IMG/VR virus record: IMGVR_UViG_3300037840_000333
Location: 1-64,000 of that record
Direction: 5' to 3' (one strand)
Length of the DNA: 64,000 bases
Origin: a virus
How positions within the stretch are numbered: the first letter of the stretch is position 1; every line of letters begins with the position of its first letter. Below, piece after piece: positions 1-64,000 of the stretch. A model generated the notes under the pieces. The model made no database searches and was not told where the DNA came from. It saw nothing but the letters and a program-made list of their open reading frames with translations. Both the position numbers and the translations under genes were made by a program.

Positions 1-38
1 CCGCAGTTCTTACACGGTGTCTTCGGTGGGCGACTCAC
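1..38 (-). CDS. N-terminus of a Cys-containing protein, cut by the window edge
   Basis: A GTG at 38 is preceded by a GGAGGAG ribosome binding site and opens a frame reading MSRPPKTPCKNCG before the window ends. The CxxC pair suggests a small zinc-ribbon protein like several others here. A 12-codon frame (35..73) lies just upstream and overlaps this start as GTGA, but it may only be the leader carrying the ribosome binding site. Only 13 codons are visible, so function is unknown. Confidence 0.45.
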   Translation of the reverse strand, partial: MSRPPKTPCKNC

Positions 39-69
39 GATTCCTCCTCCGCATCGTCCGAACGGTCGC

Positions 70-312
70 TCACCATGTCTCATACCAACCGCATCGCTCA
101 CACACACCAAATGCGGTCCACGAAGCCGGGCCACACCATTCGCACACGGCGAGGAATCTTGGCGCAGCCGTAATCTTCGGTGCCCGCTTGGGTGCTTGGG
201 CCGGATCAGGCATGGCCTCGTGCTGGCCCTTGGTGATGGCGTGCTCGCCGGTGTCGTCGTCGTCGGTCGCCGGAAGCTGGCCGACGCTGTGAGTGCGCTC
301 GTGGCGCTTCAT
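70..312 (-). CDS. Small zinc-ribbon protein, 80 aa
   Basis: The ATG at 312 overlaps the stop of the upstream gene as ATGA, so the two are probably translationally coupled. The C-terminal third has a CxxC-x10-CxxC arrangement (CEWCG and CERCG) expected to bind one zinc ion. The middle is acidic and low in complexity. Function is unknown; such one-zinc proteins are common accessory genes in actinobacteriophages. Confidence 0.7.
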   Translation of the reverse strand: MKRHERTHSVGQLPATDDDDTGEHAITKGQHEAMPDPAQAPKRAPKITAAPRFLAVCEWCGPASWTAFGVCERCGWYETW

Positions 313-695
313 ACCACGCCGCCTTCGGCCGCCTTCTGCAACTCCGCCTCGATCCTGTCCGCCAGCTCCTCGCAGATATGGCGGGCTCGGGTGCTGTCGA
401 ACACCTGGTCGCCGGGGGGCGGGTTCCAGCACATCGACGCCGCTCCAATGGCGATGCCGACGGCCTCCTCGATGTCGGAAGCCTCGTCCAGCACCTTCTC
501 CGGGCCGCCGGGCTGGCCGGGGCGCGGCTCCGTCTCCCGTCGGCCGGCGTCTCGGCCGACCTCGATGGCGTTGGCGAACCAGCCGAGCATGGTGCCGGTG
601 TCGATCCGCTGGTCCTGCTGCCAGAGGCGCATGAACTCTCGGGTCCAGACCTCGGCGTCCGTCGTGCTGTGCAACAGGTCGGTCAGCTCGCTCAT
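309..695 (-). CDS. Hypothetical phage protein, 128 aa
   Basis: It starts at ATG 695 behind a strong GAGGAGGAG ribosome binding site, and is the first gene after a GCTAGCGTTAGCG site that may act as promoter or operator. The sequence looks largely helical, with a mixed-charge C-terminal helix. No recognised domain. It is overlapped at its end by the zinc-ribbon gene downstream. Confidence 0.65.
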   Translation of the reverse strand: MSELTDLLHSTTDAEVWTREFMRLWQQDQRIDTGTMLGWFANAIEVGRDAGRRETEPRPGQPGGPEKVLDEASDIEEAVGIAIGAASMCWNPPPGDQVFDSTRARHICEELADRIEAELQKAAEGGVV

Positions 696-720
696 CGGCT
701 CCTCCTCGTGGTCGGCCGGT

Positions 721-735
721 CGCTAACGCTAGCGC
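721..735 (-). promoter_or_regulatory. Class II GCGCTAGCGTTAGCG site
   Basis: Read on the minus strand the sequence is GCGCTAGCGTTAGCG. It lies between the stop region of the 151-aa gene and the start at 695. The same core recurs at 25003..25017 and, in part, at 25161..25173. TAGCGT could serve as a -10 hexamer, or the near-palindrome could be an operator. Its role is inferred only from position and recurrence. Confidence 0.4.
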
Positions 736-1184
736 GGGGGCTCGCCTCGGGTCCTCCTCATCGCGGCCATCGCCTCCTCCACGCCGGCGGTGCCGGCTTC
801 CAGCGCCGCGCCGATCTCCGCCTCCTCGACGCCGATGGCACCCAGGGCGGCGAAGATGGCCTGGCCCACGGTGGCCTCCTCGGTGTCCGGGTGCATGCTC
901 GCCACGATCCGGCAGAACGGCGACGTCGCCGACAGCAGGAAGGTGACGGCCGCCACCCGGGTCGTTCCCTGATGGGCCTCGACGGCCGCTCGCACCTGAT
1001 CTTGCTCGTGCTCGGGCAGGTCGCCGCTGAGCGTCAGCTCAACGTGCCGGTGGCCGCAGTCCCGGGCCTCGTGGTCGGCCTCGTGCTGGTCCTCGGCCGG
1101 GCGACTGTCGATGAGCTGGTCCGTGTGGCTGATGCCGTGGACGAGGTGCAGGTGGGCCGCGGTCTCTCGGTGGTCGCCGCTCAT
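729..1184 (-). CDS. Hypothetical protein, 151 aa, His-rich N-terminus
   Basis: ATG 1184 is chosen because it overlaps the stop of the ribbon-helix-helix gene upstream as ATGA, matching the pattern throughout the window. The first 55 residues are rich in His, Asp and Glu, and the rest is Ala/Glu-rich and probably helical. No family recognised. Its stop lies next to the class II site at 721..735. Confidence 0.6.
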   Translation of the reverse strand: MSGDHRETAAHLHLVHGISHTDQLIDSRPAEDQHEADHEARDCGHRHVELTLSGDLPEHEQDQVRAAVEAHQGTTRVAAVTFLLSATSPFCRIVASMHPDTEEATVGQAIFAALGAIGVEEAEIGAALEAGTAGVEEAMAAMRRTRGEPPR

Positions 1185-1375
1185 CGGCACGTCAGGCAGG
1201 TGCAGGTGCCGGCATGGCTCGTCGTCCGCTGGCCGCGCTGGGGCGGTGCTCGCATCAGCAGGCGGCGCTTCGCCCATGCAACGGTTTCCAGCCCGGCCGC
1301 GGCGGCCTGGGCATCGACCTCAGCCCGCTCCTCCTCCGTCAGCCTGATGCCCAGCACCCGGGTCGTCCTCGCCAT
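1181..1375 (-). CDS. Small ribbon-helix-helix-like protein, 64 aa
   Basis: It reads MARTTRVLGIRLTEEERAEV and continues with an amphipathic helix, the pattern of MetJ/Arc-type ribbon-helix-helix proteins: a basic beta strand followed by two helices. The C-terminus ends with a CTCLTC cysteine cluster. It overlaps the last 56 bases of the terminase-small-like gene in another frame and couples to the next gene as ATGA. A DNA-binding regulator is plausible but unproven. Confidence 0.55.
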   Translation of the reverse strand: MARTTRVLGIRLTEEERAEVDAQAAAAGLETVAWAKRRLLMRAPPQRGQRTTSHAGTCTCLTCR

Positions 1376-2111
1376 CGGTGTTAACAATAGCGGGCTCGTC
1401 GCCGTTGCTGTTAACAGTCGCCACGGCCTCGATGGGCTCCGCCCGGCGCAGCAGCTCGGCCCGCTCCTGCTTGATCTGCTGCAGGCGGTCGTACACCTGC
1501 CGGCCCGTGATCGTGCTGGCCGGCGTCTCGGGCTCGGCCTGAGGTTCGCCCATTTCCGCTGGTCGCATGATCTTCCCGGCCACCTGGGCCGCTCGCCAAT
1601 CCGGTGGTGCCTCGTCGGTCTCGATGATGACCTGCTCGATCCGGCCGCCACTGACCTCGCCGTTCGCGCCGATTTCGATGGCCTGGTCGCCGGCGGTGAT
1701 GATCTGCCTGGTCCTCCGCCTGGTCGGGCGCTCCCGGGTCATGCCGGCCGCGCTGGCGATGGTGCCCCACACGAGCATGCCGGCCTGGCCCTGGGCCTGG
1801 CGGAACTCCAAGGCGAACACCATGCACAGGCGCTCAAACTGGTCTCGATCGTTCCACCGCTTCGCCGCGGCCAGGTCGGCCGTGCGCATCCACTTGGCGA
1901 GCGTGGTGCGGCTGATGCCCACGTAATCGCAGGCCACGGAGGGTGGAGCTCCACTGCGGACGCTGGTCACGAACTGGTCCTTCAGCGCGTTCGTGAGGCG
2001 CGTTTTAGGCCCCTGACCTCGGCGTTCTTGCCGCTGTTTTCGGGTCAGCGTCTCCATGGTCGGGCGTCGGTCGGGTATCGCCCCTGGTCGTGGGGTTTCC
2101 GCCGTCGTCAT
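1320..2111 (-). CDS. Terminase small subunit-like HTH protein, 263 aa
   Basis: Residues about 35-80 contain a helix-turn-helix of the phage terminase small subunit type (PPSVACDYVGISRTTLAKWM), followed by a helical segment typical of that family. A terminase small subunit recognises packaging sites and hands DNA to the large subunit. The C-terminal 100 residues are variable and acidic. The start at 2111 overlaps the upstream stop as ATGA. No large terminase is visible, so it may lie beyond the left edge; a plain transcriptional regulator is the alternative. Confidence 0.6.
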   Translation of the reverse strand: MTTAETPRPGAIPDRRPTMETLTRKQRQERRGQGPKTRLTNALKDQFVTSVRSGAPPSVACDYVGISRTTLAKWMRTADLAAAKRWNDRDQFERLCMVFALEFRQAQGQAGMLVWGTIASAAGMTRERPTRRRTRQIITAGDQAIEIGANGEVSGGRIEQVIIETDEAPPDWRAAQVAGKIMRPAEMGEPQAEPETPASTITGRQVYDRLQQIKQERAELLRRAEPIEAVATVNSNGDEPAIVNTDGEDDPGAGHQADGGGAG

Positions 2112-2464
2112 CGTTTCCGTCTCCGCTCGATCTTCGTCGCCTTGGCTGCGTTCGTGTCTGCCGTGGGATCGTCCAGATGCTCAACGAGGAGGGCGGCCGT
2201 CGTGATCTTCCACGTGTAGTCGCCCCGTCGGCCGTCGCCGGTGTCCCGCACCGCAATCCTCCCTTGGCGGTAGAGGGCCCCGAGGTACGGCAGAAGGTCC
2301 TCGGCGTAGGTTCCGTGCTCGCCGCCGTGCTCGTGGCGTAGGCGGGCAATGTGGGGCGGCTCGTGGACGACTGGCACCAGGGCTCGTGCCGTGATCGGGC
2401 CTCGCTCTCGGATGCTCTCGGCGAGCTGGTCCTCGTAGGCCTGACGGGCAGCCGCGGTGTCCAC
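2108..2464 (-). CDS. Possible winged-helix DNA-binding protein, 118 aa
   Basis: The protein has a helical N-terminus and then a segment (YLGALYRQGRIAVRDTGDGR) resembling the recognition helix and wing of a winged-helix domain, ending with a basic tail ERRRKR. It begins at GTG 2464 with no clear ribosome binding site and overlaps the terminase-small-like gene by 4 bp. DNA binding is inferred from the pattern only. Confidence 0.55.
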   Translation of the reverse strand: MDTAAARQAYEDQLAESIRERGPITARALVPVVHEPPHIARLRHEHGGEHGTYAEDLLPYLGALYRQGRIAVRDTGDGRRGDYTWKITTAALLVEHLDDPTADTNAAKATKIERRRKR

Positions 2465-2488
2465 GGGCGCCCATGGTACGACGCTCGG

Positions 2489-2893
2489 TTACCTCGGGGC
2501 GGGTTGCCGGCGCTGTACCCGGTTGGCCTTCGCCGGGCCGAGAGGCTGGCTGGGCACGATGCCGAGCTGGGCCGCAGCGTCGTTCTGCGCCTGGGCGGCC
2601 TGAGCGGCCTCCTCGGCCGCCTTCATGGCCTCAAAGTCCACGGCGTAGCCCTCCGCCTCGATGACCTCCCACGCGCCCGGGGCGACGGTCATGATGTCGA
2701 AGCCGAGGGCATGGTTCGGCTGATCGTCCAGCTCGACCCGCTTGCGGACCATCAGCTCGCCCTGGGGCCCGACCTGCCAGCCAGCGGCGAGCCCTTCCCA
2801 ACTCACCTGGCCGCTGATCGTCGTCGGGCTGTTGCCCTGGGCCTGCTGGGTGGCGGCGTCGGTCTCGTCCCAGGGGTGGAAGACGATGCCCAC
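2489..2893 (-). CDS. Hypothetical protein, 134 aa
   Basis: The GTG start at 2893 overlaps the TAG of the preceding gene. The first 85 residues look like a compact mixed alpha/beta domain rich in Trp and Gly; the rest is an Ala/Gln-rich helix and a Pro/Gln/Arg tail. No family recognised. It belongs to the same operon as the coiled-coil gene upstream. Confidence 0.6.
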   Translation of the reverse strand: MGIVFHPWDETDAATQQAQGNSPTTISGQVSWEGLAAGWQVGPQGELMVRKRVELDDQPNHALGFDIMTVAPGAWEVIEAEGYAVDFEAMKAAEEAAQAAQAQNDAAAQLGIVPSQPLGPAKANRVQRRQPAPR

Positions 2894-3195
2894 TAGAGGT
2901 CGATCCGGTCGCGCAGGCGGTCGAGGCGCAGCTCGATCGCGACCAGTCGGTTGCCGTCGGTGTGCAGGTCCATCGCCAGTGTCGAGCGGGGCGGGGGGTC
3001 CGTGCCGATCTTCTCCTCGGCCGCCTCGGGGTTGCCGGGCAGCACCACCCTGTCGAGCGCGTCCTCCAAGCGGGCGACGCCGTTCTCGATGCGGCTGATC
3101 GTGTTGGTCAGCTTCTCGTGCTGGGCCTCGACCTCGCCCGGCGACCGGGTAGCTACGGCGACAGCTCGGTTCGGATTTTCGGTGGTGGTCTCCAT
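2893..3195 (-). CDS. Small coiled-coil protein, 100 aa
   Basis: Residues 25-50 form heptad-like repeats (LTNTISRIENGVARLEDALD), followed by a charged C-terminus with further heptads. ATG 3195 is preferred over GTG 3204 because it lies 7 bp after a TAGCGT hexamer, the spacing expected for leaderless mRNA. Function unknown. Confidence 0.6.
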   Translation of the reverse strand: METTTENPNRAVAVATRSPGEVEAQHEKLTNTISRIENGVARLEDALDRVVLPGNPEAAEEKIGTDPPPRSTLAMDLHTDGNRLVAIELRLDRLRDRIDL

Positions 3196-3202
3196 GCGCC
3201 GC

Positions 3203-3232
3203 ACGCTAGCGCGGGCGTCTAGCTCCGTCGAG
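3203..3232 (-). promoter_or_regulatory. Putative leaderless promoter
   Basis: On the minus strand CTCGAC (3227..3232) is followed by 18 bp and then TAGCGT (3203..3208). Only 7 bp separate this from ATG 3195, as expected for a leaderless transcript. The -10 hexamer lies in a GCGCTAGCGT sequence shared with other intergenic sites here. Confidence 0.45.
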
Positions 3233-3234
3233 CG

Positions 3235-3591
3235 TCAGGCGTAGGCAAGCGACAAGCTGGCGTACCAGTTCGTGCCGTCGCTCCACGCTGCCACGCGGTC
3301 AACGGCGCTGGCCGTGGTGCTGAGCGTATGCGTGCCGCCGCTCCACTTCACGGCGCCGCTCGTGGCCGCCCACGTCGCCACGCGGCTCCCGGTGCCGTCC
3401 TGGCTGACGAGCACGTCGATCTTGCCGCCGGCGATGGGCGCCGGGAACGTGAGCGTCTGGCTGGCGGTGAGCGTGATCGAGCTGCCTCCGATGGGCAACG
3501 TCGCTCCGCCGGCGCCACTGCTGCCCAGCGCACCGAAGCCGGTTCCCTCGATGAGGACGCCGGCGGCGTCGCTTCCCTGTGGTCCACCCAT
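3235..3591 (-). CDS. Tail-fibre-like beta-rich protein, 118 aa
   Basis: It begins at ATG 3591 behind a GAGGAGA ribosome binding site. The sequence is Gly/Ser/Thr/Ala-rich and repeats short strands; it ends with AAWSDGTNWYASLSLAYA, the Asp-Gly-Thr-x-Trp/Tyr ending seen in many phage fibre or receptor-binding C-terminal domains. The N-terminal Gly-rich stretch could be a linker or collagen-like connector. It is odd among small regulatory genes far from the tail operon, so it could be an orphan virion decoration protein. Confidence 0.55.
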   Translation of the reverse strand: MGGPQGSDAAGVLIEGTGFGALGSSGAGGATLPIGGSSITLTASQTLTFPAPIAGGKIDVLVSQDGTGSRVATWAATSGAVKWSGGTHTLSTTASAVDRVAAWSDGTNWYASLSLAYA

Positions 3592-3647
3592 GTCGGTTCT
3601 CCTCGGTCGAGCGCGGGTTCGTATCCGCCCGCAGGCTACCCGGCGGC

Positions 3648-4046
3648 TCAGGCCGCGGTGGGGACCTCGTGACGCAGGGCGGCCAGGTCCACGACGTAGC
3701 CGTGGGGCTCGTCGCCGAGGAGGCTGGTGATCCGGCCGTCCACGGTGATGAGCACTCGGGCGCTCCATGCCTGCTCGCTCAGGGCCTCGGCCGCCTTCAT
3801 GGCCGGTCGCAGGGTGTCGTAGCCGGCGCCGTGGTCGCGGAGCACGCCGATCAGCCGCAGCATGCGGAGCTGGCTCGGCGCCCACTGCCGGGTGCCCGGC
3901 CCGCCCTCGGGCAACACGACGTGCTGGCTCGGGGCGATGATTTCGGTGCGGACGAGGTAGTCGAGCTGGCGATAGCTCAGCCCGGCCGCCGCCGCTGCCT
4001 CGCCCGAGGTCAGGGTCCTGCTGCTGGTCTGCATGGACGTATCCAT
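3648..4046 (-). CDS. MerR-like helix-turn-helix regulator, 132 aa
   Basis: Residues 12-70 (TSGEAAAAAGLSYRQLDYLV then RQWAPSQLRMLRLIGVLRD) match the winged-helix pattern of MerR/excisionase-type DNA-binding proteins. The remainder is a small effector-like or dimerisation domain. It starts at ATG 4046, 7 bp after a TACGCT hexamer, suggesting leaderless expression. As the only clear MerR-type protein in the window, it could control the repeated GCTAGC-containing promoters or act as an excisionase; this is inference. Confidence 0.65.
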   Translation of the reverse strand: MDTSMQTSSRTLTSGEAAAAAGLSYRQLDYLVRTEIIAPSQHVVLPEGGPGTRQWAPSQLRMLRLIGVLRDHGAGYDTLRPAMKAAEALSEQAWSARVLITVDGRITSLLGDEPHGYVVDLAALRHEVPTAA

Positions 4047-4053
4047 ACCAGGA

Positions 4054-4070
4054 AGCGTATCGCTAGCAAT
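4054..4070 (-). promoter_or_regulatory. Putative leaderless promoter and GCTAGC site for the MerR-like gene
   Basis: A TACGCT -10-like hexamer (4054..4059, minus strand) lies 7 bp before ATG 4046. Directly upstream is CGATTGCTAGCGA, which contains the core of the class I promoter element found at five other places but in the opposite orientation. It may be an autoregulatory operator. The rest of the 4047..4161 gap is G+C-rich with no other clear signal. Confidence 0.35.
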
Positions 4071-4161
4071 CGCGAGCGGTGGGGGATGGCTGGCCCGGCC
4101 CGGGTCGGTGATCGTAGTCCCTCCGCCCCGGGGCCTGGCCCGCCTCGTGCAGCGTACTCCC

Positions 4162-4296
4162 TCACCAGGGCTCGGCCCGCTGTAGGGCCCGGTACACCCG
4201 CTGGCGGCTGATCCCGTAGTAGCGGGCGATCTGGCCCACGGTGAAGCTGGGGAACAGTGAGGCGATGAGCTGGTCGGTCGGCTTGGCGATCCTCAT
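4162..4296 (-). CDS. Minimal helix-turn-helix protein, 44 aa
   Basis: A short frame from ATG 4296 overlaps the upstream stop as ATGA. It reads almost entirely as a resolvase/HTH_7-type helix-turn-helix: FTVGQIARYYGISRQRVYRA. It has little room for anything but DNA binding, so it may be a small repressor, antirepressor or co-regulator of the neighbouring MerR-like gene. Confidence 0.6.
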   Translation of the reverse strand: MRIAKPTDQLIASLFPSFTVGQIARYYGISRQRVYRALQRAEPW

Positions 4297-4775
4297 GGCG
4301 AGTAGCACCCGACCCACGTCTGCGGGGTCGTCGCCGTCTCGGTGCCGCCGGCGTCGGTGTAGGTATCGACCACCCGGTAGTACTCATTGGCGTCGATGCA
4401 CGGCGTCACGAGGGTCTGGCTCTCGTGGCTCCGGTGGGTGGCGACGCTGCTCGTGCAGGTCACCGTGGTCCACGGGTAGGTGCCGGGGGTGTAGACGTAC
4501 TCAAACGGCTGGGCCTGCAGACAGGTGCTCACCTGGGTCACCGGCGCGCCGGCGCCGTTCGTGCAGGTGCTCGTGGCCTTGACCTCGGTGTGATGGCCGA
4601 CCTGCTTCGGCAGGGCCGGCGCGCTGCTCACGCAGATCGGTGCCGGCCTCGGCGTTGCTGCGCCGGCCGTGACGGCTGAGGCGATGAGGACGCCGGCGGT
4701 GGCGAGCGTCAGGGCGATGGCCGCTGCCAGCAGTCCGATCAGGACCGTCTGGATGATGCCTCGGGTGGTGGTCAT
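4293..4775 (-). CDS. Secreted or membrane-anchored cysteine-containing protein, 160 aa
   Basis: The N-terminus (MTTTRGIIQTVLIGLLAAAI and following) is an uncleaved anchor or signal peptide ending near the AGAA at residues 37-40. The exported part is Thr/Ser-rich with about seven cysteines, which suggests disulfide bonds outside the membrane. It has a GAAGGGAAA ribosome binding site. It belongs with the secreted SGNH hydrolase and the LAYTG surface protein just upstream, so a role at the host envelope is likely, for example exclusion or envelope modification. No family recognised. Confidence 0.6.
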   Translation of the reverse strand: MTTTRGIIQTVLIGLLAAAIALTLATAGVLIASAVTAGAATPRPAPICVSSAPALPKQVGHHTEVKATSTCTNGAGAPVTQVSTCLQAQPFEYVYTPGTYPWTTVTCTSSVATHRSHESQTLVTPCIDANEYYRVVDTYTDAGGTETATTPQTWVGCYSP

Positions 4776-4807
4776 GGTGGTGGTTTCCCTTCGGTGGTGG
4801 TCTAGCT

Positions 4808-4981
4808 CTACAGCCCGAACCCTCGCAGCAGCTTCCTCGTGATGCCGTTCGTGGTCAGGTACACCTTGCGCCTCACGATGCGCTTGCCGTAGGCCGTCGG
4901 GCCCTTGGCCGCGGCCTGGACGTTGCCGAGGTCCCTGGCCGCTCGGTAGGTCTGATTCCGTAGCCGGCTGATCTTGCTCAT
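4808..4981 (-). CDS. Small basic protein, 57 aa
   Basis: ATG 4981 overlaps the upstream stop as ATGA. The protein is rich in Arg and Lys throughout (KRIVRRKVYLTTNGITRKLL), consistent with nucleic-acid binding, but no fold is recognised. Confidence 0.5.
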   Translation of the reverse strand: MSKISRLRNQTYRAARDLGNVQAAAKGPTAYGKRIVRRKVYLTTNGITRKLLRGFGL

Positions 4982-5160
4982 GGGCTGAACCTCGCCATTC
5001 GGTACTCCAATAGGTCGTGGTGGTACTTGCACAGCCCTCGCTCGTAGGGCTGGCGCTCGCACTCCTCGTGCTTGCACACCACCGGCTCGGCGTTCGGGGC
5101 GAACCTGTCCACCACGCCGGTCCCTCGGTGCTGCCAGACGACGATGTGGCGCCCGGTCAT
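4978..5160 (-). CDS. Small zinc-finger protein, 60 aa
   Basis: The C-terminal half contains CKHEECERQPYERGLCKYHH, a C-x4-C-x7-C-x2-HH pattern expected to bind zinc. It is close to the zinc knuckles found in phage HNH-type and small regulatory proteins. ATG 5160 overlaps the stop of the secreted hydrolase as ATGA. Confidence 0.6.
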   Translation of the reverse strand: MTGRHIVVWQHRGTGVVDRFAPNAEPVVCKHEECERQPYERGLCKYHHDLLEYRMARFSP

Positions 5161-5819
5161 GCCGGACACGTCCTCAGCTCGGCGGCGATGGCGTTGGCGA
5201 TCCAGGTGCTGCCCACGGCCGTCGGGTGGATGGCGTCCTGCACCACCAGTCCCTTCGGGCCGCCGGCCTCTAGGGCGTTGAGCTGTTGGAGCACCGTGAT
5301 GCCTCCGTCCGGGTTGATCCCTTCGCCGGCCAGCGAGGCTCGCACCGCGGCATTCCAGTCGATGACCCGGATGCGCCCTGGCTCCGCCTGGCGCAGTGCG
5401 TTGATCCGGCTGTCGAGCCGCTTGGCGATGGGGATCGTCGGCTGCCAGATGGCCGTCTCCTCGCTCACCGTGAAGAGGATCAGGCAGGGTGCGCTCGCCG
5501 TGTCGGCCATCAGCGTCTGCCAGGCCGTCAGCCAGTGGCGGTCGCTGCCGATGGCGTCGTTCGTCCCCAGGTTGATCACCATGTTGTGCGCTCCGGCGAA
5601 GGCCACGGCGTAGGGCATCATGTCTCCAATGCGCTTCCCCTCGATGGCGGCGACCTGATAGTTCTGGCCCGTAAGCGCCGTGGCGATGGCGGGCTCGGAC
5701 AGGTAGGTGATCGAGTCACCCACAATGGCGGTGGTCGGTGGTGCCGCTGCCGCGGCCGGTGCGAACAACATCGCCGCAGCGGCCATCGCCAGCAGGCAGA
5801 TGGTGGTGGTCCTTTTCAT
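5157..5819 (-). CDS. Secreted SGNH/GDSL-type hydrolase, 220 aa
   Basis: A Sec-type signal peptide covers residues 1-27 with an Ala-rich cleavage region. The mature part has the SGNH blocks in order: GDSIT with the nucleophile Ser36, NLGTND with Asn87, and DAIHPT with Asp195 and His198, matching the catalytic triad and oxyanion positions. Such enzymes hydrolyse esters or remove acyl groups from lipids or glycans. Signal peptide and position beside a sortase-anchored protein suggest action on the host envelope from outside. It is not next to the lysis genes, so superinfection exclusion or envelope remodelling is as likely as a role in lysis. Confidence 0.8.
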   Translation of the reverse strand: MKRTTTICLLAMAAAAMLFAPAAAAAPPTTAIVGDSITYLSEPAIATALTGQNYQVAAIEGKRIGDMMPYAVAFAGAHNMVINLGTNDAIGSDRHWLTAWQTLMADTASAPCLILFTVSEETAIWQPTIPIAKRLDSRINALRQAEPGRIRVIDWNAAVRASLAGEGINPDGGITVLQQLNALEAGGPKGLVVQDAIHPTAVGSTWIANAIAAELRTCPA

Positions 5820-6031
5820 GGTGCCTCCCAGGGCGAGCACAGCTTTCGGTCGATGGTGCATACCTCGTGCCGGCAGGCGTTCCACCCGGCCTTGCCGTGG
5901 GGCTGGCCGCCTCCGTCGCCGGGCTCAATGCTGGGCCGCTCGTGATTGTGGCGGAACTCGCTGGCCGACCGCAGCTCCATCTGCAACACGCGGATGAACT
6001 CCTCGGCGGTGACGGCGCTCACGTACTTCAT
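5816..6031 (-). CDS. Hypothetical protein, 71 aa
   Basis: ATG 6031 overlaps the upstream stop as ATGA. The N-terminus looks helical, and the C-terminus has three cysteines and Trp-rich segments. No recognised domain. It is translationally coupled to the secreted hydrolase. Confidence 0.5.
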   Translation of the reverse strand: MKYVSAVTAEEFIRVLQMELRSASEFRHNHERPSIEPGDGGGQPHGKAGWNACRHEVCTIDRKLCSPWEAP

Positions 6032-6231
6032 GGCTTCCACTCCGGGTGGCCGATCAGCCAGTGCCGGTTCGCCATGGCCTCGGCGCTCACGCGGTCGGCG
6101 GCGATGAAGCCGTTCACGCACTCCCGGCACTCGCCACGGTGCATGCGCTCCTCGGTGGGCAGGTGGAGCTGCGCCTTGGTGGTGATAGGCGTCAGCTCCA
6201 CCGGCCCGATCATGTCGGCGACCGCATTCAC
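6028..6231 (-). CDS. Hypothetical protein, 67 aa, with a CxxC pair
   Basis: A GTG start at 6231 forms a GTGA overlap. The protein has a CRECVNGF motif and conserved-looking His/Trp residues at the end. A small zinc-binding or redox-active protein is possible. No function can be assigned. Confidence 0.5.
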   Translation of the reverse strand: MNAVADMIGPVELTPITTKAQLHLPTEERMHRGECRECVNGFIAADRVSAEAMANRHWLIGHPEWKP

Positions 6232-6431
6232 GGCCGTCGCTCCTCCGCCAACCTGGCATGCTCCCGCACGTTGTCAGCGAACTGCTCGCCCAGCCCGAAC
6301 ACCGCCGCAATGGCGAGCCCGGCGATGATGGCGAGGGCGTTGCTCGTGGCCGCCGCCGCGAGCCCGCCGGCTACCAGCCCAACCACGAACCAGTAGCCGA
6401 TACGGGCTCGGCGCCGCCGCGTCGGGCTCAT
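6228..6431 (-). CDS. Small membrane protein, 67 aa
   Basis: A basic N-terminus (MSPTRRRRAR) is followed by two hydrophobic stretches, about residues 12-28 and 30-46, and a charged tail, predicting two transmembrane helices with positive residues inside. It overlaps the LAYTG protein gene as ATGA, so the two are made together. It could be a holin-like or surface-protein accessory factor. Confidence 0.6.
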   Translation of the reverse strand: MSPTRRRRARIGYWFVVGLVAGGLAAAATSNALAIIAGLAIAAVFGLGEQFADNVREHARLAEERRP

Positions 6432-7192
6432 GCCTGGCGCCGGCGGTAGTGCCGCTTCATCAACAGTCCGCCGGCTCCGAGAAGCACGATGCCGAGGACG
6501 AGGATGGGCGTCACGTTCGGGTTACCCGTGTACGCCAGCAACGGACCGCCTGCTGGCCCTGTGGCCGTCGTCGGGGTCGCTGGGCTGGTGGGTGGGGCGG
6601 CCGGCGTGCCGGGGGCCGGAGGGGAAGCCTGGGGAGGCGCTGGCGGGCTGCTGGCTGGTGGCACGGTCGCCGGTGGCGGGACCACCGGGCAGTTGGCGCT
6701 CGCTGGCTTGCCGGTCGGGCTGCACTGTGGCGTCGTCGGCGTGGTGACCGGGACCGTCGGGGTCGTCACCGGGACCGTCGGCGTGGTGACCGGCGGTGGG
6801 CAGTTGTCCAGCATGTCCTTGTGCCCCACGATGACCTTGCCGTCCGGGGGTGGCGTGCGCTCGGCGTCGTACTGCACCGTGCCGCACACGGCCGGGTAGG
6901 CCACATGCAGCGTCTCGCCCGGCGTGCTCCCGCTCGCCGTCCCGTAGATGGTGTTCTTCGCCGGGTCGTTGACCGAGAGCGTCCAGGTGCAGCCGTCCTC
7001 ATCGGCCGGGCACGCCGGCGTCGGGATGGTCAGTTGGAACTGCTGGGCGCTGTCATTCGCCACCAGGGTGACGTCGTCGGCGCCCGCAGCCTGGGCAAGC
7101 GCAATGCTCCCCAGCGTGAGCGCCGCTACTGCAGCGAGGACGATGGCGATGATGCCTGCCAGCCCTCCGTATCCATCGGTGTCGCGTGTCAT
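6428..7192 (-). CDS. LAYTG sortase-anchored surface protein, 254 aa
   Basis: ATG 7192 is chosen for its strong AAAGGAAG ribosome binding site; ATG 7246, overlapping the helicase stop, is an alternative. Residues 8-37 form a signal peptide. The exported domain is followed by a Val-Thr-Pro repeat (VTTPTVPVTTPTVP) and a long Pro/Ala linker. The C-terminus has LAYTG at 219-223, a hydrophobic helix, and the basic tail KRHYRRRQA: a complete cell-wall sorting signal of the LAXTG type used by actinobacterial class E sortases. This predicts covalent attachment to the host wall. A phage-encoded wall protein could block further infection. No enzymatic domain was recognised. Confidence 0.75.
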   Translation of the reverse strand: MTRDTDGYGGLAGIIAIVLAAVAALTLGSIALAQAAGADDVTLVANDSAQQFQLTIPTPACPADEDGCTWTLSVNDPAKNTIYGTASGSTPGETLHVAYPAVCGTVQYDAERTPPPDGKVIVGHKDMLDNCPPPVTTPTVPVTTPTVPVTTPTTPQCSPTGKPASANCPVVPPPATVPPASSPPAPPQASPPAPGTPAAPPTSPATPTTATGPAGGPLLAYTGNPNVTPILVLGIVLLGAGGLLMKRHYRRRQA

Positions 7193-7242
7193 GGTGCTTC
7201 CTTTCGGTTGGGGGGTGTTGCGGGGGGTGTTGCGTGTCGCTC

Positions 7243-8988
7243 TCATCGTGTCGCCTCCGCCTTGGTCCGCTCGGGGTACACGACTGCGAGGGCTGGGGGG
7301 CAACCCTCAATGTCCAGATGCCGCCGGGCTCGGGTGCATGCAACGTACAGCAGGCGGTACTCGCCGACGTCCATACGCTCCAAGGGGAAGAAATCGCCGG
7401 CGAGCTGCACGCTGTCCCACTCCCGGCCCTTGCTCTTGTGCGCCGTCGAGACCACCACGTCGGCGTCCTCCTCGGCGGTCTCGTTCCCGGCGACCTTGAT
7501 GATGGTGTCCACGCCGTGGTCCTCGATCAGCTTGACCATCGGCTTCAGCTCGTCGCCGAGGATGTCGCTCTCGACGTAGCGCAGAACCTCGCCCCACGAG
7601 GCGAAGATGGCCAGCTCGGGGTGCTCGGTGCGCCGGCCCTCCATCAGGTCCTTCGCTCCCTGGGCGAACTCCACGATCTGCGTGCCTCCGCCCACGAGGT
7701 AGGGCGTGCGCCCGGCCTCTAGCTCGCCCAGCATGGCGATGATGGCGCCGGCGTTCGTCCGGGTGAGGATGCAGTCGGGCGTCTCGGTCGGGCCGACCGT
7801 TCCCGGCTTCCCCTTGCCTGTCAGCCGCAGCTCGGCGCCCTCGATGCTGGCGAGGATGGCATTGGCGACGGCGGCAATCTCGGGCCCGAAGCGGAAGCTG
7901 TTCGTCAGGTAGCGGGTCCGCTCGGCGGGCACCTGGGCCATGGCGTCGATGGCGCCCATCCACTCGTTGATGGCCTGCTGCGAGTCGCCGACGAACAGGG
8001 TCTGCTTGTCCTGCTGCAGGATGGCGCTGAGCATGACCGGGTTCATGTCCTGGGCCTCGTCCACCATGACGAACTCGCCCGGGATGACCGGCTTGCCCCG
8101 CACGCCCAGCTCCCACATCTTGACGTAGTGGTAGTGCTCAAACCGCAGCGTCCCGCTCGTGTCCTGAATGTCCTCCCACGCCGCCTCTAGGGCGTCGCTC
8201 AGGTGGGCAGCCAGCGCGTCGTTGTTGGCGTAGGTGCGCTCGCCGTCGTCTGTCGGCAGGTCGATGCCGGCGACGAGGCTGAAGTGCTTCACGCTCGGGT
8301 GCTTGTCGGCCGACTGGCAGAAGTTCTTGACGGCCTTCATCACGTAGCTGGCCTGCTGCTTCGGCTGGATCACCCGGGTCTCCTCGCCGACCTGGCAGAC
8401 GAACGGGGTGCGGAGCCCGAGCTGGCGGGCCATGGCGCTCCCGCTCTGGCGCTTGCCCTCGTCCATGCGGTGGCTGTAGTGCTTGCCGACCTGGCCGAAG
8501 GCGAGCGAGTGGACCGTGCGGGCCTTGACATTCTTCGGCAGCTTCGCCGCCGCGTCCATCACGATGCCCTTGTTGAACGCCGTGAACGTGCCCATCAGGG
8601 TCGTGGTCTCGGCACAGGCGACGCAGGTGCTCGTCTTGCCGCTGCCAGCGCCGGCCTGGGTGGCGCCGCTGACGCCGGCCCGGAAATCGGTCACCACGAG
8701 CTGCTGCTCGTCGGTGAGTGGGTGGCGGTCCTTCGGCGTCGGCGTCGGCTCCGCCGGCTTCGGGATCGTCGGGGTGCTCGTGCCGGTGGCCGCGTCGCAC
8801 GCCGCCTGGCCGCTGAACACGCCGCCGTCGGGGTCGATCTTGCCGTGCCGGGTCACCCACACCCGCTTGCCGTCGTCCTCAACGTGGAGCTGGGCGATGC
8901 CGGTGGTCGCCGGCACGCTGGCGCCGCAGCGAGCACACGGCTTCGTGTACCGGCTGCGGATCGTCTTGGCGGGGGTCTCGGCGCTCAT
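7243..8988 (-). CDS. UvrD/Rep-like superfamily 1 helicase with zinc-binding N-terminus, 581 aa
   Basis: The N-terminal 65 residues contain a CxxC pair (PCARCG). Residues 113-120 (GAGSGKTS) are the Walker A motif and VDEAQD near residue 310 is the Walker B/DEXX motif of SF1A helicases. Motif V/VI-like segments follow (STAHKSKGREWDSVQL and LLYVACTRARRHLDI). It should unwind DNA 3' to 5' using ATP in replication, recombination or repair. It lacks the size of full UvrD, which is common in phage versions. ATG 8988 overlaps the upstream stop as ATGA. Confidence 0.88.
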   Translation of the reverse strand: MSAETPAKTIRSRYTKPCARCGASVPATTGIAQLHVEDDGKRVWVTRHGKIDPDGGVFSGQAACDAATGTSTPTIPKPAEPTPTPKDRHPLTDEQQLVVTDFRAGVSGATQAGAGSGKTSTCVACAETTTLMGTFTAFNKGIVMDAAAKLPKNVKARTVHSLAFGQVGKHYSHRMDEGKRQSGSAMARQLGLRTPFVCQVGEETRVIQPKQQASYVMKAVKNFCQSADKHPSVKHFSLVAGIDLPTDDGERTYANNDALAAHLSDALEAAWEDIQDTSGTLRFEHYHYVKMWELGVRGKPVIPGEFVMVDEAQDMNPVMLSAILQQDKQTLFVGDSQQAINEWMGAIDAMAQVPAERTRYLTNSFRFGPEIAAVANAILASIEGAELRLTGKGKPGTVGPTETPDCILTRTNAGAIIAMLGELEAGRTPYLVGGGTQIVEFAQGAKDLMEGRRTEHPELAIFASWGEVLRYVESDILGDELKPMVKLIEDHGVDTIIKVAGNETAEEDADVVVSTAHKSKGREWDSVQLAGDFFPLERMDVGEYRLLYVACTRARRHLDIEGCPPALAVVYPERTKAEATR

Positions 8989-9413
8989 CGTCCGGCCTCG
9001 CGGGTCGAAGCGAAGTAGCGGGACCAGCCCTCGATGGGCTCGACGCCGTAGCCGGCGGAGCAGTTCCAGCCGAGGCGCACGCTGTAGAACGTGGTGTAGC
9101 CCTGGCTGAGTCCCATGCCCCGCTCGTGGGTCATGATGACGAAATCGCCCTTGACGGCCTGGGTGCCGCCCTTGCTCTTGCAGTCCATCGTGATCCGGCC
9201 GAGGGTCCAACCGTCCCACTTGCCGTCGTACTGCGGGTACTCGATGTGCTCCTCGACGGCGATGCGCCGGGCGAGGTCGGCCGCCTCCTGGGCGCCGAAC
9301 TGCACGTAGGTCGCGTTCACGGCCTCCTGGTACTGAGCGAAGCGGTCCAGCTTCACCTGCAGCGGGTGATCCGCCGGGAAGCTGGTGAGGGTGTTGGGGT
9401 GGCTGGTGGGCAT
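8985..9413 (-). CDS. Hypothetical protein, 142 aa
   Basis: The first gene after the promoter at 9450..9486, with ATG 9413 behind a GGAAAGG ribosome binding site. It looks like a globular alpha/beta protein with several Trp/Tyr residues and no known motif. Coupled to the helicase as ATGA, so it may be a helicase partner. Confidence 0.65.
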   Translation of the reverse strand: MPTSHPNTLTSFPADHPLQVKLDRFAQYQEAVNATYVQFGAQEAADLARRIAVEEHIEYPQYDGKWDGWTLGRITMDCKSKGGTQAVKGDFVIMTHERGMGLSQGYTTFYSVRLGWNCSAGYGVEPIEGWSRYFASTREAGR

Positions 9414-9449
9414 GATGAGTGCCTTTCCGGTCGGTGGTTGGTGAATCCA

Positions 9450-9486
9450 ACCCTACCGCGGATGCGCGCCGATTGCTAGCGTTTGG
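9450..9486 (-). promoter_or_regulatory. Class I promoter element, copy 1
   Basis: On the minus strand CCAAACGCTAGCAATCGGCG (9467..9486) is followed by 11 bp and TAGGGT (9450..9455). The same 20-mer plus 11 bp plus TAGRRT occurs at four other sites. The transcript would start near 9443, open with a GTTGG-N5-CCAAC hairpin, and lead to ATG 9413. The element also holds the stop codon of the 63-aa gene upstream. Confidence 0.75.
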
Positions 9487-9667
9487 TCGAAGTTTCTCGA
9501 CGGCGGTCGCCGCGCCGGCGGTCGGGCCAGCCGCAGGCCGTCTTGAACCTGTCCCGCAGCGTCATCAGCTCCTCGTACCCGTGCGGCTTCCGCACCGCCT
9601 CCTCGTAGAGCAGGTCGGCCACGATCTGCGCCTCGCGCTGGCTGAGGGTCACGGGTAGCCGTCTCAC
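9476..9667 (-). CDS. Small basic protein, 63 aa, paralogue of its neighbour
   Basis: GTG 9667 overlaps the upstream stop as GTGA. Residues 8-46 (LSQREAQIVADLLYEE then YEELMTLRDRFKTACG) align with the C-terminal part of the adjacent 129-aa protein, so the two are a tandem duplicate. The tail is very basic. The TAG stop is inside the class I promoter element. Function unknown. Confidence 0.6.
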   Translation of the reverse strand: MRRLPVTLSQREAQIVADLLYEEAVRKPHGYEELMTLRDRFKTACGWPDRRRGDRRRETSTKR

Positions 9668-10053
9668 GTCGCCTCCACTGCGTAGCCGCATGCCTCGCGG
9701 AAGCGTTCTCGGGTGGTCATCAGCCGGTCGTACTTGGCCTCGTGGCCGGCCAGGGCCGCGGCCGAAGCGGACGTAAACAGCGCCGCGGCTATGTCCTGGG
9801 CCTCGGCCGTGCTCAGGTGGTTCATCGCTCGGGCCTGGTGCGGGCTCGGCTCCTCGACGTACTCCCACTGTCCGCAGGTGTTGCCGTTTTCGTCCATGCA
9901 GGTGCCGCTCGTGTTGCCGCTCTTGATCCTGGCCGCAACGTCCTTCAGCAGGCGGGCGACCTCCTCGTCTCGGCGCCAGGCGCCGTCCTCGGCGGTGGCC
10001 TCGGGCACCGCGGCGAACGCGTCGCCCTTGGTCTCAATCGTCAGCTTGAACAT
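9664..10053 (-). CDS. Hypothetical protein, 129 aa
   Basis: The start at ATG 10053 lies inside the end of the upstream 47-aa gene. The C-terminal 60 residues (LSTAEAQDIAAALFTS then YDRLMTTRERFREACG) are homologous to the downstream 63-aa protein. The N-terminal part has a CxDENGNTCG loop that may bind a metal. No known family. Confidence 0.6.
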   Translation of the reverse strand: MFKLTIETKGDAFAAVPEATAEDGAWRRDEEVARLLKDVAARIKSGNTSGTCMDENGNTCGQWEYVEEPSPHQARAMNHLSTAEAQDIAAALFTSASAAALAGHEAKYDRLMTTRERFREACGYAVEAT

Positions 10054-10177
10054 CGGCCTCCTCCTCCTCGGTCTCGTCGCCACAGCGACACGATCCGTCC
10101 TCCCGGTAGTGGCTGGCGCTGAGCGAGCCCTTCGGGCAGCGGTCCACGTCGCTCTTGCGGATCACGAACCCTCGCAT
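10034..10177 (-). CDS. Small cysteine-containing protein, 47 aa
   Basis: A short frame from ATG 10177 overlaps the stop of the preceding gene as TGATG. It contains one Cys near residue 14 and a CRC pair near residues 31-33, then an acidic tail. This resembles the tiny zinc-knuckle proteins common in actinobacteriophages. The 20-bp overlap with the next gene is unusual here. Confidence 0.55.
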   Translation of the reverse strand: MRGFVIRKSDVDRCPKGSLSASHYREDGSCRCGDETEEEEADVQADD

Positions 10178-10371
10178 CAGCCCAGCCCTCCTCGCTGCAC
10201 GACGTCGGCCAGCTCGTCGGTCGCGGCCGCCTGGGCCAGCGTGGCGAACACCTGCGCCTTAGCGAGGTGGTACTGGTCGCCGCCTTCCCAATCGCTGGCG
10301 ACGGCCAGGCCGATCTCCTCCTTCGCCAGCCCGGCGTACTCCTCGGCTGGTCGCATCCGGGTCCGGGCCAT
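10177..10371 (-). CDS. Hypothetical protein, 64 aa
   Basis: ATG 10371 overlaps the upstream stop. The protein is a mostly helical Ala-rich chain (HLAKAQVFATLAQAAATDEL) resembling one or two TPR-like helices. No family assigned. Confidence 0.55.
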   Translation of the reverse strand: MARTRMRPAEEYAGLAKEEIGLAVASDWEGGDQYHLAKAQVFATLAQAAATDELADVVQRGGLG

Positions 10372-10619
10372 CACTCCTCCCCTGGCCGGCTGAGGACGCG
10401 GTAGGTGTCGAAGCCGGGGATCAGCATGAGGTTCCGGCCGCTGTCCCACTCGACCATGATCTGGATGCCGTTGCCGCCGGTCACCGTGCCCTCGCTGCCG
10501 GGGGGCAGCGGGGCGGGGTCGTCCGACATATGCAGCAGGCTGATCCTCGTGCCGGTGGGCTCGGGGCACGGGGCGCTGAGCCTGTCCCACCACGCGTCGC
10601 TCGGGCCTTGGCGTGCCAT
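10371..10619 (-). CDS. DUF4314-like protein, 82 aa
   Basis: After a short N-terminal extension the chain reads GTVTGGNGIQIMVEWDSGRN and LIPGFDTYRV, the pattern of the small beta-barrel DUF4314 family found in phages and mobile elements. The family has no established function. Coupled to both neighbours by overlapping stop-start codons. Confidence 0.6.
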   Translation of the reverse strand: MARQGPSDAWWDRLSAPCPEPTGTRISLLHMSDDPAPLPPGSEGTVTGGNGIQIMVEWDSGRNLMLIPGFDTYRVLSRPGEE

Positions 10620-11050
10620 CAGTCCTCCCCTGGGAGCAGGATCGTGATGACGGGCTCGGCGTCGTCGCCGGGGCCGCACTGCGCGTAGAAGTTGGCGCGC
10701 TGCGCTCGGGCGTCGGGGTGCTTTGTCGGCACCCGGAGGACGTGCGTGTCGAGCCGGCTCTCGCCGCCTGGGCCCCTGGCCTTGATCTGCCAGTGGAGGA
10801 CGTTGAGCACATCCCACAGCCGGCCGGTCTCGTCCTGGTGGGCGCCGTGCTGCTCCTCGTCCCACTCCACCAGGTCGGTCCACGCTCCTCGGGTCATGGC
10901 GACCGGGATCTTGAAGCCGGCCTCGCGGGCCAGCTGGCTCACGTCGATCAGCATGCCGTCCTCGATGGCGTCGGCGCGGGTGTAGACGCTGAGGGGTTCG
11001 CCGAAGATCTCAAAGATGTTCAGCTCCTCGCGGATCGGGTCGTCCGCCAT
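10619..11050 (-). CDS. DUF6573-like phage protein, 143 aa
   Basis: The middle of the protein (AMTRGAWTDLVEW and GRLWDVLNVLHW) matches a family of uncharacterised phage and plasmid proteins. It sits beside the DUF4314-like gene, a pairing often seen in actinobacteriophages. Its ATG overlaps the upstream stop as TGATG. Function unknown. Confidence 0.55.
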   Translation of the reverse strand: MADDPIREELNIFEIFGEPLSVYTRADAIEDGMLIDVSQLAREAGFKIPVAMTRGAWTDLVEWDEEQHGAHQDETGRLWDVLNVLHWQIKARGPGGESRLDTHVLRVPTKHPDARAQRANFYAQCGPGDDAEPVITILLPGED

Positions 11051-11271
11051 CAGTCCGTCAGCTCCTTCATCATGGCGTCGGTGTCGGCCTTGACGGCGTG
11101 GCTCAGCTTCTCGTGGGCCTCTTTCAGTGGGGCCATCGCCATCGCCTTCGTGCTCGGGCGCCAGGCGCTGGCCTTGCTGCGGAGGATTCGATTGTGCTCG
11201 GCCGCCACGGCTTCCTTCGCCGCTCGGGCCTCGCTCGGGGTGAAGGTCACAGTGACCTCTCGTGCTGTCAT
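11050..11271 (-). CDS. Small helical protein, 73 aa
   Basis: ATG 11271 follows a strong GCAGGAGGCATCCC ribosome binding site. The protein appears helical and charged (EARAAKEAVAAEHNRILRSK). It opens the operon running down to the helicase region, just after a terminator hairpin. No family recognised. Confidence 0.6.
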   Translation of the reverse strand: MTAREVTVTFTPSEARAAKEAVAAEHNRILRSKASAWRPSTKAMAMAPLKEAHEKLSHAVKADTDAMMKELTD

Positions 11272-11401
11272 GGGATGCCTCCTGCTCGGTGGGTGGGGAC
11301 TGCTCTCGGGTGTTGCGTCTCGGATCGGGTGATCCGGTGGGGGGTGCGAGGGGCCAGGCGGGCGGTCGGACCCGTGGAACCTCAGCAGCTCGCACTCCCC
11401 A

Positions 11402-11419
11402 CCGGACCTCTCGGTCCGG
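11402..11419 (-). terminator. Hairpin after the 422-aa gene
   Basis: Just past the TAA at 11423 the minus strand reads CCGGACC-GAGA-GGTCCGG, a perfect 7-bp stem with a GNRA-type tetraloop. No U-tract follows, as is common in high-GC actinobacteria. The remaining gap to 11271 shows no other clear element. Confidence 0.55.
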
Positions 11420-11422
11420 CTG

Positions 11423-12691
11423 TTAGCTCGCCTTGGCCGCCTCCTCCTGGGCCTTGCGGTTGCGGGCGACGGGCGCCTTGCTGCGGCTGGCGCGCTTGGC
11501 TCGGGTCGTGTTGCCCTTCGGCTGAGGGGTCACGTCGGGCTGGGTCTCCTCGACCGGCAGCGCCTTGATGGCCTTCAGGGTCATCCCGGCGATGTCGGCG
11601 GCGTTCGCCTTGGTCAGGGTGACCTTGCGGTCGCCCTCGTAGCGGCCGGCCTTCCGCAGCTTCTCGCTGGCGGCCTTCAGCGTGTCGAGGGCTGGCGCCT
11701 TCGCCTTCGCTGGGGCCTTGTGAGCGGGGGTGGCCTTGCGGGCCTTGGCGGGCACCTGAGCGCCCGGAGCGGTGAAGCTGGCCCCGATCACCTTGCCGTT
11801 GTCGAGCGTGTGCTCCCACTCGGTGTGCTCGGGGTCGGTGACGCCGGCCTTAGCGAGCAGGTCCCGCAGGATCTTGGTCGCTCCGCCTCCGCCGATGACC
11901 TCGCCAGCCAAGTAGCTGAGCGTGTACGGGCGGGGGCTGGTCCGCACGACGCGGGCCTTGCCGTTGACGCTGTATGTCACTGTCTTGGGGGCCTCGGCCG
12001 GTGCCGGGGCCTCCGTGGTGCTTTCTGTCATGGTGACCTCCCGGTCATTGGTTGGCCCCGTGGCGGTTGCCTCGGGGGTGCTGCTGCTCTCGGCCTTGTC
12101 GGCCTCGATCTTCGACTCGGGGCGGAGTACCACCCGACCGGCCGTGCCGCTCTTGTGGAACACCCGCCCGGAATCCACGCTGGCGGTGGTGACGTAGGCG
12201 ACGTAGACGACCTTCGGGGTCACCTTCTCCACCCGGCCGACCCGGTACTGGCCCATGGCGTAGATGGCCGCCACCTGGCCCTGGTGGGCGGTCGCTGGCG
12301 TGGCCTCGGCCCAGGTGCCCGGCTTCTGACCGCTGCCGTGCTCGCCCTCGCTGAGGTTGCGGGCCAGCGGCCGCAAGGTCGGCAGCAACTCGGCGTCAAC
12401 CTCGTCCTGGTCCACGGCCTTGCGGGCCTTGGCGACCAGCTTGGCGATGGTCGCCTCACTGACCTCCGAGAACTCGCCACGGTTCGACCAGCCCTGGTAG
12501 GTCCGGCCGTCGAGGCGGATCTCGTACCAGTTGCGCTCGGGCTCGGCGGCGTGCTCGCCGCTGACGGTGTGGCCGTCCTTGTAGGTGTACTCGTAGGGCT
12601 CCGCGGCCTTGGCCGCCGTCGTGCCCTTCACGGTCTCGATCTTGTGGCCGTGGTACTCGGTCTCTGCCAGGGTGGTGTATTCGGTTGTCAC
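11423..12691 (-). CDS. Hypothetical protein with basic Ala/Lys tail, 422 aa
   Basis: GTG 12691 follows a leader containing GGAGG that is nearly identical to the leader of the gene starting at 43616. The N-terminal 110 residues form a charged domain; residues about 240-330 (TVTYSVNGKARVVRTSPRPY and following) look like a second domain. The C-terminal 120 residues are rich in Ala, Lys and Pro, like histone H1 or bacterial nucleoid-protein tails, suggesting DNA binding. No family recognised. It is flanked by promoter and terminator signals, so it may be independently and strongly expressed. Confidence 0.6.
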   Translation of the reverse strand: MTTEYTTLAETEYHGHKIETVKGTTAAKAAEPYEYTYKDGHTVSGEHAAEPERNWYEIRLDGRTYQGWSNRGEFSEVSEATIAKLVAKARKAVDQDEVDAELLPTLRPLARNLSEGEHGSGQKPGTWAEATPATAHQGQVAAIYAMGQYRVGRVEKVTPKVVYVAYVTTASVDSGRVFHKSGTAGRVVLRPESKIEADKAESSSTPEATATGPTNDREVTMTESTTEAPAPAEAPKTVTYSVNGKARVVRTSPRPYTLSYLAGEVIGGGGATKILRDLLAKAGVTDPEHTEWEHTLDNGKVIGASFTAPGAQVPAKARKATPAHKAPAKAKAPALDTLKAASEKLRKAGRYEGDRKVTLTKANAADIAGMTLKAIKALPVEETQPDVTPQPKGNTTRAKRASRSKAPVARNRKAQEEAAKAS

Positions 12692-12708
12692 GGTGATGCC
12701 TCCGTGTG
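12689..12708 (-). promoter_or_regulatory. Duplicated 20-bp leader with ribosome binding site, copy 1
   Basis: The + strand CACGGTGATGCCTCCGTGTG here (GGAGG and GTG start on the minus strand) is identical to 43614..43633. Upstream of both lies CCAACCAC. Identity in a non-coding leader of two unrelated genes suggests a mobile or co-selected expression module. Confidence 0.6.
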
Positions 12709-12724
12709 ATTGTGGTTGGTTGGG

Positions 12725-13200
12725 TTAGGCGGTTACTTCAAGAATCGTGTAGCGGAAGCCGGCGTGCTCGGGCCGCCATGCTCCGGGGGTCTCGCCGTTG
12801 ACGATGGCCCAGGCGTGGCCCTTGCTGGTGCGGTGGGCGGTGACGTAAAAGCACCGGCCGTTCCGGCTGGCCGCGGTGGCGGTGGCGGTGGCGAGGTCGA
12901 TGTTCTGTTCGTCGGCTTCATCGTGAACCCGGCGCGGGCGAGGGCGGTGGCGACCGTCTGCCAGCGTGCCCCTTGGCCTGGCTTGAATCCGACCGCTGCC
13001 ATCATCTCGACGGCTTCGGGGTAGGTGGCGCCGGTGAGGTTCACTACCGCCTTGACGGTGCAATCGTTCTGCCATGCCGCGGTGCCGTCGGCCTGGCGGC
13101 GCATCCCGGCCTGCTCCCGGCATGTCCCGCAGAACGCCAGCTCGTGCTTGTCGCACAGGGCTCCGGTGCTCCATTCTGCGGTGATCGTGGTCGGGGTCAT
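12725..13200 (-). CDS. Cysteine-peptidase-like protein split by a -1 frame change
   Basis: From ATG 13200 one frame gives residues 1 to about 98, including QNDCTVKAVV with a possible catalytic Cys47. It then degenerates into a Pro/Thr/Ser stretch ending at 12733. The -1 frame (ending at 12725) carries a sensible continuation with SKGHAWAIVNGE, a typical catalytic-His segment of papain-like folds. Joining the frames near 12900-12940 makes one protein of about 157 residues. This could be programmed frameshifting, a natural mutation, or a sequencing indel. The gene follows a class I promoter and is probably leaderless. Confidence 0.55.
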
Positions 13201-13206
13201 AGTGCC

Positions 13207-13243
13207 ATTCTAGTCCGGATCACCGCCGATTGCTAGCGGTTTG
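13207..13243 (-). promoter_or_regulatory. Class I promoter element, copy 2, leaderless
   Basis: Minus strand CAAACCGCTAGCAATCGGCG (13224..13243), then 11 bp, then TAGAAT (13207..13212). Only 6 bp separate the -10 box from ATG 13200, so the mRNA would start at or next to the start codon. It separates the modification operon upstream from the next transcription unit. Confidence 0.75.
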
Positions 13244-13255
13244 TCATACAAACTC

Positions 13256-13798
13256 TCAGGTCAGCGCCCAATCGAAGTACCCGAGGGCCCGAATCTCCCT
13301 TGCGAGCTGAGCCGTCGGGGCGGTGGCGTCGAGGGTCACGGCGTGGTCGTGCCAATCGTGCGCCAGCTTCAGGAACTTGGTCCGCCGGCCCTTCACCCAC
13401 CCGGGGTTCTGCTGGCTCCCTCGGCGCGCTCGCCGGTCCGCCGCCACGTCGCTCGGGGCGTTGAGGACGACCAGCCGCCACTCGTCGCACCACTCGGTCA
13501 TGGCCTGGAAGAACCTGCCGTTCGCCAGCCGGTCGCCCTCGCCGAACACGAACGGCGTCGGGGCCTGGCTCAGCCAGTCGATAGCCCGGGGCAGCACGCT
13601 CATGCTCAGCCGGTCGGTGCCGGGGTAGTGCGGGTCACTGCCGCCGATCTGTGCCGCCTGGGGCCGCCCGTCGTCGCTGAGGTAGACCGCATGGGCGAAC
13701 GGGGTGTAGCGCCACTCGGGGTCGGTGCCGGCGGTGAGAGCGGCCACGAGGGCGCTCTTGCCCACGCCGGGCTCGCCGATGAAGTAGAGCCCGTTCAC
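13256..13798 (-). CDS. P-loop kinase, probable hydroxymethyl-base DNA kinase, 180 aa
   Basis: The Walker A motif GEPGVGKS is at residues 8-15, with a possible Walker B/LID region around VFGEGDRL (84-91) and Arg-rich catalytic segments at 121-140. Size and features match small P-loop kinases that phosphorylate nucleic-acid components, including phage 5-hydroxymethyl-dU DNA kinases. Its GTG overlaps the stop of the PLP-enzyme gene. As the last gene of the operon with a TET/JBP-like dioxygenase, its likely substrate is the hydroxymethyl group of an oxidised base in DNA. A nucleotide or small-molecule kinase is an alternative. Confidence 0.6.
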   Translation of the reverse strand: MNGLYFIGEPGVGKSALVAALTAGTDPEWRYTPFAHAVYLSDDGRPQAAQIGGSDPHYPGTDRLSMSVLPRAIDWLSQAPTPFVFGEGDRLANGRFFQAMTEWCDEWRLVVLNAPSDVAADRRARRGSQQNPGWVKGRRTKFLKLAHDWHDHAVTLDATAPTAQLAREIRALGYFDWALT

Positions 13799-14739
13799 AG
13801 TTCCGCCATCGCCGCGGCCGTCGGCTCGCTGCCCACGATCCAGAACAGGGCGGTGCCGTCGGGCTCCCACCACCAGTCGAACGTGTCCCGGCGGAGCTGC
13901 ATGTACGTCAGCGCCTTCCCTTCGTAGGTCGGGTGGAACGTGATGCCGTCGAGGGTGAACGGCATCCGGTCCTGGTAGGTGGCGAACTTGGTCGTGTGAA
14001 GGTCATGCCGCTCGATCCGGGGCAGGTCCAGCGTCTCGCCGGTGGCCTTCTCGATCGCACCCAGCCGGTCGGCCGTCCACTGCTCCCGGTTGGGTCCGAC
14101 GCCGATCAGGACCACCCGCTCCAACGCCGGGGGCCGGTGCCGGTGGATCCCGTACAGCACGCTGACGCAACTGTTGCAACTGCCGGCCGTCATCACGAGC
14201 GTCCGCACCGTGGTGCCGGGGACGTTCGCCACCTGGGCCGCGCCGACCGCATGGAACGCCTCGACCTCCTCGGGGCTGGCGGTGTCGGGCGTCGTGATGC
14301 CGTAGTGGAGTCGGTACCAGCCGGCGAACTCGGGGCGCTTCGCCAGCTCGGCCACCGCTCGCTGCAACGCCGGGTTGTAGGCGACCGGGTTGAAGATGAA
14401 CTCGGCGCCGGCCCGGTGGGCGATGGCGACGTTCTCGTGCTTCAGGGCGCTGGCGCCTCGGGTGGCGCCGAGGACGACGACGCACTCCATCCGGTGCTCC
14501 CGGGCCACGAGGGCCGCCATGCTGACCTGGGGGCTGCGCACGCTCGCCCCGGTGAGTATCCCTGGGGCGTCGCCGGCGTAGGTGGTCACCAGGTGCACGA
14601 GCTGGCGCAGCTTGCTCCCGTTGATGCCTCCGTAGCCGAGCGGGGCGGCGTAGTCGTCCCGCTTGTACCAGCGGCCTCCTCGGGACTCGACCGGCGTGAG
14701 GTCGGTGCCTAGCTTCGACCAGGAGATCATTTTCACCAC
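13795..14739 (-). CDS. PLP-dependent enzyme, tryptophan-synthase-beta / D-cysteine-desulfhydrase type, 314 aa
   Basis: Residues 24-47 (WYKRDDYAAPLGYGGINGSK then LRQL) match the fold-type II PLP enzymes; Lys43 should form the Schiff base. A phosphate-binding Gly/Ser segment (TAGSCNSCVSV) follows near residue 190. Relatives act on the beta carbon of amino acids or remove amino groups. GTG 14739 is taken as start; ATG 14730 is possible. The 93-bp gap upstream contains two CTGTGAAG repeats. In this operon it may tailor an amino-acid adduct on a DNA base, as PLP enzymes do in phage thymidine hypermodification, but the substrate is unknown. Confidence 0.7.
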   Translation of the reverse strand: MVKMISWSKLGTDLTPVESRGGRWYKRDDYAAPLGYGGINGSKLRQLVHLVTTYAGDAPGILTGASVRSPQVSMAALVAREHRMECVVVLGATRGASALKHENVAIAHRAGAEFIFNPVAYNPALQRAVAELAKRPEFAGWYRLHYGITTPDTASPEEVEAFHAVGAAQVANVPGTTVRTLVMTAGSCNSCVSVLYGIHRHRPPALERVVLIGVGPNREQWTADRLGAIEKATGETLDLPRIERHDLHTTKFATYQDRMPFTLDGITFHPTYEGKALTYMQLRRDTFDWWWEPDGTALFWIVGSEPTAAAMAEL

Positions 14740-14832
14740 GGCGTACCATCTTCACAGCCCGATTCGCGGCCGTCGGCGGGGCTCGGGCCGGCGTTCTCCA
14801 AGACCACCAGGCTCACCACCGGCCACCAACCT

Positions 14833-15888
14833 TCACAGTCGGCGCGCCGCCGGCGCCTCGCCGGTGTCGATGGCCAGGTTGAACGGGTTGCTGTAGAGCC
14901 TCGGCCACGCCCGGTGCATCATCACCGGGCAGCCGTGCTCCCGGTAGTAGTTCTGCTTCGCCGGCACGCAGCCCGGGTCGTGGGGCACGTCCTCTAGGCG
15001 CAGGTACGGGGGCAGGCACGCCCGCCTGGCCTCCCACAACACATCGAAATCCTCGAGCCGGTGGCGCCGCTCGGCCTTCCGCAGCCGGTCGAACAGCAGG
15101 TCGTTGTAGACGTTCGGGTAGCGCCGGTTCGGCCGGTGCCAGCTCTTGTAGGTGCAGAGGGCGCTCTCCATCGTGAAGTAACCCACGTCCGGGTGGTCGA
15201 TCTTCTCCCGGGCCTCGGCGAGCAGCTTCTCGCCCTCCTCGGTCAGCATGTCGATGGTGTCGTCGTCGTAGCCGGCGAACCCTGGGTTGCTCGGGTGCCA
15301 GTCGAGGTCGTCGCGGCCGAGGACGATGGCGAGCCCGTTGCGGTGGCTGCGGCTGCCCGGTATGTCGTCCATGAACAGCGTGTCGCACTCGACCGGCACG
15401 CCCATGATGGCCAGGTACTCGCTGAAGCTGAACGCGCTGAGCCGGCCGAACGTCGGGATGGCCGTCGCCACGTCCCACACGCCGGAGAATCCGCCCTCGG
15501 CCGCGCCGTGCCACAGGGCTCGCTGGCTCCCAGCTCCACGGACGAGCTCGGCGTAGCCGGCGACCGCCTGGGGCAGCGCCTTGCGATGGTGCCGGCGGTC
15601 GGTGTCGAACTCCAACTCGGGCCGGTGGGCGTCGAACCACTGGCACAGCTCGGCCGCCTGGGCGATGGTCGGGAATCGCCGGTGGAGGATCAGGCTGGTC
15701 GCCGGGTGCTGGGTGTTGCCGTTGAGGAAGGCGAACCACAGCGCCTGCTCCTCGTCCCATCCCAGCCGGTCCCGCAGGTAGGGCATCAGGTAGTACACGG
15801 CGCCCGGGTGGCTCCGGTGGGTCAGGTGGAACTCGTAGAAGTGGAGGAACGTCTGCCGGCGGTGCTCGGGCTGCCGGTAGTCGGTCAC
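14833..15888 (-). CDS. Protein resembling the helical domain of phage 5-hmdU DNA kinases, 351 aa
   Basis: Residues about 15-70 (FHLTHRSHPGAVYYLMPYL, then LWFAFLNGNTQHPATS and LHRRFP) and about 95-115 (EFDTDRRHHRK) resemble a helical domain family found in phages beside or fused to 5-hydroxymethyluracil DNA kinases and pyrophosphorylases. Here it is separate from the P-loop kinase two genes downstream. The C-terminal half has conserved-looking Asp/His/Cys residues. A role in recognising or transferring groups to the modified base is likely by association. GTG 15888 overlaps the dioxygenase stop. The family assignment is from memory of sequence patterns and needs a profile search. Confidence 0.5.
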   Translation of the reverse strand: MTDYRQPEHRRQTFLHFYEFHLTHRSHPGAVYYLMPYLRDRLGWDEEQALWFAFLNGNTQHPATSLILHRRFPTIAQAAELCQWFDAHRPELEFDTDRRHHRKALPQAVAGYAELVRGAGSQRALWHGAAEGGFSGVWDVATAIPTFGRLSAFSFSEYLAIMGVPVECDTLFMDDIPGSRSHRNGLAIVLGRDDLDWHPSNPGFAGYDDDTIDMLTEEGEKLLAEAREKIDHPDVGYFTMESALCTYKSWHRPNRRYPNVYNDLLFDRLRKAERRHRLEDFDVLWEARRACLPPYLRLEDVPHDPGCVPAKQNYYREHGCPVMMHRAWPRLYSNPFNLAIDTGEAPAARRL

Positions 15889-16718
15889 GCCATCAGCCCG
15901 CTCTCACGCTGGCGCTCGATCAGGGTGTCCTCCCGCTCGCTCCGGGTCACCCGGGCCTGCTGCATCTCGGTCTCCACGTCGAGGCACTGCGCCATCCTGG
16001 CCACGGTGTAGTAGACGCCGGTGTAGCGGTAGCCGTCGGGGTCCTTCCGGCGGATCGGCGTCACGCCGTGCAGGGTCTCGTAGGCGGGCATGAACAGAAG
16101 GTCGCCGTCCCGGCAGGCGAGCACCTGGCGGTACTGCGGTATGTGCAGGTGGCCGCCTCGGGTGCCGCGCCGCATCGTGAACATGGCGTTCCACGTGGGC
16201 AAGTTGTTTTGGTCGTAGTGGTAGGGCAGGGGGCTGGTCTCGTTCAGCACGCCGCTGGTCCACTGCGTGCCCCGCATGCGCCACTCGGGCCGGATGATGT
16301 GGGCCCGTTCCTGGTCGATGCGCGCCCGGTCGGGGTGGTGCTCCTCGAATGCCCGGCTGAACTCCCAGGCCATGTCGGTGAGGATGCCGTGGGCTCCGGG
16401 CGCCTCGATGCTCCCGCTGCACTCCCGGCAGCCCTCCCGGCGCAGCACGGCGTTCCGGCTGGCGTAGCCGAACACGTTGGACTTGTTGCGCACGCCGCTG
16501 CTCCGCAAGGTGGTGCTCATCGGGTAGGCGATGCACGCGCCACGGAGCCGTGTCTGCAGGCGCTCGGGTATGTGGAGCACGATGGCGAGCGGCCGGCCGG
16601 TCTCGCTGTCGATCAGCTTCGCCTCGCCCTCGGTGGTCGGCTCCATCTCAGGCACCGTCTCGCGCAGCAGGTGGTGAACCTTGGCCTTCGCCACCTGATC
16701 GCACTCGATCACCTTCAT
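15885..16718 (-). CDS. TET/JBP-like 2-oxoglutarate, Fe(II)-dependent dioxygenase, 277 aa
   Basis: The double-stranded beta-helix core shows the iron-binding HxD at His167-Tyr-Asp169, the distal histidine in ETLHGVTP (His217), and a downstream Arg (231) in YRYTGVYYTV that could bind 2-oxoglutarate. A small, compact core with a GGHLHIPQY strand between the metal ligands fits TET/JBP enzymes, which hydroxylate the methyl group of thymine or 5-methylcytosine in DNA. No cytosine methyltransferase is near, which favours thymine as substrate. The gene overlaps both neighbours by 4 bp. An oxygenase for protein or small molecules cannot be excluded. Confidence 0.62.
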   Translation of the reverse strand: MKVIECDQVAKAKVHHLLRETVPEMEPTTEGEAKLIDSETGRPLAIVLHIPERLQTRLRGACIAYPMSTTLRSSGVRNKSNVFGYASRNAVLRREGCRECSGSIEAPGAHGILTDMAWEFSRAFEEHHPDRARIDQERAHIIRPEWRMRGTQWTSGVLNETSPLPYHYDQNNLPTWNAMFTMRRGTRGGHLHIPQYRQVLACRDGDLLFMPAYETLHGVTPIRRKDPDGYRYTGVYYTVARMAQCLDVETEMQQARVTRSEREDTLIERQRESGLMA

Positions 16719-17371
16719 GCCGCCGGATGCTCCTCGTCGTACTCCCGCAGCATTGCCACAAACAGCTCGGCGTTGCTCGGGGCCTCGTAGTGCCGGCGGG
16801 CTCGGTGGGCCATCGCCGCCACGTAGCCGTACTGGTCGAGCGGGTAGTCGAGGACGAGGCTGCGGACCTGGGTGTTGCGAGCGTTGCCGGCCGCCGGGGC
16901 CGCCGGGGCGCTCTCCTGCAGCTTGGCGTAGAGGTCGTCCACGTCGTCGGGCAGGTAGCCCACGCCGTCGAGCCCTGGGCCGCGCTGCAGCTCCCGTAGC
17001 CCTTCCAACAGGGCCGGCCCATCCCAGCCGGCTATCTCGGTGAGCCGATTGTCCGCCACCAGGTAGGCGTCGGCCTCGGCGTCGTCGGTGCTGGCCCACC
17101 CTCGCACCACGGGCACCTTCCACACGCCGTCCCGGTCGGTCTCGATGCCCTCGGCCGGCGTGGCGCCCGCCTTCATGTCCACCTGCAAGAGCTGGGTCCG
17201 GCCGTGTCCGGCGACCAGCCGGCCGGTCCGCTCGTCGAGGATGGCCGGGACGGTGAAGCCGAAGCGGTCGAAGCTGGCCCGCAGCATGTCGAGGTCGTGC
17301 CTCCTCGGGTTGCGGAGGGCGGGCACGAGCGTGTCGATCCGCATCATTTCCAGCCGGCGCTCCTCGCTCAT
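16715..17371 (-). CDS. ParB-like protein 2, 218 aa
   Basis: Residues 10-65 form a ParB/Srx-type domain (RIDTLVPALRNPRRHDLDML, then DERTGRLVAGHGRTQLL). The remainder parallels the protein encoded just upstream: RGWASTDD, YLVADNRLTEIAGWD and SNAELFVAML all recur. The fold includes CTP-dependent DNA clamps, nucleases and small-molecule kinases. In this operon a DNA-targeting or kinase role is plausible. The gene overlaps its neighbours by 4 bp on both sides. Confidence 0.75.
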   Translation of the reverse strand: MSEERRLEMMRIDTLVPALRNPRRHDLDMLRASFDRFGFTVPAILDERTGRLVAGHGRTQLLQVDMKAGATPAEGIETDRDGVWKVPVVRGWASTDDAEADAYLVADNRLTEIAGWDGPALLEGLRELQRGPGLDGVGYLPDDVDDLYAKLQESAPAAPAAGNARNTQVRSLVLDYPLDQYGYVAAMAHRARRHYEAPSNAELFVAMLREYDEEHPAA

Positions 17372-18084
17372 GCCGGGTGCTTGCTCTCAAACTGGCGCAG
17401 CATGGCGATGAACAGCTCGGCGTTCGTCTCCACGCCGAACGTCTTGCGGGCCCGGGCCGCGGTGGCGATCACGTATTCGTACTCCTCGACCGGGTGGTCG
17501 AAGATGATGCTGCGGAGCTGCTTGTTGCGGTAGTTGTCGGCCCGCTCGCCGTAGCTGTTCTCCGTCTCGCTGGTCGGGTCCGGCTTCGCCGGTTCCAGCA
17601 GCTTCGCCATCGCCGCCGGCGTGAAGCCCGTGCCGGCCAGGCCGAGGTCGCCGGCCTCCAAGGGGGTCAGCATCTCGTGCAGCTCGGGGTTATCCCAGCC
17701 ACCCAGCTCGGTCTGGCGATTGTCGGCGATCAGATAGGCCATCGCCTCCTCGTCGTCCCGGCTGGCCCAGCCCCGGGTGACGGGCACCAGCCACTCGATG
17801 TCGTCGGGGTGCTCGGGGTCGTCGGGTACGAGCGTCCGCACGCCCTCGGGTGGGCTGGCGCCGTCGGCGTGCATCTGCGTCAGCAGCTCGTAGCGGCCGT
17901 GGCCGGCGGCGATCAGCCCGGTGCGCTCGTCAATCAGGATCGGGTTCGTGTACCCGAAGCGGTTGAAGCTCTTGCGCAGCTCGGCCGGTTTGTGGGTCCT
18001 CGGGTTGCGCGGGTGGGGGCGCAGCTCGCCGAGCGGCATGTGGGCGATCCGCCGCCCGGTGAGCGCCGCGCCCTTCCCCCTCAC
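17368..18084 (-). CDS. ParB-like protein 1, 238 aa
   Basis: Residues 16-70 carry the ParB-like domain (LRPHPRNPRTHKPAELRKSF, then DERTGLIAAGHGRYELL) and residues about 125-165 contain RGWASRDDEEAMAYLIADNR. It shares its layout and many motifs with the next gene, so they arose by tandem duplication and diverged. It lacks the HTH needed for a plasmid-partition ParB. GTG 18084 overlaps the upstream stop. It opens the run of overlapping genes that forms the modification operon. Confidence 0.75.
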   Translation of the reverse strand: MRGKGAALTGRRIAHMPLGELRPHPRNPRTHKPAELRKSFNRFGYTNPILIDERTGLIAAGHGRYELLTQMHADGASPPEGVRTLVPDDPEHPDDIEWLVPVTRGWASRDDEEAMAYLIADNRQTELGGWDNPELHEMLTPLEAGDLGLAGTGFTPAAMAKLLEPAKPDPTSETENSYGERADNYRNKQLRSIIFDHPVEEYEYVIATAARARKTFGVETNAELFIAMLRQFESKHPA

Positions 18085-18548
18085 TCGTCCTCGTCCTCCG
18101 CTGGCATCGGCAACTGTGCCTCGCCCCGGGCCGCCCGCTTGGCCGCCTCGGCGTCGCTCCGCGCCTTCTTGACCTTCGCCATGTGCTTCGCCACCATGTC
18201 GGCGCCCAGCTCGGGGTCGATGAACAGGCAGCCGTCCGCTTCCAGCTTCAGCGTCTCGCAGAACTCCTCGATGGGGTAGGCGTCCTTCCCGCTGCCCTCG
18301 GTGATCCGCTTGTAGTTGTGGCCCTTGGCCGTGGCGTACACGAGGACCATCACCCGGCTCTCGACCGGGACGTGGACCGGGGCGATGCCCATGCTCTCGC
18401 TCAGCCCGTCGCCGCACTTGGTCAGGTCGGCGACGGTCATGGTCACCGGCATGCCGTCGTGATCGGGAATCTCCTGGGCCTCCAACTCGCTCGGCGAGGC
18501 GTAATCCTCGAGGACGCTGGTGGCCGCCTGGCTCAGCCGTGGGCTCAT
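18081..18548 (-). CDS. Hypothetical protein, 155 aa
   Basis: ATG 18548 has a strong GCAGGAGGC ribosome binding site in the 29-bp gap after the VRR nuclease gene, so it may begin the transcription unit that includes the ParB and dioxygenase genes. The sequence has an alpha/beta core (ESRVMVLVYATAKGHNYKRI) and a charged helical tail ending in EDEDE. No family recognised; association with DNA modification is by position. Confidence 0.6.
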   Translation of the reverse strand: MSPRLSQAATSVLEDYASPSELEAQEIPDHDGMPVTMTVADLTKCGDGLSESMGIAPVHVPVESRVMVLVYATAKGHNYKRITEGSGKDAYPIEEFCETLKLEADGCLFIDPELGADMVAKHMAKVKKARSDAEAAKRAARGEAQLPMPAEDEDE

Positions 18549-18577
18549 GGTGGTTTGCCTCCTGCTCGTGGTGGTGG

Positions 18578-18997
18578 TCAGGACGCTAGCAAACGAGGCT
18601 CCCAGCCGAACGTCCTCGGGGCGTGCTCGGGCTGGTGGATCCAGTTGGCGACGTCCTGCCAGTCGTCGGTCGGGCGGAGCACCCACACCCGGGCCGTCGG
18701 AATGGCGGCGAAGCCGGCGAGCCACGTGAGCTGGTCGGGTTCCACCCGGCCCTTGGCGCCCTTGCACTCGATCACCACGAGCCACTGGTCGCGGATGGCG
18801 ACGAGGTCGGGCCAGCCGACGGCCGTGGTGCTGGTCCGCCAGCCGCCTCGGGGCGTCTGCATCCGGTAGACGTGCTGGTACAGGTACCGCTCCGCCTTCA
18901 GCCGGTCCTCGATGGCGGTCTGCCACTGGCGCTCGGTGAGCGGTGCCGGCGTGGAAAAGAGCTGGGCGCTCGCCGGTAGCCGGACGACACGCCTCAT
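18578..18997 (-). CDS. VRR-NUC-type PD-(D/E)xK nuclease, 139 aa
   Basis: The chain shows the VRR-NUC pattern: an N-terminal helix with Glu30, GWPDLVAIRD with Asp64, and IECKG with Glu77 and Lys79, then PDQLTWL with Gln89. This family includes stand-alone phage nucleases that resolve branched DNA such as Holliday junctions or flaps. It overlaps the HNH gene upstream as ATGA. A resolvase role in replication, recombination or packaging is likely. The stop lies within TTTGCTAGCGT, a possible promoter for the next gene. Confidence 0.75.
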   Translation of the reverse strand: MRRVVRLPASAQLFSTPAPLTERQWQTAIEDRLKAERYLYQHVYRMQTPRGGWRTSTTAVGWPDLVAIRDQWLVVIECKGAKGRVEPDQLTWLAGFAAIPTARVWVLRPTDDWQDVANWIHQPEHAPRTFGWEPRLLAS

Positions 18998-19335
18998 CGC
19001 TGCGCAAGCCCGAGGGCGTCGGCTTCCTTCGGGTGGTCCTCCACCCAATCGTTGTGGAAGGGGCAGGCGGTGATCCCGTTGTCCTCGGTGTACTGGCCGC
19101 CGTCGTGAGGCTTCCGCAGGTGGTGGTAAGTCAGCTCGCCGGGTGGGAAGCAGCTCGTGTCGGGGAGGAACGGGGCGATGCGGCAGCAGTGGCCGTCCCG
19201 GGCGAACACCGCCTCCCGCACGAGGTCCCGCTCAGGCTTCTCGTCCCGGCGCTTGTCGCTCACCCGCTTCAGCCCTCGGCGCCGGCGCTTCTCCCGCTTC
19301 GGGGGTTTGGGGATCGGGGTGACCTCGGGGCTCAT
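18994..19335 (-). CDS. HNH endonuclease, 113 aa
   Basis: A basic N-terminus precedes an HNH core: TYHHLRKPHDGG with His71-His72, NGITACPFHNDW with Asn86 and His94, and cysteines at 50-51, 62 and 91 that could bind zinc. Free-standing HNH proteins in phages act as nicking or homing enzymes or assist packaging. ATG 19335 overlaps the stop of the 49-aa gene. It is next to the VRR nuclease, so both may serve in DNA processing. Confidence 0.75.
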   Translation of the reverse strand: MSPEVTPIPKPPKREKRRRRGLKRVSDKRRDEKPERDLVREAVFARDGHCCRIAPFLPDTSCFPPGELTYHHLRKPHDGGQYTEDNGITACPFHNDWVEDHPKEADALGLAQR

Positions 19336-19481
19336 GCCCTGAGCCGCTGGTCGATCCAGAGCTGCACCTTCGGGTCGTCCCGCTGCAGGACGGCGTGCCG
19401 GGCGTAGCTAGCTGGTACTCCTCGATTCTCCAGCTTCGCTCTCAGCTCGCTGTCGCTGAGGTCGCTCCACTCGTACTTCAC
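19332..19481 (-). CDS. Small protein, 49 aa, overlapping its neighbour by 74 bp
   Basis: GTG 19481 opens a frame reading MKYEWSDLSDSELRAKLENR, then a second helix and a DDPKVQLWIDQRL end, with a well-formed helical pattern resembling SAP- or UBA-like domains. Its stop overlaps the HNH start as ATGA. It lies largely inside the 3' end of the 85-aa gene in another frame. The better-looking protein sequence here makes the upstream gene's tail doubtful. Confidence 0.55.
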   Translation of the reverse strand: MKYEWSDLSDSELRAKLENRGVPASYARHAVLQRDDPKVQLWIDQRLRA

Positions 19482-19665
19482 GGGGCGACTGTAGGCGGAC
19501 CTCGGTGCTCATGCCGAGGATGTAGGCGAGGAGGGCGTCGCGCTCCCGGGTGATGCGCATGATGAGCGCGCCCTGTCGGCTGGCCTCCGCCTTGTAGCGC
19601 CGGTCCGCCTCGGCCAGGGCGTCCACCCGGTAGTCATCGAATGTGGCCTGGCGCTTCCGGGTCAC
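19408..19665 (-). CDS. Small helical protein, 85 aa
   Basis: GTG 19665 overlaps the upstream stop. The first 52 residues form a charged helix (RVDALAEADRRYKAEASRQ), typical of small coiled-coil proteins. The last 30 residues, read in the frame opposed to the 49-aa gene, are Arg/Glu/Ser-rich and may be a by-product of overlap. Function unknown. Confidence 0.5.
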   Translation of the reverse strand: MTRKRQATFDDYRVDALAEADRRYKAEASRQGALIMRITRERDALLAYILGMSTEVRLQSPREVRVERPQRQRAESEAGESRSTS

Positions 19666-19943
19666 GGGTCGAAGGTCTCGACGTCCTGGCGTCGGCTGAA
19701 GCGCACGAGGGTCAGCGGTCGGTCCATCATCTCCGCCAGCCGGCGGGCGATGGGCTCTAGGGATCGGGCCGCCTGGCGGTCGGGTGCGATCATCGGCGCC
19801 GTTTCGCCGCCGGCCGTGCGCCAGAACGCCACGCCGGCCTCGTCGTCGTCGTCGCTCACGAGGTAGGCGAACAGCTCCTCTCGCACGCCCTCGTTCGGCC
19901 GGGGGCCGGCGTAGTCCTCCTCGGTGATGACCCGCTTGCTCAT
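19662..19943 (-). CDS. Hypothetical protein, 93 aa
   Basis: ATG 19943 overlaps the upstream stop as ATGA. It has an acidic loop (SDDDDEAG) and a C-terminal strand-helix pattern (MMDRPLTLVRFSRRQDVETF). No family recognised. Part of a run of short coupled genes in the replication block. Confidence 0.55.
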   Translation of the reverse strand: MSKRVITEEDYAGPRPNEGVREELFAYLVSDDDDEAGVAFWRTAGGETAPMIAPDRQAARSLEPIARRLAEMMDRPLTLVRFSRRQDVETFDP

Positions 19944-20221
19944 TCCCAGCCCATCAGAGGGTTGCTGGTCTCGCTGGCCGTCCGGGTGCGCCGGTGCAGG
20001 TTGGCGTCGGGGCAGGAGGCGAAGTGGCTGAGGTGCCAGCGGCGTCCGGGGATGCTCTGATGGTTGCCCTTCACCACCCGGGCCAGGTACTTGCCGCTCG
20101 GCATCGTGTACAGCTCGACGTTCCCGTAGTCGGCCGGCTCGGGGTCCACCGGCATCTGCTTCCCACCGGGGATCGTGCGCGCCCACACGATGGCGGCGCC
20201 GCAGGTTTTACAGGTGCTCAC
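19940..20221 (-). CDS. Small zinc-ribbon protein, 93 aa
   Basis: It begins VSTCKTCGAAIVWARTIPGG, a CxxC knuckle common in phage proteins that pair it with a later Cys/His (HLSHFASCPDA near residue 70). One zinc site is expected. GTG start forms a GTGA overlap. Function unknown. Confidence 0.6.
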   Translation of the reverse strand: MSTCKTCGAAIVWARTIPGGKQMPVDPEPADYGNVELYTMPSGKYLARVVKGNHQSIPGRRWHLSHFASCPDANLHRRTRTASETSNPLMGWE

Positions 20222-20580
20222 GTCAGTCCTCTCTCGATCCGGTAGCGGGCCCACGCGGTGGACCGCATGCACGCCTGGCACCCGTCGTTCACGCAGCTCT
20301 CCACGAGGGCCTGCAGCTCGTCGCGCTGGCGCTCGGCGGTCTGTAGCGGCGTCTCCTCGACGGGCTCGGGTGGCCGCTCGCCGCCTCGGGTCCAAGGGGT
20401 CGGGTCGGCGGCCTGGGCGGTCAGGTGGAAGTGGGGGCCGAACTCGCACTCGTAGTAGCGGTCGGGCGTGCGCTCGCGCTTGTCCTCGCTCTGGCGGATC
20501 CGGGTAATGGCCCGCTTGGCCTGCTCCGGGCTCCGGTAGCCGGCCTTGCCGGTCCGGCACTTGATGACGCGCTTGCTCAT
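20218..20580 (-). CDS. Hypothetical protein, 120 aa
   Basis: The N-terminal 50 residues (KCRTGKAGYRSPEQAKRAIT then YYECEFGPHFHLT) fit a short zinc-ribbon-like module seen in actinobacterial phage proteins, with two Cys and two His residues. The C-terminal half is a Gln/Glu-rich helix with three further cysteines (CVNDGCQAC). ATG 20580 overlaps the upstream stop. Confidence 0.58.
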   Translation of the reverse strand: MSKRVIKCRTGKAGYRSPEQAKRAITRIRQSEDKRERTPDRYYECEFGPHFHLTAQAADPTPWTRGGERPPEPVEETPLQTAERQRDELQALVESCVNDGCQACMRSTAWARYRIERGLT

Positions 20581-20795
20581 AGCAGCGAAGCCTGGCCGGG
20601 GCACTCCCGCCTCGGTGAGCTGGCCGCGGCCTCCCGCAGGAACTCGTCCCACACCCGGTGCCACTGGTCGAAACTCCCGGCGGTGCGGAAGTCAATGTCG
20701 GCGCCGAGGGTCCGCAGGATCGGCCGGCAGCGAGCGCACTCCCAAAGACCGGGCTGCACCGCCGTCAGCGGTCGGTCGCAGTAGCCGCACGTCAT
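20577..20795 (-). CDS. Zinc-ribbon protein, 72 aa
   Basis: It has CGYCDRPLTAVQPGLWECAR with the next CxxC, giving a classic four-cysteine zinc ribbon in the first 25 residues, and then an amphipathic helix. ATG 20795 overlaps the upstream stop as ATGA. Possibly a small nucleic-acid-binding adaptor. Confidence 0.6.
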   Translation of the reverse strand: MTCGYCDRPLTAVQPGLWECARCRPILRTLGADIDFRTAGSFDQWHRVWDEFLREAAASSPRRECPGQASLL

Positions 20796-20962
20796 CGGGC
20801 CGTGTCCGCCGGCTCGGTCCACCGCATCACCCAGGTCACGTCGTCGCCCCGAACCTGGCCCACGCACTCGTGCTCGCCCCGGTGATTCGCCGGCCGGCCG
20901 CAGGTCCAGAGCAGGCCGCGGTGGAGCACCTTGTCCTCGCAGTCCTTCCGCCGGTCGGTCAT
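20792..20962 (-). CDS. Small Cys/His protein, 56 aa
   Basis: The protein has Cys8, Cys21, His27, His31 and Cys33 (CGRPANHRGEHEC), enough to bind one metal ion. It overlaps both neighbours as ATGA. No function known. Confidence 0.52.
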   Translation of the reverse strand: MTDRRKDCEDKVLHRGLLWTCGRPANHRGEHECVGQVRGDDVTWVMRWTEPADTAR

Positions 20963-21141
20963 GGCCGCAGCAGCTCCTCCAACGTGCAGCCCTCGCCGGT
21001 CGGCTCCTCCTCCTCCATCCGGGCGTTGATGGTGGCCGGGTCGTCCTCGTGCGGCGTCCACTCGGTCAGCCGGCGTCGGAGGGCCCGCTGGGCCTGGTAC
21101 CAAACCTCGTCCTCGATCAGTCCCGCGAATCCCTTGCTCAT
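20959..21141 (-). CDS. Small acidic protein, 60 aa
   Basis: ATG 21141 overlaps the upstream stop as ATGA. An N-terminal helix (VWYQAQRALRRRLTEWTPHE) is followed by an acidic stretch. No recognised domain. Confidence 0.5.
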   Translation of the reverse strand: MSKGFAGLIEDEVWYQAQRALRRRLTEWTPHEDDPATINARMEEEEPTGEGCTLEELLRP

Positions 21142-21740
21142 CGCTTGCTCGCCTGGTGACGGGCCCGGCGCTCCCGGCACGCCCTGGCCTTGCAGCGGCA
21201 CGCCTTGCCGCCGTTGCCGGGCATGAAGTGGCCGCCCTGCCAGAGGTCGTGCTGCTCAGGCCGGCACAGGCTGCACGGGCGCACGTCGGCCGGTGCTCCG
21301 AAGTTGGGCGAGTCCACCGATGGGTCGGTGAGGTACACCCAGCCACCGGGGTCGTCCTCGGTCGCTCCGCACTCGGGGCAACTCTCGCCCGGCGCCCGCT
21401 CGGCCGGCGGTGGGGCGTCAAGGGTGCGTTGCTTGCTTGCCACCAGCGTCTCAAACTCGGCCAGCGTCGGGAACTCGGCGCCCGCGGTCCTCACCCACTC
21501 ACCGGCGGCCGTTGTGATGGCTTCGGGCTGGTACTCGATCAGGGAGGTCACCCAAAGGTCCCAGGCGTCATCCTGGTCCCAGGCGTAGGGCAGCCGCAGG
21601 CTCGCCCCTCGGAAGATCCCGAAGGCGGCCTCCACCGCTGCCCCTAGTCGCTCGCCCGCCTCCCGCCGGGCCCTGGCCTCGCCATCGAGCGGGCCAAACA
21701 GCGCCTTATCACTCAGGTCAAGTGGTCTCGGTTCGTTCAT
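21138..21740 (-). CDS. Probable helicase-loader-like replication protein with zinc motifs, 200 aa
   Basis: Residues about 25-110 are helical with EYQPEAITTAAGEWVRTAGA and FPTLAEFETLV, the pattern of phage helicase-loader/inhibitor-type proteins such as SPP1 G39P. A zinc ribbon (CPECG then CSLC) and a basic Cys-rich tail follow. It lies directly downstream of the winged-helix replication protein, with ATGA overlap, supporting a role in initiation. No replicative helicase or primase is in the window. Confidence 0.5.
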   Translation of the reverse strand: MNEPRPLDLSDKALFGPLDGEARARREAGERLGAAVEAAFGIFRGASLRLPYAWDQDDAWDLWVTSLIEYQPEAITTAAGEWVRTAGAEFPTLAEFETLVASKQRTLDAPPPAERAPGESCPECGATEDDPGGWVYLTDPSVDSPNFGAPADVRPCSLCRPEQHDLWQGGHFMPGNGGKACRCKARACRERRARHQASKR

Positions 21741-22543
21741 CTTCCTCCTCCTCGGGCCGCCCGCATGCTCTCGCGGAGCGGTCGGTGCGGTCGGTTGCTC
21801 GTCGGGTCCGGGCGCTTGCCGTTCCGCCGGGCCGGCAACGGGTCGTCGTTCCATCGCTGGCCGTTGAGCCACGTCGCCGGGTGGCAGGTGTACTCGTCCT
21901 CCCGGTTCGGGTCATCCCGGTAGCGCGCCGCGCCGGCGACGATGGTCGCCGCGTCCGCTACCCGTAGCGCCTTGTCCCACGCTCGTCGGGCGTCGGCCTT
22001 GGCCGTGTGCCTCGGGTATACGGGCCAAAAGCAGGCATCAAAGGTCGGGGGCGGGAGGGTGACCGTGACGTCTCCGTCGTGGGCCATGAGCACAAGCTTT
22101 TGTCTTTCCTCTGGCTCTCGTTCTCTCTTGCTTTCCTTCGTCGCGCTGCTGAGCGCGCCGGTAGGCCCGCTGGTCTGCGCGCCCTCCGTCGCGCTGTTTG
22201 GCGCGCCCGTGGCCTGGGGCGCGCTCCCCTGCGCGGTCCGCACGATGTAGGAGCAGCTCGTGAAGTTGCCGGTGTGCGGGTTCCGGCGCTGCACCCGGCT
22301 GACCCATCCGGCGTGCTCTAGCTCGGCGATGAATCGGTTGATCGACCGGGGGGACTTGCTGATCAGGGTGGCGATGCGCTCGTGGCCGGGGTAGCAGTTG
22401 TCCGGGCGCTCGCCGTGTCTCAACAGGACTCCATACACCCGTACCGCCTCGGCGCCCACGTTCGGGTCGTATAGCAGGGCCTCGGGGATCTGCGCGTAGC
22501 GCGGTCCCTCGATGGTGATGGTGCTATGGCACGGCTCAGGCAC
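21737..22543 (-). CDS. Winged-helix replication initiator-like protein, 268 aa
   Basis: Residues 20-90 form a winged helix (RVYGVLLRHGERPDNCYPGH, then RIATLISKSPRSINRFIAEL) as in phage replication organiser proteins. A disordered Ser/Thr/Lys linker follows. The C-terminal 110 residues contain WPVYPRHTAKADARRAW and CHPATWLNGQRW, a module shared by many phage replication proteins. GTG 22543 has a GAAAGGA ribosome binding site after a 138-bp gap. It probably recognises the phage origin. The replication origin itself was not located. Confidence 0.65.
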   Translation of the reverse strand: MPEPCHSTITIEGPRYAQIPEALLYDPNVGAEAVRVYGVLLRHGERPDNCYPGHERIATLISKSPRSINRFIAELEHAGWVSRVQRRNPHTGNFTSCSYIVRTAQGSAPQATGAPNSATEGAQTSGPTGALSSATKESKREREPEERQKLVLMAHDGDVTVTLPPPTFDACFWPVYPRHTAKADARRAWDKALRVADAATIVAGAARYRDDPNREDEYTCHPATWLNGQRWNDDPLPARRNGKRPDPTSNRPHRPLRESMRAARGGGR

Positions 22544-22681
22544 TGGCGGGGTCCTTTCTGCTCGGGAACTGCGTGTCGGGGTCGGGGCCGGGAGCTGAAA
22601 GGAATGACCAGCCCTCGAACCACGATCACGCTTGCTGCTGGCTCGGGTGTACTGCCCGTGCCGTCGTCGTAATGCTAGCGG
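22544..22681. other. 138-bp intergenic gap with a degenerate GCTAGC site
   Basis: This gap precedes the replication initiator gene. On the minus strand it starts with CCGCTAGCATTACGACG, partly like the class I and II elements, and ends with a GAAAGGA ribosome binding site. It is a reasonable place for a promoter, but no confident -10 was identified. Confidence 0.35.
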
Positions 22682-22975
22682 CTAGAACTCACCCGTGCGT
22701 GGTCCTCCGGGCCACTCCCGGTGCCACAGGCCGGCGTCGCAGTCGGGGCATCCTTCCACCGGGTCGAGCCCGGCCTTGTTGGCCTCGTCGGCCTTGTCCA
22801 GCTCGGCGATGATCTTCGGGCGCAGCGCGTCGAGCTGGCTGGTCAGCTCATGCCACTCGTCCAGCAGGCGGGCGAGGTCGGGGAAGTGGGCACTGATGGT
22901 GAGCGGCATCAGGTTGAGGTCGGTGCTGCGCCGGTTGTAGTCGTGGCTCCGTCGGCGGTAGCGGCGCCCGTTCAC
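22682..22975 (-). CDS. Hypothetical protein, 97 aa
   Basis: GTG 22975 overlaps the stop of the annealing-protein gene. It has a basic N-terminus, a long helix (ARLLDEWHELTSQLDALRPK) and a CPDCD pair near the end. Possibly a small partner of the annealing protein. Its stop lies inside a GCTAGC site. Confidence 0.55.
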   Translation of the reverse strand: MNGRRYRRRSHDYNRRSTDLNLMPLTISAHFPDLARLLDEWHELTSQLDALRPKIIAELDKADEANKAGLDPVEGCPDCDAGLWHREWPGGPRTGEF

Positions 22976-24264
22976 GACGCCGGCTCCGCCAGCCACTCGC
23001 GCATCCGGGCCGCCGTGAGGCGCTTGCCGAGGGCGTCCACGTTGCCGCCGACCTTCAGGCTTCGGGCCCGCAGCTCGGCCTTCAGCTCCTCGGCCTTCAT
23101 CAGCTTTACCTCGCTGATGATGTCATCGGCCACCTGGGGCGGTACGCCGTCGGGGATGGCCTCCTCGTCCCCTGGGGGCGGCAGGGCACCTTCCGTGGGG
23201 GGTTGGGGCTCGGGTGGGGCTCCGTCCGCTCCTGGGGCCGCTGAGGACGGCTCCTGGGCGTCCGGCGTCGGTAGCGTCGGCTGCTCGGGCTGGCCCTGGG
23301 GGGCGTGCCGGTCGGCGGTCTCCTGGGCCGCCTCCTGGCTGCTCGCGTCCCGGCACTCGACCAGCAGGGCTCGGTACTCGGCCACCTGGACCTTCTGCAC
23401 CGGCAGCGGGAGCACCTTCGTCGGGTCGGCCGGGTCGGTGTACTCGTGCTCGATGCACCACGCCCGCACCCTGGCTTTCTGCCGCTCGCTGGTGATGGCC
23501 TTCAGAATGTCCCGCAGGCTGGCGCTCACGCTGCGTAACTCGTCCTCGTCGGTGTAGCCCAGGTCCCGCCAAACGGCCGGGGTCGGGGGCGCCTGGTCCT
23601 CGGGGCTCCCTCGCCGGGCTGGCGGCGTGCGGTCGTCGCCCTCGCTCTCCAACAGGTTCTTGCTCCACAGGCTCAGGGCCACGCCGAAACGCATGGCGGC
23701 GTTGCGGAGGGCGTCGCCGATGAGCTGCTTCTCGGCGTCGAACTTTCTGCTCTCGACGCTGCCGAAGCCCTTCCGGGTGATGCCGCCGACGGTGAGCGTG
23801 ATCCACAAGCCGATGGGCTGGCCGTCCCGGTCCCGCTCAAAGTGGGGCGGGCTGTTCTCGATGAGCTGGTCCATCAGGAGCGGCTGTATGGCGTGCTCGG
23901 CGCTCGCCACCGCGGCCAGCGCGGCGGGGTCGATGTCCCGGCTGAGGAAGTCCCAATCCCACCCGGGGTCTACGTTCAGCAGGCGGTCGGTGACCTCGGC
24001 GTGCCCCACGTAGTCAAGGTGCATGTGGGCCGTGGTGATCCAGTTGCCGCACAGTTGGCACTCCCGCTTGGCGTGGTCGGTGCAGACCTTCCCCTGGGCG
24101 TCCCGGCACTTGAAGCACGTGATCCTCGGCAGCTTCCCGACCTGGGCCTCGGCGAACGGGGCCCGCAGGGCGGAGAGCATGGGCACTAGCTCGCCGTACT
24201 GCTCGGCCGCCCACGTGCTCGGGGCGGTGCCGTTCTGGCTCTCGGTGGTGGTGGTCTCGGTCAC
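22972..24264 (-). CDS. Rad52/Sak-like single-strand annealing protein with C-terminal SAP domain, 430 aa
   Basis: Residues about 20-75 include a zinc-binding segment (CFKCRD, CTDH, CQLCGNW). Residues about 140-200 contain GGITRKGFGS and LIGDALRNAAMRFGVALSLW, the signature of Rad52/Sak/ERF-type phage recombinases, where an Ala-rich helix leads into a strand. A Pro-rich linker follows, and the last 40 residues (LMKAEELKAELRARSLKVGG and following) form a SAP DNA-binding motif. It should anneal single strands during recombination-dependent replication, working with the Gam-like protein encoded just upstream. Confidence 0.72.
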   Translation of the reverse strand: MTETTTTESQNGTAPSTWAAEQYGELVPMLSALRAPFAEAQVGKLPRITCFKCRDAQGKVCTDHAKRECQLCGNWITTAHMHLDYVGHAEVTDRLLNVDPGWDWDFLSRDIDPAALAAVASAEHAIQPLLMDQLIENSPPHFERDRDGQPIGLWITLTVGGITRKGFGSVESRKFDAEKQLIGDALRNAAMRFGVALSLWSKNLLESEGDDRTPPARRGSPEDQAPPTPAVWRDLGYTDEDELRSVSASLRDILKAITSERQKARVRAWCIEHEYTDPADPTKVLPLPVQKVQVAEYRALLVECRDASSQEAAQETADRHAPQGQPEQPTLPTPDAQEPSSAAPGADGAPPEPQPPTEGALPPPGDEEAIPDGVPPQVADDIISEVKLMKAEELKAELRARSLKVGGNVDALGKRLTAARMREWLAEPAS

Positions 24265-24965
24265 TGGTCGTCCTCCTCGGTGGTGAGTGTGATGCTGAAT
24301 CGTTCCTGCACGGGCTCGGCGTAGACGACGCCGGGGACGCTGACGGTCTCGGCCTTGAACTCGCCGGTCTCCAAGTTGGCTCGAGGTGCCGTCTTCGCCA
24401 TCAGGCGCCACGTCTGGACTAGCTCGCCGCCGCGCTCGGGGTCGTTCACCTGCACGCCCTCGTGCCGGGTGATCTTCTCCTCGTCGGCCAGCTCGGCCTT
24501 GCGGATATGGGGCTCGTAGCGCAGCAGGTCCTCGCGGCCGTTGGCCTTGCACCAGGCGATGAACGCCTGCTCATCGGTCACGAGGATCTTGCCTCGGCCT
24601 GGCTTCCGTAGGGCCAGGGCGCCGTTCGGCAGCTTCAATGTCTTGGTCCTCGGGTTGGCCCGCAGCCACGCCCGGTGGAACGCTTCCAGTGAGGTGCCGA
24701 TGCGCTCCTCCTCGCGCTCGATGCCGCCGGTGCGGTCCCGCTCCCAGCGGGTGATGTCCTCCCGGCGCCGGGTCGCCAGCTCCATGATCTTGATGGCCTC
24801 GGCGCGCAACCGGCGCCGCTTGTAGAGCAGACGGTCGGCCATGTCGGCGTCCTCCGCCGGCAGCACGACCTCGTGGTCGGGATCCTCGGGGTCCGGGTGC
24901 TCGACGGGGACCTCGATGGCGAGGTACTCATCCAGGTCGGCCTCGATCAGCTCGTCGTCCGGCAT
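24261..24965 (-). CDS. Gam-like host nuclease inhibitor, 234 aa
   Basis: ATG 24965 has an ACAGGAG ribosome binding site. The N-terminal third is acidic; the middle is a long helix (RRREDITRWERDRTGGIERE), followed by RTKTLKLPNGALALRKPGR and DEQAFIAWCKANGRED, the pattern of the Mu Gam family. Gam proteins bind linear DNA ends and shield them from RecBCD/AddAB-type nucleases. Its coupling to an annealing protein gives a compact phage recombination module. Confidence 0.72.
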   Translation of the reverse strand: MPDDELIEADLDEYLAIEVPVEHPDPEDPDHEVVLPAEDADMADRLLYKRRRLRAEAIKIMELATRRREDITRWERDRTGGIEREEERIGTSLEAFHRAWLRANPRTKTLKLPNGALALRKPGRGKILVTDEQAFIAWCKANGREDLLRYEPHIRKAELADEEKITRHEGVQVNDPERGGELVQTWRLMAKTAPRANLETGEFKAETVSVPGVVYAEPVQERFSITLTTEEDDQ

Positions 24966-25002
24966 ATGCAACTCCTGTCCGTGGTTGGTCGGGTGCGCCA
25001 AT

Positions 25003-25017
25003 CGCTAACGCTAGCGC
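25003..25017 (-). promoter_or_regulatory. Class II GCGCTAGCGTTAGCG site upstream of the Gam-like gene
   Basis: On the minus strand GCGCTAGCGTTAGCG is followed by ATTGGCGCACC. Its second half resembles the class I element (CGTTAGCGATTGGCGC versus CGCTAGCAATCGGCGC) but the class I -10 box is absent. The site lies 38 bp before ATG 24965. It may be an operator controlling the recombination genes. Confidence 0.45.
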
Positions 25018-25058
25018 CTACCCTATCCGCGGGGTGTGTTGCTCACCGGGCAAGCGAA

Positions 25059-25101
25059 TGGCCGCCGGTGATCGAGGGCATCACTCCTCGGCCGGCGGCC
25101 A
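25059..25101. terminator. Perfect 10-bp inverted repeat, possible terminator
   Basis: TGGCCGCCGG (25059..25068) and CCGGCGGCCA (25092..25101) can pair perfectly, with a 23-base loop that holds a further TGAT/ATCA pair. It lies in the 194-bp gap between the holin-like gene and the Gam-like gene, where late transcription from the right should end. No U-tract is present. Confidence 0.5.
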
Positions 25102-25160
25102 CTCTGTCCCGACCAACCACGACCGGGATCGTTGCTACTGCGTGAGCGGTGCGCTCGGCT

Positions 25161-25173
25161 CTAACGCTAGCGC
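25161..25173 (-). promoter_or_regulatory. Class II site, second copy in the same gap
   Basis: GCGCTAGCGTTAG on the minus strand, 22 bp past the end of the holin-like gene. Together with 25003..25017 it brackets the inverted repeat at 25059..25101. Two copies in one intergenic region suggest a regulator binding cooperatively. Confidence 0.4.
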
Positions 25174-25195
25174 GTGGCCGGCGCCGTCGCGTCGG

Positions 25196-25522
25196 CTACT
25201 GCGCGGCGTGCGCTCCGGGTGCGTTGCCGAGTCCGACGCCGGGGGCGATCTTGGCGTTGACCGTGACCGCTGGCTTCCACCATCCGACGTAGCCGGCGAC
25301 GGCCGTGATCCACGCCACGCCGATGCTGAGGGCGATCTGCTCCCACTCCCTCGTGCCGCTCGGCGGCGTGATGAGGTAGCCGCTCAGGCCGCCGGTGATG
25401 GCGGCCAACAGCCCGGTGAGGAGCGCCTTCAGCTTGGCGCTGGCGACCTCCTTCGTCACGAGGGCGATGGCGGCTGGGATCACGGTCCCGACCAACAGGC
25501 TGATGACGACGGCGAGGTTCAC
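25196..25522 (-). CDS. Holin-like membrane protein, 108 aa
   Basis: There are three hydrophobic stretches: residues 3-21 (AVVISLLVGTVIPAAIALV), about 33-51, and about 65-82, separated by short charged loops. The C-terminus is a short Ala/Gly tail. Size and topology fit phage holins, which form membrane lesions to start lysis. It follows a cysteine-peptidase-like gene with GTGA overlap. Confidence 0.6.
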   Translation of the reverse strand: MNLAVVISLLVGTVIPAAIALVTKEVASAKLKALLTGLLAAITGGLSGYLITPPSGTREWEQIALSIGVAWITAVAGYVGWWKPAVTVNAKIAPGVGLGNAPGAHAAQ

Positions 25523-26556
25523 TGGTCCTCCTCCTCGGGCTGGGCGGTCACGTCTCCGCCGGCGTGCTTCACGAGGGCGATGATGGCGTCGATGGCCTCG
25601 TGTGCCAGCTTCTCCAACTCGGCGATCCAGTTGGGCGGGGTCGGTGGGGGCGCTGGGGGAGCCGGTGGCGGGCTCGGTGGTGCCGGTGGCACAGGTGGGT
25701 CCGGCGGTGGCTCCGGGGGCGCTGGGGGAGGCTGGGGAGGCGCTGGGGGTACCGGGACGGGTGGCACGGGGACGGGTTCGGGTGCCGGGGCGTCGCCTCC
25801 GCCGATGGCCTGCAGGTCGGCCAGCAGGGCCGGCTCAAACTGTGCAAGCTGCTCGTCCGTCGTGACGGCGAGGTAGGCCTCGCCGCCGGGGTTCTGATGC
25901 AGGCAGGCGTTCATCCACGGGATGGTGGCGCCCTGCCACACGGCCCACGTGCCCACTTGGTCGGTCCCGCTGTCGAGCGCCTGGGCCTCGCCCCACAGCA
26001 CGCAGTGGCCCTCGTTCGGGTCCGGGCTCTGGCCCGGGGTCACGTCGAACGGCTGGCCCGCGTTGAACTGGTCCTCGTTGTTGTCGAACAGGTTGACGCC
26101 GATGAGGAGCCCGAAGCCGGCGCCCATCAGCCCGATGCACGTCGCCCGGTCGGTGTGATCCACCGGGCACCACGCCTTGATCTTGCCGTCGAGGTACAGG
26201 CTGTGCAGGTAGCTCGGCATGTCGGTGCCGTTCCCGGGCGGGCTCGTGGCGCCGGTGTAGTGCTGGTAGTCCTCCACAGCCTGGGGACTGTCGGGGGACA
26301 ACACGGGCGTCCCGGCGGCGACCGCCGTGGTCATGTCGTAGTGGGCCTTGCCGGCCTCGACGCAATCGCCCCACTGGTCGTTCCCCATCATGCCGAGGTT
26401 CGTCAGCCCTTCGGTCCGGTTCACCGGGTAGGTCACGGCCACGGGCACGAGGAGGTACTGGTGGGCCCACCGCAGGTTGAATCGGTCCTCGGGGGCCCGG
26501 CGCGCCTGGCGCCCTCGCAGGCCGGACTGGCGCGGGGTGTCGAGGGTGTCCGTCAT
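25519..26556 (-). CDS. Cysteine-peptidase-like (C39/papain fold) protein with Pro-rich linker, 345 aa
   Basis: Residues 57-75 (MGNDQWGDCVEAGKAHYDM) place a candidate catalytic Cys65 at the start of a helix, and EGHCVLW carries His184, the order expected for papain-like or C39-like peptidases. A Pro-rich segment (about 265-315) leads to a helical C-terminus (WIAELEKLAHEAIDAIIALV). It may cleave peptidoglycan peptides or process a protein. Genes for holin-like and membrane proteins on both sides suggest a lysis or DNA-entry role, but it could also be an internal virion protein. Confidence 0.55.
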   Translation of the reverse strand: MTDTLDTPRQSGLRGRQARRAPEDRFNLRWAHQYLLVPVAVTYPVNRTEGLTNLGMMGNDQWGDCVEAGKAHYDMTTAVAAGTPVLSPDSPQAVEDYQHYTGATSPPGNGTDMPSYLHSLYLDGKIKAWCPVDHTDRATCIGLMGAGFGLLIGVNLFDNNEDQFNAGQPFDVTPGQSPDPNEGHCVLWGEAQALDSGTDQVGTWAVWQGATIPWMNACLHQNPGGEAYLAVTTDEQLAQFEPALLADLQAIGGGDAPAPEPVPVPPVPVPPAPPQPPPAPPEPPPDPPVPPAPPSPPPAPPAPPPTPPNWIAELEKLAHEAIDAIIALVKHAGGDVTAQPEEEDQ

Positions 26557-26774
26557 GGCTGGCGCTGGTCCTGGCGCCGGCCCCATGCTCCGCTGGCGTA
26601 GCCCCAGCCGCCGACGAGGAGGTCAACGAGGAAGCTGAGGAAGCCGGCGATGAACCAACTGATGTAGCTCACGCCGAATAGCTGGCCGGCGTCGGCGCCG
26701 GTGGTCTGTGCCGTGGCGATGATGGCGAACACGGTCAGGACGACCGCGGCGACGATGAAAATGGGGAATCTCAT
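26553..26774 (-). CDS. Small membrane protein, 73 aa
   Basis: Two hydrophobic helices are clear: residues 2-23 (RFPIFIVAAVVLTVFAIIAT) and about 38-60. ATG 26774 has a GAAAGGAAG ribosome binding site and overlaps the upstream stop as ATGA. A holin or antiholin is possible. Confidence 0.6.
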   Translation of the reverse strand: MRFPIFIVAAVVLTVFAIIATAQTTGADAGQLFGVSYISWFIAGFLSFLVDLLVGGWGYASGAWGRRQDQRQP

Positions 26775-27232
26775 GGTGCTTCCTTTCGGGTGTCCGGCGG
26801 TTTGGTCAGGTCGATGCCGTCGTGGGTCTCGTTCGGGATGGCCTTCGTGTGCTCGATGATGTGGGCGTTCTGGCGGATGATGTGCTCCCGCTGTTTGGCC
26901 GCCTCCTCGTGGTGTTGACGGATCACAGCCAGGTGCTGGTGCACCGGGGCGAGCTTGGCGTCGGCGAAATGGTGGATGCGCCGGCGGGTCGGCGGCCAGA
27001 TCAGCGCCGCCACCATCAGGACGAGGGCCCACTGGATCAGGCTGGCGACGAGGTTGGGGGCCACCCGGGCCGCGTCCGGCGGGTAGAAGTCGGCGCTGAA
27101 TCGGCCGTGCCAAAGGATGACGATCACTAGGACGCCGGCAGCGACGATGACAGCGAGGATCTTCTGATACCTCGGGATCGGCTTGTCCTCGTACTGGTGA
27201 GGGGCCGTCGCGGCCGGGTCTAGCTCGGGCAT
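26771..27232 (-). CDS. Two-helix membrane protein with charged cytoplasmic tail, 153 aa
   Basis: Hydrophobic segments at residues about 24-42 (KILAVIVAAGVLVIVILW) and about 65-82 flank an outside loop. The last 70 residues are a His/Gln/Glu-rich helix (VIRQHHEEAAKQREHIIRQN) suggesting a coiled coil. Unknown function, part of the membrane-protein cluster between the tail genes and the peptidase. Confidence 0.6.
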   Translation of the reverse strand: MPELDPAATAPHQYEDKPIPRYQKILAVIVAAGVLVIVILWHGRFSADFYPPDAARVAPNLVASLIQWALVLMVAALIWPPTRRRIHHFADAKLAPVHQHLAVIRQHHEEAAKQREHIIRQNAHIIEHTKAIPNETHDGIDLTKPPDTRKEAP

Positions 27233-27271
27233 GGGCGGGAGCCTATCGACGCAGGCCAGGTCGCTCGCGGA

Positions 27272-27631
27272 TCATGCGGAACACGGGGTCGGGGTGTTCT
27301 CCTCGGTGGCGATGCGGAGCAGCTCGGCGCGCTGGCTGGCCGTGAGCGAGGGCAACCCGTCGATGGTCGCCTGCCACAGGCGCAGCTCGTCGGCGCGGTA
27401 TTTGTTGCCCACCACGCAGCGGGCGGCGATCCCGTGGCTGGCGCTCGTCGCACTGGCCTGGGCGTCTTGCACCCGGGCGAAGCCGAACCCGAGGATGGCC
27501 GTCAGGGCCACGTCGAGGGCCAGCGACAGCCAAAGCCACCGGCGGCTCGTCCGGGCCCGGGCAGCGTCCTGGCGGAGCCCGGCTATCTCGTCGGCCAGCC
27601 GGCCCATCGAAGCCTGCGCGCTCTCGGTCAC
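27272..27631 (-). CDS. Single-pass membrane protein, 119 aa, paralogue of the 143-aa protein
   Basis: A short N-terminal coiled coil (GRLADEIAGLRQDAARAR) is followed by one transmembrane helix (about 32-50) and a domain with VGNKYRADELRLW. The same layout and the NKxRADxLRLW motif occur in the protein at 27776..28207, showing tandem duplication. GTG 27631 overlaps the upstream stop. Function unknown. Confidence 0.6.
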   Translation of the reverse strand: MTESAQASMGRLADEIAGLRQDAARARTSRRWLWLSLALDVALTAILGFGFARVQDAQASATSASHGIAARCVVGNKYRADELRLWQATIDGLPSLTASQRAELLRIATEENTPTPCSA

Positions 27632-27774
27632 TTGTCCTCGTCCTCCTTGCCGTTGAGCATCAGCTCCAACCGGACCTCGGCCAGCAGGCGCTCGGCGCGG
27701 TCGGCAACGGTCTCCTGCTCCTCGGGTGAGACGAGGAGGCGAGGGCGTGCGTGTCTACTCCGCCAAACTGCCAC
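27628..27774 (-). CDS. Small charged helical protein, 48 aa
   Basis: GTG 27774 lies 1 bp after the previous stop region. The C-terminal half (SPEEQETVADRAERLLAEVR) is a helix resembling the 69-aa protein nearby (AKAEVELELALLAEAL). It sits between the two paralogous membrane genes, so the whole pair was probably duplicated as a unit. Confidence 0.5.
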   Translation of the reverse strand: MAVWRSRHARPRLLVSPEEQETVADRAERLLAEVRLELMLNGKEDEDK

Positions 27775-27775
27775 G

Positions 27776-28207
27776 TCACTGAGGCGCCTTCCCGCAGTCT
27801 CGTGGGGCAAAGATCGTGTGGATCTGCTGACTGAGACCCGTGGCGATCTGCTCATCGTGCGGGGTCGTGGTCGGTATCAGCGTTAGGACGAACCCCCAAA
27901 GCCGAAGCTGATCGGCCCTGGCCTTGTTGCTCGCCACGCAGGTTTGGTAACTGGCGACCTCCGCCTGGTGGCTCGCCTTGTTCGCCTGGTCGCTGACGTG
28001 CGCCGTCTGCAGGGCGTTGAAGCTGAGCCCGAAGGTGAGCAGGATGTCGAGGACGAGGCTGATGGCCAGCACCCGGTTCCGGCTGCGGAGCTTGCGGATC
28101 TCGCTGTTCAGCCGCTCGACGGCTCCGATGGCTGACTGGGCGATGGTGATGGCCCGGTCTCGGCGCTCCTCGAGAGTCAGGGCCTCATCGTCGGGGGTAT
28201 GGGTCAT
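27776..28207 (-). CDS. Single-pass membrane protein, 143 aa
   Basis: A helical N-terminus (AVERLNSEIRKLRSRNR) leads into one transmembrane helix (about 46-65). The outside domain includes CVASNKARADQLRLW and two further cysteines. It is the paralogue of 27272..27631. It overlaps the end of the upstream gene by 23 bp. Confidence 0.6.
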   Translation of the reverse strand: MTHTPDDEALTLEERRDRAITIAQSAIGAVERLNSEIRKLRSRNRVLAISLVLDILLTFGLSFNALQTAHVSDQANKASHQAEVASYQTCVASNKARADQLRLWGFVLTLIPTTTPHDEQIATGLSQQIHTIFAPRDCGKAPQ

Positions 28208-28394
28208 CGCGTTGTCCTGCCTTCCGTCGGTCCGGCAGGGGTCTCCTCGGTGGCGGTTCCAGCCCGAAACCGTCGTCGTTGAGGGCCTCTGCCAGCAATG
28301 CCAGCTCTAACTCGACCTCGGCCTTGGCGGCCTCGACGTTCCTCACCATCTCATTGACCGATGTGCGCCGCTGGCGGCGCGTCCGTTGTCCCAC
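28185..28394 (-). CDS. Small helical protein, 69 aa
   Basis: GTG 28394 directly abuts the upstream TGA. Basic ends flank a helix (VRNVEAAKAEVELELALLAE), and the C-terminus is Pro/Arg-rich. Unknown function. Confidence 0.5.
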   Translation of the reverse strand: MGQRTRRQRRTSVNEMVRNVEAAKAEVELELALLAEALNDDGFGLEPPPRRPLPDRRKAGQRDDPYPRR

Positions 28395-29060
28395 TCACGG
28401 GTGCCCATGGACGAGGATGTTGACGACGACGGTGGCGGCCACGCTGAGGAGGGCGACGCCGATGGCGATCCAGCTATTGGCCTGGGCTCGCCGGCCGGAC
28501 ACCTGCAGGTCCTCCTGGCGCTCGATGTAGCGGTCGAACTGCTCGTTCGTGACTCGATTGGCAAGAGCGACGACCATGGGTTGAACCTCCCGGCTTCGGC
28601 TCTCCCTCTCAGCGTAGATCCGCGAACCCAGGTCCTCTCGCATCTGGCCCAGCCGCACGTCGAAGTCGGACAGGCGGGACTCCACGACCTCCCGGCTCGG
28701 GAAGGTGGACATCTGCTGGCCCAGGAGCTCCCGGTAGCGGGCCTGCTCGGCGTTCGTGGCGTCTTGCTGGTGTTCGGCCTTGTCAACCGCCTTGGTCGAG
28801 GCATCGAGGGCGGCCTGCAGCCGGGTGATGGCGGCCTCGGTGGCGTCGCGTAGCTGCTCGGCGAGGGCCTGGAAGCGAATGTCGGCCTCCGCCCGGGGCA
28901 AGAACAGGTTGTTGTTATCGCTGAGCGCCTGGCGGATCTCATTGAGGGCGTCGAGGCGCTTCTCGTTGGCGGCCAGGGCCGCCGCCACCCGCTCGTCATT
29001 GTCCGCAAACCGCTGGTGAAAGTGGTCGAAGAGTGTCTCAGGTGTCCATCCCTTGGCCAT
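28395..29060 (-). CDS. Long coiled-coil protein with C-terminal membrane anchor, 221 aa
   Basis: ATG 29060 is chosen for its GAAGGG ribosome binding site. Residues 10-190 are helical with heptads (RLQAALDASTKAVDKAEHQQ), and residues about 196-215 (WIAIGVALLSVAATVVVNIL) form a transmembrane segment. It follows the tail genes directly. A spanin-like, holin-associated or tail-tip membrane role are all possible. Confidence 0.6.
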   Translation of the reverse strand: MAKGWTPETLFDHFHQRFADNDERVAAALAANEKRLDALNEIRQALSDNNNLFLPRAEADIRFQALAEQLRDATEAAITRLQAALDASTKAVDKAEHQQDATNAEQARYRELLGQQMSTFPSREVVESRLSDFDVRLGQMREDLGSRIYAERESRSREVQPMVVALANRVTNEQFDRYIERQEDLQVSGRRAQANSWIAIGVALLSVAATVVVNILVHGHP

Positions 29061-29114
29061 GGTCGATACCCTTCTCGTCACGGAGCGTAGCCGTTCATTC
29101 CGAGGGGCCGGTGG

Positions 29115-29732
29115 TTAGGGGTCCGTGCTGAAGGTCAGGCCGTCGAGCGCCACGCCGCTCGGGCTGCCGGTGTAGGTCGGGGTCACGACGCCGGTCGAGG
29201 CGATCAGCAACAGGGCGCCGACCGGCGAGGCGAAGGACGTGAACCCGGCCGTGTTCAGCACCGCCGTGGCCGGTGGCCGGGCGCCGACGGGGAGCGTGAA
29301 GGCGGTCGCGGCGTTCGTCCCGGCGGTCATCGCCCCTCGCATCCACACCCGGTTGGCCTGCCGTCGGTAGGCGGGGGTGATCGTGCCTCCGCCGAGGTCG
29401 GCCCAGCCGTTGCTGTAGCCGAGCCCGGCGATGGACTGCCAGCCGGTGTCGTCGCCGACCGCGCCGATGATCCACAGGTCGGTGCCGACGCCGGCCGCCA
29501 CCACCACGTCACCCACCCGGGGCGTATACGAGGTCTCGCACTGGATCCCGTTCAAGATCGACGTGGCACTGCCCTCGGGCTGCAGGCTCACCGTGATCGG
29601 GTTGGTGGGCGCTATGCCCGTCACGACGCCCCAAATGGCTCGCAGCACGTGCTCCTGGCGGAGCTGCTGGCTGATCGTCTTGCGGACCACGGCCGCGCCG
29701 CCGGCCGCTTCCTTCCCGCTCGGGGCGCTCAC
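29115..29732 (-). CDS. Minor tail protein, 205 aa
   Basis: GTG 29732 overlaps the previous stop as GTGA. The first half (VTVSLQPEGSATSILNGIQ then PRVGDVVVAAGVGTDLWIIG) resembles small OB-fold baseplate or tail-tip proteins; the second half is a beta-rich Thr/Ala domain. Position after the DUF5047-like tail protein supports a distal-tail role. Confidence 0.6.
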   Translation of the reverse strand: MSAPSGKEAAGGAAVVRKTISQQLRQEHVLRAIWGVVTGIAPTNPITVSLQPEGSATSILNGIQCETSYTPRVGDVVVAAGVGTDLWIIGAVGDDTGWQSIAGLGYSNGWADLGGGTITPAYRRQANRVWMRGAMTAGTNAATAFTLPVGARPPATAVLNTAGFTSFASPVGALLLIASTGVVTPTYTGSPSGVALDGLTFSTDP

Positions 29733-31096
29733 GACACCACCCGGAACGCCTCTAGCGTGCTGAGCGTCGAGACGCCGAGGTCGAGCGTCCCTTTCTGGAT
29801 GATGTACGGCGCCGCCGCCACCTTGGATGGCCCTCGGGTGACGGTCACCACGCAGCCGGCGTCCATGGCCGGGTCTCCGAGGTAGGTGATCTGCATCCCG
29901 TCGAAGGTCCCGAGGGCCGCCGTGCCGAGGGCCTGGGCCATGGCGTCCACCTGGGGCTGGGTGGTGGCGAGGGAGGTCTGCACCACGACCACGGTGGTCG
30001 GGTAGGGCCCGAAGATGTAGCTCGGGCTCGCCGGGTTCACGTCATACCAGTCGCCCCGCAGCGGCGTCGGGATGTTGCTCCCCTGGCTGATGACGATGAT
30101 GTGGTTCGGCACGCCCTTGTTGCTGAGCGTCCGCTGCAGCTCGGTGAAGGTGCAGCTCGGTCCCTCGCTGTAGCTGGCGGTCGGGGCGATGCTGGCCGGG
30201 TCCGCTATCGGCTCGGCGATGAACACGCCGGCCTGGTCGAAGAAGCACTCGTAGCTGGCGGCGAGGGCCGACGAGGCGATCAGGGCGGTCGGGTCGTCGC
30301 CCATGTTGAAGGCGGCCGGTGCCAGCAGGTAGCTGCTCGGGGTGATGCTCATGGGCACGCCGGGCAGCCGGTTCTGCACGATGCCGGCAATGGTCACGTC
30401 GGCCGTCGTCACGATGTAGGCGCCGATCGAGTGGGCCGCCTGGGTGGTCCCGTTGTAGCCCCGGTCGGCCGCGCTCACATAGAGGATCCCGGTGCTCGGG
30501 TCCACGAAGGTCACGAGCATCTGCTCCAAGTCGATGTAGACCACGAACGGGGCGACGCCGGTGATGGGGAAGTACGGCGTCAGGTTCACCGCGCCGCTGC
30601 TCGGGACGCTGGTGCTGTTCTGCATGATCGGCACCGTGCTGTACCCGTCGGTCCATTCGTTCCGGGCGATGGTGGCCATGCGGTCGCTCCCGTCCACGGC
30701 CACCGTCAGGTTGTAAGTGCCTCCGCTGTTGCTGTCGAGGGTCACCGCGTTCTCGATCAGGAACCTCCCCTGGGGCGCCGTCTCCGTCGTGCCGTCCGGG
30801 TAGACGAACCCCTTGTGGACCTCAATCTCCGCTCCGTCGGGGAACAGCAGGTCGGTGCCGGTGTTGGGCACAATGTCGAGCAGCTCGGGCGTCGGTACGA
30901 ACGTGACCTGGCTGGCGGTCCTCCGCACGCTGGCCGTGCTGTCGAAGTTCACCGTCCCCGAGATCACCAGCATCGGGGTGGTGTTGAGCGGGGCGCTGCT
31001 CTTGTAGTTCTCGAACACGTCCACGTAGCTGTAGGGCGTGAAGATATCGGCCGTCAGCGCCGGGCCCCACTTGTCGCTCACCGGCCAGTAGCTCAT
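29729..31096 (-). CDS. Minor tail protein, DUF5047-like, 455 aa
   Basis: ATG 31096 overlaps the upstream stop as TGATG. The N-terminal 120 residues (NFDSTASVRRTASQVTFVPT and KGFVYPDGTTETAPQGRFLI) match a domain found in actinobacteriophage tail proteins (DUF5047). The following region (residues 130-455) is like baseplate hub or gp37-type proteins. It probably forms part of the tail tip that contacts the host. A much longer frame continuing upstream to 33466 is not coding. Confidence 0.7.
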   Translation of the reverse strand: MSYWPVSDKWGPALTADIFTPYSYVDVFENYKSSAPLNTTPMLVISGTVNFDSTASVRRTASQVTFVPTPELLDIVPNTGTDLLFPDGAEIEVHKGFVYPDGTTETAPQGRFLIENAVTLDSNSGGTYNLTVAVDGSDRMATIARNEWTDGYSTVPIMQNSTSVPSSGAVNLTPYFPITGVAPFVVYIDLEQMLVTFVDPSTGILYVSAADRGYNGTTQAAHSIGAYIVTTADVTIAGIVQNRLPGVPMSITPSSYLLAPAAFNMGDDPTALIASSALAASYECFFDQAGVFIAEPIADPASIAPTASYSEGPSCTFTELQRTLSNKGVPNHIIVISQGSNIPTPLRGDWYDVNPASPSYIFGPYPTTVVVVQTSLATTQPQVDAMAQALGTAALGTFDGMQITYLGDPAMDAGCVVTVTRGPSKVAAAPYIIQKGTLDLGVSTLSTLEAFRVVS

Positions 31097-33636
31097 GTCG
31101 GCGGGGTGACCTCGATGTAGTTGAAGGTGATGACGGCGAACTGTGTCGGGGCCGTCATGGTGTTGTAGATCGGGCTCTCGATGGGGTCGGTCTGCGGGTC
31201 GTGGGCGATGTAGGTGGTCACGCCGCTCGGGTCCTGCAGCAGCAGCGTGCCGTCGTACTCGATGAGGTTCCGCAGCATGGCGAGCCCGCCCTGGCCGGTC
31301 AGGCTGCTCACGCGCATGCTGAGGATGCCGGCCCGGCCCTTCACGCCGTCGGTCATCTTCACCGGCCGGTTCCTCCCCAGCGGGTAGTTGACGGTCGCAA
31401 CCTCCTTCGGCTTGAACTGCGGGTCGGCGTTGCCGTGGAAGCCCACGGCGCTGTCGAGCTGGCCCGGGATCTGCAGCCACCACATATCGTGGGCGTCCGT
31501 CATCACCGGGCCCGGGTAGCCCCAGGCCGACAGGTAGGTCAGCCCGTCGTCGGCCAGGGCGCTGATCTGCGCCCGGTAGTAGACCCAGTTTCCGGGGGGC
31601 GGCGAGCGGTCGATCAGCGTGTAGGGCACGGGCGGGTTGGGGATGGGCAGGGCGGTGAGCCCGCTCACGTCGGTCCAGTTGATCCCGTCGGTGGACTGTT
31701 GGACCTCCAAGCTGGCCTCCGCCACGTAGCCGCCCGGGGTCCACGTCGGGCTCGTGGTGGCCTGGAACACGCCCGCCTCGTCTAAGAACGCCTGCACGCC
31801 GCCGAAGCCGGCCGTGGTCGTGAACTCGTAGCCGATGGTGTAGCTGACCGCGTTGGCGGGCACCAGCACGTTGTTCTGGCGGAACACCGTCCAGCTCCCG
31901 ACGACGCCGGTGTGCGATGCGGTCACGAAGCTGGTCGGGCTCCCGGCGGCGTTGTAGAAGATGATGCTCGTGGTGATGGCGGTCGGTCCTCCGGTCGGGA
32001 CGTACCAACCCATCTGCATGCTGATCGGCAGCCCGACGCTCGGGCAGGGGTACTTGTTGGTGATGTCGCTCCCGGTCAGCCCGCTGCTGCTGGCCGAGAT
32101 GGCCATCGAGCTCCCGCCCTCCAAGCTCTGCGCCGTGCCCAGCGCCACGGTGAGGTTGCTGAGGTTGCCGCCCACGCCCCACGTGCCGGTGCTGTTGTTC
32201 AGCCCGGCGTCGTCCTGGTCGAGCAAGTTGTTCACGTTCTGCAGGGAGAGCTGCACCTGGGGGGCGCCCGTGTCGAGGTCGTTGTTGGCGACCACGCTGA
32301 AACTCGGGGGCAGCGGCTCCGCCACGAGGATCGTGAAGGTGCCGGTGCAGGTGCCGAATAGGTCGTTGCTGTCCTCGACGATGATGGTGGCGGTGTAGGT
32401 GCCGTTCGCCAGCGGTCGGATCGTCTTGTACGAGGTCGCCGAGGAATAGATCTGGCCGCTGATGTAGACGTTGCCCTCGCCGGGCAGGCTGAGGACAATG
32501 TCGTGCACGACGGGGGTGGCTCCGCTCGGGCTCACGAAGGACCACCGCAGGGTGGGCTCGGGTATGTCCAGCGTGCCGGTGGGCCCGAGGTAAGTCAGCG
32601 TCATGGCCGGGGCGGTGTGGAACAGGGCGTCGCTGGCGAACGGTCCCTGCAGCCCGGCGCTCGCCTCCTGGGTGGCGAAGCTGTAGTCCCAATCGCCGCT
32701 GTTCACCGGGCCGTGGGTTGCCCCGATGGTCGGGAGCACGAAGAACTCGCCGCCGGGGTTGACCGTGGGCCCGGTCCACGTCACCCACGTCAGGGTGGTG
32801 CTCCACGCGCTCCCGGTCCAGTAGTAGTAGCTCCCGCCGGTCGCCTTCAGCCGCAAGCTGTACGCACTCATCGGCTGGCCGTTCGTCGGGTTGTAAACGG
32901 CGCCGAAGGCGATCTGCTGGGTGGCGTCCCGATACTCGCCGGCGGCCGGGTCGTTGAGGGTCGGGGCGAGCGGGGTGGCGCTGACCTCGTTCAGGGCGAA
33001 CGCCACGTTGGCCCAATAGACCTGCTCGTAGTCGCCGACCGGGGTGTTGAAGTAGTAGGGGCCGGTGGTCGCCAGGGTGGCGCCGACGTAGAGGGAAATC
33101 TGCTGCAGGTAGTCGCTGGCGTCGCCGTAGCCGCCCGAGTCCGTCCCGATCATGGCCATGGCGGTCATCGTGCCGAAGATGTTGGCGAACATATAGCCGG
33201 TGAAGGCCGCGCCGGTGAGGGCGTTGCAGATCAGCTCGGCGGCCGAGGCGCCCATGTTGGCGCCCCTGGTGGCGACGTTTGCCAGCGCGGCCGATACCTG
33301 CACGATGTGGCCGCCAATGTCGCTCTGCAGGGCCGTGACGGAGATAGTCACGTCGAACAGGGTGTTGAACTTGAACGTGAACGTGGCGCCCACGTCGGCC
33401 GGGGCCGCCACCTTGGTCGCCACGAGCACGTTGGCCGGCGAGCCGTCGCCGCCGGTCGGCTGCCACAGCGTCCAGCCCGCCGGGACGGACGTGACGTTGC
33501 TCGGGCCGATGGTCTCGGCGCTGAAGATGGCGGCCACCAGCAGGTCGCCGGCGCTGTAGCCGAGCGGGGTGGCGGTGATCGTGTTGGACGAGGACACCGA
33601 GCCGTTGAAGACGTAGGTAATGGCGGAAATGGTCAT
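31093..33636 (-). CDS. Distal tail / minor tail protein with beta-sandwich domains, 847 aa
   Basis: The start overlaps the tape measure stop. The N-terminus (YSAGDLLVAAIFSAETIGPS) resembles the beta-sandwich units of the 443-aa fibre protein at the right end. Ig-like and carbohydrate-binding-like segments follow. The last 200 residues (DSAVGFHGNADPQFKPKEVA then RPVKMTDGVKGRAGILSMRV) resemble distal tail proteins. It probably caps the tail tube and contributes to receptor binding. Confidence 0.65.
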   Translation of the reverse strand: MTISAITYVFNGSVSSSNTITATPLGYSAGDLLVAAIFSAETIGPSNVTSVPAGWTLWQPTGGDGSPANVLVATKVAAPADVGATFTFKFNTLFDVTISVTALQSDIGGHIVQVSAALANVATRGANMGASAAELICNALTGAAFTGYMFANIFGTMTAMAMIGTDSGGYGDASDYLQQISLYVGATLATTGPYYFNTPVGDYEQVYWANVAFALNEVSATPLAPTLNDPAAGEYRDATQQIAFGAVYNPTNGQPMSAYSLRLKATGGSYYYWTGSAWSTTLTWVTWTGPTVNPGGEFFVLPTIGATHGPVNSGDWDYSFATQEASAGLQGPFASDALFHTAPAMTLTYLGPTGTLDIPEPTLRWSFVSPSGATPVVHDIVLSLPGEGNVYISGQIYSSATSYKTIRPLANGTYTATIIVEDSNDLFGTCTGTFTILVAEPLPPSFSVVANNDLDTGAPQVQLSLQNVNNLLDQDDAGLNNSTGTWGVGGNLSNLTVALGTAQSLEGGSSMAISASSSGLTGSDITNKYPCPSVGLPISMQMGWYVPTGGPTAITTSIIFYNAAGSPTSFVTASHTGVVGSWTVFRQNNVLVPANAVSYTIGYEFTTTAGFGGVQAFLDEAGVFQATTSPTWTPGGYVAEASLEVQQSTDGINWTDVSGLTALPIPNPPVPYTLIDRSPPPGNWVYYRAQISALADDGLTYLSAWGYPGPVMTDAHDMWWLQIPGQLDSAVGFHGNADPQFKPKEVATVNYPLGRNRPVKMTDGVKGRAGILSMRVSSLTGQGGLAMLRNLIEYDGTLLLQDPSGVTTYIAHDPQTDPIESPIYNTMTAPTQFAVITFNYIEVTPPT

Positions 33637-36600
33637 GGCAGCGGCACCATCCTGTTCGGGTTGGCCCCTCGCAACAGCGCGCTCGACAGCTCCGTGATGC
33701 CGCTCCGCACCGCGGCCGTGCTGGCGTCGGCGACGGCCGGGGAGACCGCTCCGTGGTTATGCACCTGGAAGGCGCCCTGCTGTACGTAGATGGTCGTCGC
33801 TCCGCCGGCCGCCTGGGTGGGCGCTCCCGGTGCGGCGAGGGCGGTCGGCAGGGGCGCCTGGGGCTGTAGGGCCGGGGCCGTCACCTGCACGGCGCGCAGG
33901 TCGGCGGCGACGCCGGTGAGGGCGCTCACGGGGAGCTGGGCGCTGGCCTGGATGCCGTTCGCCAGTCCCTCCATCATGTTCTTGCCGATCTCGTGGAAGA
34001 TGGTGCTCGGGCTATGGGTGCCGGCCGCGGCCTTGGCGCTCGTGACCGCGCTGTTCACGATGTTGGTCAGCGTCGTGCTCACCTGGCTCCCCTTGCTGTT
34101 GATCCCGTTGATGAGCCCCTGCACCATCGCCTCGCCGGTGTTGTAGAGGTAGCTGCCCGGGTCGTTCCCGAACACGCTCGTGATGGTCTGGCCCATGGCC
34201 TGCCAGTCCGAGTCCCAATCCGTTTTGAGCTGGCCGATGGCGGTGTCGAGCGGGGTCAGCCCCTGGTCCTTGATGTTCTGGAAGGTCCCGCTCATCGTGG
34301 TCCACACCGAGGACGTGGCCGTGGTGATGTCCTGCCAGTCGTTCCCCCAATCCGTCTTCAGGGTGTCGGTGCTCGTCCGTAACTGGTCCTCGGCGGTGCG
34401 GAGCTGGTTGAAGATCGGGGTCACCGTGCTGTTGAAGGTCTGGACGACGGTCTGCATCTGCAGCCACTCGGTCTGCCAGAAGGAGACAAACGCCTGCAGG
34501 TTCGTGCGGAGCATGTCGAGCCCGAGCGTCTTCGTCTGGTTGAACACGATAAGGAAGTTGGCGCCCGTCGCCAGCAGCACCTTGTTCATGTTGCTCAGGT
34601 TCGTTACCACGTCGCCGGTGTCCTTGACGCTGACGCTCAGCTCGTCGTTCAGCTTGGCGAGGACGGTCTGTGTGGCCGTGCTCTGGATGCCGAATGTCTT
34701 CATCCCGGCGCTGGCGCTGGTGGCGCTGGTCTGGAAATCGCTGAGCCCCTTGTCGCCCAGCTTCAGGCTGGCGTCGAGCAGGACCATCGGGGCATTGCCG
34801 AGGGTGAGGGCGTGGAATAGCTGGGTCATCCCGGTGGCCGCCGTGGTGCTCTCGTGCGATACCGCCAACAGGTCGTCGCCGAGCTGCCGGCCCTTCATGG
34901 CCGCCGTGGTCAAGCTGGTGGCGATCTGCTTCACGTCGGTGTCGAAGCGGGCGACGCTCGTGAGGGTGGTGTCGATCTGATGGCCGAACGCCGCCCAATC
35001 GGCCACGGTCGCCCGAACCTTGGCGCTCCCGGCCTGGACCTCGGTCGCCACCTTTTGGAACGCCGGGGCAATCCGGTTGGCCGCCTGCTCGTCGTCGGTC
35101 AGCGCCTTCACGAGCTGGGTGCCGAGGGCGTTCTCCGCCGCGGTCACCGCACTCCGCATGCTCGCCAGCGCCGTCTCGATGGTCTTCAGGATGCTGGTCA
35201 GCTTGCTCCCGGCGGTGTCGGCCTTGTCGAACGCCTGCACGATCTTCTCCGCCTCGGTGGCGCCCTTGGTGAAGCCGGTGGACGCCTCGGCGATGGCGGT
35301 GCCGAGCTGGCGGGCCACCGGGTCCACGAGCTTCAGCGTCGCCGTGAACGCCTTCAGGGCCGCGTCGTCCCGGGTGATCCCGGCCACCAGCCCGCCGCTC
35401 GACGCCAGGCTGTCGAAGCCGGCCCTGATGGCCGCTATGGCCGCCGTGATCGGTCCGGGCTGCAGGCTGGTCGCCAAGGTGGCTAGGGACTTCAGATCGG
35501 TCTGTAGGCCCGGGGGCAGGCGGACGTTGCCGGCCTTGGCGAGGGCCTGGGCGATTTGCTCGATGGCCTGCACGACTGGCACCACGCCTTGCTGCGCCGT
35601 CCTCCCGGCGCTCGCCAGCTCGATCAGCCCGGTCACGATGGCGTGCAGGGCGTTGCCGACCTTGGTCCCGGCCGCCTCGATCTTTTGCAGCTCGGGCACC
35701 AGTTGCTCCGCCAGCTTCAGCGCCTTCATCTCCTCCTGGGCGAGCTGGGCGTTCTCCTTGATCCCGTTCGCCAGCCCCTTCATGCTGTCGGCGCCGATCT
35801 GATGGAACACGGTGCTCGGGCTGAACACGCCGAGAATGTCCTTCGCCACGCCGACGATCCCGTGGGCGATCTTCTCGACCGCCTTGGCCGGCTCCGCCGC
35901 CATCGACTCGACGCCCTTTACCAGCCCGTTGATGATGTCCTTCCCGACGTTCAGGAGCCACTGGCCTGCTCCCGCTAGGGCGCCGAGGATCTTCTCGGGC
36001 AGGCCGACGAACAGGAACTCGACCACGCCGATCCCGGTGCGGACGGCGTTCTCTAGCTCCTGCACGCCGTCCATAAAGATGTGGAACGCGCCGACGGCCA
36101 CGCTCATCGCCGACTGGACCATCGCCACGAATGCGCCGAATATCGCCTCCGCCGCCTGTATGTCGGCCGAGATGACGCCCTTGGCTATGTCGAGCACGCT
36201 GGTGATGGCGTGCCAGGTGGCTTGCCAGTGGGTGGCGACGAACACGATCCCGGCGAGCCACGGGGCGAAAATGGCGACGATATCGAGGTGGCCCTTGATC
36301 CAGTTCACGGCGTCGCTGACGACGGTCTCCATGATCTGCCAGGTCTCTTTCCAGTGCAGGGCGAGGTAGACGAGGGGCGCAATCGGGCCGAGCAGCAGGA
36401 TGGCGAACTGGCCGAACCCGTGGGTGAGGAAGCCAACGACGTCGTCGAATATGCGCTTGATTTCGCCCCACACGGTGCTCCAGTGGGCGACCAGCTCGTA
36501 GATGGCGATGCCGAGGGCCGCTACCGCCACGACGACGATGCCGATGGTGGCGGCGATGGGCAAGGTGGCGGCGTCGGCCACCGCGGCGCTGGCCGCCTCG

Positions 36601-38681
36601 GCGTCGAAGCTGGCCGCCAACCCGTCGGCCCCGATGGCCGCGGCGGCGTCGCTGGCCGCCATGTCGCCGGCGAGCGCGGCTAGTTCGGCGCTGCTCCCGC
36701 TGGCCTCGGCCTCGGCGATGGCCATCTCTCGGGCTCCGTCGATCACGGCCTGTTGGGCTGCCGCCGTCGCCTCTAGGGCGGCGCTCAGCGCCTCCTGGGG
36801 CGCGACGGCCTCCGTCGTGGCCGCGCTGGTGGCCTCCGTCCCGCCCAGCAGCTTGCTCAGCGAGGCGATGGCCCTGCCGGTGGCGTCCACCATCTTCTGG
36901 CCGGTGTTGACGACGTAGACGGCGATGGCCGCGGCGAGCACGGTGCCGATGGCGGCCGCCACCACGTACAGCACCGGCTTGTGATCCTCGAGGAATGCGA
37001 AAAACTTGCCGAAATCGCCCAGGGCGTCCCGCACGATGGGCAGCAGCTCGGTGCCGAAGCTCGTCGTCATGTTGGTCACCTGGACCTTGATGGCGTCGAA
37101 CTCGTGGCCGAGGGTCTGCTGCTGCACCACCAGCGCGTGGTGGGCCGCGGCGGCGCTCTCGACCGCTTTCTGCGCCTTGTCGTAGGCGGCCGGGCCGGCG
37201 AGGATCGTGTTCAGCAGGGCCTTGTTGGCGGTGGTCCCGATCAGCGTCGAGAGGGTGGCGAGCTGCTGGGCCTGGCTCATCCCTTGCAGCTTCGGTTGGA
37301 GCTGGGCGATCACGCTCCCGAGCCCCACGAACTTGCCCTGGGCGTCCACGACGTGGATGCCGGTGTCGCTCATGGTTTGGTTGGCCTTGGTCATGGCCGC
37401 GTCCGCCGTGGTGAACGCCTTCCAACTGTCGGCCTGGCTCTGCGTCAGTCCCTTCGTGGCCGCCGTCACCTGGGTGGCTGTCAGGTTGCCGGCCTGGTAC
37501 TGGGTCGCCAGTTTCTGCAGGCTCGGGGGCAGCGCGTCGATGGCCGTCTTCATGTCGAGCTGGGCCTGAGCGACGGCCGTGCTCGGCTTCAGCAGCGTGG
37601 TCATGGCCGTGTTGAGGGTCATCAGCCCTCGGCTCCCGGTGACGCCGTGCTCGCCGGCGTCCACCATGAGCGTGCTGAGGTCCTGGATGCTCGGGGCGGT
37701 CACGCCGAGTCGGGCCTTCAGCCGGTCCACCGTTTGGGTCAGGCTGTCGAGCCCGACGTTCGTGATCCGACTGGCGTTGAACAGGGCGATGCTCGTGGTG
37801 CCGGCATCCTTCAGCGGGACCGAGAAGGTCTGCATCACCTGGCTCAGGTCCTTCGTGGTGCTGCTGAGGCTGTTGCCGCTCTCCTCGGCCAGGTCCATGC
37901 TCGTCTTCATAAAGGCGACCGACTGCGTGGTGGTCAGCGCCTTGCCGTTCATCGCCCCGAGCTGGCCGGCCACGCCGCCGAACGCCGACACCATCTCCTG
38001 GGCGCTGTAGATCGTGTCGCTCCCGCTGTGGAGGAACGCCTGGCCGATGTCGTTCGCCGTCTTGATCGGGATGTTCCCCTGGGCCGCCATCTTGGTCACG
38101 GCCGTCTGGAAATCGACCCCCATCTTCAGGGCCGCCGCGCTGAAGGCCACGAACCCGGCCACGCCGGCGATCAGGCTCACCTTGCCGAGGGTGTTGAAGA
38201 ATCCTCCGCTCTCGGCCGCCTTCCCTCCCACGTTGTCGAGGGCATTGCCGGCGCCGCCGGCCGCCTTGGAGAAGTCACCGAACCCGACGCCGGTGAGGGC
38301 GGTCGCCAGCCCGCTGAGCCCTTGCTTGATCTTCCCGGTGAAGCTGGCCCCGGCCGTCTCGCCGGCGCCCTCCATGTCCTTCTCGACGCCCTGTAGGCCC
38401 GGCTGCATCTCATCGCGGACGCCCTTGCCGGCCTCGTCGCCGGCGCCCTTCGTCCCGCTGACGAACTGCTCGTGGCCTCGCTGGCCGCTGGCCCCGAGGT
38501 CCGCGGCGAGCCCGTCCAGCTCGGGGGCGGCTCCGTCCCGCAGGGCCACGCCGGCGTCGGCGCCGGCTAGCTCGGCGTCGGCCGCCAGCCCGTCGAGCCC
38601 TGGCTTCGTGCCGTCCTTCAGGCTGGTCTCAAAGCCACTCTCGTCCGCGAGGATGCGTACCTCGGCCTCACCGACGATCAT
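33633..38681 (-). CDS. Tail tape measure protein, 1682 aa
   Basis: By size and position after the frameshifted chaperone pair this is the tape measure protein. Residues about 190-400 hold a PhageMin_Tail-type core (NDIGQAFLHSGSDTIYSAQE and VDRLKARLGVTAPSIQDLST). Several hydrophobic helices lie at about 570-600 and 700-790. The SPST(V/I)FH(Q/E)IG motif occurs twice, near residues 950 and 1555. Using the known scaling of about 0.15 nm per residue, the tail would be about 250 nm long. It is also likely to take part in DNA ejection. Confidence 0.92.
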   Translation of the reverse strand: MIVGEAEVRILADESGFETSLKDGTKPGLDGLAADAELAGADAGVALRDGAAPELDGLAADLGASGQRGHEQFVSGTKGAGDEAGKGVRDEMQPGLQGVEKDMEGAGETAGASFTGKIKQGLSGLATALTGVGFGDFSKAAGGAGNALDNVGGKAAESGGFFNTLGKVSLIAGVAGFVAFSAAALKMGVDFQTAVTKMAAQGNIPIKTANDIGQAFLHSGSDTIYSAQEMVSAFGGVAGQLGAMNGKALTTTQSVAFMKTSMDLAEESGNSLSSTTKDLSQVMQTFSVPLKDAGTTSIALFNASRITNVGLDSLTQTVDRLKARLGVTAPSIQDLSTLMVDAGEHGVTGSRGLMTLNTAMTTLLKPSTAVAQAQLDMKTAIDALPPSLQKLATQYQAGNLTATQVTAATKGLTQSQADSWKAFTTADAAMTKANQTMSDTGIHVVDAQGKFVGLGSVIAQLQPKLQGMSQAQQLATLSTLIGTTANKALLNTILAGPAAYDKAQKAVESAAAAHHALVVQQQTLGHEFDAIKVQVTNMTTSFGTELLPIVRDALGDFGKFFAFLEDHKPVLYVVAAAIGTVLAAAIAVYVVNTGQKMVDATGRAIASLSKLLGGTEATSAATTEAVAPQEALSAALEATAAAQQAVIDGAREMAIAEAEASGSSAELAALAGDMAASDAAAAIGADGLAASFDAEAASAAVADAATLPIAATIGIVVVAVAALGIAIYELVAHWSTVWGEIKRIFDDVVGFLTHGFGQFAILLLGPIAPLVYLALHWKETWQIMETVVSDAVNWIKGHLDIVAIFAPWLAGIVFVATHWQATWHAITSVLDIAKGVISADIQAAEAIFGAFVAMVQSAMSVAVGAFHIFMDGVQELENAVRTGIGVVEFLFVGLPEKILGALAGAGQWLLNVGKDIINGLVKGVESMAAEPAKAVEKIAHGIVGVAKDILGVFSPSTVFHQIGADSMKGLANGIKENAQLAQEEMKALKLAEQLVPELQKIEAAGTKVGNALHAIVTGLIELASAGRTAQQGVVPVVQAIEQIAQALAKAGNVRLPPGLQTDLKSLATLATSLQPGPITAAIAAIRAGFDSLASSGGLVAGITRDDAALKAFTATLKLVDPVARQLGTAIAEASTGFTKGATEAEKIVQAFDKADTAGSKLTSILKTIETALASMRSAVTAAENALGTQLVKALTDDEQAANRIAPAFQKVATEVQAGSAKVRATVADWAAFGHQIDTTLTSVARFDTDVKQIATSLTTAAMKGRQLGDDLLAVSHESTTAATGMTQLFHALTLGNAPMVLLDASLKLGDKGLSDFQTSATSASAGMKTFGIQSTATQTVLAKLNDELSVSVKDTGDVVTNLSNMNKVLLATGANFLIVFNQTKTLGLDMLRTNLQAFVSFWQTEWLQMQTVVQTFNSTVTPIFNQLRTAEDQLRTSTDTLKTDWGNDWQDITTATSSVWTTMSGTFQNIKDQGLTPLDTAIGQLKTDWDSDWQAMGQTITSVFGNDPGSYLYNTGEAMVQGLINGINSKGSQVSTTLTNIVNSAVTSAKAAAGTHSPSTIFHEIGKNMMEGLANGIQASAQLPVSALTGVAADLRAVQVTAPALQPQAPLPTALAAPGAPTQAAGGATTIYVQQGAFQVHNHGAVSPAVADASTAAVRSGITELSSALLRGANPNRMVPLP

Positions 38682-38685
38682 CGGT

Positions 38686-39449
38686 CTACCTGTTCACCGG
38701 CTGGGCGAGGAACGGGTCGTCCTCCTCGCCCATGCCCTGGGCGCTGGCGGCTGCGACGTTCTTCTCCGCCCACAGCTCCCGGTCGTAGGCCTCGGCCTCC
38801 TCCTCGCCGAGGGGACGGAACAGGTGCTCATCGAGGTGCTGGCGGGCCTCGTAGCGGCTGGCTCCCATCGGGGTCGCGTCGTCCAGCATCAGCGAATAGA
38901 TCAGGTCGAGACTGTCTGCGGTGTCCGCCGTCGTGAGGGTGTGGCCCGCCCGGAGGATTCTGCCGTTGACGTCGGCGAAGAACGCCGCGGCCCACCACGC
39001 CTCTCGGACCGCGGCGCAGAAGGGCGGAGCCCGTACCGCTCGCTCAGGGCCTCGGCAATGGTCCCGAGCAGCGCCGCCTGGAACTCGACCTCGGGGTCGC
39101 GGATCGTCTTGAACCACTCCTCCCGGTCGTCGGCCACCAGCGCGTCGCCGATGAACTGCACGGCCGCCGTCATCGGGATCACGCCCTTCGCGTCCGCCTG
39201 CTGCAGGACGTTGAACGTCGGGCCGAAGCTCTGCGTGGGGCGGACGTGGAAGGTGTACTCCCGTTTGGCGTGTCCCTCCCGGTCGAACTCCTCGGCGTCC
39301 TGGTCGTCCAGCCGGAAGCCGTCGGTGTCGAGCTTGCTGCGCTTGACCTCGTAGCCGACGAGGGTGAACGGGATCGGTTCCAGATCGAGGTCGGCTAGCT
39401 CCTCGTCGGTCTCTACCTCGCCGAACGTGCCGAGTGATTCAGGGCTCAT
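38686..39449 (-). CDS. Tail assembly chaperone gpGT, made by -1 frameshift
   Basis: The upstream frame (38901..39449, 182 aa, gpG) begins at ATG 39449 after a CAGGAGG ribosome binding site. A second frame (to 38686) has no start and carries FCAAVREAWWAAAFFADVNG, typical of the T part. The frames join at C-CCT-TCT (39018..39024): a -1 slip there re-pairs CCT as CCC and TCT as TTC. The longer product is about 250 aa. Both forms normally bind the tape measure protein, encoded next. Confidence 0.8.
38901..39449 (-). CDS. Tail assembly chaperone gpG, 182 aa
   Basis: The unshifted product. Residues 20-145 (EPIPFTLVGYEVKRSKLDTD and FGPTFNVLQQADAKGVIPMT) form the chaperone core. The final 40 residues after the slip site are Arg/Ser/Thr-rich and lack a pattern, as expected for the frame normally used only in the short form. 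Confidence 0.8.
   Translation of the reverse strand: MSPESLGTFGEVETDEELADLDLEPIPFTLVGYEVKRSKLDTDGFRLDDQDAEEFDREGHAKREYTFHVRPTQSFGPTFNVLQQADAKGVIPMTAAVQFIGDALVADDREEWFKTIRDPEVEFQAALLGTIAEALSERYGLRPSAPRSERRGGPRRSSPTSTAESSGRATPSRRRTPQTVST
39018..39024 (-). other. Probable -1 ribosomal frameshift site
   Basis: Minus-strand heptamer CCCTTCT in the gpG frame CGC-CCT-TCT. The P-site tRNA can move to CCC and the A-site codon becomes TTC. It is not a classic A/T-rich slippery site but suits this G+C-rich genome and gives a sensible junction. Confidence 0.55.
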
Positions 39450-39526
39450 GGTGCCTCCTGTAGTGGTGGTGGAGGCATCGAACCACGGCGAGGACCGCGA
39501 ATCATGGTTGACGCTAGTGTGACGCC

Positions 39527-40075
39527 GTGGCCTGGCCTCCTACGTGTCACGTACCTGGGTGCGGGCGCCCGGTCCACGCCCGGGGCCTGTGCGGGCGCTG
39601 CACCATGCGCCTCCGCCGTAACGGGACGACGGATGATCCTCCGGCCCCTGAGGAGCGTTTCTGGCGCCTCGTGGACCCCGATGGGCCGGTGGCCGCCCAC
39701 CGACCCGACCTCGGCCCCTGCTGGCGCTGGGGCGGTCCTGTGGGACACGCCGGCTATGGGGAGATGTGGTGGCGCGGTCGGAAGGTCCACGCCCACCGGA
39801 TTGCCTGGGAGCTGGCCTGGGGCGCTCCTCCGCCGGCTGGGATGCCCCTGGCTCACTTCGCCTGCGACCTGCGCTCGTGCCCCAACCCGGCCCACGTGCG
39901 GCCGGCTGGGGCAGTCGAGGACGTGCTAGGGCGCCGCGGGGTGGCCGCCTGGAACGGTCGCCACTCCCACTGCCTCCGGGGTCATCCGCTCACGGCGCGC
40001 AACTCGATCTTCGTCCCTGGGGGCATCGCCTGCCGGGAGTGCCGGGCCGAGGTCGCTCGGGCTCGCCGCCGCTGA
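39527..40075 (+). CDS. HNH homing-type endonuclease, 182 aa, only plus-strand gene
   Basis: The first 30 residues have two CxxC-like pairs (CHVPGCGRPVHARGLCGRC). The middle has GYGEMWWRGRKVHAHRIAWE and the catalytic AHFACDLRSCPNPAHVRPA, the HNH pattern of phage intron/homing endonucleases. A later Cys-rich finger (CLRGHPL then CREC) is a typical DNA-binding module. GTG 39527 has a TAGTGT hexamer 7 bp upstream, suggesting leaderless expression. Lying opposite to every other gene and flanked by a terminator, it is probably a selfish insertion between the tail and small-gene operons. Confidence 0.8.
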   Translation: MAWPPTCHVPGCGRPVHARGLCGRCTMRLRRNGTTDDPPAPEERFWRLVDPDGPVAAHRPDLGPCWRWGGPVGHAGYGEMWWRGRKVHAHRIAWELAWGAPPPAGMPLAHFACDLRSCPNPAHVRPAGAVEDVLGRRGVAAWNGRHSHCLRGHPLTARNSIFVPGGIACRECRAEVARARRR

Positions 40076-40081
40076 ACGCGA

Positions 40082-40117
40082 CCGAGGACCCCAGGCGGCG
40101 GATCCCGGGGCCCTCGG
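40082..40117. terminator. Strong hairpin between convergent genes
   Basis: CCGAGG-A-CCCC (40082..40092) pairs with GGGG-C-CCTCGG (40107..40117), ten base pairs with one A-C mismatch and a 14-base loop. It lies just past the stop of the plus-strand HNH gene and 31 bp past the end of the minus-strand membrane-protein gene, so it can stop transcription from both sides. Confidence 0.7.
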
Positions 40118-40147
40118 CGGAGGTTGCCTTCGCAGGCGCTTGTTACC

Positions 40148-40285
40148 CTACCCAGCCGCCCGGCGGTGAATCTGCCAGATCACGCCGAGGGCTCCGCCTA
40201 CGACGAGCGGTGCCCACCAGGTGTGGGTGATGACCCCGACGGTAGCGCCGGCGACGGCCGCGGTGACCAGCAGGAGGGCGCGCAT
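40148..40285 (-). CDS. Tiny membrane protein, 45 aa
   Basis: ATG 40285 overlaps the stop of the secreted protein gene as TGATG. The frame reads MRALLLVTAAVAGATVGVIT, then WWAPLVVGGALGVIWQIHRR, giving two hydrophobic segments and a basic end. It may be a two-helix membrane partner for the exported protein encoded upstream. Confidence 0.6.
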   Translation of the reverse strand: MRALLLVTAAVAGATVGVITHTWWAPLVVGGALGVIWQIHRRAAG

Positions 40286-40998
40286 CAGAACGGTGGTCCT
40301 GCGTAGTCGTCCCGGTCCATCGCTATCGGGATGCCGAGGAAGTCAGCCCAGGTTACGGTGACGCCGCTGATATACAGCGGCACCAGCCAGCAGCCGGCTC
40401 CCGCGTCGCAGAACTTGTCCCACTGCGCTCCCGGTGTGTTCAGGGCGTAGCAAAGCCACTGGCCCGGTCCGCACAGCGCGGCGATATAGGTCGGGTGGGT
40501 GACGACCGCTCCGATCCAGGCGTTGAACACCGCTGCACCGACGGCGATGGCGGGCTCGCAAGCTAGGGCGAACCAGCCGGTCATGGCGCACATCGTCACC
40601 AGCTCGGCGGCTGCTCCCGCAAAGAACGCGGTGTAGAGCAGGCCCCGAAGGTCCTGGCGGGTCAGTGTCAGCACGCTCAGCGGGAACCCGAAGTTGAACG
40701 TGGCATGCGGGATGCTCGCTCCGCTCGGGCAACCCTGTCCGGGGTGGGCCTGCATCCACATGGCGGCGAAGGTGTACTCCGCCACCGGCACGCTCATCCC
40801 GGACACCAGCGAGATGCCGTTCGTGTCCGGCATGGCGCCTGGGCAGAGCCCGGTCATGTAGCTGGCGCTGCTGTCCACCACGTACATATTCGGCTGGGGT
40901 GTCGCCGCTCCTGCCTGCCTGGGCACCGCCAGCGTCAGCGTGCCCAATGCCGTGAGCGCGATCAGCGCCACGGTTGCCCCTCGTCGGATCCGTCTCAT
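40285..40998 (-). CDS. Secreted hydrophobic protein, 237 aa
   Basis: ATG 40998 has an AAAGGGGG ribosome binding site; a GTG at 41046 next to the upstream TAG is an alternative. A signal peptide (MRRIRRGATVALIALTALGT and onward, cleaved near QAGA-A) is followed by a domain with about seven cysteines and hydrophobic stretches near residues 122-180, possibly membrane-inserted. No family recognised. Export suggests a role at the host envelope. Confidence 0.55.
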   Translation of the reverse strand: MRRIRRGATVALIALTALGTLTLAVPRQAGAATPQPNMYVVDSSASYMTGLCPGAMPDTNGISLVSGMSVPVAEYTFAAMWMQAHPGQGCPSGASIPHATFNFGFPLSVLTLTRQDLRGLLYTAFFAGAAAELVTMCAMTGWFALACEPAIAVGAAVFNAWIGAVVTHPTYIAALCGPGQWLCYALNTPGAQWDKFCDAGAGCWLVPLYISGVTVTWADFLGIPIAMDRDDYAGPPF

Positions 40999-41046
40999 GG
41001 GCGGACCCCCTTTCCTCAGCCGGCGCCCGATCTGAGCGCCGGACAC

Positions 41047-41400
41047 CTAGAGCAGGCCTTCCAGGCCGGCGTCCCTCCGCCGGGTGACGCTCACGGTGTA
41101 GGCGGTGAGCGGTCGGTTCGGCTGGCCGTCCCAGCGGATGCCGTAGTCCTGGCGCCAGACCCGCATGGCCTCGCCGGCCGTGCGGAATCCCTTGGCCTTG
41201 TCCACGTCGTCGGTCGTCACGATCTGATCCTCGTAGCGGTCGGCTCCTGGGTGGAAGCGCACGAGGAAGCGGTCGAGGTGGCTGGCGGCGAGGGCGCCGT
41301 CGGGTCCCTCGATGCTCCGGGGGTTGGCGAAGGCCAGGAGCCGGATCACGTACTCGTCCTCTAGGGCCAGGTCCACGTGGATGCGCCTCGGGCCGCTCAC
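41047..41400 (-). CDS. Hypothetical protein, 117 aa
   Basis: GTG 41400 overlaps the upstream stop as GTGA. It looks like a compact alpha/beta domain (RRIHVDLALEDEYVIRLLAF and GFRTAGEAMRVWRQDYGIRW). Unknown family; member of the small-gene operon started by the promoters near 42-44 kb. Confidence 0.58.
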   Translation of the reverse strand: MSGPRRIHVDLALEDEYVIRLLAFANPRSIEGPDGALAASHLDRFLVRFHPGADRYEDQIVTTDDVDKAKGFRTAGEAMRVWRQDYGIRWDGQPNRPLTAYTVSVTRRRDAGLEGLL

Positions 41401-41654
41401 CGCGACACCAGCGTCCAGCCGCCTCGGGCCATGAACACCCAATAGTGCGCCTCCGTGAGTCGGAAGGTTCCGGGGTCGTCGCCGAAGCTGGGGCGCACGC
41501 CCACGGGCAGCGGGCCGCCGTCCGCTCGGGTAAGCACGACGGAGTAGATCGCGTCGTTGCCGTCCCGCCGCACGACCTCCCACTCGCCGGTGCCTCGGTT
41601 CTCGGTGTGGATCAGGCGGTCGCCCGCCTTCAGCTTGCCGCTCGGGGTCGGCAT
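41397..41654 (-). CDS. Small beta-rich protein, 85 aa
   Basis: The pattern LKAGDRLIHTENRGTGEWEV, then VVLTRADGGPLPV suggests a small beta barrel. It overlaps both neighbours by shared stop-start codons. Unknown function. Confidence 0.55.
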   Translation of the reverse strand: MPTPSGKLKAGDRLIHTENRGTGEWEVVRRDGNDAIYSVVLTRADGGPLPVGVRPSFGDDPGTFRLTEAHYWVFMARGGWTLVSR

Positions 41655-41893
41655 CAGCCCGGCACTTGGATCGGGTCGCCGGGCTCGCCGGTCCAGTCCA
41701 CCTTGCCGTTGCCGCCAATCTCGCGGGCCCGGATGCCCACCCGGCCGTTCGGCCAGGTGTTGGCCTGGGTCACCCGGTGGGGGCGCATGGCGCCGTTAGA
41801 GAACCACAGGATCGTGTCGCCGGTGCCCTCGGGGCCGCCGTCGCTCACCTGGCCGGCGGGTACCGTGCGGTTGTACTTGCGTCGGGCGGTCAT
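41654..41893 (-). CDS. Small hypothetical protein, 79 aa
   Basis: ATG 41893 overlaps the upstream stop as ATGA. It has a basic N-terminus (MTARRKYNRTVPAG) and several Gly/Trp turns; a small beta protein is likely. No family. Confidence 0.52.
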   Translation of the reverse strand: MTARRKYNRTVPAGQVSDGGPEGTGDTILWFSNGAMRPHRVTQANTWPNGRVGIRAREIGGNGKVDWTGEPGDPIQVPG

Positions 41894-42312
41894 GGCTGGT
41901 CGATTTCTGTCGGCAGCCCGTAGTGCTCCCGCAGGACGCGGCAGCGGGGGTCGGCGAGCTGGCGGGCGAGCGACTGGCGGGCACTGGCGATGTGGTCCTG
42001 GGCGAAGGTCTCGGCCTCGTCTCGGGTGGCGAACGCACGCTTGCGGAGCTGGGTCGTGTACGACTTGCCCTCGGGTGGCGTGTACCGGATCACCGGGACG
42101 TAGGGCCACCGCGGGTTGCGTCCGCGCTTGGCGGCCGTGGGCTCGCCGAAGTTGGCGCCGGCCGCGGCCTCTGCGATCTGCTGCTCGATGCGGTCCGGGT
42201 GGACGTAGCTCGGGCACTGCTCGCCCGTCTCGCCCTCCCGCAGGCAGTCGCCGTCGTCGTCCACGACGTAGCCGCAGGTCTCGCAGGTGGTGGTTTCGGT
42301 GTGTGTGCTCAT
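41890..42312 (-). CDS. Zinc-ribbon protein, 140 aa
   Basis: The N-terminus has CETCGYVVDDDGDC and EQCPSY, a four-cysteine zinc site. The middle (VIRYTPPEGKSYTTQLRKRA then DEAETFAQDHI) may form a second domain. ATG 42312 is 7 bp from the -10 box of a class I promoter and has no ribosome binding site, so its mRNA is probably leaderless. Confidence 0.65.
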   Translation of the reverse strand: MSTHTETTTCETCGYVVDDDGDCLREGETGEQCPSYVHPDRIEQQIAEAAAGANFGEPTAAKRGRNPRWPYVPVIRYTPPEGKSYTTQLRKRAFATRDEAETFAQDHIASARQSLARQLADPRCRVLREHYGLPTEIDQP

Positions 42313-42319
42313 GGGTGTA

Positions 42320-42356
42320 ACTCTACTCCCTCCGGTCGCCGATTGCTAGCGTTTGG
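42320..42356 (-). promoter_or_regulatory. Class I promoter element, copy 3, leaderless
   Basis: CCAAACGCTAGCAATCGGCG (42337..42356, minus strand), 11 bp, TAGAGT (42320..42325), then 7 bp to ATG 42312. The 20-mer is identical to copies 1, 4 and 5. The stop codon of the 42-aa gene upstream is inside it. Confidence 0.78.
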
Positions 42357-42474
42357 CGGGGGTTTCCTCGTCGTCGGGTTCCGGCTCGGGGTCGTCGGCG
42401 CGCTCGGCCTCGGCGTGCAGCGCCTCGATGTGCTTCTGATTGTGACGGTGCGCCGCCTCCTCCCACGCGCTCAT
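42346..42474 (-). CDS. Tiny acidic protein, 42 aa
   Basis: ATG 42474 overlaps the upstream stop. A helical N-terminus (MSAWEEAAHRHNQKHIEALH) leads to an acidic stretch and ends AKR at a TAG inside the class I promoter element. Confidence 0.5.
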   Translation of the reverse strand: MSAWEEAAHRHNQKHIEALHAEAERADDPEPEPDDEETPAKR

Positions 42475-42647
42475 CGCAGAATGTCCTCCACCGTGAGCGG
42501 CGCCTCGGCCGCCAGCCCGCACGAGATGTTGCCGGTGGCCGCGTGGACGATGCTGTCGTCCTCGGGGTCGGTGGCGAGCGGCAGGCCGCAGCCGGGGCAC
42601 GGCTGGTGGATCTTCGCCCGCTGGCGCATGTACTCGGGCTCGCTCAT
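42471..42647 (-). CDS. Small zinc-binding protein, 58 aa
   Basis: CPGCGLPL, followed by His and NISCG, gives a plausible zinc knuckle. ATG 42647 overlaps the upstream stop as ATGA. Resembles the tiny ribbon proteins of many actinobacteriophages. Confidence 0.55.
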   Translation of the reverse strand: MSEPEYMRQRAKIHQPCPGCGLPLATDPEDDSIVHAATGNISCGLAAEAPLTVEDILR

Positions 42648-42835
42648 GGCCGTGTCCAGATGGTGACCTGCCAGCCCGAGGAGGTCGGGCGCGGCGGCCA
42701 CCGCTTGTGGCTCCGCTTGGCGTAGGCCTTGGCCCTCTCCACGCACCGAGGGTCGATGTCGTCCAGGGTCAGCTCGCCGCCCAACTCCTCGGCAATGTCG
42801 GCGTAGTCCTCGGCTCCTCGGCTCGGGGCGCTCAT
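42644..42835 (-). CDS. Small hypothetical protein, 63 aa
   Basis: ATG 42835 overlaps the upstream stop. Acidic N-terminal helix (AEDYADIAEELGGELTLDDI) and basic C-terminal half (KAYAKRSHKRWPPRPT). Possibly a small nucleic-acid-binding protein. Confidence 0.5.
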   Translation of the reverse strand: MSAPSRGAEDYADIAEELGGELTLDDIDPRCVERAKAYAKRSHKRWPPRPTSSGWQVTIWTRP

Positions 42836-43122
42836 GCCTGCACCGCCTTGCGGGCGTAGTGCTGGCCGAGGAACTCGCGGGAAACGTCGTGGTTGTAGAA
42901 GCTGGTCACCTGGCGCAGGGCGCCGTCCTTCTGGATGGCCCGGCCGTACACCTGCACGTCCTGGGTGGTCGCCGTCTCGCCGTCGGTCTCGGTGATGACG
43001 ACCCTGGTGAGCACGTAGCGGTTGAATCGCTGCGCAATGGTGCACACAGCCTCGGGGCCGTGGCCCTCGGGAAAGTCATAGGTGGTGACTGTCTTGCGGC
43101 TGGCCTGCTCGGGGAGGTTCAC
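42832..43122 (-). CDS. Hypothetical protein, 96 aa
   Basis: GTG 43122 overlaps the upstream stop as GTGA. An alpha/beta pattern (QRFNRYVLTRVVITETDGET) is visible but no family is recognised. Confidence 0.55.
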   Translation of the reverse strand: MNLPEQASRKTVTTYDFPEGHGPEAVCTIAQRFNRYVLTRVVITETDGETATTQDVQVYGRAIQKDGALRQVTSFYNHDVSREFLGQHYARKAVQA

Positions 43123-43616
43123 GACGCCACCGCCGTCGCCTCGTGCATCCACCCGCCGGGGATGAACCAGGTCCCGCCGCCCCACTCGCTGGCGGGGTCG
43201 CGGGGGTACATCGGCTTGATGCGCCCGCACGAAGCCATGCGGGTTGCGAAGCCGAACCAGCCCTGCTCGATCGGACGGTCATGGGCGTCGTACAGCCAGC
43301 CGCCTTGCTTGCCGGTGATGTGGAGGGTGGCGGCGAGGGCTCGGGCTGCCTTCTCCCGGCCATCGCGGCTCTTGGTCGTGCGGTACACGCCGGGCCGGGG
43401 CAGGTGCGCCCACCGGGGGTCGGTGTCGCTGCGGACCATGTAGTGGTGCTCGTGGAGCCGGCTGCCCAGGATGCGCCGCTGGTCGTCCAGCTTGTCCCAC
43501 TGCGCCTGGGCGCTCCGCCAGTCGGTGGCGGGGGAGACGATCCGGTACAGCCAGTCGCCTTGCCCTCGCTGCCGCTTGGCCTCGATGACGATGTGAAGGT
43601 CGGGGGTTGTGCTCAC
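43119..43616 (-). CDS. Hypothetical protein, 165 aa
   Basis: GTG 43616 follows a GGAGG site in a leader shared with the 422-aa gene at 11.4-12.7 kb. The protein is Arg/Trp-rich with a middle helix (EKAARALAATLHITGKQGGW). First gene of the operon running down to 41.0 kb. No family recognised. Confidence 0.6.
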   Translation of the reverse strand: MSTTPDLHIVIEAKRQRGQGDWLYRIVSPATDWRSAQAQWDKLDDQRRILGSRLHEHHYMVRSDTDPRWAHLPRPGVYRTTKSRDGREKAARALAATLHITGKQGGWLYDAHDRPIEQGWFGFATRMASCGRIKPMYPRDPASEWGGGTWFIPGGWMHEATAVAS

Positions 43617-43633
43617 GGTGATGCCTCCGTGTG
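43614..43633 (-). promoter_or_regulatory. Duplicated 20-bp leader with ribosome binding site, copy 2
   Basis: Identical over 20 bp to 12689..12708, including the GGAGG and GTG start. Here it is joined to a class I promoter by a leader containing a GTTGG-GACTA-CCAAC hairpin at the predicted transcript start. Confidence 0.6.
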
Positions 43634-43653
43634 TCTCGTGGTTGGTAGTCCCA

Positions 43654-43690
43654 ACTCTAGTCGCTCGGTGCGCCGATTGCTAGCGTTTGG
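43654..43690 (-). promoter_or_regulatory. Class I promoter element, copy 4
   Basis: CCAAACGCTAGCAATCGGCG (43671..43690), 11 bp, TAGAGT (43654..43659). Drives the gene at 43119..43616 through a leader of about 30 bases with a ribosome binding site. Confidence 0.78.
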
Positions 43691-43968
43691 TCACTATTTC
43701 TCGCCGGGTACTGAGGAGGGCGCCCCGGCTGAGGAGCTGGTCATGTCGCCGGCGCTCAGGTGCCCGATAGCGACACTGCCGCGTAGCCCACTGGCCCAGC
43801 ACATCAACCTGCTCCCCTTCCGGGGCCCTGCCGGAGCGCCCAAGCGGGGTAGGTCGCTCCCTGTCTAGCCCTCGGATCTGACGCCTCACCGAAGCGGAAT
43901 CGCTACTAGGTCCACGGCCACTCCTCCGAAAGGTCAACCGATCTGCGCTGTTCGCTCTCCAACGCCCA
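43691..43968 (-). other. 280-bp region between two class I promoters: leader peptide, short gene or RNA
   Basis: A promoter at 43969..44005 must produce a transcript through this stretch. It contains GGAGG, then a 9-codon frame (43886..43915, MDLVAIPLR) whose stop overlaps, as GTGA, a 69-codon frame (43680..43889) rich in Arg. Third-position G+C of that frame is lower than in clear genes, so coding is uncertain. A CCCC-GGAA-GGGG hairpin and G+C-rich complementary segments suggest RNA structure. A regulatory RNA is the alternative. Confidence 0.35.
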
Positions 43969-44005
43969 ACTCTAATCGCTCCGCCCGCCGATTGCTAGCG
44001 TTTGG
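43969..44005 (-). promoter_or_regulatory. Class I promoter element, copy 5
   Basis: CCAAACGCTAGCAATCGGCG (43986..44005), 11 bp, TAGAGT (43969..43974). It lies 41 bp after the end of the neck gene and faces into the 280-bp region of unknown content. Confidence 0.78.
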
Positions 44006-44045
44006 CGCAAACTTTCTCACATTTCTGCGGATGGCCCAGCTCGTG

Positions 44046-44528
44046 CTACACGAACATCAGGTAGAGGTTGTCGCTGAGGTAGCGGTTCGGCTTGCTCGTG
44101 GCGACGCTCGGGGTGATGACGGCGCGCCCGCTGGCCCTCGCCGCCGCCCACCCGGCCGGGTCGGTCGGGCGCTCGCCGCTGGTGACGAAGGCGAGGAACC
44201 TGGCCCGCTTCGGGAAGATGCGGCTCCCGGGTGGCCCGTTGCCCTCGTGCACCCAATAGGCGTAACTCGGGTCGAGCCCGGCGCCGGCGACGATAGACAT
44301 GACCGGCCCGACGTCGCTGGTGGAGAATCGCTTGACGATGCTCATGCCGAGGCGCCCGGATTTCTTGTTGACGGTCCACCGGCTGCGCTTGGTCTCGATC
44401 TGATCCCTGGCGCCGGCGATGACGCGGTCGCCGCCCTGGATCAGGTAGCGCATCACCGGGCCGTCCGGGCCGCGTAGAACCTCCTCCATCACCGCGCCGT
44501 CGATGATGAGCGTGACCTCGCCGGCCAT
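44046..44528 (-). CDS. Head-tail neck protein, HK97 gp10-like, 160 aa
   Basis: The order of segments SGRLGMSIVKRFS, YWVHEGNGPPGSRIFPKRAR and a C-terminal strand matches the HK97 gp10-like neck/tail-completion family. It would join the connector to the tail. ATG 44528 overlaps the preceding stop. It is the last gene of the head-tail connection group. Confidence 0.68.
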   Translation of the reverse strand: MAGEVTLIIDGAVMEEVLRGPDGPVMRYLIQGGDRVIAGARDQIETKRSRWTVNKKSGRLGMSIVKRFSTSDVGPVMSIVAGAGLDPSYAYWVHEGNGPPGSRIFPKRARFLAFVTSGERPTDPAGWAAARASGRAVITPSVATSKPNRYLSDNLYLMFV

Positions 44529-45055
44529 CAGTACAGCTCCGTCACGCCGGCCTGGAAGCTGATCGGGAGCCGGACGCCGGCTAGCACTCCCTCGGGGCCG
44601 AGGGCGCTCAGTGGTCCGTACTTGAAGGGGATGCGCCGTTCGACCACGGCGCTCTCTAGGTGGAGCGTGATGACCGTCGCCAGCAAGATCGGCCCGTCCG
44701 CCATCAGCGTCAGCGCGTCGTCGCTCAGCTCCACCGGCGTCGGGATGCCGCCCGTCCTCCCTCGGCCGGTCAGCGTCCGCACCTGGCGGAGCAGGTTGAT
44801 CTCAAACTCGTAGAACAGGAGGATCTGATTCGGGTCCACCGACCGGGTGCTCTCCTGGCCGGGCACGCCCACGCTCATCCCGAGCCAGTTCACGGTGAGC
44901 TGGTCGCCGTCGAATGCCACCTGGGCGCCGGGCACGAAGCCCACCCGGGAGGGGAACACGAAGCCCTCGACGGTGCCGAGGAGCGCCACGATGGCGTTGA
45001 ACAGTGCCTCGCCGGCCGCGGTCGGGTTCTGCGGGGCGACCGCGAGCCCTGGCAC
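44528..45055 (-). CDS. Probable tail terminator or neck protein, 175 aa
   Basis: The size, beta-rich pattern (QILLFYEFEINLLRQVRTLT) and position between the connector and the gp10-like gene fit a tail terminator/neck protein. No diagnostic motif was seen, so the assignment rests on gene order. Confidence 0.5.
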   Translation of the reverse strand: MPGLAVAPQNPTAAGEALFNAIVALLGTVEGFVFPSRVGFVPGAQVAFDGDQLTVNWLGMSVGVPGQESTRSVDPNQILLFYEFEINLLRQVRTLTGRGRTGGIPTPVELSDDALTLMADGPILLATVITLHLESAVVERRIPFKYGPLSALGPEGVLAGVRLPISFQAGVTELY

Positions 45056-45058
45056 CGG

Positions 45059-45703
45059 CTAGCTCTTGGCGGCGCGAGCCTTCGCGTCCGCGGCGTTCTT
45101 GGCCGCCTGAACGGCCGCGAGGTCCGCCGGGGTGCCGGTTGGCGCCGGTGGGGGCGCTGCCGCCGGTGCGGGGCTCTCGGGGGCGCTGGGGGCGGCTGGT
45201 GCCGGTCCTCGTCGCTCCGCCAGCATCTGGCGTAGGGCGCCGTCGCTCAGGCTGTCGATACGCTGGCTCAGCGCCTCCTGGCCGGCCGCTCCGAGGAGAC
45301 TGAACTCGGTCGCCAGCTCCGCCATCTCGTGATCGGTGGCGCCGGCTCGGGCCCATCGGCCGCTGCGGAAGTTGGCAGGTATCTCGACGGGCGCCGGTGG
45401 CAGAAGGTCGGCCGGGTCCTGCTCGACGGGCTGGGGCGCCGGCGCTTCGACGGGCTCGGCTGGCGCCGGCTCCGCCTCGGGTACGGACGCCGCTGGCTTG
45501 CTCACTCGCTGCTCGATGTCTTCCACTAGGGCCTCCCGGCTGGGCGCCACAAGGTGGAACCCGTCTTGCTCGTCTCCTACTCTGGCCCCTACCCACCCGC
45601 CATCAAGATCGAAGGCGGGGTACTCCACACCGCTCACCGTGAGCGGGTCGCTCGGGTGCCACGGGCCCCGGATGGCGGCCTGCTCGGCGGCGTCGTCTTG
45701 CAT
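45059..45703 (-). CDS. Hypothetical virion-operon protein, 214 aa
   Basis: An N-terminal domain (PLTVSGVEYPAFDLDGGWVG) is followed by a Pro/Ala/Glu-rich linker, a helical segment (MAELATEFSLLGAAGQEALS) and an Ala/Pro/Lys tail. Such low-complexity proteins are often encoded beside connector genes and may be minor head proteins. Function unknown. Confidence 0.55.
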   Translation of the reverse strand: MQDDAAEQAAIRGPWHPSDPLTVSGVEYPAFDLDGGWVGARVGDEQDGFHLVAPSREALVEDIEQRVSKPAASVPEAEPAPAEPVEAPAPQPVEQDPADLLPPAPVEIPANFRSGRWARAGATDHEMAELATEFSLLGAAGQEALSQRIDSLSDGALRQMLAERRGPAPAAPSAPESPAPAAAPPPAPTGTPADLAAVQAAKNAADAKARAAKS

Positions 45704-45712
45704 GGCGCGATG

Positions 45713-46570
45713 CTAGCCAGCCGGCATGCGCCGGGTGTCGGATATGTCCGGGCTCCACACCAGCGGTCGGTGCCGGCTCTTGGTCGGGTTCACCAGCTCG
45801 ACGAACAGATCGACCTCGTACAGCCCGAGGAGCCCCTTGCTGAGGAAGTCCATCACGTCGGGCACGTCCACCGTCACGCCTTGGCGGCTGATGTGGGCCA
45901 ACCGCTGGGGGAGCGTGTTCGGCTCGTCCATGGCGTTGAGGGTGAGCTGAGCGGCGAGCACCTGGGCGGCGAGGACGCCGGCGCTCGGGGGCGGGCTCCC
46001 GTACATGTAGGTGATGCTGAAGGTCCCGGGCTGGGTGTCGGGCAGGTCCTTCAGTTGATTCACCGGCCACCCGTACCGGGCCGTTGCGGTGGCGCCCGCC
46101 GTCGGCCGGGCCCGGATGAGATTGCGCCGGCTCTGCAGGTAGTACTCGTCGCTCGGGATCAGCAGCCCGTCGATCTTGACGCTGAGGATGCTGGTCACCG
46201 GGTAGGCGCCAAGGTCAACCTCGGGCGGCTTGCTCGTGCCGTAGGTGTTCACGATGGCGCCCGGCACGCCGTAGGCGCTGGCCGCCTGGCCGGCCGACTG
46301 GTAGCCCTGGGGCACGCCGCGGTGGCCGAACCTCGTGTCGATATCGGTCGGCCGACTGTCGGGGCGCACCGTCACCGGGCCGCAGTTGCCGGTGAACTGG
46401 CGGGCGCTGGCGATGTAGAGGACCTCGCTCGCCACCGTCGCCATCTGCGCCGCCATCGCCTCGGTCGGGGGCGTCGCCAGGTTCTCGACCGCCACCGCAT
46501 CGAGCACGTCGCTCGCCGCGATCCACGGGGCGCAGGGCCCGGTGCGGGGCAGGTCGAATGTCTGCGTCAT
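45713..46570 (-). CDS. Head-tail connector (adaptor) protein, 285 aa
   Basis: Begins with a Cys-Ala-Pro-Trp segment typical of actinobacteriophage connector proteins (TGPCAPWIAASDVLDAVA), then ARQFTGNCGPVTVRP, beta-rich middle, and a helical core (VLAAQVLAAQLTLNAM). Adaptor proteins bind the portal ring and open into the neck. Position supports this. Confidence 0.65.
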   Translation of the reverse strand: MTQTFDLPRTGPCAPWIAASDVLDAVAVENLATPPTEAMAAQMATVASEVLYIASARQFTGNCGPVTVRPDSRPTDIDTRFGHRGVPQGYQSAGQAASAYGVPGAIVNTYGTSKPPEVDLGAYPVTSILSVKIDGLLIPSDEYYLQSRRNLIRARPTAGATATARYGWPVNQLKDLPDTQPGTFSITYMYGSPPPSAGVLAAQVLAAQLTLNAMDEPNTLPQRLAHISRQGVTVDVPDVMDFLSKGLLGLYEVDLFVELVNPTKSRHRPLVWSPDISDTRRMPAG

Positions 46571-46591
46571 CGGGGGCTCCTCGCCCCGACC

Positions 46592-47815
46592 TTATGCCGT
46601 GGCCGGTATGGGTGCCAGGCCGCTGACCGGCAGGGTGGCCCGGCCGGCTCGTGCGTACTGGAAGACGCGGGAGCTGTCGAACTGCCAGTCACCGAAGGGT
46701 CCCGACCCAAAGCTCGGGTTCTCGAACGCCTCCCCCTGGTACATGTTCGGCAGCAGGGCGGCGTCGAAGGTCCGGGCGTCCTCCCGCAGGTTCCGCACGC
46801 CGGGGATCACCCAGCGCCAGTACGGCAGGTAGTTGACCTGGGTGCCTCCGTTGATGGCCTTCCCCCATACCTCGATGCCCACGCCGTCGGGGTTCCCGAC
46901 GATGCCGAGGGGCGGGGACTGGTAGCCGGTGTCGTTCCCGGGGCCGGCCGTCGTGTCGCTGGCCTGGTAGTGGCCTCTCGGGGTGAGGACGCCGGTGTCC
47001 ACGAACACCGGGTCGATCGCTCCGGGGGCGATGGTGGTCGTGATGGTCTGGCTCTCGCTCACTTCCAATGCCACCGCGCCGACGCCGGCGGGCGCGGTCG
47101 TCGTGAACACGATCTTCGGCGTGTTCGTGTCGCCCGCGATCTGGAACGTGGTGCCGGACGGGACCGAGGAGGTCAGCGCCGTCACGGTGAGGCTGGTCGG
47201 GGTGCCGGTGCCGCTGGCCGCGCTGGTGGCCTGGGTGCCGATGTTCGGGATCGTCCCGAGCAACTGCTCGCCGCCGGGGGAACGACCGTAGACCTTCAGC
47301 CCGAGGGCGCCGGCCGCCGGGGTAAGCCCGCCGACCACGGCCAATCCGGCGGTGCCGCTCGCCACCGTGGCGGTGACCTCGGTGCCGATGGCGCTCTCGC
47401 CGTACTGGTTGAACTGGCTCTGACGGTAGCCGTAGGTGCCGGCGGCGAGGGAGCCGAGCGTGATCTGCCCGGTGGCCGCGGCCGTCCCGGTCGGGGCCGT
47501 CAGGGCCACGGTGTTGTCGGTGAACACGGTGCCGCCGGCGAGGATGGCGTGGAGGACCGGGTCGGGGTTCGCGACCTCGATCTGCACCGTGTAGTACTTG
47601 GGCATATCGCCGTGCTTGTAGTGCTGGGCGATGTCGCCGTTGGCCTTGATCGTCACGAGGTCAACGCCGGTCTCCATCGCCGGCGTGAACGTGAGCTTCA
47701 GCATCTGGTCGGTGACGAACACGTTGCTTCCCACCGCGGGGAACCCGTCCGAGTCGAGGGTGGAGAACCTCGTCACGTCGGAAAATACCTGGGCAGCACC
47801 ATCAGGAATAGGCAT
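46592..47815 (-). CDS. Probable major tail (tube) protein with Ig-like insert, 407 aa
   Basis: Residues 38-95 (LTFTPAMETGVDLVTIKANG and ANPDPVLHAILAGGTVF) follow the tail-tube pattern, and near the end ARTFDAALLPNMYQGEAFEN with NPSFGSGPFGDW is shared by tube proteins. Between them, residues 100-230 are Thr/Ser/Gly-rich beta repeats like Ig or fibronectin domains, which would decorate the tube. It is encoded before the connector genes, an unusual order, so a second virion role is possible. Confidence 0.6.
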   Translation of the reverse strand: MPIPDGAAQVFSDVTRFSTLDSDGFPAVGSNVFVTDQMLKLTFTPAMETGVDLVTIKANGDIAQHYKHGDMPKYYTVQIEVANPDPVLHAILAGGTVFTDNTVALTAPTGTAAATGQITLGSLAAGTYGYRQSQFNQYGESAIGTEVTATVASGTAGLAVVGGLTPAAGALGLKVYGRSPGGEQLLGTIPNIGTQATSAASGTGTPTSLTVTALTSSVPSGTTFQIAGDTNTPKIVFTTTAPAGVGAVALEVSESQTITTTIAPGAIDPVFVDTGVLTPRGHYQASDTTAGPGNDTGYQSPPLGIVGNPDGVGIEVWGKAINGGTQVNYLPYWRWVIPGVRNLREDARTFDAALLPNMYQGEAFENPSFGSGPFGDWQFDSSRVFQYARAGRATLPVSGLAPIPATA

Positions 47816-47833
47816 CGGTTGTGATTCTCCTCG

Positions 47834-49351
47834 CTAGGTGGAAAGGGTGACTCGGACGGCCGCCAGTCGGTTCTGATCCCACGTGGCGGCCGCATACCGC
47901 TGGGCTCGGATGGTCACCTGATTCGGTGCTCCCGCTTCGCTCCGGTCCAGGGCCTCGGCGAATACAGGCGGCGTGACGAATGGCTCGTCCAGCCGCACCG
48001 ATACCAGGTCCGTCGCGAACATCCAGGCCGTGCCGGCCGTCGGGGTGGCGTTGGCATTGCCGATGGGCCCGGTGGCGCCGCTCGTCGGGTAGCCGCTCCC
48101 GGGCACGATGATGTTGTCCATCACGCTGAGCAGCAGGCTTCCCACCCGTCGGGCGCCGAGCAGGTTGGGGCTCGTCTCGGGGGCGACGTGCAGCACGCCC
48201 TGGCCGCCGAACCCGGTGTTGGCGAGGTAGTCCTCGAGGATTTGGATGCCCCGGGTGATGGTCGGCGGTCCTCCGCCCGGGGTCAGGTCGCTGGCCGCCA
48301 GCGTGCCGCCTCCGCTGCTCGGGGTGCCGCTTTGGGTCAGGAAGGCGTTGAGCCCTCCCGCCGGCCCGGTGGCGTCGTACATGGGCCCGGTGAGGGTGTT
48401 CTGAGCGAAGGCGCCGCTCCAAAACTCCCGTTCGATGGCGTTCGGCGTGGCGTTGTCGAGCAGGCGCAGGGCCCGGCCCGTCCAGTCCCTTACCTGCCAG
48501 TTGAAGGCGGAGCAGGTGTCCTCGACCTGGATCAGGAATGGGACGAATCCGACCTGGGCCAGGTTCGTGTAGGTCCCGGGGCCGCCGGTCGTGTTGCTCA
48601 CCGGCACGGTCACGCCGCTCGGGGTGGCGGTGCCGTCGTCCAGGTAGCTGTTCGTGGCGGTGCTGGCGAGGAAGTGGACCGTCGAGGAGTGGGTCCGGCC
48701 GTAGACGTTGTAGCTCGTGGCGCCGGCGATGGCCGGCCAGCTCAGCGCGGCACTCCCGGTGGTCACGGCCACGGTCACCGTCGAGCTGCCGACCGTCTCG
48801 CCGTTCGCGTTGACGGCCGTCACCTTGTAGTCGTAGCTGGCGGTCGTCAGGCTATGGCTTCCGCCGGCGCTGTTCACTCCCACCGGCACGGGGACGCCCA
48901 GGGCGGGCAGGTCGATGGTCTGGCCGCACGGGTCCGCCAGCACGCCCTGGGACTGATTCTCGGGGGCGTAGGCGAAGCCACCCGTCCACCGGCTGCCTCG
49001 GGTGGCCGGGTAGATGCTCGCCGGCAGGGTGTCCACGGTGACGCCGACGTTCTCCTCGGCCTGTTTCAGCTCCATGTCGTCCATGACGCCGACGGCCGCC
49101 ACGAGGGCGTTGCGCTCCTCGACGGCCTTCCGCCAGGCCTCGTCGCCCGGCGGCTTGTCCCACACGTGGCCCTCTAGCTCCAAGTCGAAGCGGCGCAGCC
49201 AGCCGGCCGCGCTGAGGCTCGGGCCGCCGCCTGGGCCGAAGGTGTCCGTGTTGACGTCCGGCATCAACGCGCTCGCCACGATGTTGAGCTGCGGTGGTTT
49301 CGGCGGGGGCGGCGCCGCCACCGGGGCGTACAGCCTGGGGGCCATCGCCAT
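47834..49351 (-). CDS. Virion structural protein with fibronectin-like insert, 505 aa
   Basis: It follows the capsid gene. The N-terminus is Pro-rich, then helical. Residues about 165-260 (ASYDYKVTAVNANGETVGSS and SYNVYGRTHSSTVHFL) form a fibronectin type III-like domain. The C-terminal part (IQILEDYLANTGFGGQGVLH and VRVTLST end) resembles head or tail proteins of actinobacteriophages of unknown role. Capsid decoration or a tail component are both possible. Confidence 0.58.
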   Translation of the reverse strand: MAMAPRLYAPVAAPPPPKPPQLNIVASALMPDVNTDTFGPGGGPSLSAAGWLRRFDLELEGHVWDKPPGDEAWRKAVEERNALVAAVGVMDDMELKQAEENVGVTVDTLPASIYPATRGSRWTGGFAYAPENQSQGVLADPCGQTIDLPALGVPVPVGVNSAGGSHSLTTASYDYKVTAVNANGETVGSSTVTVAVTTGSAALSWPAIAGATSYNVYGRTHSSTVHFLASTATNSYLDDGTATPSGVTVPVSNTTGGPGTYTNLAQVGFVPFLIQVEDTCSAFNWQVRDWTGRALRLLDNATPNAIEREFWSGAFAQNTLTGPMYDATGPAGGLNAFLTQSGTPSSGGGTLAASDLTPGGGPPTITRGIQILEDYLANTGFGGQGVLHVAPETSPNLLGARRVGSLLLSVMDNIIVPGSGYPTSGATGPIGNANATPTAGTAWMFATDLVSVRLDEPFVTPPVFAEALDRSEAGAPNQVTIRAQRYAAATWDQNRLAAVRVTLST

Positions 49352-49353
49352 CG

Positions 49354-49440
49354 CTAGCTCCTCCGCCTGGCACGGCCGCGCCTCAACGCACCACCACCAG
49401 GAGCGTCAAGGCGGGCCGAAGCCAGGAAGGTGTCTCGCAT
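49354..49440 (-). CDS. Possible 28-aa basic peptide
   Basis: A short frame from ATG 49440 begins 11 bp past the capsid gene stop and reads MRDTFLASARLDAPGG, then an Arg-rich end. It covers most of the 99-bp gap and contains the ribosome binding site of the next gene. Coding is uncertain. Confidence 0.3.
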   Translation of the reverse strand: MRDTFLASARLDAPGGGALRRGRARRRS

Positions 49441-49450
49441 GCTTGTCCGG

Positions 49451-51364
49451 CTACTCGTGGTAGGTCGGGGATCCGGCCGCCGAGCTGATGCCCGTCGGGA
49501 GGACCGTCTGTTGGACCTGATATGCCTCGATGCCTCGGAAGGCCAGACCCTCAAAGGTCTCGGTGAAGGTCTCGTAGTCGTTGGTGGCGTCGAGCAGCGA
49601 GTCCCGCACGACCCCGAGGTCGAGCCGGCCGCCGTCGAGGAACTGGAACGTGCCCTCCACGTAGAGGAACCACACGAGCTGGAACGCTCCGTCGCTGGTC
49701 TGGCCGGGCCATTGCGGCTGGGCACCGGCGGTCATCACCGGGAAGAACTGCGCCGTGATGGCGCCGCCGCCCGTCCCGTAGGTGCCGGCCTTCAGGCCGT
49801 CGAGCGTCCAGATGATGTTGCTGATGCCTCGGGCGCTGAACCAGTCCTCGATCTCGGCGTCGCTGATGGCGAGCACGTTGATGGAGCCGGCGTTGTCGTG
49901 CGCAGCCTCTCGGGCCATGTCGCTGCGGAACAGCCCCTTGGCCCAGGCCGGGAAGATGGCCGTCAGCCCGATGTTGTCGGGGAATCGGTGGCTGTACCGA
50001 TACTGCTCGACGGTCAGGTCCACGGTCGGGAGCAGGTCCCGCACCGCACCGAGATAGTGCTGGGGGACAACCTGCTTCGTGTTGGCCGCCAGCAGGGTCA
50101 GCAGCTCCAACTCGGCCTCTCGGGCGGTGACCGCCACGGCCTGCTGGGTGTTGGCCGCCACCTGCTCGGGGGCGAAGCGGCTCTGCATGTTGCCGAACTG
50201 CACCCGGGTGGTCACGGCGTTCACGTAGACCAACTGCTCGGCGCCGCAGGCGACCGTCCACACCGGCTTGGTCGCTCCGCCCGGGCTGGCGTCGGTCGCC
50301 TCGGTCCAGATTCCGGTCGAGAGTCCGGCGCCGCTGGCGGTGCCCTGCAAGCTGGGCACGCCGATGTCGGGCGGGCTCACGAATCGGATACCGCCTCGGG
50401 TCGCCTGGAAGGCGGGCAGGCCGTCACGCAGTGGGCGGTCGGCCGTGCTCCACGTCGGGACGGCGTAGTCCACGTTGACCGGGAGGCAGATGCCGCCGGT
50501 CGCGACGAGGGCGCCGGTCTGGCGGTCGGCCCGGGGGGCGCCGAAGTCACACACGGCGTTGATGCGCTCCGTGTTCACGTCGGCGTCTCCGCCAAGCTGG
50601 CGCTCCTTCGGGTACTCCCAATGGGCGCTCGCCACGAGCTGCTGGCTGAAGTCGTGGGCGCTCTGCAGCGTCCGCAGACGCTCGGCCATCGCCTCGGCCA
50701 GTGCCGTCGGGTCCTCCAAGGGCGTCCCGGGCGGAATGTGATGGTTGCCGGCGGTGGCGACGATGCTCGCTCCATACGGGGCCGGGGTGGGCTGGTCGGG
50801 GCTGGCCTGGGCCGGCCCGGTGGCCGCGGCCATGGCCGGGATCATGCCGCTGCTCCCGATGGAGCCTCGGGCCGGCTGGGCGCTGGCCGCTACGGGCACG
50901 AGCGGGTTGCCGGCGTCGTCGGTCGCCGGCTGGCCCTCGCCCTCGGGCGCCTGCTCCTTGGCCTTGGCCGCCTTGGCCCGCTTCTCCTCGTCGGTCTCCT
51001 CCTCGCCCTCGGCGGGCGCCTCGCCCTCGACAGGTGCCGGCGCTCCCTCGGGGGCAACCTCCTCGGGTGCCGTCTCGGGGGCCTCGTCCTTCGGCGGGTT
51101 GCGCAGGGCGTCGGCCCGCTCCCGCATGTCGGCCCGCTTCTGAGCGGTCTCAGCGGCCTCGGCCTCGCGCCGGGTGACCTCGCCGCGCACGGACTCCATG
51201 CCGTTGATGAGGTACTCCATGTCGGACACGGAATCGGCGGTCGCCTCGGCGTCCGGCACCTTCGCCATGTCATCGAACGTGGTGTCGATGAGCCCCTGGA
51301 GCTCGGTCAGCTCCTCGGGGGTCAGATTCTGCAGGTTTTCGAGAAGCTGCCGGATACGGTCCAT
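49451..51364 (-). CDS. Major capsid protein with N-terminal scaffold region, 637 aa
   Basis: ATG 51364 is chosen for its AAAGGAG ribosome binding site and the helical start MDRIRQLLENLQNLTPEELT. Residues 1-90 are coiled coil (scaffold/delta-like), 90-190 are an acidic, Ala/Pro/Glu-rich linker, and residues about 270-620 form the HK97-type capsid core (NAVCDFGAPRADRQTGALVA, FQATRGGIRFVSPPDIGVPS, RFPDNIGLTAIFPAWAKGL). The N-terminal part is probably removed by the protease encoded upstream. Confidence 0.85.
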   Translation of the reverse strand: MDRIRQLLENLQNLTPEELTELQGLIDTTFDDMAKVPDAEATADSVSDMEYLINGMESVRGEVTRREAEAAETAQKRADMRERADALRNPPKDEAPETAPEEVAPEGAPAPVEGEAPAEGEEETDEEKRAKAAKAKEQAPEGEGQPATDDAGNPLVPVAASAQPARGSIGSSGMIPAMAAATGPAQASPDQPTPAPYGASIVATAGNHHIPPGTPLEDPTALAEAMAERLRTLQSAHDFSQQLVASAHWEYPKERQLGGDADVNTERINAVCDFGAPRADRQTGALVATGGICLPVNVDYAVPTWSTADRPLRDGLPAFQATRGGIRFVSPPDIGVPSLQGTASGAGLSTGIWTEATDASPGGATKPVWTVACGAEQLVYVNAVTTRVQFGNMQSRFAPEQVAANTQQAVAVTAREAELELLTLLAANTKQVVPQHYLGAVRDLLPTVDLTVEQYRYSHRFPDNIGLTAIFPAWAKGLFRSDMAREAAHDNAGSINVLAISDAEIEDWFSARGISNIIWTLDGLKAGTYGTGGGAITAQFFPVMTAGAQPQWPGQTSDGAFQLVWFLYVEGTFQFLDGGRLDLGVVRDSLLDATNDYETFTETFEGLAFRGIEAYQVQQTVLPTGISSAAGSPTYHE

Positions 51365-51419
51365 GAGGGTCTGTGCTCCTTTTGAGCTGGCGCGTGGTGC
51401 CTGTGATTGAGGGCGACCG

Positions 51420-51460
51420 GGCGCTAAGACCCTGCATCTCGATAGCTCGGCGCTAAGACC
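51420..51460. repeat. Direct repeat of a 12-mer in the capsid gene leader
   Basis: GGCGCTAAGACC occurs at 51420..51431 and 51449..51460, 29 bp apart, in the 139-bp gap before the capsid gene. The leader has no other gene. Paired sites at nearly three helical turns suggest a regulator binding upstream of the most abundant virion protein. Confidence 0.6.
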
Positions 51461-51503
51461 GCAGCTACTTGGATCGAGAGTCTGACCTGTCCGAAACGTG
51501 AAA

Positions 51504-51719
51504 TCAAGCACCCTCGCTCGGGGGGGCCTGGTCGGCGGCGTCGCACTGGCTGCACCAACCGTCGATCAGCTTCGTGCCGCAGTCGGGGCAGTGGGTCAGC
51601 CCGGGGGGTCTCGGCCATCGCTCCTGGGGCTCGCCCGTCCACCACGGGCGCAGGTCGGGCGGCTCGCCTCGTGTGCTCCAACCGGATAGATCGGCGCCTG
51701 GGTGACGGCGCCGTGGCAC
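51504..51719 (-). CDS. Zinc-ribbon protein, 71 aa
   Basis: GTG 51719 lies next to the protease stop. The C-terminal half has CPDCGTKLIDGWCSQCD, a four-cysteine zinc ribbon. It sits between protease and capsid genes. Function unknown. Confidence 0.6.
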   Translation of the reverse strand: MPRRRHPGADLSGWSTRGEPPDLRPWWTGEPQERWPRPPGLTHCPDCGTKLIDGWCSQCDAADQAPPSEGA

Positions 51720-51720
51720 G

Positions 51721-54687
51721 TCAGGCCCGGATGGACTCCGCCCGTGCTCGCAGGCGCTCCATCGCCAACCCGAACACAGGGCGTAGCCCTCGCTCCATCC
51801 GCTCTAGCCGCTCCTCGATGGTCGGGGTGTGCAGCTCCTCGGGCAGGTGGAACATGGGTACGCCGGCTGCCACCAGTCGGGTGACCTCGCCGCTGTGCGG
51901 GTTCTTGGTCGCCATCACCATCGGGAACCCGGCGTTGTTCACGAACAGCACGTTCGTCAGCTCCCGGCCGGCTCCCCACGGGCGCCAATCGCCGCTCGGC
52001 GGGTTGGCCCGCAGGGTGAACACCTGCTCCTCGGTGGCGCTCGGGTGCAGGGCACCGTGGATCCAGATGCCGAACTTGTCCTCGCCGGCCCGCACGAGGG
52101 CGGTCGTCAGCCCGCTGTTGTCGTAGTGGGCCATGGCCCGGTGGTAGTCCATGCTCTCGCCGGCGTGGCCGGTGTCCGCCGTCATCCGTCCGACGCCGAT
52201 GATCTGGCCCTCGGCCGTCACCACCCGTCCGTCACCGTGGAATCGCTCGTAGTTGCTTCGGCTCCTCGGCGCCATGATGCACTGGCCGTTGTTGAGGAAG
52301 GCGGGCGACTGGTGGCACACGCCCCACTGAGCGATGTGGCCGAAGACCTCGCCCTCCTCCGTCACGGTGATCGGACAGGCGAACTTTCCGCTCGGCTTGC
52401 CGGTCTTCGGGTTCACGGTCTCGCCCACCCGGGGGTCGCCGTCGATGAACGCCGGGTCGTCGAACCACACCGACGGGGGGTGGAGCAGGCTCGGGCCCTG
52501 GGCCGTGACGCTGGCGACCAGCGCCTCCTCCTCCGCCTCGCTGCACGGCACACAGGGCTCCTCGTCCACGTAGCGGATCGCCATCTGCGCCTCCGCCGGC
52601 GCCTTCGGCAGCGTGCCCTCGGGCACGTTCGTGCCGTCGCCGAGGACGATGAACGCGCCCTCAAAGGCAGCGAACGGGCAGACGGTGATGCCCATTACCT
52701 GGCCCTCGACCAGGTGGTCCATCAGCGGCACGTCGAACACGTCCACGCCGGCCTCGACAGGTCCGGGGGTCGTCTGCACCGTGGCGTTGCCCACGTCGAT
52801 GCTGACGCCCATGCGCCCCATCTGCTCCAAGATGCCGGCCCACTCCACGCCGTCGTCGGTGGTGAGCAGGTGGCCCGTCGCCTTTCCGGTCGTCCCGTCC
52901 CGCTCGATAGCGTCCACCCGGCCGATGAGGACGGCCGGATCGTTCGGGCTGAATCCGCTCGGGTCGTGGGGGCTCGTCTTCAACCCCATCAGGGCCAGCG
53001 GGGGCGTGCGCCAGGTCAGCCCGCTCGTGTCGGGGGTCGGCGCGTCGATCATGCGCCCGTCGCCGGTCGGCGCTCCCTCGATCCAGGCCACCGGGATCGT
53101 GAACTGCGGGCCGAGGGTCATGCTCGGGGTCGGGTCGAGCGGGGGCAGGCCCGTGGGCTCGGGCGGCATGGCCGGGGCCTTGGGCGGTCCGTCGGAAGGT
53201 GGCGGGGGTGGCGGGGCGAACGCCTCCGCCTCGGCGCCGGCTTTCTCCTCACCCGCGGCGACGGGTGCCGGGGTCGGGGCCACGTCGGGCTGGCTCACCA
53301 CGTCACCGGCCGGGATCATGCCGGGGCAGTTGCAGCTCGTGCAGGGTCCACTGTTGCCGCCTAGCTCGGGGTCGTCCTCGTGCTCGGCGCCGGTGTGGCC
53401 GCACTGCGGGTTCTGGCAGATTTCGGCGTCCTCGATGTCGCCGGGCCCTGGCCCGTTGTCATCGGCGTCGTTCGGCACGCCGTCGGCGTTGCCGGGGGTC
53501 GTGTTGCCGCCGGGGGTGGGGGCGAATCCCGTCTGGCCGTTCGTGCTGGCCGCGGCCGGCGGTGGCGGTGGCGGGCCCTTGGCCGGCGGTGGGGGCGGCG
53601 TGGGTGCCTTCGGCGGTGGCGGTGGGCCCTTCGTGGCGTCGGGCTCGCTGGCGTCGGCCGCCTGGTCGGTCACCACGCCGTCCATTATCTTGCTGGCCTG
53701 CTCCAACCCGGCGAGGACCTTGGCGTCCTTCGGATCGCTCTTGGAATCCGGGTCGCCCTGCTGCAGCTCGACAGCGTGGTCCACGGCCGCCTTGGCCGCG
53801 GCCACGGCCTCGGTGATGGTGCTGTCCGCCTTGGCGTCCGCTGGGGAGCCCGGTGCCGCCTTGTCGGGCGGGGCTGGGGGTGTTGGCGCCTTGCCGCCCG
53901 GCGGGGGCGGAGGGGCAGCAGGAGGGGCGTGTGGCGGCGGAGGGGGCGGTGGAGCGAACTGCGCCAGGAGCTGGCCGCGCTCGTCGTCGTTGAGGTCCGC
54001 GAGCCGCTGGGCGAACTCCTCGACCTGGGCGCTGGCCTTCAGGCTGCCGTCGCTGTTCCAGTTGTCGGGGATCTTGCTGGCACACCCGAGGGAGCTGGCC
54101 CGGGACATGATGTGCTTGCGGATGGCGTTGTGGCCGGCGCTCCCCCGGCCCACGGCGCTGATGGCGGTGCTCACGCTGTTGTCGCCGTCGCAGGTAGTGA
54201 TGGGATAGCTGCCATCGGGCATGGCCGCGCCACTGCTCGCCGCCTTGTCCCGCTCGGCCTGGCTGATGAACGTCCAGTAGGGCTCGGTGCCCAGCCGCTC
54301 CCGGGCCTCGGCCGTTACGGCTTCGTAGCTGGCCTGCAGCTCGACGGCTAGGGCCTCGGCCTGCTCGGCGGTGAACGACGCAATCAGCGCGTCTCGGGTC
54401 ATCGGCATGGCGGCATTCTCCCCCATCTTGGTTGCGGTGTCACGGACGGTATGGTCCTCGCTCCCGGCCGGCCCTCCGCACACGCTGATGTGCCGAAGCT
54501 GGCAGAAGCCCTCGGGGCTGTCGAGGTGCTCGGACATGACGCTCACGCAGTCATCGAAGTCACCCGGGCTGCACCAACTGATCTGGCCGTCGGCGCCGTC
54601 CTCGACCCACTTGATGAGCGGTGCCGCATCGCCGCCGGCGAAGGCGGCCATTACCTCGTCAGGTGGTCGGCGGGCTGGCGTCGTCAC
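51721..54687 (-). CDS. Capsid maturation protease, 988 aa
   Basis: GTG 54687 has a GGAGG ribosome binding site. Residues about 175-215 (HNAIRKHIMSRASSLGCAS then IPDNWNSDG) are a segment found in actinobacteriophage maturation proteases. A Pro-rich/acidic region of about 300 residues follows. The protease-like core is at about 540-690 (GLTWRTPPLALMGLK and VPLMDHLVEGQVMGIT), and a further conserved C-terminal domain has SRSNYERFHGDGRVV, GKT-free GHAGESMDYHRAMAHYDN, and SGDWRPWGAGRE. It would cleave the capsid scaffold region during head maturation. The catalytic residues could not be fixed by eye. Confidence 0.72.
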   Translation of the reverse strand: MTTPARRPPDEVMAAFAGGDAAPLIKWVEDGADGQISWCSPGDFDDCVSVMSEHLDSPEGFCQLRHISVCGGPAGSEDHTVRDTATKMGENAAMPMTRDALIASFTAEQAEALAVELQASYEAVTAEARERLGTEPYWTFISQAERDKAASSGAAMPDGSYPITTCDGDNSVSTAISAVGRGSAGHNAIRKHIMSRASSLGCASKIPDNWNSDGSLKASAQVEEFAQRLADLNDDERGQLLAQFAPPPPPPPHAPPAAPPPPPGGKAPTPPAPPDKAAPGSPADAKADSTITEAVAAAKAAVDHAVELQQGDPDSKSDPKDAKVLAGLEQASKIMDGVVTDQAADASEPDATKGPPPPPKAPTPPPPPAKGPPPPPPAAASTNGQTGFAPTPGGNTTPGNADGVPNDADDNGPGPGDIEDAEICQNPQCGHTGAEHEDDPELGGNSGPCTSCNCPGMIPAGDVVSQPDVAPTPAPVAAGEEKAGAEAEAFAPPPPPPSDGPPKAPAMPPEPTGLPPLDPTPSMTLGPQFTIPVAWIEGAPTGDGRMIDAPTPDTSGLTWRTPPLALMGLKTSPHDPSGFSPNDPAVLIGRVDAIERDGTTGKATGHLLTTDDGVEWAGILEQMGRMGVSIDVGNATVQTTPGPVEAGVDVFDVPLMDHLVEGQVMGITVCPFAAFEGAFIVLGDGTNVPEGTLPKAPAEAQMAIRYVDEEPCVPCSEAEEEALVASVTAQGPSLLHPPSVWFDDPAFIDGDPRVGETVNPKTGKPSGKFACPITVTEEGEVFGHIAQWGVCHQSPAFLNNGQCIMAPRSRSNYERFHGDGRVVTAEGQIIGVGRMTADTGHAGESMDYHRAMAHYDNSGLTTALVRAGEDKFGIWIHGALHPSATEEQVFTLRANPPSGDWRPWGAGRELTNVLFVNNAGFPMVMATKNPHSGEVTRLVAAGVPMFHLPEELHTPTIEERLERMERGLRPVFGLAMERLRARAESIRA

Positions 54688-54820
54688 TCTTGCCTCCGAA
54701 CAGAACCCGGAACACCTTTTGCCGCACGGCCTGGGCTGAGACCGGGCTCAGGGGAACGCCGGCGCGCATCTGGCGAATCCTCGCCCGGGTCTGTTGCAAC
54801 TGCTCGGTGGTGAGTGCCAC
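54659..54820 (-). CDS. Small basic protein, 53 aa
   Basis: From GTG 54820 the frame reads MALTTEQLQQTRARIRQMRA, then AVRQKVFRVLFGG, and ends inside the protease gene (29-bp overlap). The composition and codon use look coding, and it fills most of the 142-bp gap between portal and protease genes. Possibly a small head assembly factor. Confidence 0.5.
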   Translation of the reverse strand: MALTTEQLQQTRARIRQMRAGVPLSPVSAQAVRQKVFRVLFGGKSDDASPPTT

Positions 54821-54829
54821 GGGCGAATC

Positions 54830-57800
54830 CTATCCCTGCAACCCGGCGATTTGAGCTATCTGCTGCGCTTGCAGCCACAAGTCGTAGTAGTTGGCCGTCT
54901 GGCCCTCGGACACCAGCGCCTCGGGCAACAGGCTGTTGTAGCGGGCCTCGGCCGCCTCGACGCTGGCGCTGTAGGTGTCGCCGAACTCGGGGTCGCTGGT
55001 GATCGGGACGGCGCTGTCGATGATGTCGGCCAGGGAAGCCATCTCGCTCTCGTAGTCCTGATAGCTCATCTGCCAGATGCTCGGTCCGCCGGTGCCCTTC
55101 AGCTCCCGCTCCGCCAGGTCGAACGCTTCGGATTTCTGCGCCTCGCTGAGGTACGCCGTCGCCTCGGCCTTGTTGGTGAACAGGCTCTTGACGTCCACGT
55201 TGCTGTTGGCGAGCTGATTCCAGTTGAAGTTGCCGAACCGCTCCAAGTTGTTCGGCACCCGGCCCGTGTTCTCCAACAGGTTCCCGGCGTCCACGATCCG
55301 GGTCTGATCGAGCCAGTAGGACATGGCCTCGTCCACGTTCGCATCGCTGCCGGCGCCGGTCGCCACCTGGAAGCCGGCCACCAGCTCGTCCGGCTTGGCG
55401 AGCGTGCCGGTCGTGTCGGGCAGCATCCACCCGTTAGTTCCCAACCGCTCCTGCTCGGACAGGGAGAGCTGGCGATACCAGTCGTAGGTGCCGCTCGTGT
55501 CGCCTCGTGCCGGCGTGGCGATGACGTTCGCGCCCATGCTCTCGATCTGCCCGTAGGCGGTGTCCCGCGCCTCGGTGATCTCAGGCATCAACTCCGCCTT
55601 GGCCGCCGCGAGGTCGGAGGAGTCGGTGTCACCGTTCAGCAGGTCGCTCACGGCCTGGCTCAGGTAGCTGCTCCCGGTGTCGGCGCTGAAGTCGGTCGTG
55701 GGCTCGCCCTCCTCGCCCGTCTCCTCGCCCTCCTCGCCGGTGTCGCCGCCTTCCTCGCCGGTATCGTCGCCGGTGTCGGCCGGACCCCACACGGTGTTGA
55801 AGTCACACGAGCAGCCGTCGTGGTCGCCGGGGAAGAAGAAATCGTTCTCGGGCCAGTCGTCCGGGTTGGCGAGCACGTCGTCGGTAAAGCTGGCGAACGA
55901 TTCGCCGTCGAGGTCCTCGTGGGGCTCAAACGGCCGCAGGGTCGGCCCGTGCACCCACTCGTAGCTCACGGCCTCGACGTCCGGGGCGGCGTTGAGCATG
56001 TCGGTCACGGCGTCGCCGGTGCCGATCTGCCCGGCCACGTCGGTCGCCTCAAACGTCGCGCTCACCTGAGCGCTCTCGGGGTCCTCGCCCACCTGTATCG
56101 GATTGTCCGCACTCACGTCGGTCACGTCCACCGGCTCGTCCATGGCGCCCACGTCGGCGGTGAGTCCCTTCCCCTGGCCGCTTCCGCCGCCGGCGATGGC
56201 GAGGGCGCGCCTTACCGCTCCCACGGGGACGATGGTGTTCGGATCGATGGTCGGGGCGTCGGGAGCGGTCGGGCTCGGGTTGTATAGCAGCCCCTCGGCG
56301 ATGGTGTTCAGCTCGTCCACGAAGCTCTGCCAAGCCGGCTGCAGTGCCGTCGCCATGCGCTGCTCCGCCTTCCGCACGGCCGGGCTGGTCATCTGGTAGC
56401 CGGCCAGCCTGGCCGCGCTGCGCAGGGCCGCATGCTGGGCAGCGTCGGTCCACCCGAGGAACTGGCCCTTCAGCTCGCTCCAATCCGGGTTGAGCAGGGC
56501 ATGGGGGTCGGTGTAGCCGAGGCTCGCCACGACGGCCTGACCGAGGTTCTGCGCCACCTGCCGGTTCGGCACGCCTTGCACCTGGCTCCGCAGGCGGTCG
56601 TCCTTGTTGAACTTGCGGCTGGCGACCCGGGTGTGCAGCTTCGCTCCCGCCCTGTCGAGCAGCCGCACCATCGCGCTGCACGCCGCCACCTGGATCTTGG
56701 CCCGGAGCTGGGCGTCGAGCTGGGCCAGGTTCCGGCTCTCCCGGGCGTACATGGTCTGGCGCTTCGCCTTGGCCTCGGCGAACGCCGCATCGACCTGCCG
56801 GGCGAGCCCGGGGACGCTCGGGCTCGGGGGTGTCGCGGCCGGCGTCGCCGTGACGCTCGGTGGGGGCGGTGGCGCCGGGCTGGTCGTGTCCGCTGGCCCG
56901 GGGGGCAGCGCCGCGGCCGGCCCGGTCGGCAGGGGTTCCACGGCGCCCTTCGGTCCCATGCCCGGCACCTGGCCGCTCTGCTGGATCGGCGGGATCACGA
57001 GGTTCGGGTCGAGGGCGTGGATCAGGGCCTCCAACACGTTCGGCGGGAAGCTCCGCAGCTTCTGGATCATGCGGATTTCCTTCTCCAACGCGTCCGGGGC
57101 GTCCTCCTCGGTGAATCCGCCGGCGTCCCGCAGGGCCATGTCGCTGATCGCCATGCGGTCGTGCAGCAGCACTGCGTTGCCCATCGGGTCCGGCTTGCTG
57201 ATGAGGTCCACCGGGTTGTACCAAATGCAGGCCCGGTCGATCCAGTACTTGTTGTGGCCCTTCGCCAGCAACCACGGCCGCATGAAGGCGATGGTCATGG
57301 CGTCGGCCTGGGTGATGACCTGGGGCTCGATGTGGTGGCGGAACGTATCGTCGCTGACGAGCCAGGCGCCCCAGTGGTTCGGGTCGCTCATGCCCTCTAG
57401 GACCTCTCGGGGCACGTCGAGCCCGGTGGCGAGCCGGCCGATGGCCTCCGCCCGCAGCTCCAAGGCCAAGCTGCTGTACGGCCGGTCGATCACCAGGTGC
57501 TCGAGCCCAGCGAGGCTCTCGGGCTCGCCGCTGATGGCGATGGGCACGACGGCGCTCGCCACTCCCTCGTCCGCCAAGGGGGTCATCATCGCCTCGGCGA
57601 ACTTGCCGAACCACGAGTCGTTGAGCCCCGTATCGTCGTCCTCGGTCATGGCCTCCATGCGGAGCCCGTCGGGGATCTTCAGGATGCCGCCGCCGGCGAG
57701 CCGGCTCCTCGCCGTCGAGCGGACGTCCCGGCTCAGCAGCATCAGCTCCTCGCTCACGTCGAGGAGGCTGCGCATCGGGCTGGTGGCCATCTGGCTGAAC

Positions 57801-58438
57801 CGCCACCACGGCACCCACATGCGGGCGGCGTAGGCCGTCCTCGGGTCGATGTCTACCCAGCCGAGCGTGCCCTGGGGGTCGAGCGGGACCTCGCGCAGCT
57901 TGTACGTGTCATCGAAGATCATGAACTCGTCGATGCTGCGGACCTTCCACGTGTCGCCGCCGTTCGGATCGTCCTGGCCCACGAGGTAGCACTCGCCCGG
58001 CACGCCGAACTGGTAGCTGAGGCTCTGCTGTATCGGGCTCAACGCCTGCCGGCCGACGCCGAGACTGGCGAGCGCCGCCTCCATGTCGTCGGCCAGTCCC
58101 GGTGGGGCGTCGGGGTGCTCGCGCACCGGGATCGGTGGGCCGTCGGGCTCCTCGGGGTTCACGATGGCGGCGAAGTAGCGCATCCGGCTCGACGCATGGG
58201 CGAGGAAGCGGTAGGCGAAGCTCAGCTCGGGCAAGTTGTCCACGTAGGCGCCGGCGTCCTGTTGCCACCCTTGGCGGAGTACCCGCATCTTCCGGGCCTC
58301 GACCTTGTTCGTCAGGTCGATGGGCTGGGCCGAGGCTGTCATCGGCCGGTGCGGTACCGGCGCCTCCCGGCTGGCGGCGCGGCGGAGGAAGTTGCGCCCG
58401 CTCGGCGTCAGGCTCGTGCCGGTGCTGACTATGGCCAT
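54830..58438 (-). CDS. Portal protein fused to MuF-like and extra C-terminal domain, 1202 aa
   Basis: Residues 30-490 form the portal (WRFSQMATSPMRSLLDVSEE, IDRPYSSLALELRAEAIGRL, VSDDTFRHHIEPQVITQ). A Pro/Ala linker and helical region follow. Around residues 820-882 the pattern LRPFEPHEDLDGESF and FFFPGDHDGCSCDFN matches MuF minor head proteins, which are usually encoded separately. Next is an acidic repeat of DTGEEGEE type (885-915). The last 280 residues form an unrecognised domain, possibly a cargo or toxin-like domain as attached to some MuF proteins. Portal rings have 12 copies, so each virion would carry 12 such tails. Confidence 0.8.
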   Translation of the reverse strand: MAIVSTGTSLTPSGRNFLRRAASREAPVPHRPMTASAQPIDLTNKVEARKMRVLRQGWQQDAGAYVDNLPELSFAYRFLAHASSRMRYFAAIVNPEEPDGPPIPVREHPDAPPGLADDMEAALASLGVGRQALSPIQQSLSYQFGVPGECYLVGQDDPNGGDTWKVRSIDEFMIFDDTYKLREVPLDPQGTLGWVDIDPRTAYAARMWVPWWRFSQMATSPMRSLLDVSEELMLLSRDVRSTARSRLAGGGILKIPDGLRMEAMTEDDDTGLNDSWFGKFAEAMMTPLADEGVASAVVPIAISGEPESLAGLEHLVIDRPYSSLALELRAEAIGRLATGLDVPREVLEGMSDPNHWGAWLVSDDTFRHHIEPQVITQADAMTIAFMRPWLLAKGHNKYWIDRACIWYNPVDLISKPDPMGNAVLLHDRMAISDMALRDAGGFTEEDAPDALEKEIRMIQKLRSFPPNVLEALIHALDPNLVIPPIQQSGQVPGMGPKGAVEPLPTGPAAALPPGPADTTSPAPPPPPSVTATPAATPPSPSVPGLARQVDAAFAEAKAKRQTMYARESRNLAQLDAQLRAKIQVAACSAMVRLLDRAGAKLHTRVASRKFNKDDRLRSQVQGVPNRQVAQNLGQAVVASLGYTDPHALLNPDWSELKGQFLGWTDAAQHAALRSAARLAGYQMTSPAVRKAEQRMATALQPAWQSFVDELNTIAEGLLYNPSPTAPDAPTIDPNTIVPVGAVRRALAIAGGGSGQGKGLTADVGAMDEPVDVTDVSADNPIQVGEDPESAQVSATFEATDVAGQIGTGDAVTDMLNAAPDVEAVSYEWVHGPTLRPFEPHEDLDGESFASFTDDVLANPDDWPENDFFFPGDHDGCSCDFNTVWGPADTGDDTGEEGGDTGEEGEETGEEGEPTTDFSADTGSSYLSQAVSDLLNGDTDSSDLAAAKAELMPEITEARDTAYGQIESMGANVIATPARGDTSGTYDWYRQLSLSEQERLGTNGWMLPDTTGTLAKPDELVAGFQVATGAGSDANVDEAMSYWLDQTRIVDAGNLLENTGRVPNNLERFGNFNWNQLANSNVDVKSLFTNKAEATAYLSEAQKSEAFDLAERELKGTGGPSIWQMSYQDYESEMASLADIIDSAVPITSDPEFGDTYSASVEAAEARYNSLLPEALVSEGQTANYYDLWLQAQQIAQIAGLQG

Positions 58439-58740
58439 CAGCTTCGCTCAGCCAGGAACCCGGCCACGCCGCTGCACACGAGGACGTAGGCGGCGTACTG
58501 CCACTGGTGGGGGTAGAACACGGTGAGCAGGACGACTCCTATCGCCAGCCAGATCGAGACGCACCACGCACAGGTGATGAAGTCGTGAGCCCTGTTTCCC
58601 AGGTGCCGCTTGATCCATTTCCGGGGTGCCTCGGTGATCGTGTCCCGGGTGACCAGCATGGTCGCCCGATAGACCGCCAGCGTGTCGAGGGCCAGCCACA
58701 GCGGCGCCGTGAGCTGGAACGCGACGACGGTGGCGGTCAT
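58438..58740 (-). CDS. DUF1360-type membrane protein, possible holin, 100 aa
   Basis: ATG 58740 is preferred over 58764. The sequence has the DUF1360 hallmarks: YRATMLVTRDTITEAPRKWI, then ITCAWCVSIWLAIGVVLLT, with a second hydrophobic segment at the end. Such small proteins are often found next to phage lysis genes. Its stop overlaps the portal start as TGATG. Confidence 0.65.
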   Translation of the reverse strand: MTATVVAFQLTAPLWLALDTLAVYRATMLVTRDTITEAPRKWIKRHLGNRAHDFITCAWCVSIWLAIGVVLLTVFYPHQWQYAAYVLVCSGVAGFLAERS

Positions 58741-58803
58741 GGTGGCCCTGATGCTACCCACCACGCTCCTCCGTGGCGGGGAGTGTCGGGCTGCTCAGCG
58801 CCC

Positions 58804-59649
58804 TTAGACCGACCCCTGGCGCTCCGGTCGTAGGTGGCCCGCGGCGTTGATGGCGTCCACGATCCCGGCCAGCAGCAGGTCGGGGTTTCCGCCGTAGCCG
58901 TTCTTGCCCCAAAGCTGCTGGGCCTGCGGCAGGTTGTAGAACGCACGGAAGGTGTCCTGCACCGGGGTCGTCATGGGGTTGGTCGAGTACTCGTTGTAGG
59001 TCTCTCGGATGAACGCGTTGATGGCGCCCGTGTCGGTGCAGCCGGTCGGCAGTCCCATGATGATCGTCTCCTGATTGGTCGGGTTGGGGTTCGGCGCGCC
59101 GAACAGGGAATAGAAGTGGGCCGGCGGTCCGATCCAGATCGAGGCATCGACCTGGCCGCCGATCCCGGCCACGGTGGCGGCGTCGGTGTTCTGCCACACG
59201 TCGCCGAACCCGAAATCCTTCCCGTAGCTGGCCGGCCACAGCATGGCCCGCAGGATGGTGGTGCCGGCTTGCAACGTGCTGGCGCTGCCGTAGTCCAGCT
59301 CCTCGGCCAGCGGGAGGTTCAGCTCGGCGAGGAACTGATTCTGCCAGGCGAAATCCTGGCTGGTCTCGCTGTCGAGCACTCGGGCTCGGGTGCCGGCGAC
59401 CGCGAGGAAGTGAGCCGCCTCGGCCGCTACGTCACCGAACTCGGCGAAGTGGTAGGCGAGCGTCGGGATGCCCACGGCCGCGAAGCCGGCGGCGTCCTGG
59501 CCGTAGTAGGGGTTCGTGTAGCCGACGCCGTCCGTCGCCTTGATGAACACGGCAATCACGCCGGCGCTCGCTGCCGCCTGGTAGTCGATGGGGTGCGGAT
59601 TGTTGCTGCTCAGGTCGATCAGGATGCCGGGGATCGTCTGGCTGCTCAC
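58804..59649 (-). CDS. GH25 lysozyme (endolysin), 281 aa
   Basis: It has the GH25 motifs in order: GILIDLSSNN with Asp12, VFIKATDG, YHFAEFGD, VLDSET with Asp93 and Glu95, and DVWQNTDA, ending in a C-terminal domain (residues about 195-281) likely to bind the wall. GH25 enzymes cut the MurNAc-GlcNAc bond of peptidoglycan. It lacks a signal peptide, so it needs a holin. GTG 59649 overlaps the upstream membrane gene. Confidence 0.85.
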   Translation of the reverse strand: MSSQTIPGILIDLSSNNPHPIDYQAAASAGVIAVFIKATDGVGYTNPYYGQDAAGFAAVGIPTLAYHFAEFGDVAAEAAHFLAVAGTRARVLDSETSQDFAWQNQFLAELNLPLAEELDYGSASTLQAGTTILRAMLWPASYGKDFGFGDVWQNTDAATVAGIGGQVDASIWIGPPAHFYSLFGAPNPNPTNQETIIMGLPTGCTDTGAINAFIRETYNEYSTNPMTTPVQDTFRAFYNLPQAQQLWGKNGYGGNPDLLLAGIVDAINAAGHLRPERQGSV

Positions 59650-59858
59650 GGGCCCTCACCGTAGCCCCGGCCTCCGTGGCGGTGCACGATGCCGCCGAGG
59701 AGCCACGACACCACGCTCAGCCCGGCGACGGTGAGGACGTAGGCGATGCAGGCCCAGCCGAGGATGCCGGTCGGGGTGTCGGTTAGCTCCTCCACGGCGA
59801 GGTAGACGGCCGCAGCGAAGAAGACGGCGACGAGGAACGTCGGCCACCGCTCCCTCAT
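59646..59858 (-). CDS. Two-helix membrane protein, holin candidate, 70 aa
   Basis: Hydrophobic segments at residues 8-21 (FLVAVFFAAAVYLA) and 31-55 (ILGWACIAYVLTVAGLSVVS) predict two transmembrane helices. It directly precedes the lysozyme and overlaps it as GTGA, the classic place for a holin. The DUF1360-type gene nearby is the alternative holin. Confidence 0.65.
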   Translation of the reverse strand: MRERWPTFLVAVFFAAAVYLAVEELTDTPTGILGWACIAYVLTVAGLSVVSWLLGGIVHRHGGRGYGEGP

Positions 59859-60136
59859 AGCTTGGTCGCCCGGCCCTTGAACGCCACGGCGCGCACCGCG
59901 GTGTGCTTCTTGCTGCTCGTGGCGCTCCGCTTCGGGCCGACGGTTTTGGCGTGGTGCACGGTCAGGTGCTTTGCCTTGGCCTTCACCGGCGCCTTCACCT
60001 TTTTCGGCTTCGGGGGTGCTTTCGGCTTCTTCGGTTTGGGCGGCGCCTTCGGCTTCGGGGGTTTCTTCGGCTTCGGCGCCTTCTTCGGCGCCTTCGGGGC
60101 CTTGGCCCTCGTGCTCCTCGTGCTGTGCTTGCTCAT
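59855..60136 (-). CDS. Lys/Pro/Ala-rich histone-like protein, 93 aa
   Basis: Residues 10-60 consist of PKAPKKAPKPKKPPKPK-type repeats, very like histone H1 or HupB tails, ending in a basic but less repetitive part. It should bind DNA or other polyanions. ATG 60136 overlaps the upstream stop as ATGA. Its location between fibre and lysis genes suggests a virion-associated DNA-condensing protein or a late DNA-binding factor. Confidence 0.6.
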   Translation of the reverse strand: MSKHSTRSTRAKAPKAPKKAPKPKKPPKPKAPPKPKKPKAPPKPKKVKAPVKAKAKHLTVHHAKTVGPKRSATSSKKHTAVRAVAFKGRATKL

Positions 60137-60438
60137 CGCTCCGCCGGCGGGTCGAGCGCCCTTAGCGGGCTCCCGCAGCCGCAGCCGTGGGCCCGCTCGA
60201 CGTGGATCATCCCGGTCTCCGTCTCGATGGTGAACGGGCCGCCCTGGGTGCCGCGGTGGGCCTCGGGCCTCGGGCCGGTTATCGGCTCGTCCACTAACAG
60301 CTCGGGCGTGCCGGCGCCGTTCACGGTCCACACCCGCACCCGCTGGTCGGTCACGAACACCCGGCTCACGTGGGCGTGCGGACTGTGCTCGGGGGCGAAG
60401 ACCTCGCTCGGGAACTCGTCGCGCAGCAGGCGCTCCAT
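60133..60438 (-). CDS. Hypothetical protein, 101 aa
   Basis: ATG 60438 overlaps the previous stop as TGATG. A short alpha/beta domain (SRVFVTDQRVRVWTVNGAGT) and a Gly/Cys/His-rich turn (HGCGCGS) are visible. Unknown function, virion operon. Confidence 0.52.
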   Translation of the reverse strand: MERLLRDEFPSEVFAPEHSPHAHVSRVFVTDQRVRVWTVNGAGTPELLVDEPITGPRPEAHRGTQGGPFTIETETGMIHVERAHGCGCGSPLRALDPPAER

Positions 60439-60782
60439 CAGAACGGGGGCGCCTTCACGCCGAACTGACGGTTCATCGTGGCCTGGCAGGTCGGGGTCGG
60501 GGTGCCGTCCGGGTCGCCGATGATCTTCACGGTGCAGACGTTGCCGCCTCCGCCGGGCCGGCCGCCCTTGCCGCTCGTGTCGTAGGTGCATCGGTACTGG
60601 CCCGTGCCGGTCCGGGTCACCGCTGCATCGACGCCGTATGTCAGCGTCGTCGGCGTCACCTGGCCGAAGAACTGGCTCTCAAACTCGACCACGCTCGGGT
60701 CCACATTCGTGCCGGCCTCGTTCTGGAAGCCCTGGGGCGCCGTGTCCACGATCACGAGCTCGCCGTCGTCGTACCAGTTCAC
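60438..60782 (-). CDS. Small beta-rich virion protein, 114 aa
   Basis: ATG 60782 overlaps the repeat-protein stop. The sequence (VEFESQFFGQVTPTTLTYGV) suggests a small beta-sandwich, with two cysteines near the end of a Gly-rich loop. Possibly a fibre tip or assembly factor. Confidence 0.52.
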   Translation of the reverse strand: MNWYDDGELVIVDTAPQGFQNEAGTNVDPSVVEFESQFFGQVTPTTLTYGVDAAVTRTGTGQYRCTYDTSGKGGRPGGGGNVCTVKIIGDPDGTPTPTCQATMNRQFGVKAPPF

Positions 60783-61663
60783 GCGTGGTCTCCGATCAGG
60801 GTCGTGTCGGCCGGGTGGTCGCTGGCCGTCACGCTATCGGCCGCATGGTCGCTGAGGGTGACACGGAACGCTGGGTGGTCGCTCAGGGTCACGGTGCCGT
60901 TGATCGGCCGGGTGATGGTGAACGCCTCGACGCCGCTCCCGGTCTCGATCAGCACCACGGCGACGCCGGTGGCCGCGTTGTCGCTCCCCTGGCCGGTGTC
61001 GGTCATCAGGATCGTGATGCCGACAGTCAGCTCGTCGTCGCCGGCGCCGGTGTCGCTGACGATCACCGCCTCGCCGGTGGTGATGGCGTCGTTCCCGGTC
61101 CCGGTGTCGCTGTCGCTCAGGGATATGGCTGGGAGCCCGTCTGCGCCGGCTCCTGTCTCGCTGAGCCCTATCCCGACGCCCGGAAGGGTGTCTGTGCCGG
61201 AACCCGTGTCCGAGGCGCTGAGGGCAATCTGAGCGGCCGTGTCCGCGCCACTCCCGGTGTCGCTCGTGCTGAGGCTGATGCCGGGCAGGGTGTCGCTGCC
61301 GGTGCCGGTATCGGTGGCTGTCAGAGCCGCCGTGAGGGCCGCGCTTTCGCTGCCCGTCCCGGCCTCGGTGGCGGTCAGGGCAATCCCGGTCACGGTGTCG
61401 GCTCCGCTGCCCGTGTCGGCAAAGGTGATGGCGATGCCTTCCGTCAGCAGGTCCGCTCCCGATCCCGTGTCGCTCGTGCTGAGCGCCACGCCGGTCACGG
61501 TGTCCGCTCCGCTCCCGGTGTCGCTCGCCGTGAGGGCGATGGCCGTCAGGGAGTCCGTACCGCTGCCCGTGTCGCTGAGGCTCACCGGGACGTTCTGTGT
61601 CCCGAGCCCGCGGATCGTCAGCCCTCGCAGCTTGACGCCGCGGAGCCCGGAGTAGACCGCCAT
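60779..61663 (-). CDS. Repeat protein with DTGSGxD-type units, 294 aa, fibre-like
   Basis: After a basic start (GLRGVKLRGLTIRG) about thirteen copies of a 17-19 residue unit follow, each with SDTGSGADT, a strand and SL/IAL (for example SDTGSGADTVTGVALS). The last 55 residues switch to a SDHxAxxVT-type repeat. Regular repeats with Asp/Gly turns suggest a beta-solenoid or elongated fibre, perhaps calcium-binding through the Asp residues. Start overlaps the 443-aa fibre gene stop. Confidence 0.7.
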   Translation of the reverse strand: MAVYSGLRGVKLRGLTIRGLGTQNVPVSLSDTGSGTDSLTAIALTASDTGSGADTVTGVALSTSDTGSGADLLTEGIAITFADTGSGADTVTGIALTATEAGTGSESAALTAALTATDTGTGSDTLPGISLSTSDTGSGADTAAQIALSASDTGSGTDTLPGVGIGLSETGAGADGLPAISLSDSDTGTGNDAITTGEAVIVSDTGAGDDELTVGITILMTDTGQGSDNAATGVAVVLIETGSGVEAFTITRPINGTVTLSDHPAFRVTLSDHAADSVTASDHPADTTLIGDHA

Positions 61664-62994
61664 CAGTGCAGGCCGATCCCGGGGGCGCTCCGGGCCGCCG
61701 ATACCGTCAGGTCGTCTCCGCCGCTGGCTCCGCCCACGCTCCCGGTCAACACGCCCGCCGGCGTCCCGAGGTAGAGCTGGTGGCAGCCGACGCCGACCAT
61801 GTCGCTGTTCACCTGGGTCCACCCGGCCCCGGGCACGTACAGCCGGGGGAACACGGCGCCGAAGCTGAAGAACCCGATATCGCCGGCCAGCACCGCCTTG
61901 GCCGTCGCCACGCTGCCGGTGTTGGCGAACACGACGGCGCCCTGGCTGTCGAGGGTCAGCGCCGGCGGGCAGCCGGCCAGCTCGAGGAGCAGGCACGCCG
62001 GCGTGCCGATGGGGACCTCCCACGTGGCGGTCAGCGTGGTCGTCCCGCCCTTGCAGCCGTTGACCACCCACACGGACCAGTCGAGCCCGCCATTGTTGTC
62101 GATGCCCTGGTCGGCAATCTTGCGCCAGACGTTCCCGGCGGTGTCGGTGACGGCGCTCACCTTGGCGCCGGTGATGATCGGGCTGTTCGACCCTTCGTAG
62201 TTCGCCCCGGTCACGAAGGCGACGAGGGTGTTGCCGGCCGTCGGGTTCACCGGGTAGCCGATGAGGGCGTTGCTGAGGGCCTGGCCCGTCTGGATCGGGG
62301 GCTCGTAGTAAGCGCTCTGCAGGACGTGGGGGCTCGTGGCGGCCACGCCGGTCTGGCGGAAGGCGGCGACGATGGCGGCGTTGTGGGTGGCGCCCGTGAG
62401 GGAGGTCCAGGCCGCCGTCTGCACGCCGGTCGAGGCGCCGCTGTCAACCTCCGCCACCCATAGGTGCTGGGTCGTGTCGGCTATGCGGGAGGTCCAGCCG
62501 CTCGGGACGGTGGCCGCCGACTGGTCGCCCACCAGGGCCGAGAGCACGAGGTCGTGGGTCGCCGTCGTGGCGTAGTTCGTCGCCACGCTCAGGCTGGTGG
62601 TCGAGCCGTTCGTGGTGCCCATGGCGTCGGTCAGCTCGTAGCCCGAGCCGCCGCTGTACTCCATGATCGCCATGTTCATGCCGCTGATGGCGTTGAGCGG
62701 GAACCCGTTGAGGCTGGCCGTCACCGTCGGCTGGTTACCTCCGCCGGCGCTCTCGCAGCACCACATATCCAGACCCCGGCTGGTGCCGTCGATGACCTCG
62801 GTCACCTGGCGCCACTTGTTGCCATGATTGTCGGTCACCTGGCCTACGGTCGGCGGGATGGATGCGCCGGTCCGGCTGATAATCGCCACCAGCAGGTTGC
62901 CGGCGCCGACGTTGCTGGCATAGGTGGCGCTGATGGTCGTCCCGCTGGTCACTCGGGTGCCCTCGGCCGCGGCCTGGGCCTGGGCGTAGCTCAT
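61663..62994 (-). CDS. Tail fibre / receptor-binding protein with tandem beta-sandwich domains, 443 aa
   Basis: ATG 62994 overlaps the methyltransferase stop as ATGA. Two homologous units of about 200 residues can be read: both have a GN(L/T)LVA strand, a VTDxxGNxWR segment, and a Gly-rich loop with CC or GC. The C-terminus is beta-rich. Similar units occur at the start of the 847-aa tail protein, so both may bind the host surface. Confidence 0.6.
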   Translation of the reverse strand: MSYAQAQAAAEGTRVTSGTTISATYASNVGAGNLLVAIISRTGASIPPTVGQVTDNHGNKWRQVTEVIDGTSRGLDMWCCESAGGGNQPTVTASLNGFPLNAISGMNMAIMEYSGGSGYELTDAMGTTNGSTTSLSVATNYATTATHDLVLSALVGDQSAATVPSGWTSRIADTTQHLWVAEVDSGASTGVQTAAWTSLTGATHNAAIVAAFRQTGVAATSPHVLQSAYYEPPIQTGQALSNALIGYPVNPTAGNTLVAFVTGANYEGSNSPIITGAKVSAVTDTAGNVWRKIADQGIDNNGGLDWSVWVVNGCKGGTTTLTATWEVPIGTPACLLLELAGCPPALTLDSQGAVVFANTGSVATAKAVLAGDIGFFSFGAVFPRLYVPGAGWTQVNSDMVGVGCHQLYLGTPAGVLTGSVGGASGGDDLTVSAARSAPGIGLH

Positions 62995-63476
62995 CGGCTG
63001 ACCTGCAACAGGGCGAGCGTGTGCGGCGTCGCCAGGCGCACGCACTCCCAGCCGGGCGGGTCCTCCCCGAGCAGGCTGGCGGCGTCGTGCACCGCCACCA
63101 CGGCGCCTGGCCCGAGGAACGGCTTGATCCAGTCCAGCTCCCGCCGGCGCTGGCCCGAGATGTCGGAATCGAGGAAGGCCAGCCCCACCGGGTGGGTCGG
63201 CGTGAATCGGGTGGACGGACAGTGGTGGACGTGCACGGGCAGCCCGATCACCGCCTCCTCGGTCAGCTCGCAGGCGCGCTCGTCGGTGTCGAAGGTGTCG
63301 AGGCGCCCGCCGTGCTCGGCCAGCGCCCGGCCAAGCGTCTTCGCCGTGCCGCCGTGGAAGCTGCCGGTCTCGATGACGAAGCTGGGCCGCAGCGCCCGCA
63401 CGAGGGCATCGAGCAGCCGGTGGACCTCGGGCTCCGCCTCAAACGCCGCAGCGCAGGCGGGGTCGTGGCTGAACAC
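62991..63476 (-). CDS. Class I SAM-dependent methyltransferase, 161 aa
   Basis: GTG 63476 begins the frame; VIETGSFHGG (35-43) is the glycine-rich motif I, TFDTD (61-65) binds the ribose, and FLDSD (101-105) with VVAVHDAA (127-133) complete the fold of the Methyltransf_24 type. Relatives methylate sugars or small molecules. Encoded between virion proteins, it could modify the fibre or a glycan rather than DNA. Confidence 0.72.
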   Translation of the reverse strand: MFSHDPACAAAFEAEPEVHRLLDALVRALRPSFVIETGSFHGGTAKTLGRALAEHGGRLDTFDTDERACELTEEAVIGLPVHVHHCPSTRFTPTHPVGLAFLDSDISGQRRRELDWIKPFLGPGAVVAVHDAASLLGEDPPGWECVRLATPHTLALLQVSR

Positions 63477-63481
63477 GGGGG

Positions 63482-64000
63482 TCAGACCAGCTCGACGCCC
63501 ATAAGGCAGTTGACGTAGGCCGAGCCAATCGTCAGCGTGCCGGCCGCGCTCTGCTGGACCTCGACGGTGGCGACGTAGGTGCCGGGCGCCAGGGATGCCA
63601 CGCCCTCGGGGTGCATCGGCTGGCCGTCGCCCGCCACCGCGGCGATCTTCTTGTAGACCGACACGCCGACGGGGGTGCCGTTCAGCACTACCTCCGCCGT
63701 CACCGAGGTTCCGGCCGTGGCGTTCGACGTGTCGATGTAGGAGATGTGTGCCCAGCACTTGACTCGCCGGGTCGGGCCCGGGGGGACGACGAACTGGCAC
63801 GTCAGGGTGGGCATCGGGACGGCGTTCGTGCCGGTCGTCGTCTGCGCCGAGCCGAGGACGCGGTAGCCGATGAGCCCTGGCCTCGGGGTCGTCGGGAAGA
63901 TGATGTTGCCGAGCCCGTCGCTCACCGTGTTCAGCGTCACCTGGGCCACGGCGCCGCCGGTCGCCACGTTGCCGCTGCCGACGAGGACGGTGACGCCGGT
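63482..64000 (-). CDS. Beta-rich virion protein, 5' end outside the window
   Basis: The frame stays open to the window edge, so at least 172 residues and an upstream start are expected. The visible part has beta-strand pattern (QFVVPPGPTRRVKCWAHISY and GTSVTAEVVLNGTPVGVS) like phage fibre or decoration domains. It overlaps nothing, with the methyltransferase start 5 bp downstream. Confidence 0.6.
   Translation of the reverse strand, partial: TGVTVLVGSGNVATGGAVAQVTLNTVSDGLGNIIFPTTPRPGLIGYRVLGSAQTTTGTNAVPMPTLTCQFVVPPGPTRRVKCWAHISYIDTSNATAGTSVTAEVVLNGTPVGVSVYKKIAAVAGDGQPMHPEGVASLAPGTYVATVEVQQSAAGTLTIGSAYVNCLMGVELV

Follow-up and report, generated by a model that had tools for sequence, protein, structure and literature searches.

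The six genes at positions 13256–18084 (minus strand) of the DNA considered here are proposed to encode a post-replicative pathway of thymine hypermodification, in which a TET/JBP-family dioxygenase forms the front end and is followed by amino-acid addition and decarboxylation of the type known from Salmonella phage ViI; judged from the sequence, this reading has a probability of roughly 0.7. With somewhat lower confidence, we consider it probable that the operon represents a widespread phage lineage in which TET, helped by ParB, acts on ordinary thymine once the DNA is complete and passes its product into the kinase, transferase and decarboxylase series that ViI-like phages supply from a pool of hydroxymethylated nucleotides, the front ends having been interchanged repeatedly. 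The window, i.e., the whole stretch of 64,000 bases that was analysed, is the start of an 87,120-base virus record from IMG/VR (G000).

The operon and the virus that carries it

The operon consists of six complete genes with zero internal stops and a GC3 of 0.93–0.95, arranged in the order of transcription as ParB-A, ParB-B, TET/JBP dioxygenase, transferase, PLP enzyme, and P-loop kinase. Overlaps of 4 bp join ParB-A to ParB-B, ParB-B to the TET gene, the TET gene to the transferase gene, and the PLP gene to the kinase gene, and the sole junction without an overlap is the 93-bp intergenic gap between the transferase and PLP genes (14740–14832, minus strand). The layout is exactly the one claimed in the first-pass annotation. 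An upstream open frame of at most 142 aa (18081–18509, minus strand), with no start codon at its 18509 end and no match in Pfam or PHROG, overlaps ParB-A by 4 bp and is possibly co-transcribed with the operon. The identical gene set and order were found again in unrelated virus contigs at protein identities of 23–65%, so the arrangement is not due to chance. In the closest relative, an 84.7-kb contig (L223) with the same order and two ParB genes, the transferase and PLP enzyme are 65% and 60% identical to those of G000, and the TET enzyme and kinase only 33% and 37%; the back end is therefore better conserved than the front end.

The virus record has a GC content of 70%, and its genes include terminase, portal, major head protein, tail, and lysis genes. 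No end repeats were detected and the record is possibly incomplete, so a thymidylate synthase (TS) homologue or a methyltransferase could lie beyond it. The named phages closest in the operon genes have Mycobacterium, Gordonia, Rhodococcus, and Microbacterium as hosts, and the transferase has only two matches in the genome collection, both on Actinomycetota MAG contigs; an actinobacterial host is therefore likely. Gross base composition and dinucleotides of the record gave no signal of base modification.

Predicted functions of the encoded proteins

The dioxygenase (15885–16718, minus strand; 277 aa) was called TET/JBP-like in the first-pass annotation, and the profile and structure comparisons agree with this, placing it among the 2OG-Fe(II) dioxygenases of the TET/JBP family. 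The Pfam Tet_JBP match is weak (0.006); however, the AF2 model (pLDDT 93.6) has as its 26 best folds in the PDB the enzymes CcTet, TET2, NgTet1, and CMD1, with E-values down to 1e-12. The Fe ligands of the H167-x-D169 motif and H217, as well as the 2OG-binding R231, are invariant in 39 sequences. V239 occupies the position of a His common to TET2 and NgTet1, which follows the 2OG-binding Arg and which we take to be the base-contacting residue; the relatives have L, K, V, or M there. The protein is predicted to be a thymine 5-methyl hydroxylase. The Asn of its H-x-D-x-x-N motif is compatible with either base. In mycobacteriophage Cooper, gp2 is regarded as a phage TET/JBP enzyme (PMC12730594), and the dioxygenase described here has homologues in the gene 2 products of other Coopervirus phages.

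Five of the six proteins had been identified correctly from the outset; the exception is the product of 14833–15888 (minus strand; 351 aa), described earlier as a helical kinase-domain protein. It matches the amino acid:DNA transferase family PF18724 (1.5e-18; 67.8 bits against a curated cut-off of 26.2), and HMUDK_hel (PF18723) has no match in the whole 87-kb record, whereas ViI and Gloob were positive in the same search. The helical kinase domain was rejected on these two results, and the misassignment may be explained by the model of the transferase, which is all-helical (pLDDT 95.2). The best PDB folds for this model are 8z2m and 8z2n (TM 0.53–0.65, probability 1.0), the 5-phosphomethyl-dU (5-PmdU) glycinyltransferase of phage PaMx11, and a 30-member transferase profile retrieved 25qc (7.7e-12) and 8z2m (1.2e-5) from the PDB sequences. 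By BLAST, the ViI homologue is found with an E-value of 2.5e-24 (27% identity), compared with 1.2 for M6 gp51. The enzyme is predicted to attach an amino acid, probably serine, to 5-phosphomethyl-dU in DNA. The downstream fold-type II PLP enzyme (13795–14739, minus strand; 314 aa) is likewise of the ViI type (phrog_3650, 1.2e-77), with a BLAST match to the ViI homologue at 4e-59 (36% identity) and none of significance to M6 gp52. Its PLP lysine, K43 in the motif GSKLR, is invariant, and its profile matches in the PDB are ACC deaminase and D-cysteine desulfhydrase; it is predicted to decarboxylate the attached amino acid.

The P-loop kinase (13256–13798, minus strand; 180 aa) belongs to PF18751 (6.8e-26) and most likely starts at the GTG at 13798, the alternative being a longer frame of 205 aa that begins at 13873. 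The Walker A motif GEPGVGKS and D87 are conserved, and an invariant GxD is kept. The kinase has no match to PF18748, the family by which Pfam labels M6 gp54 a 5-hmdU DNA kinase; HHalign comparison of 106 PF18751 relatives with a profile including M6 gp54 gave a probability of 98%. Distant homology of this kind lends moderate confidence to the assumption that the kinase phosphorylates 5-hydroxymethyl-dU in DNA. It weighs against this step that the kinase has no HMUDK helical partner here.

The two remaining proteins, ParB-A (17368–18084, minus strand; 238 aa; phrog_620, 1.9e-33), the first of the pair, and ParB-B (16715–17371, minus strand; 218 aa; phrog_620, 2.8e-27), with a 4-bp overlap on each side, are ParB/Srx-like and 47% identical to each other. 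Among loci of at least 9 kb, counted with duplicates, ParB genes occur in 118 of 131 TET loci and in none of 17 TS loci, and ParB therefore belongs to the TET step. Of the two roles suggested earlier for these proteins, that of a partner to the oxygenase fits this distribution; nothing points to that of a kinase, which is unsupported because the operon has a dedicated P-loop kinase.

Interchange of front ends and the predicted target base

Relatives were collected from IMG/VR by alignment-based searches, which returned 258 for TET, 229 for the PLP enzyme, and 135 for the transferase, and 80 loci were retained from each search; a single TET sequence used as the query gave no relatives, whereas the alignment query retrieved the TET loci. 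Local profile scans revealed several back ends behind TET, namely transferase A with or without the PLP enzyme, transferase B with a flavin oxidase, glycosyltransferases, and the kinase only. On a tree of the TET sequences, whose long branches limit its reading, at least 21 changes of back end are needed, so that the back end cannot be predicted from the TET sequence. Both TET and PLP genes adjoin 44 of 85 non-redundant (<92% identity) transferase A sequences.

Seen from the transferase, two front ends exist: ParB, TET, and the PF18751 kinase, or a dUMP-type TS homologue with a 5-hmdU DNA kinase (HMUDK). The 36 non-redundant transferase loci with full flanks divide into 23 with TET, 10 with TS and HMUDK_hel, 3 with neither, and none with both (Fisher p = 1.1e-6, an optimistic value, as the sequences are related); the PF18751 kinase was found in all 23 of the full-flank TET loci. 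A Pfam scan of 50 long contigs in their entirety found TS in 11, all of them TET-negative, and in none of the 34 TET-positive contigs, and the 87-kb record described here contains no thymidylate-synthase homologue (PF00303). At least seven changes between TET and TS are required on the transferase tree, and for the TS group the starred branches make at least three of them unavoidable; there was thus more than one swap event. This is a quick tree with a very long Ackermannviridae branch whose placement is unsure. One transferase linked to TS (L211) shares 58% identity with that of G000. The TS partners have Asn at the position that specifies dUMP, where this residue selects dUMP over dCMP (rule from PMC8670742), and the shared back end therefore acts on a uracil/thymine-type base.

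A methyltransferase that could supply 5-methylcytosine is rarely found on the TET contigs. A C5-methyltransferase (PF00145) was found in none of 11 records tested, including G000 and eight named actinophages of the family, and matches occur in 1 of 34 long contigs with TET and transferase, as against 3 of 11 TS contigs. Taken together, the mutual exclusion, the seven or more switches, and the near absence of C5-methyltransferases indicate that TET replaces the hydroxymethylase by oxidising thymine in DNA. The idea that an oxygenase substitutes for the dUMP hydroxymethylase, with oxidation and then phosphorylation of the base within DNA, put forward at the first reading, is thus supported, and there is strong sequence-based support for thymine as the substrate from which TET would make 5-hydroxymethyl-dU in DNA.

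The same evidence bears on a cytosine route, in which TET would oxidise 5-methylcytosine, with subsequent decoration of the 5hmC by the kinase, transferase, and PLP enzyme. This route is suggested by what the TET family is chiefly known for, 5mC oxidation, by the use of 5mC by the characterised phage TETs that occur with glycosyltransferases (Burke 2021, as cited in PMC12730594), and by two TET and transferase contigs that have a C5-methyltransferase match, L208 and, weakly and partially, L068. It is made unlikely by the scarcity of such methyltransferases noted above, by the replacement of the His of TET2 and NgTet1, and by the fact that the same transferase and PLP pair also partners dUMP-type hydroxymethylases. 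Far less probable still is a target other than DNA, such as tRNA, protein, or free nucleotides. It could be read from the name “queuine tRNA-ribosyltransferase” given to relatives of the dioxygenase in RefSeq and PHROG; however, the folds nearest the dioxygenase model after the TETs are FTO and AlkB, with no transglycosylase among the 50 matches listed, the transferase matches a DNA-base transferase, and the gene partners are typical of DNA hypermodification clusters.

Proposed pathway and related systems

In the thymine pathway, the ParB-like proteins would engage the phage DNA and assist the TET enzyme, which would hydroxylate thymine in DNA at its 5-methyl group, yielding 5-hydroxymethyl-dU and performing after replication the job done before it by the dUMP hydroxymethylase of M6 and ViI phages. 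By homology, the PF18751 kinase would then convert 5-hydroxymethyl-dU to 5-phosphomethyl-dU. The fold and family of the ViI-type transferase suggest that it would put an amino acid in place of the phosphate, O-linked serine being the likeliest, and the ViI-type PLP enzyme would decarboxylate this adduct, most likely to 5-(2-aminoethoxy)methyl-dU. The predicted product is this base or another serine-derived thymine, and by analogy the modified thymine may shield the DNA from host nucleases. The enzyme steps in ViI, according to what Lee et al. reportedly described in 2018 and 2022, are those of the kinase, serine transfer, and decarboxylation. Serine addition and decarboxylation to 5-NeOmdU are predicted here with moderate confidence, at 27% identity to the ViI transferase.

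The front end may be as proposed and the end product different, with another amino acid attached or with elimination, racemisation, or transamination by the PLP enzyme rather than decarboxylation. This is a tentative alternative, less probable than the ViI-type outcome, to which the distance from the ViI enzymes (27% and 36% identity) and the similarity of the fold-type II PLP enzyme to ACC deaminase and D-cysteine desulfhydrase profiles lend some weight. Moreover, 12 of 56 non-redundant TET and transferase loci have no PLP gene within the stretch covered, so the product of the transferase alone may suffice. Against it, the transferase and PLP enzyme are what G000 has specifically in common with ViI-like phages, whose product is 5-NeOmdU, and a radical SAM gene was found neither in the G000 record nor in 14 relatives. 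The M6 route, which leads through glycine and radical SAM to 5-NedU, was rejected on the ViI-type BLAST matches and the missing radical SAM gene.

Phage ViI (FQ312032) is thus the closest guide to the pathway proposed here. Its DNA contains 5-NeOmdU (PMC6449724; PMC11721090), which makes up ~43% of the T-derived bases and has an [M+H]+ of 302.1 (PMC6449724). It shares the homologous transferase and PLP enzyme, with a kinase acting before the transferase, but has a TS homologue and an HMUDK with helical domain in place of TET, the PF18751 kinase, and ParB. As G000 has no TS, its operon works like the ViI pathway but is not that pathway. The 5-NedU cluster of Pseudomonas phage M6 (gp51–gp58), taken together with the PaMx11 glycinyltransferase (8z2m), shares the transferase fold, a PALP-fold enzyme, and a homologue of the P-loop kinase. 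It differs in that its transferase is of the glycine type and in having radical SAM, HMUDK_hel, and TS, and the M6 sequences have no BLAST match to the transferase or PLP enzyme of G000. In other phages a TET-family oxygenase also starts hypermodification, together with a C5-methyltransferase and glycosyltransferases (Burke 2021); in contrast, the present operon has no C5-methyltransferase, and its back end is kinase, transferase, and PLP enzyme instead of glycosyltransferase.

ParB, TET, PF18724, and PF18751 are also clustered in Rhodococcus phage Tonitrus and Gordonia phage LittleMunchkin, but their transferase is of another branch, nearer M6 gp51, and an unknown last gene replaces the PLP enzyme. 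Genes 1–4 of the Mycobacterium phages Hangman, JAMaL, and Fortunato (Coopervirus) encode ParB, TET, a transferase 49% identical to that of G000, and the kinase; these phages have one ParB and no PLP enzyme, so an amino acid adduct would remain unprocessed. TET/JBP-based amino-acid modification in phages was reportedly predicted by Iyer et al. in 2013. The earlier suggestion that the gene combination may be undescribed therefore stands in part: the set of ParB, TET, transferase, and kinase has already been termed thymidine hypermodification in Tonitrus (PMC11955845), and no description of the branch with the PLP enzyme was found in the literature searched, which did not include Iyer 2013, Lee 2018/2022, or Burke 2021. 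As far as that literature shows, TET has not been described in combination with a ViI-type transferase and a ViI-type PLP enzyme, nor has the broad recurrence of this combination or the swap in quantified form.

If the proposed pathway is correct, TET would convert ordinary thymine in place, the amino acid being added afterwards, and the phage would require neither a modified nucleotide pool nor a polymerase tolerating one. The oxidation would be a phage counterpart of the first step in eukaryotic base J synthesis. Such operons would also be a source of TET enzymes that act on T with no need of a methyltransferase, and of a means to place amine handles on T in any DNA. For the actinophages, the pathway would provide a testable claim on why many of their genomes start with ParB and TET genes.

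Database labels of the kinase and dioxygenase families

The annotation "terminase small subunit" is carried, in phrog_800 and in GenBank, by kinases of the PF18751 and PF18748 families. It covers the kinase of the operon (window 13256-13798), Nigel_3 (L013:1786-2382; L-numbers designate loci compared with the operon) and gp054 of Pseudomonas phage M6 (L108:16686-17249). The family of the TET/JBP-like dioxygenase (TET; window 15885-16718), with relatives such as gene 2 of phages Nigel, JAMaL and Acadian, is named "queuine tRNA-ribosyltransferase" or "DpdA-like" in database records and PHROG 6059. This label looks wrong, because the modelled fold is that of TET.

Nucleases beside the operon and an insert in a thymidylate synthase homologue

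The region directly upstream of the operon (window 18578-19335) encodes two nucleases, one VRR-NUC/Hjc-like and the other an HNH endonuclease. A VRR-like match was also found near the locus of its closest relative, L223. At L236, the ORF of the thymidylate synthase homologue encodes 701 aa and includes an insert that adjoins the catalytic motif and has intein-like ends (CLAGDTS ... VLAHNC).

Other gene combinations with TET

A second transferase branch, nearer to M6 gp51, accompanies TET, a flavin (DAO) oxidase and a kinase at L009:5932-9129 (MO526), L010:1-3273 (Kozie), L028, L031, L076, L087, L093 and L099. These loci are possibly a TET-fed version of the glycine route of phage PaMx11 to aminomethyl-dU. 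At L011:5971-8260 (Arthrobacter phage Altadena) and L103, the genes after TET encode a glycosyltransferase and a glucosaminyl deacetylase, which suggests an amino-sugar modified base. The C5-methyltransferase is absent from 25 contigs combining TET with a glycosyltransferase (loci in the range L032-L106); these may therefore make hydroxymethyluracil in glycosylated form, which would be a phage equivalent of base J.

Follow-up and report, generated by a model that had tools for sequence, protein, structure and literature searches.

The window analysed here, bases 1-64,000 of an 87,120-base viral contig from IMG/VR (about 87 kb and possibly incomplete), encodes an operon whose products probably act on the replicated DNA of the phage, turn thymine into a hypermodified base and thereby shield that DNA; we put the chance that this reading is right, with a base of the type found in phage ViI or a close relative of it, at roughly 70 %. 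In the first step, a TET/JBP-family dioxygenase (TET) would hydroxylate thymine in DNA at its 5-methyl group, and the hydroxyl group of the resulting 5-hydroxymethyluracil (5hmU) would then be phosphorylated by a P-loop kinase. An amino acid:DNA transferase (ADDT) would swap the phosphate for an amino acid and a PLP-dependent enzyme would decarboxylate the attached residue, with 5-(2-aminoethoxy)methyl-dU or a closely related base as the most likely product. The modified base is expected to protect the phage DNA from host nucleases, while ParB-like proteins encoded upstream may serve to target the oxidase or the DNA. What the sequence itself shows is which genes are there, their order, their catalytic residues, their homology to enzymes of phages ViI and M6, and that no C5-cytosine methyltransferase or hydroxymethylase was detected; the reactions, the substrate, the product, the benefit and the part played by ParB are inferred from these findings.

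Such a route would couple the opening of one known pathway with the closing steps of a second. To our knowledge, characterised phage TETs act on 5-methylcytosine (5mC), and thymine-oxidising TET/JBP enzymes have been proven only in kinetoplastids, although operons combining TET/JBP, kinase and transferase genes are said to have been predicted in phages by Iyer et al. 2013. The operon offers a concrete, testable case for a thymine oxidase from a bacterial virus that is tied to amino-acid-based hypermodification. A thymine-specific TET could place the modification at chosen sites, and together with its kinase and transferase it would serve as a tool to label thymine in DNA. Neither a TET front end combined with a ViI-type ADDT-PLP pair nor the replacement of a hydroxymethylase by a TET was found described in the literature searched, which is a weak negative, as key pathway papers lay outside the search.

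Operon layout and identity of the dioxygenase

The six genes run in the order ParB-ParB-TET-ADDT-PLP-kinase on the minus strand from 18417 to 13256 (Table 1). Because stops and starts overlap at three junctions (ParB/TET, TET/ADDT and PLP/kinase), the operon genes look co-translated, the single gap being about 100 bases between ADDT and the PLP gene. The likely start of the kinase is a GTG at 13798 within a reading frame that stays open to 13873. Elsewhere in the window, 58804-59649 encodes a glycosyl hydrolase family 25 protein (E=3e-15) that is likely the endolysin; neither a terminase nor a cultured relative of the phage was identified.

Table 1. Genes of the predicted thymine hypermodification operon, with positions in the window.
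Predicted product	Position	Strand	Remarks
Second ParB-like protein	17368..18417	-	phrog_620 E=6.4e-33 over residues 123-311
ParB-like protein, 218 aa	16715..17371	-	phrog_620 E=2.8e-27; directly upstream of TET, overlaps its start
TET/JBP-family 2OG-Fe(II) dioxygenase, predicted thymine-DNA hydroxylase	15885..16718	-	277 aa; ATG at 16718, stop ending 15885
ADDT (amino acid:DNA transferase)	14833..15888	-	PF18724 E=1.5e-18; 351 aa; GTG start overlaps TET stop
Fold-type-II PLP-dependent enzyme, predicted to decarboxylate the attached amino acid	13795..14739	-	about 314 aa; probable ATG 14730
P-loop kinase, predicted 5hmU-DNA kinase	13256..13798	-	Ploopntkinase3 (PF18751) E=6.8e-26

The first-pass annotation had delimited the dioxygenase gene correctly, and its proposed active site (HxD at 167-169, His217 and Arg231) is borne out by alignments of 10 and of 54 homologues, in which the iron ligands H167-Y-D169 and H217 and the distal 2-oxoglutarate arginine R231 are invariant. 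On its own, the protein matches the Pfam model Tet_JBP (PF12851) only weakly, with an E-value of 0.0062 that lies under the curated cut-off. The model is nonetheless matched by all 54 alignment members with a best E-value of 1.6e-12, and one relative clears the cut-off with 36.7 versus 34.9 bits. Searching the PDB with the family profile gave five matches, among them Naegleria Tet (5cg8 and 4lt5; E 0.006-0.008) and TET2 (0.06), which align over the part that holds the distal histidine and arginine; the remaining two matches, to a designed TIM barrel and to an exonuclease partner, lie elsewhere and look like chance.

We consider it highly improbable that the substrate of the dioxygenase is a free nucleotide, RNA or a protein instead of DNA. 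The plausible PDB matches of the family are Tet enzymes that act on DNA, and most related loci have DNA-base modification neighbours, either ADDT and kinase or a TET-associated glycosyltransferase, even though 2OG oxygenases are diverse, 11 of the 54 alignment members also weakly match the generic 2OG-FeII_Oxy model, and no DNA-binding domain was found beyond the core. A separate base-J-binding domain as in JBP1 was likewise not found in the 277-residue protein, the only Pfam match of which is Tet_JBP. The window shares with kinetoplastid JBP1/JBP2 the TET/JBP core and the predicted conversion of thymine in DNA to 5hmU, but differs in the absence of a J-binding domain and in the predicted addition of an amino acid, whereas the JBP product is glucosylated to base J.

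In PHROG, the window TET goes under queuine tRNA-ribosyltransferase, a name that was rejected as a misannotation in view of the matches between the family profile and Tet enzymes. The same name is widespread across the TET/JBP family, as seen for phrog_6059 and many gp2 proteins of cluster B mycobacteriophages (for example 813-1691 in locus L005 and 776-1744 in L012).

Thymine or 5-methylcytosine as substrate

Several phage TETs that act on 5mC and are coupled to a C5-cytosine methyltransferase (C5-MTase) are reported by Burke et al. 2021. Like the window TET, these are TET/JBP dioxygenases within phage DNA-modification operons, but there a C5-MTase is linked, while none was found in the contig studied here. 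The first-pass annotation had seen no cytosine methyltransferase nearby, and this extends to the whole 87,120-base record, from which PF00145 is absent while control genomes were positive. The small methyltransferase that it had suspected among the fibre genes was not recovered, since neither PF00145 nor PF13649 gave a match in the record and no methyltransferase was present in ten proteins scanned. C5-MTases are equally absent from nine out of nine complete cultured relatives, eight of which carry the PF18751 kinase.

The picture across the wider family is less uniform, with C5-MTase matches over the cut-off in 4 of 50 relatives. One of them, L054, holds the same four-gene cassette as the window and encodes a 222-aa C5-MTase-like protein with PCQ and ENV motifs at 4932-5600, about 4-5 kb upstream of TET, whereas L076 has two short C5-MTase-like ORFs in a row at 6612-7831, about 2-3 kb upstream. 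These proteins may be independent anti-restriction methylases, yet given their presence the TET family as a whole cannot be claimed as thymine-specific. Together with the reported activity of phage TETs on 5mC, they speak for the alternative that the window enzyme oxidises 5mC supplied by the host or by an unsequenced phage C5-MTase, and that kinase, ADDT and PLP enzyme elaborate 5hmC. We regard this as unlikely in view of the absence of a C5-MTase from the virus's own record and from the cultured relatives, and because the back-half enzymes are homologous to those of 5hmdU pathways, whose alternative front end is a dUMP-type enzyme.

The 5hmdU pathways in question are those of Salmonella phage ViI and Pseudomonas phage M6. 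ViI DNA contains 5-(2-aminoethoxy)methyl-dU (5-NeOmdU) in place of 43 % of its thymine, and M6 DNA contains 5-(2-aminoethyl)-dU (5-NedU); in both, a DNA kinase phosphorylates 5hmdU within the DNA, which is then converted to the final base (PMC6449724). M6, ViI and Glutamicibacter phage Montesquieu each have a ThyA-type enzyme (PF00303), while none of the 32 TET-bearing records tested contains this dUMP hydroxymethylase family, nor does the contig itself in a search with a positive control. Conversely, Tet_JBP was not detectable in M6 and Montesquieu by a search that was positive in TET phages, nor in ViI, where the search had no positive control of its own. This mutual exclusion suggests that TET and the dUMP-type hydroxymethylase replace each other before the same kind of back half, so that two routes to 5hmU have apparently been exchanged.

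Position 177 of E. coli ThyA separates uracil from cytosine enzymes (PMC8670742). Read by eye from alignments and the GxxxxN motif, this position is Asn in the enzymes of M6, ViI and Montesquieu and Asp in the CMP hydroxymethylase MilA, which places the shared back half in the uracil series. With a TET replacing the dUMP-type enzyme in front of such a back half, the window TET most likely oxidises thymine in DNA, a prediction that is well supported by its context. The preference for thymine over 5mC expressed in the first-pass annotation is thereby strengthened, as neighbours from 5hmdU pathways, the missing C5-MTase and the swap between TET and hydroxymethylase all point the same way. For the more general scheme, in which JBP-like oxidation of thymine within DNA leads to an aminoalkoxy or other amino-acid-derived thymine and a nucleotide-level hydroxymethylase or a TET interchangeably feeds one shared tailoring set, we see the balance tilted slightly in favour.

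Kinase, transferase and PLP enzyme

The partner gene described earlier as hydroxymethyluracil-kinase-like does encode a real kinase, but as a Ploopntkinase3 protein (PF18751) it falls outside the HMUDK families of M6 (PF18748) and ViI (PF18747), and it shows no pairwise similarity to M6 gp54. We know of no trial of the PF18751 family on 5hmU DNA. Most of what can be learned about the pathway comes from the ADDT and PLP genes, which had been overlooked.

The window ADDT shares 50 % identity with Zemanar gp3, 41 % with its counterpart in Montesquieu and 29 % with the ViI ADDT (E=6e-22). The latter is encoded at 151151-152179 of the ViI genome, Vi01_203 having been rejected as a candidate. The PLP enzyme has no Pfam match, but it matches phrog_3650 with an E-value of 1e-77 and is 36 % identical over most of its length to the PALP-family protein Vi01_182 of ViI (E=1e-59). 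Searches with phmmer brought up weak similarity to D-cysteine desulfhydrase and ACC deaminase, and the candidate PLP lysine K43 of the enzyme is invariant in the alignment. No pairwise match to M6 gp52 was obtained.

In comparison with ViI, the operon combines a homologous ADDT and PLP enzyme and a DNA kinase with a different start: in ViI a ThyA-type hydroxymethylase makes 5hmdU as a nucleotide and the kinase belongs to the HMUD2 family (PF18747), whereas the window is predicted to use oxidation in DNA by TET followed by a PF18751 kinase. The amino acid installed in ViI we take to be serine. M6 shares the ADDT, a PALP-type PLP enzyme and the kinase logic, but it relies on a dUMP-type hydroxymethylase and on HMUDK_HMUD1/HMUDK_hel, and has only a remotely related PLP enzyme. 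A radical SAM enzyme, which in M6 is gp53, was looked for and not found, which sets the operon apart from M6 and is consistent with a ViI-type route. With a ViI-like PLP enzyme and no radical SAM enzyme found, 5-NeOmdU is our best guess for the product.

As the ADDT is distant from that of ViI and the PLP enzyme lacks a pairwise match to M6 gp52, both the installed amino acid and the final base are uncertain. A pathway that holds through 5hmU and its phosphorylation but ends in a base unlike that of ViI, owing to another amino acid, a lack of decarboxylation or a PLP-catalysed elimination, is a serious if less favoured possibility, and it overlaps with our main reading insofar as the latter allows a close relative. 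The low ADDT identity, the different kinase family and the many reaction types hosted by the fold of the PLP enzyme would fit such a product, but the PLP enzyme is clearly of the ViI type and the ADDT-PLP pair is kept together.

An alternative name for the kinase, terminase small subunit (phrog_800 and also the name used in cluster B phages), was rejected because the protein is a Ploopntkinase3. Cluster B mycobacteriophage genes called terminase small subunit are themselves strong Ploopntkinase3 matches, so that this annotation is probably wrong: a protein scan returned an E-value of 3e-71 for Zemanar (L094, 2875-3465), and genome searches gave 1e-73 for Nigel (L012, 1786-2382) and 1e-62 for Acadian (L005, 3022-3588).

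Distribution and modularity of the cassette

The suggestion that a TET of this kind would be unusual for a phage did not hold, as homologues are encoded in 95 phage records, mostly from phages of Mycobacterium, Microbacterium, Arthrobacter and Gordonia, and one of them, gp2 of the cluster B4 phage Prince, is already annotated as thymidine hydroxylase. Cluster B4 mycobacteriophages such as Zemanar and Prince show ParB, TET, ADDT and kinase in the same order as the window, including a TET homologue and a Ploopntkinase3 protein, but their cassette is without the PLP gene; no description of their modification chemistry was found in the literature searched. Montesquieu has the adjacent ADDT and PLP genes (the latter 33 % identical) and Ploopntkinase3 kinases, but carries its ThyA-type pyrimidine hydroxymethylase in place of TET.

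Among 80 related IMG/VR loci, a ParB homologue lies upstream of TET in 76. Downstream, by classes counted by hand, a glycosyltransferase (TAGT or GT) is encoded in 34 loci and a kinase in 27, the latter accompanied or not by aGPT/ADDT, PLP or FAD enzymes. The other 19 loci have neither back half, and several of these are truncated; as the loci are fragments, absences among them weigh little. The full TET-ADDT-PLP-kinase set occurs in the window and in 7 of the 80 related viral contigs. A concatenated TET+ADDT+PLP query against 50,697 phages found no record in which a single stretch covered 80 % or more of the query; as the search counts one place per record, scattered genes would be missed.

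Compared with the loci L054, L067 and L072, the window shows 56-58 % identity for ADDT and PLP enzyme, but 37-39 % for TET, 32-35 % for the kinase and 26-27 % for ParB. The higher identity of the former two suggests that ADDT and PLP genes travel as a functional unit between ParB-TET-kinase backbones. In line with such mobility, the window TET sits in the tree on a long branch near L021 and L030, outside the other TETs of PLP-containing cassettes, a placement that is unsure because of long-branch effects.

The two ParB-like genes upstream of the window TET are tandem paralogues; the first 120 or so residues of the second ORF are unmatched and its true start is probably internal. Tandem ParB genes upstream of TET also occur in L010, L054, L057, L059, L067, L077 and L080.

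Another type of cassette is found in L011 (Kozie, 1-3273), L076 and L081, where TET is accompanied by an ADDT/aGPT-type gene, an FAD-dependent DAO-family oxidase and a kinase, a set which suggests that the attached amino acid is trimmed by oxidation. In Acadian (L005, 1707-3588), TET is followed by both a TET-associated glycosyltransferase and a Ploopntkinase3 protein, making it the only surveyed locus with both back halves.
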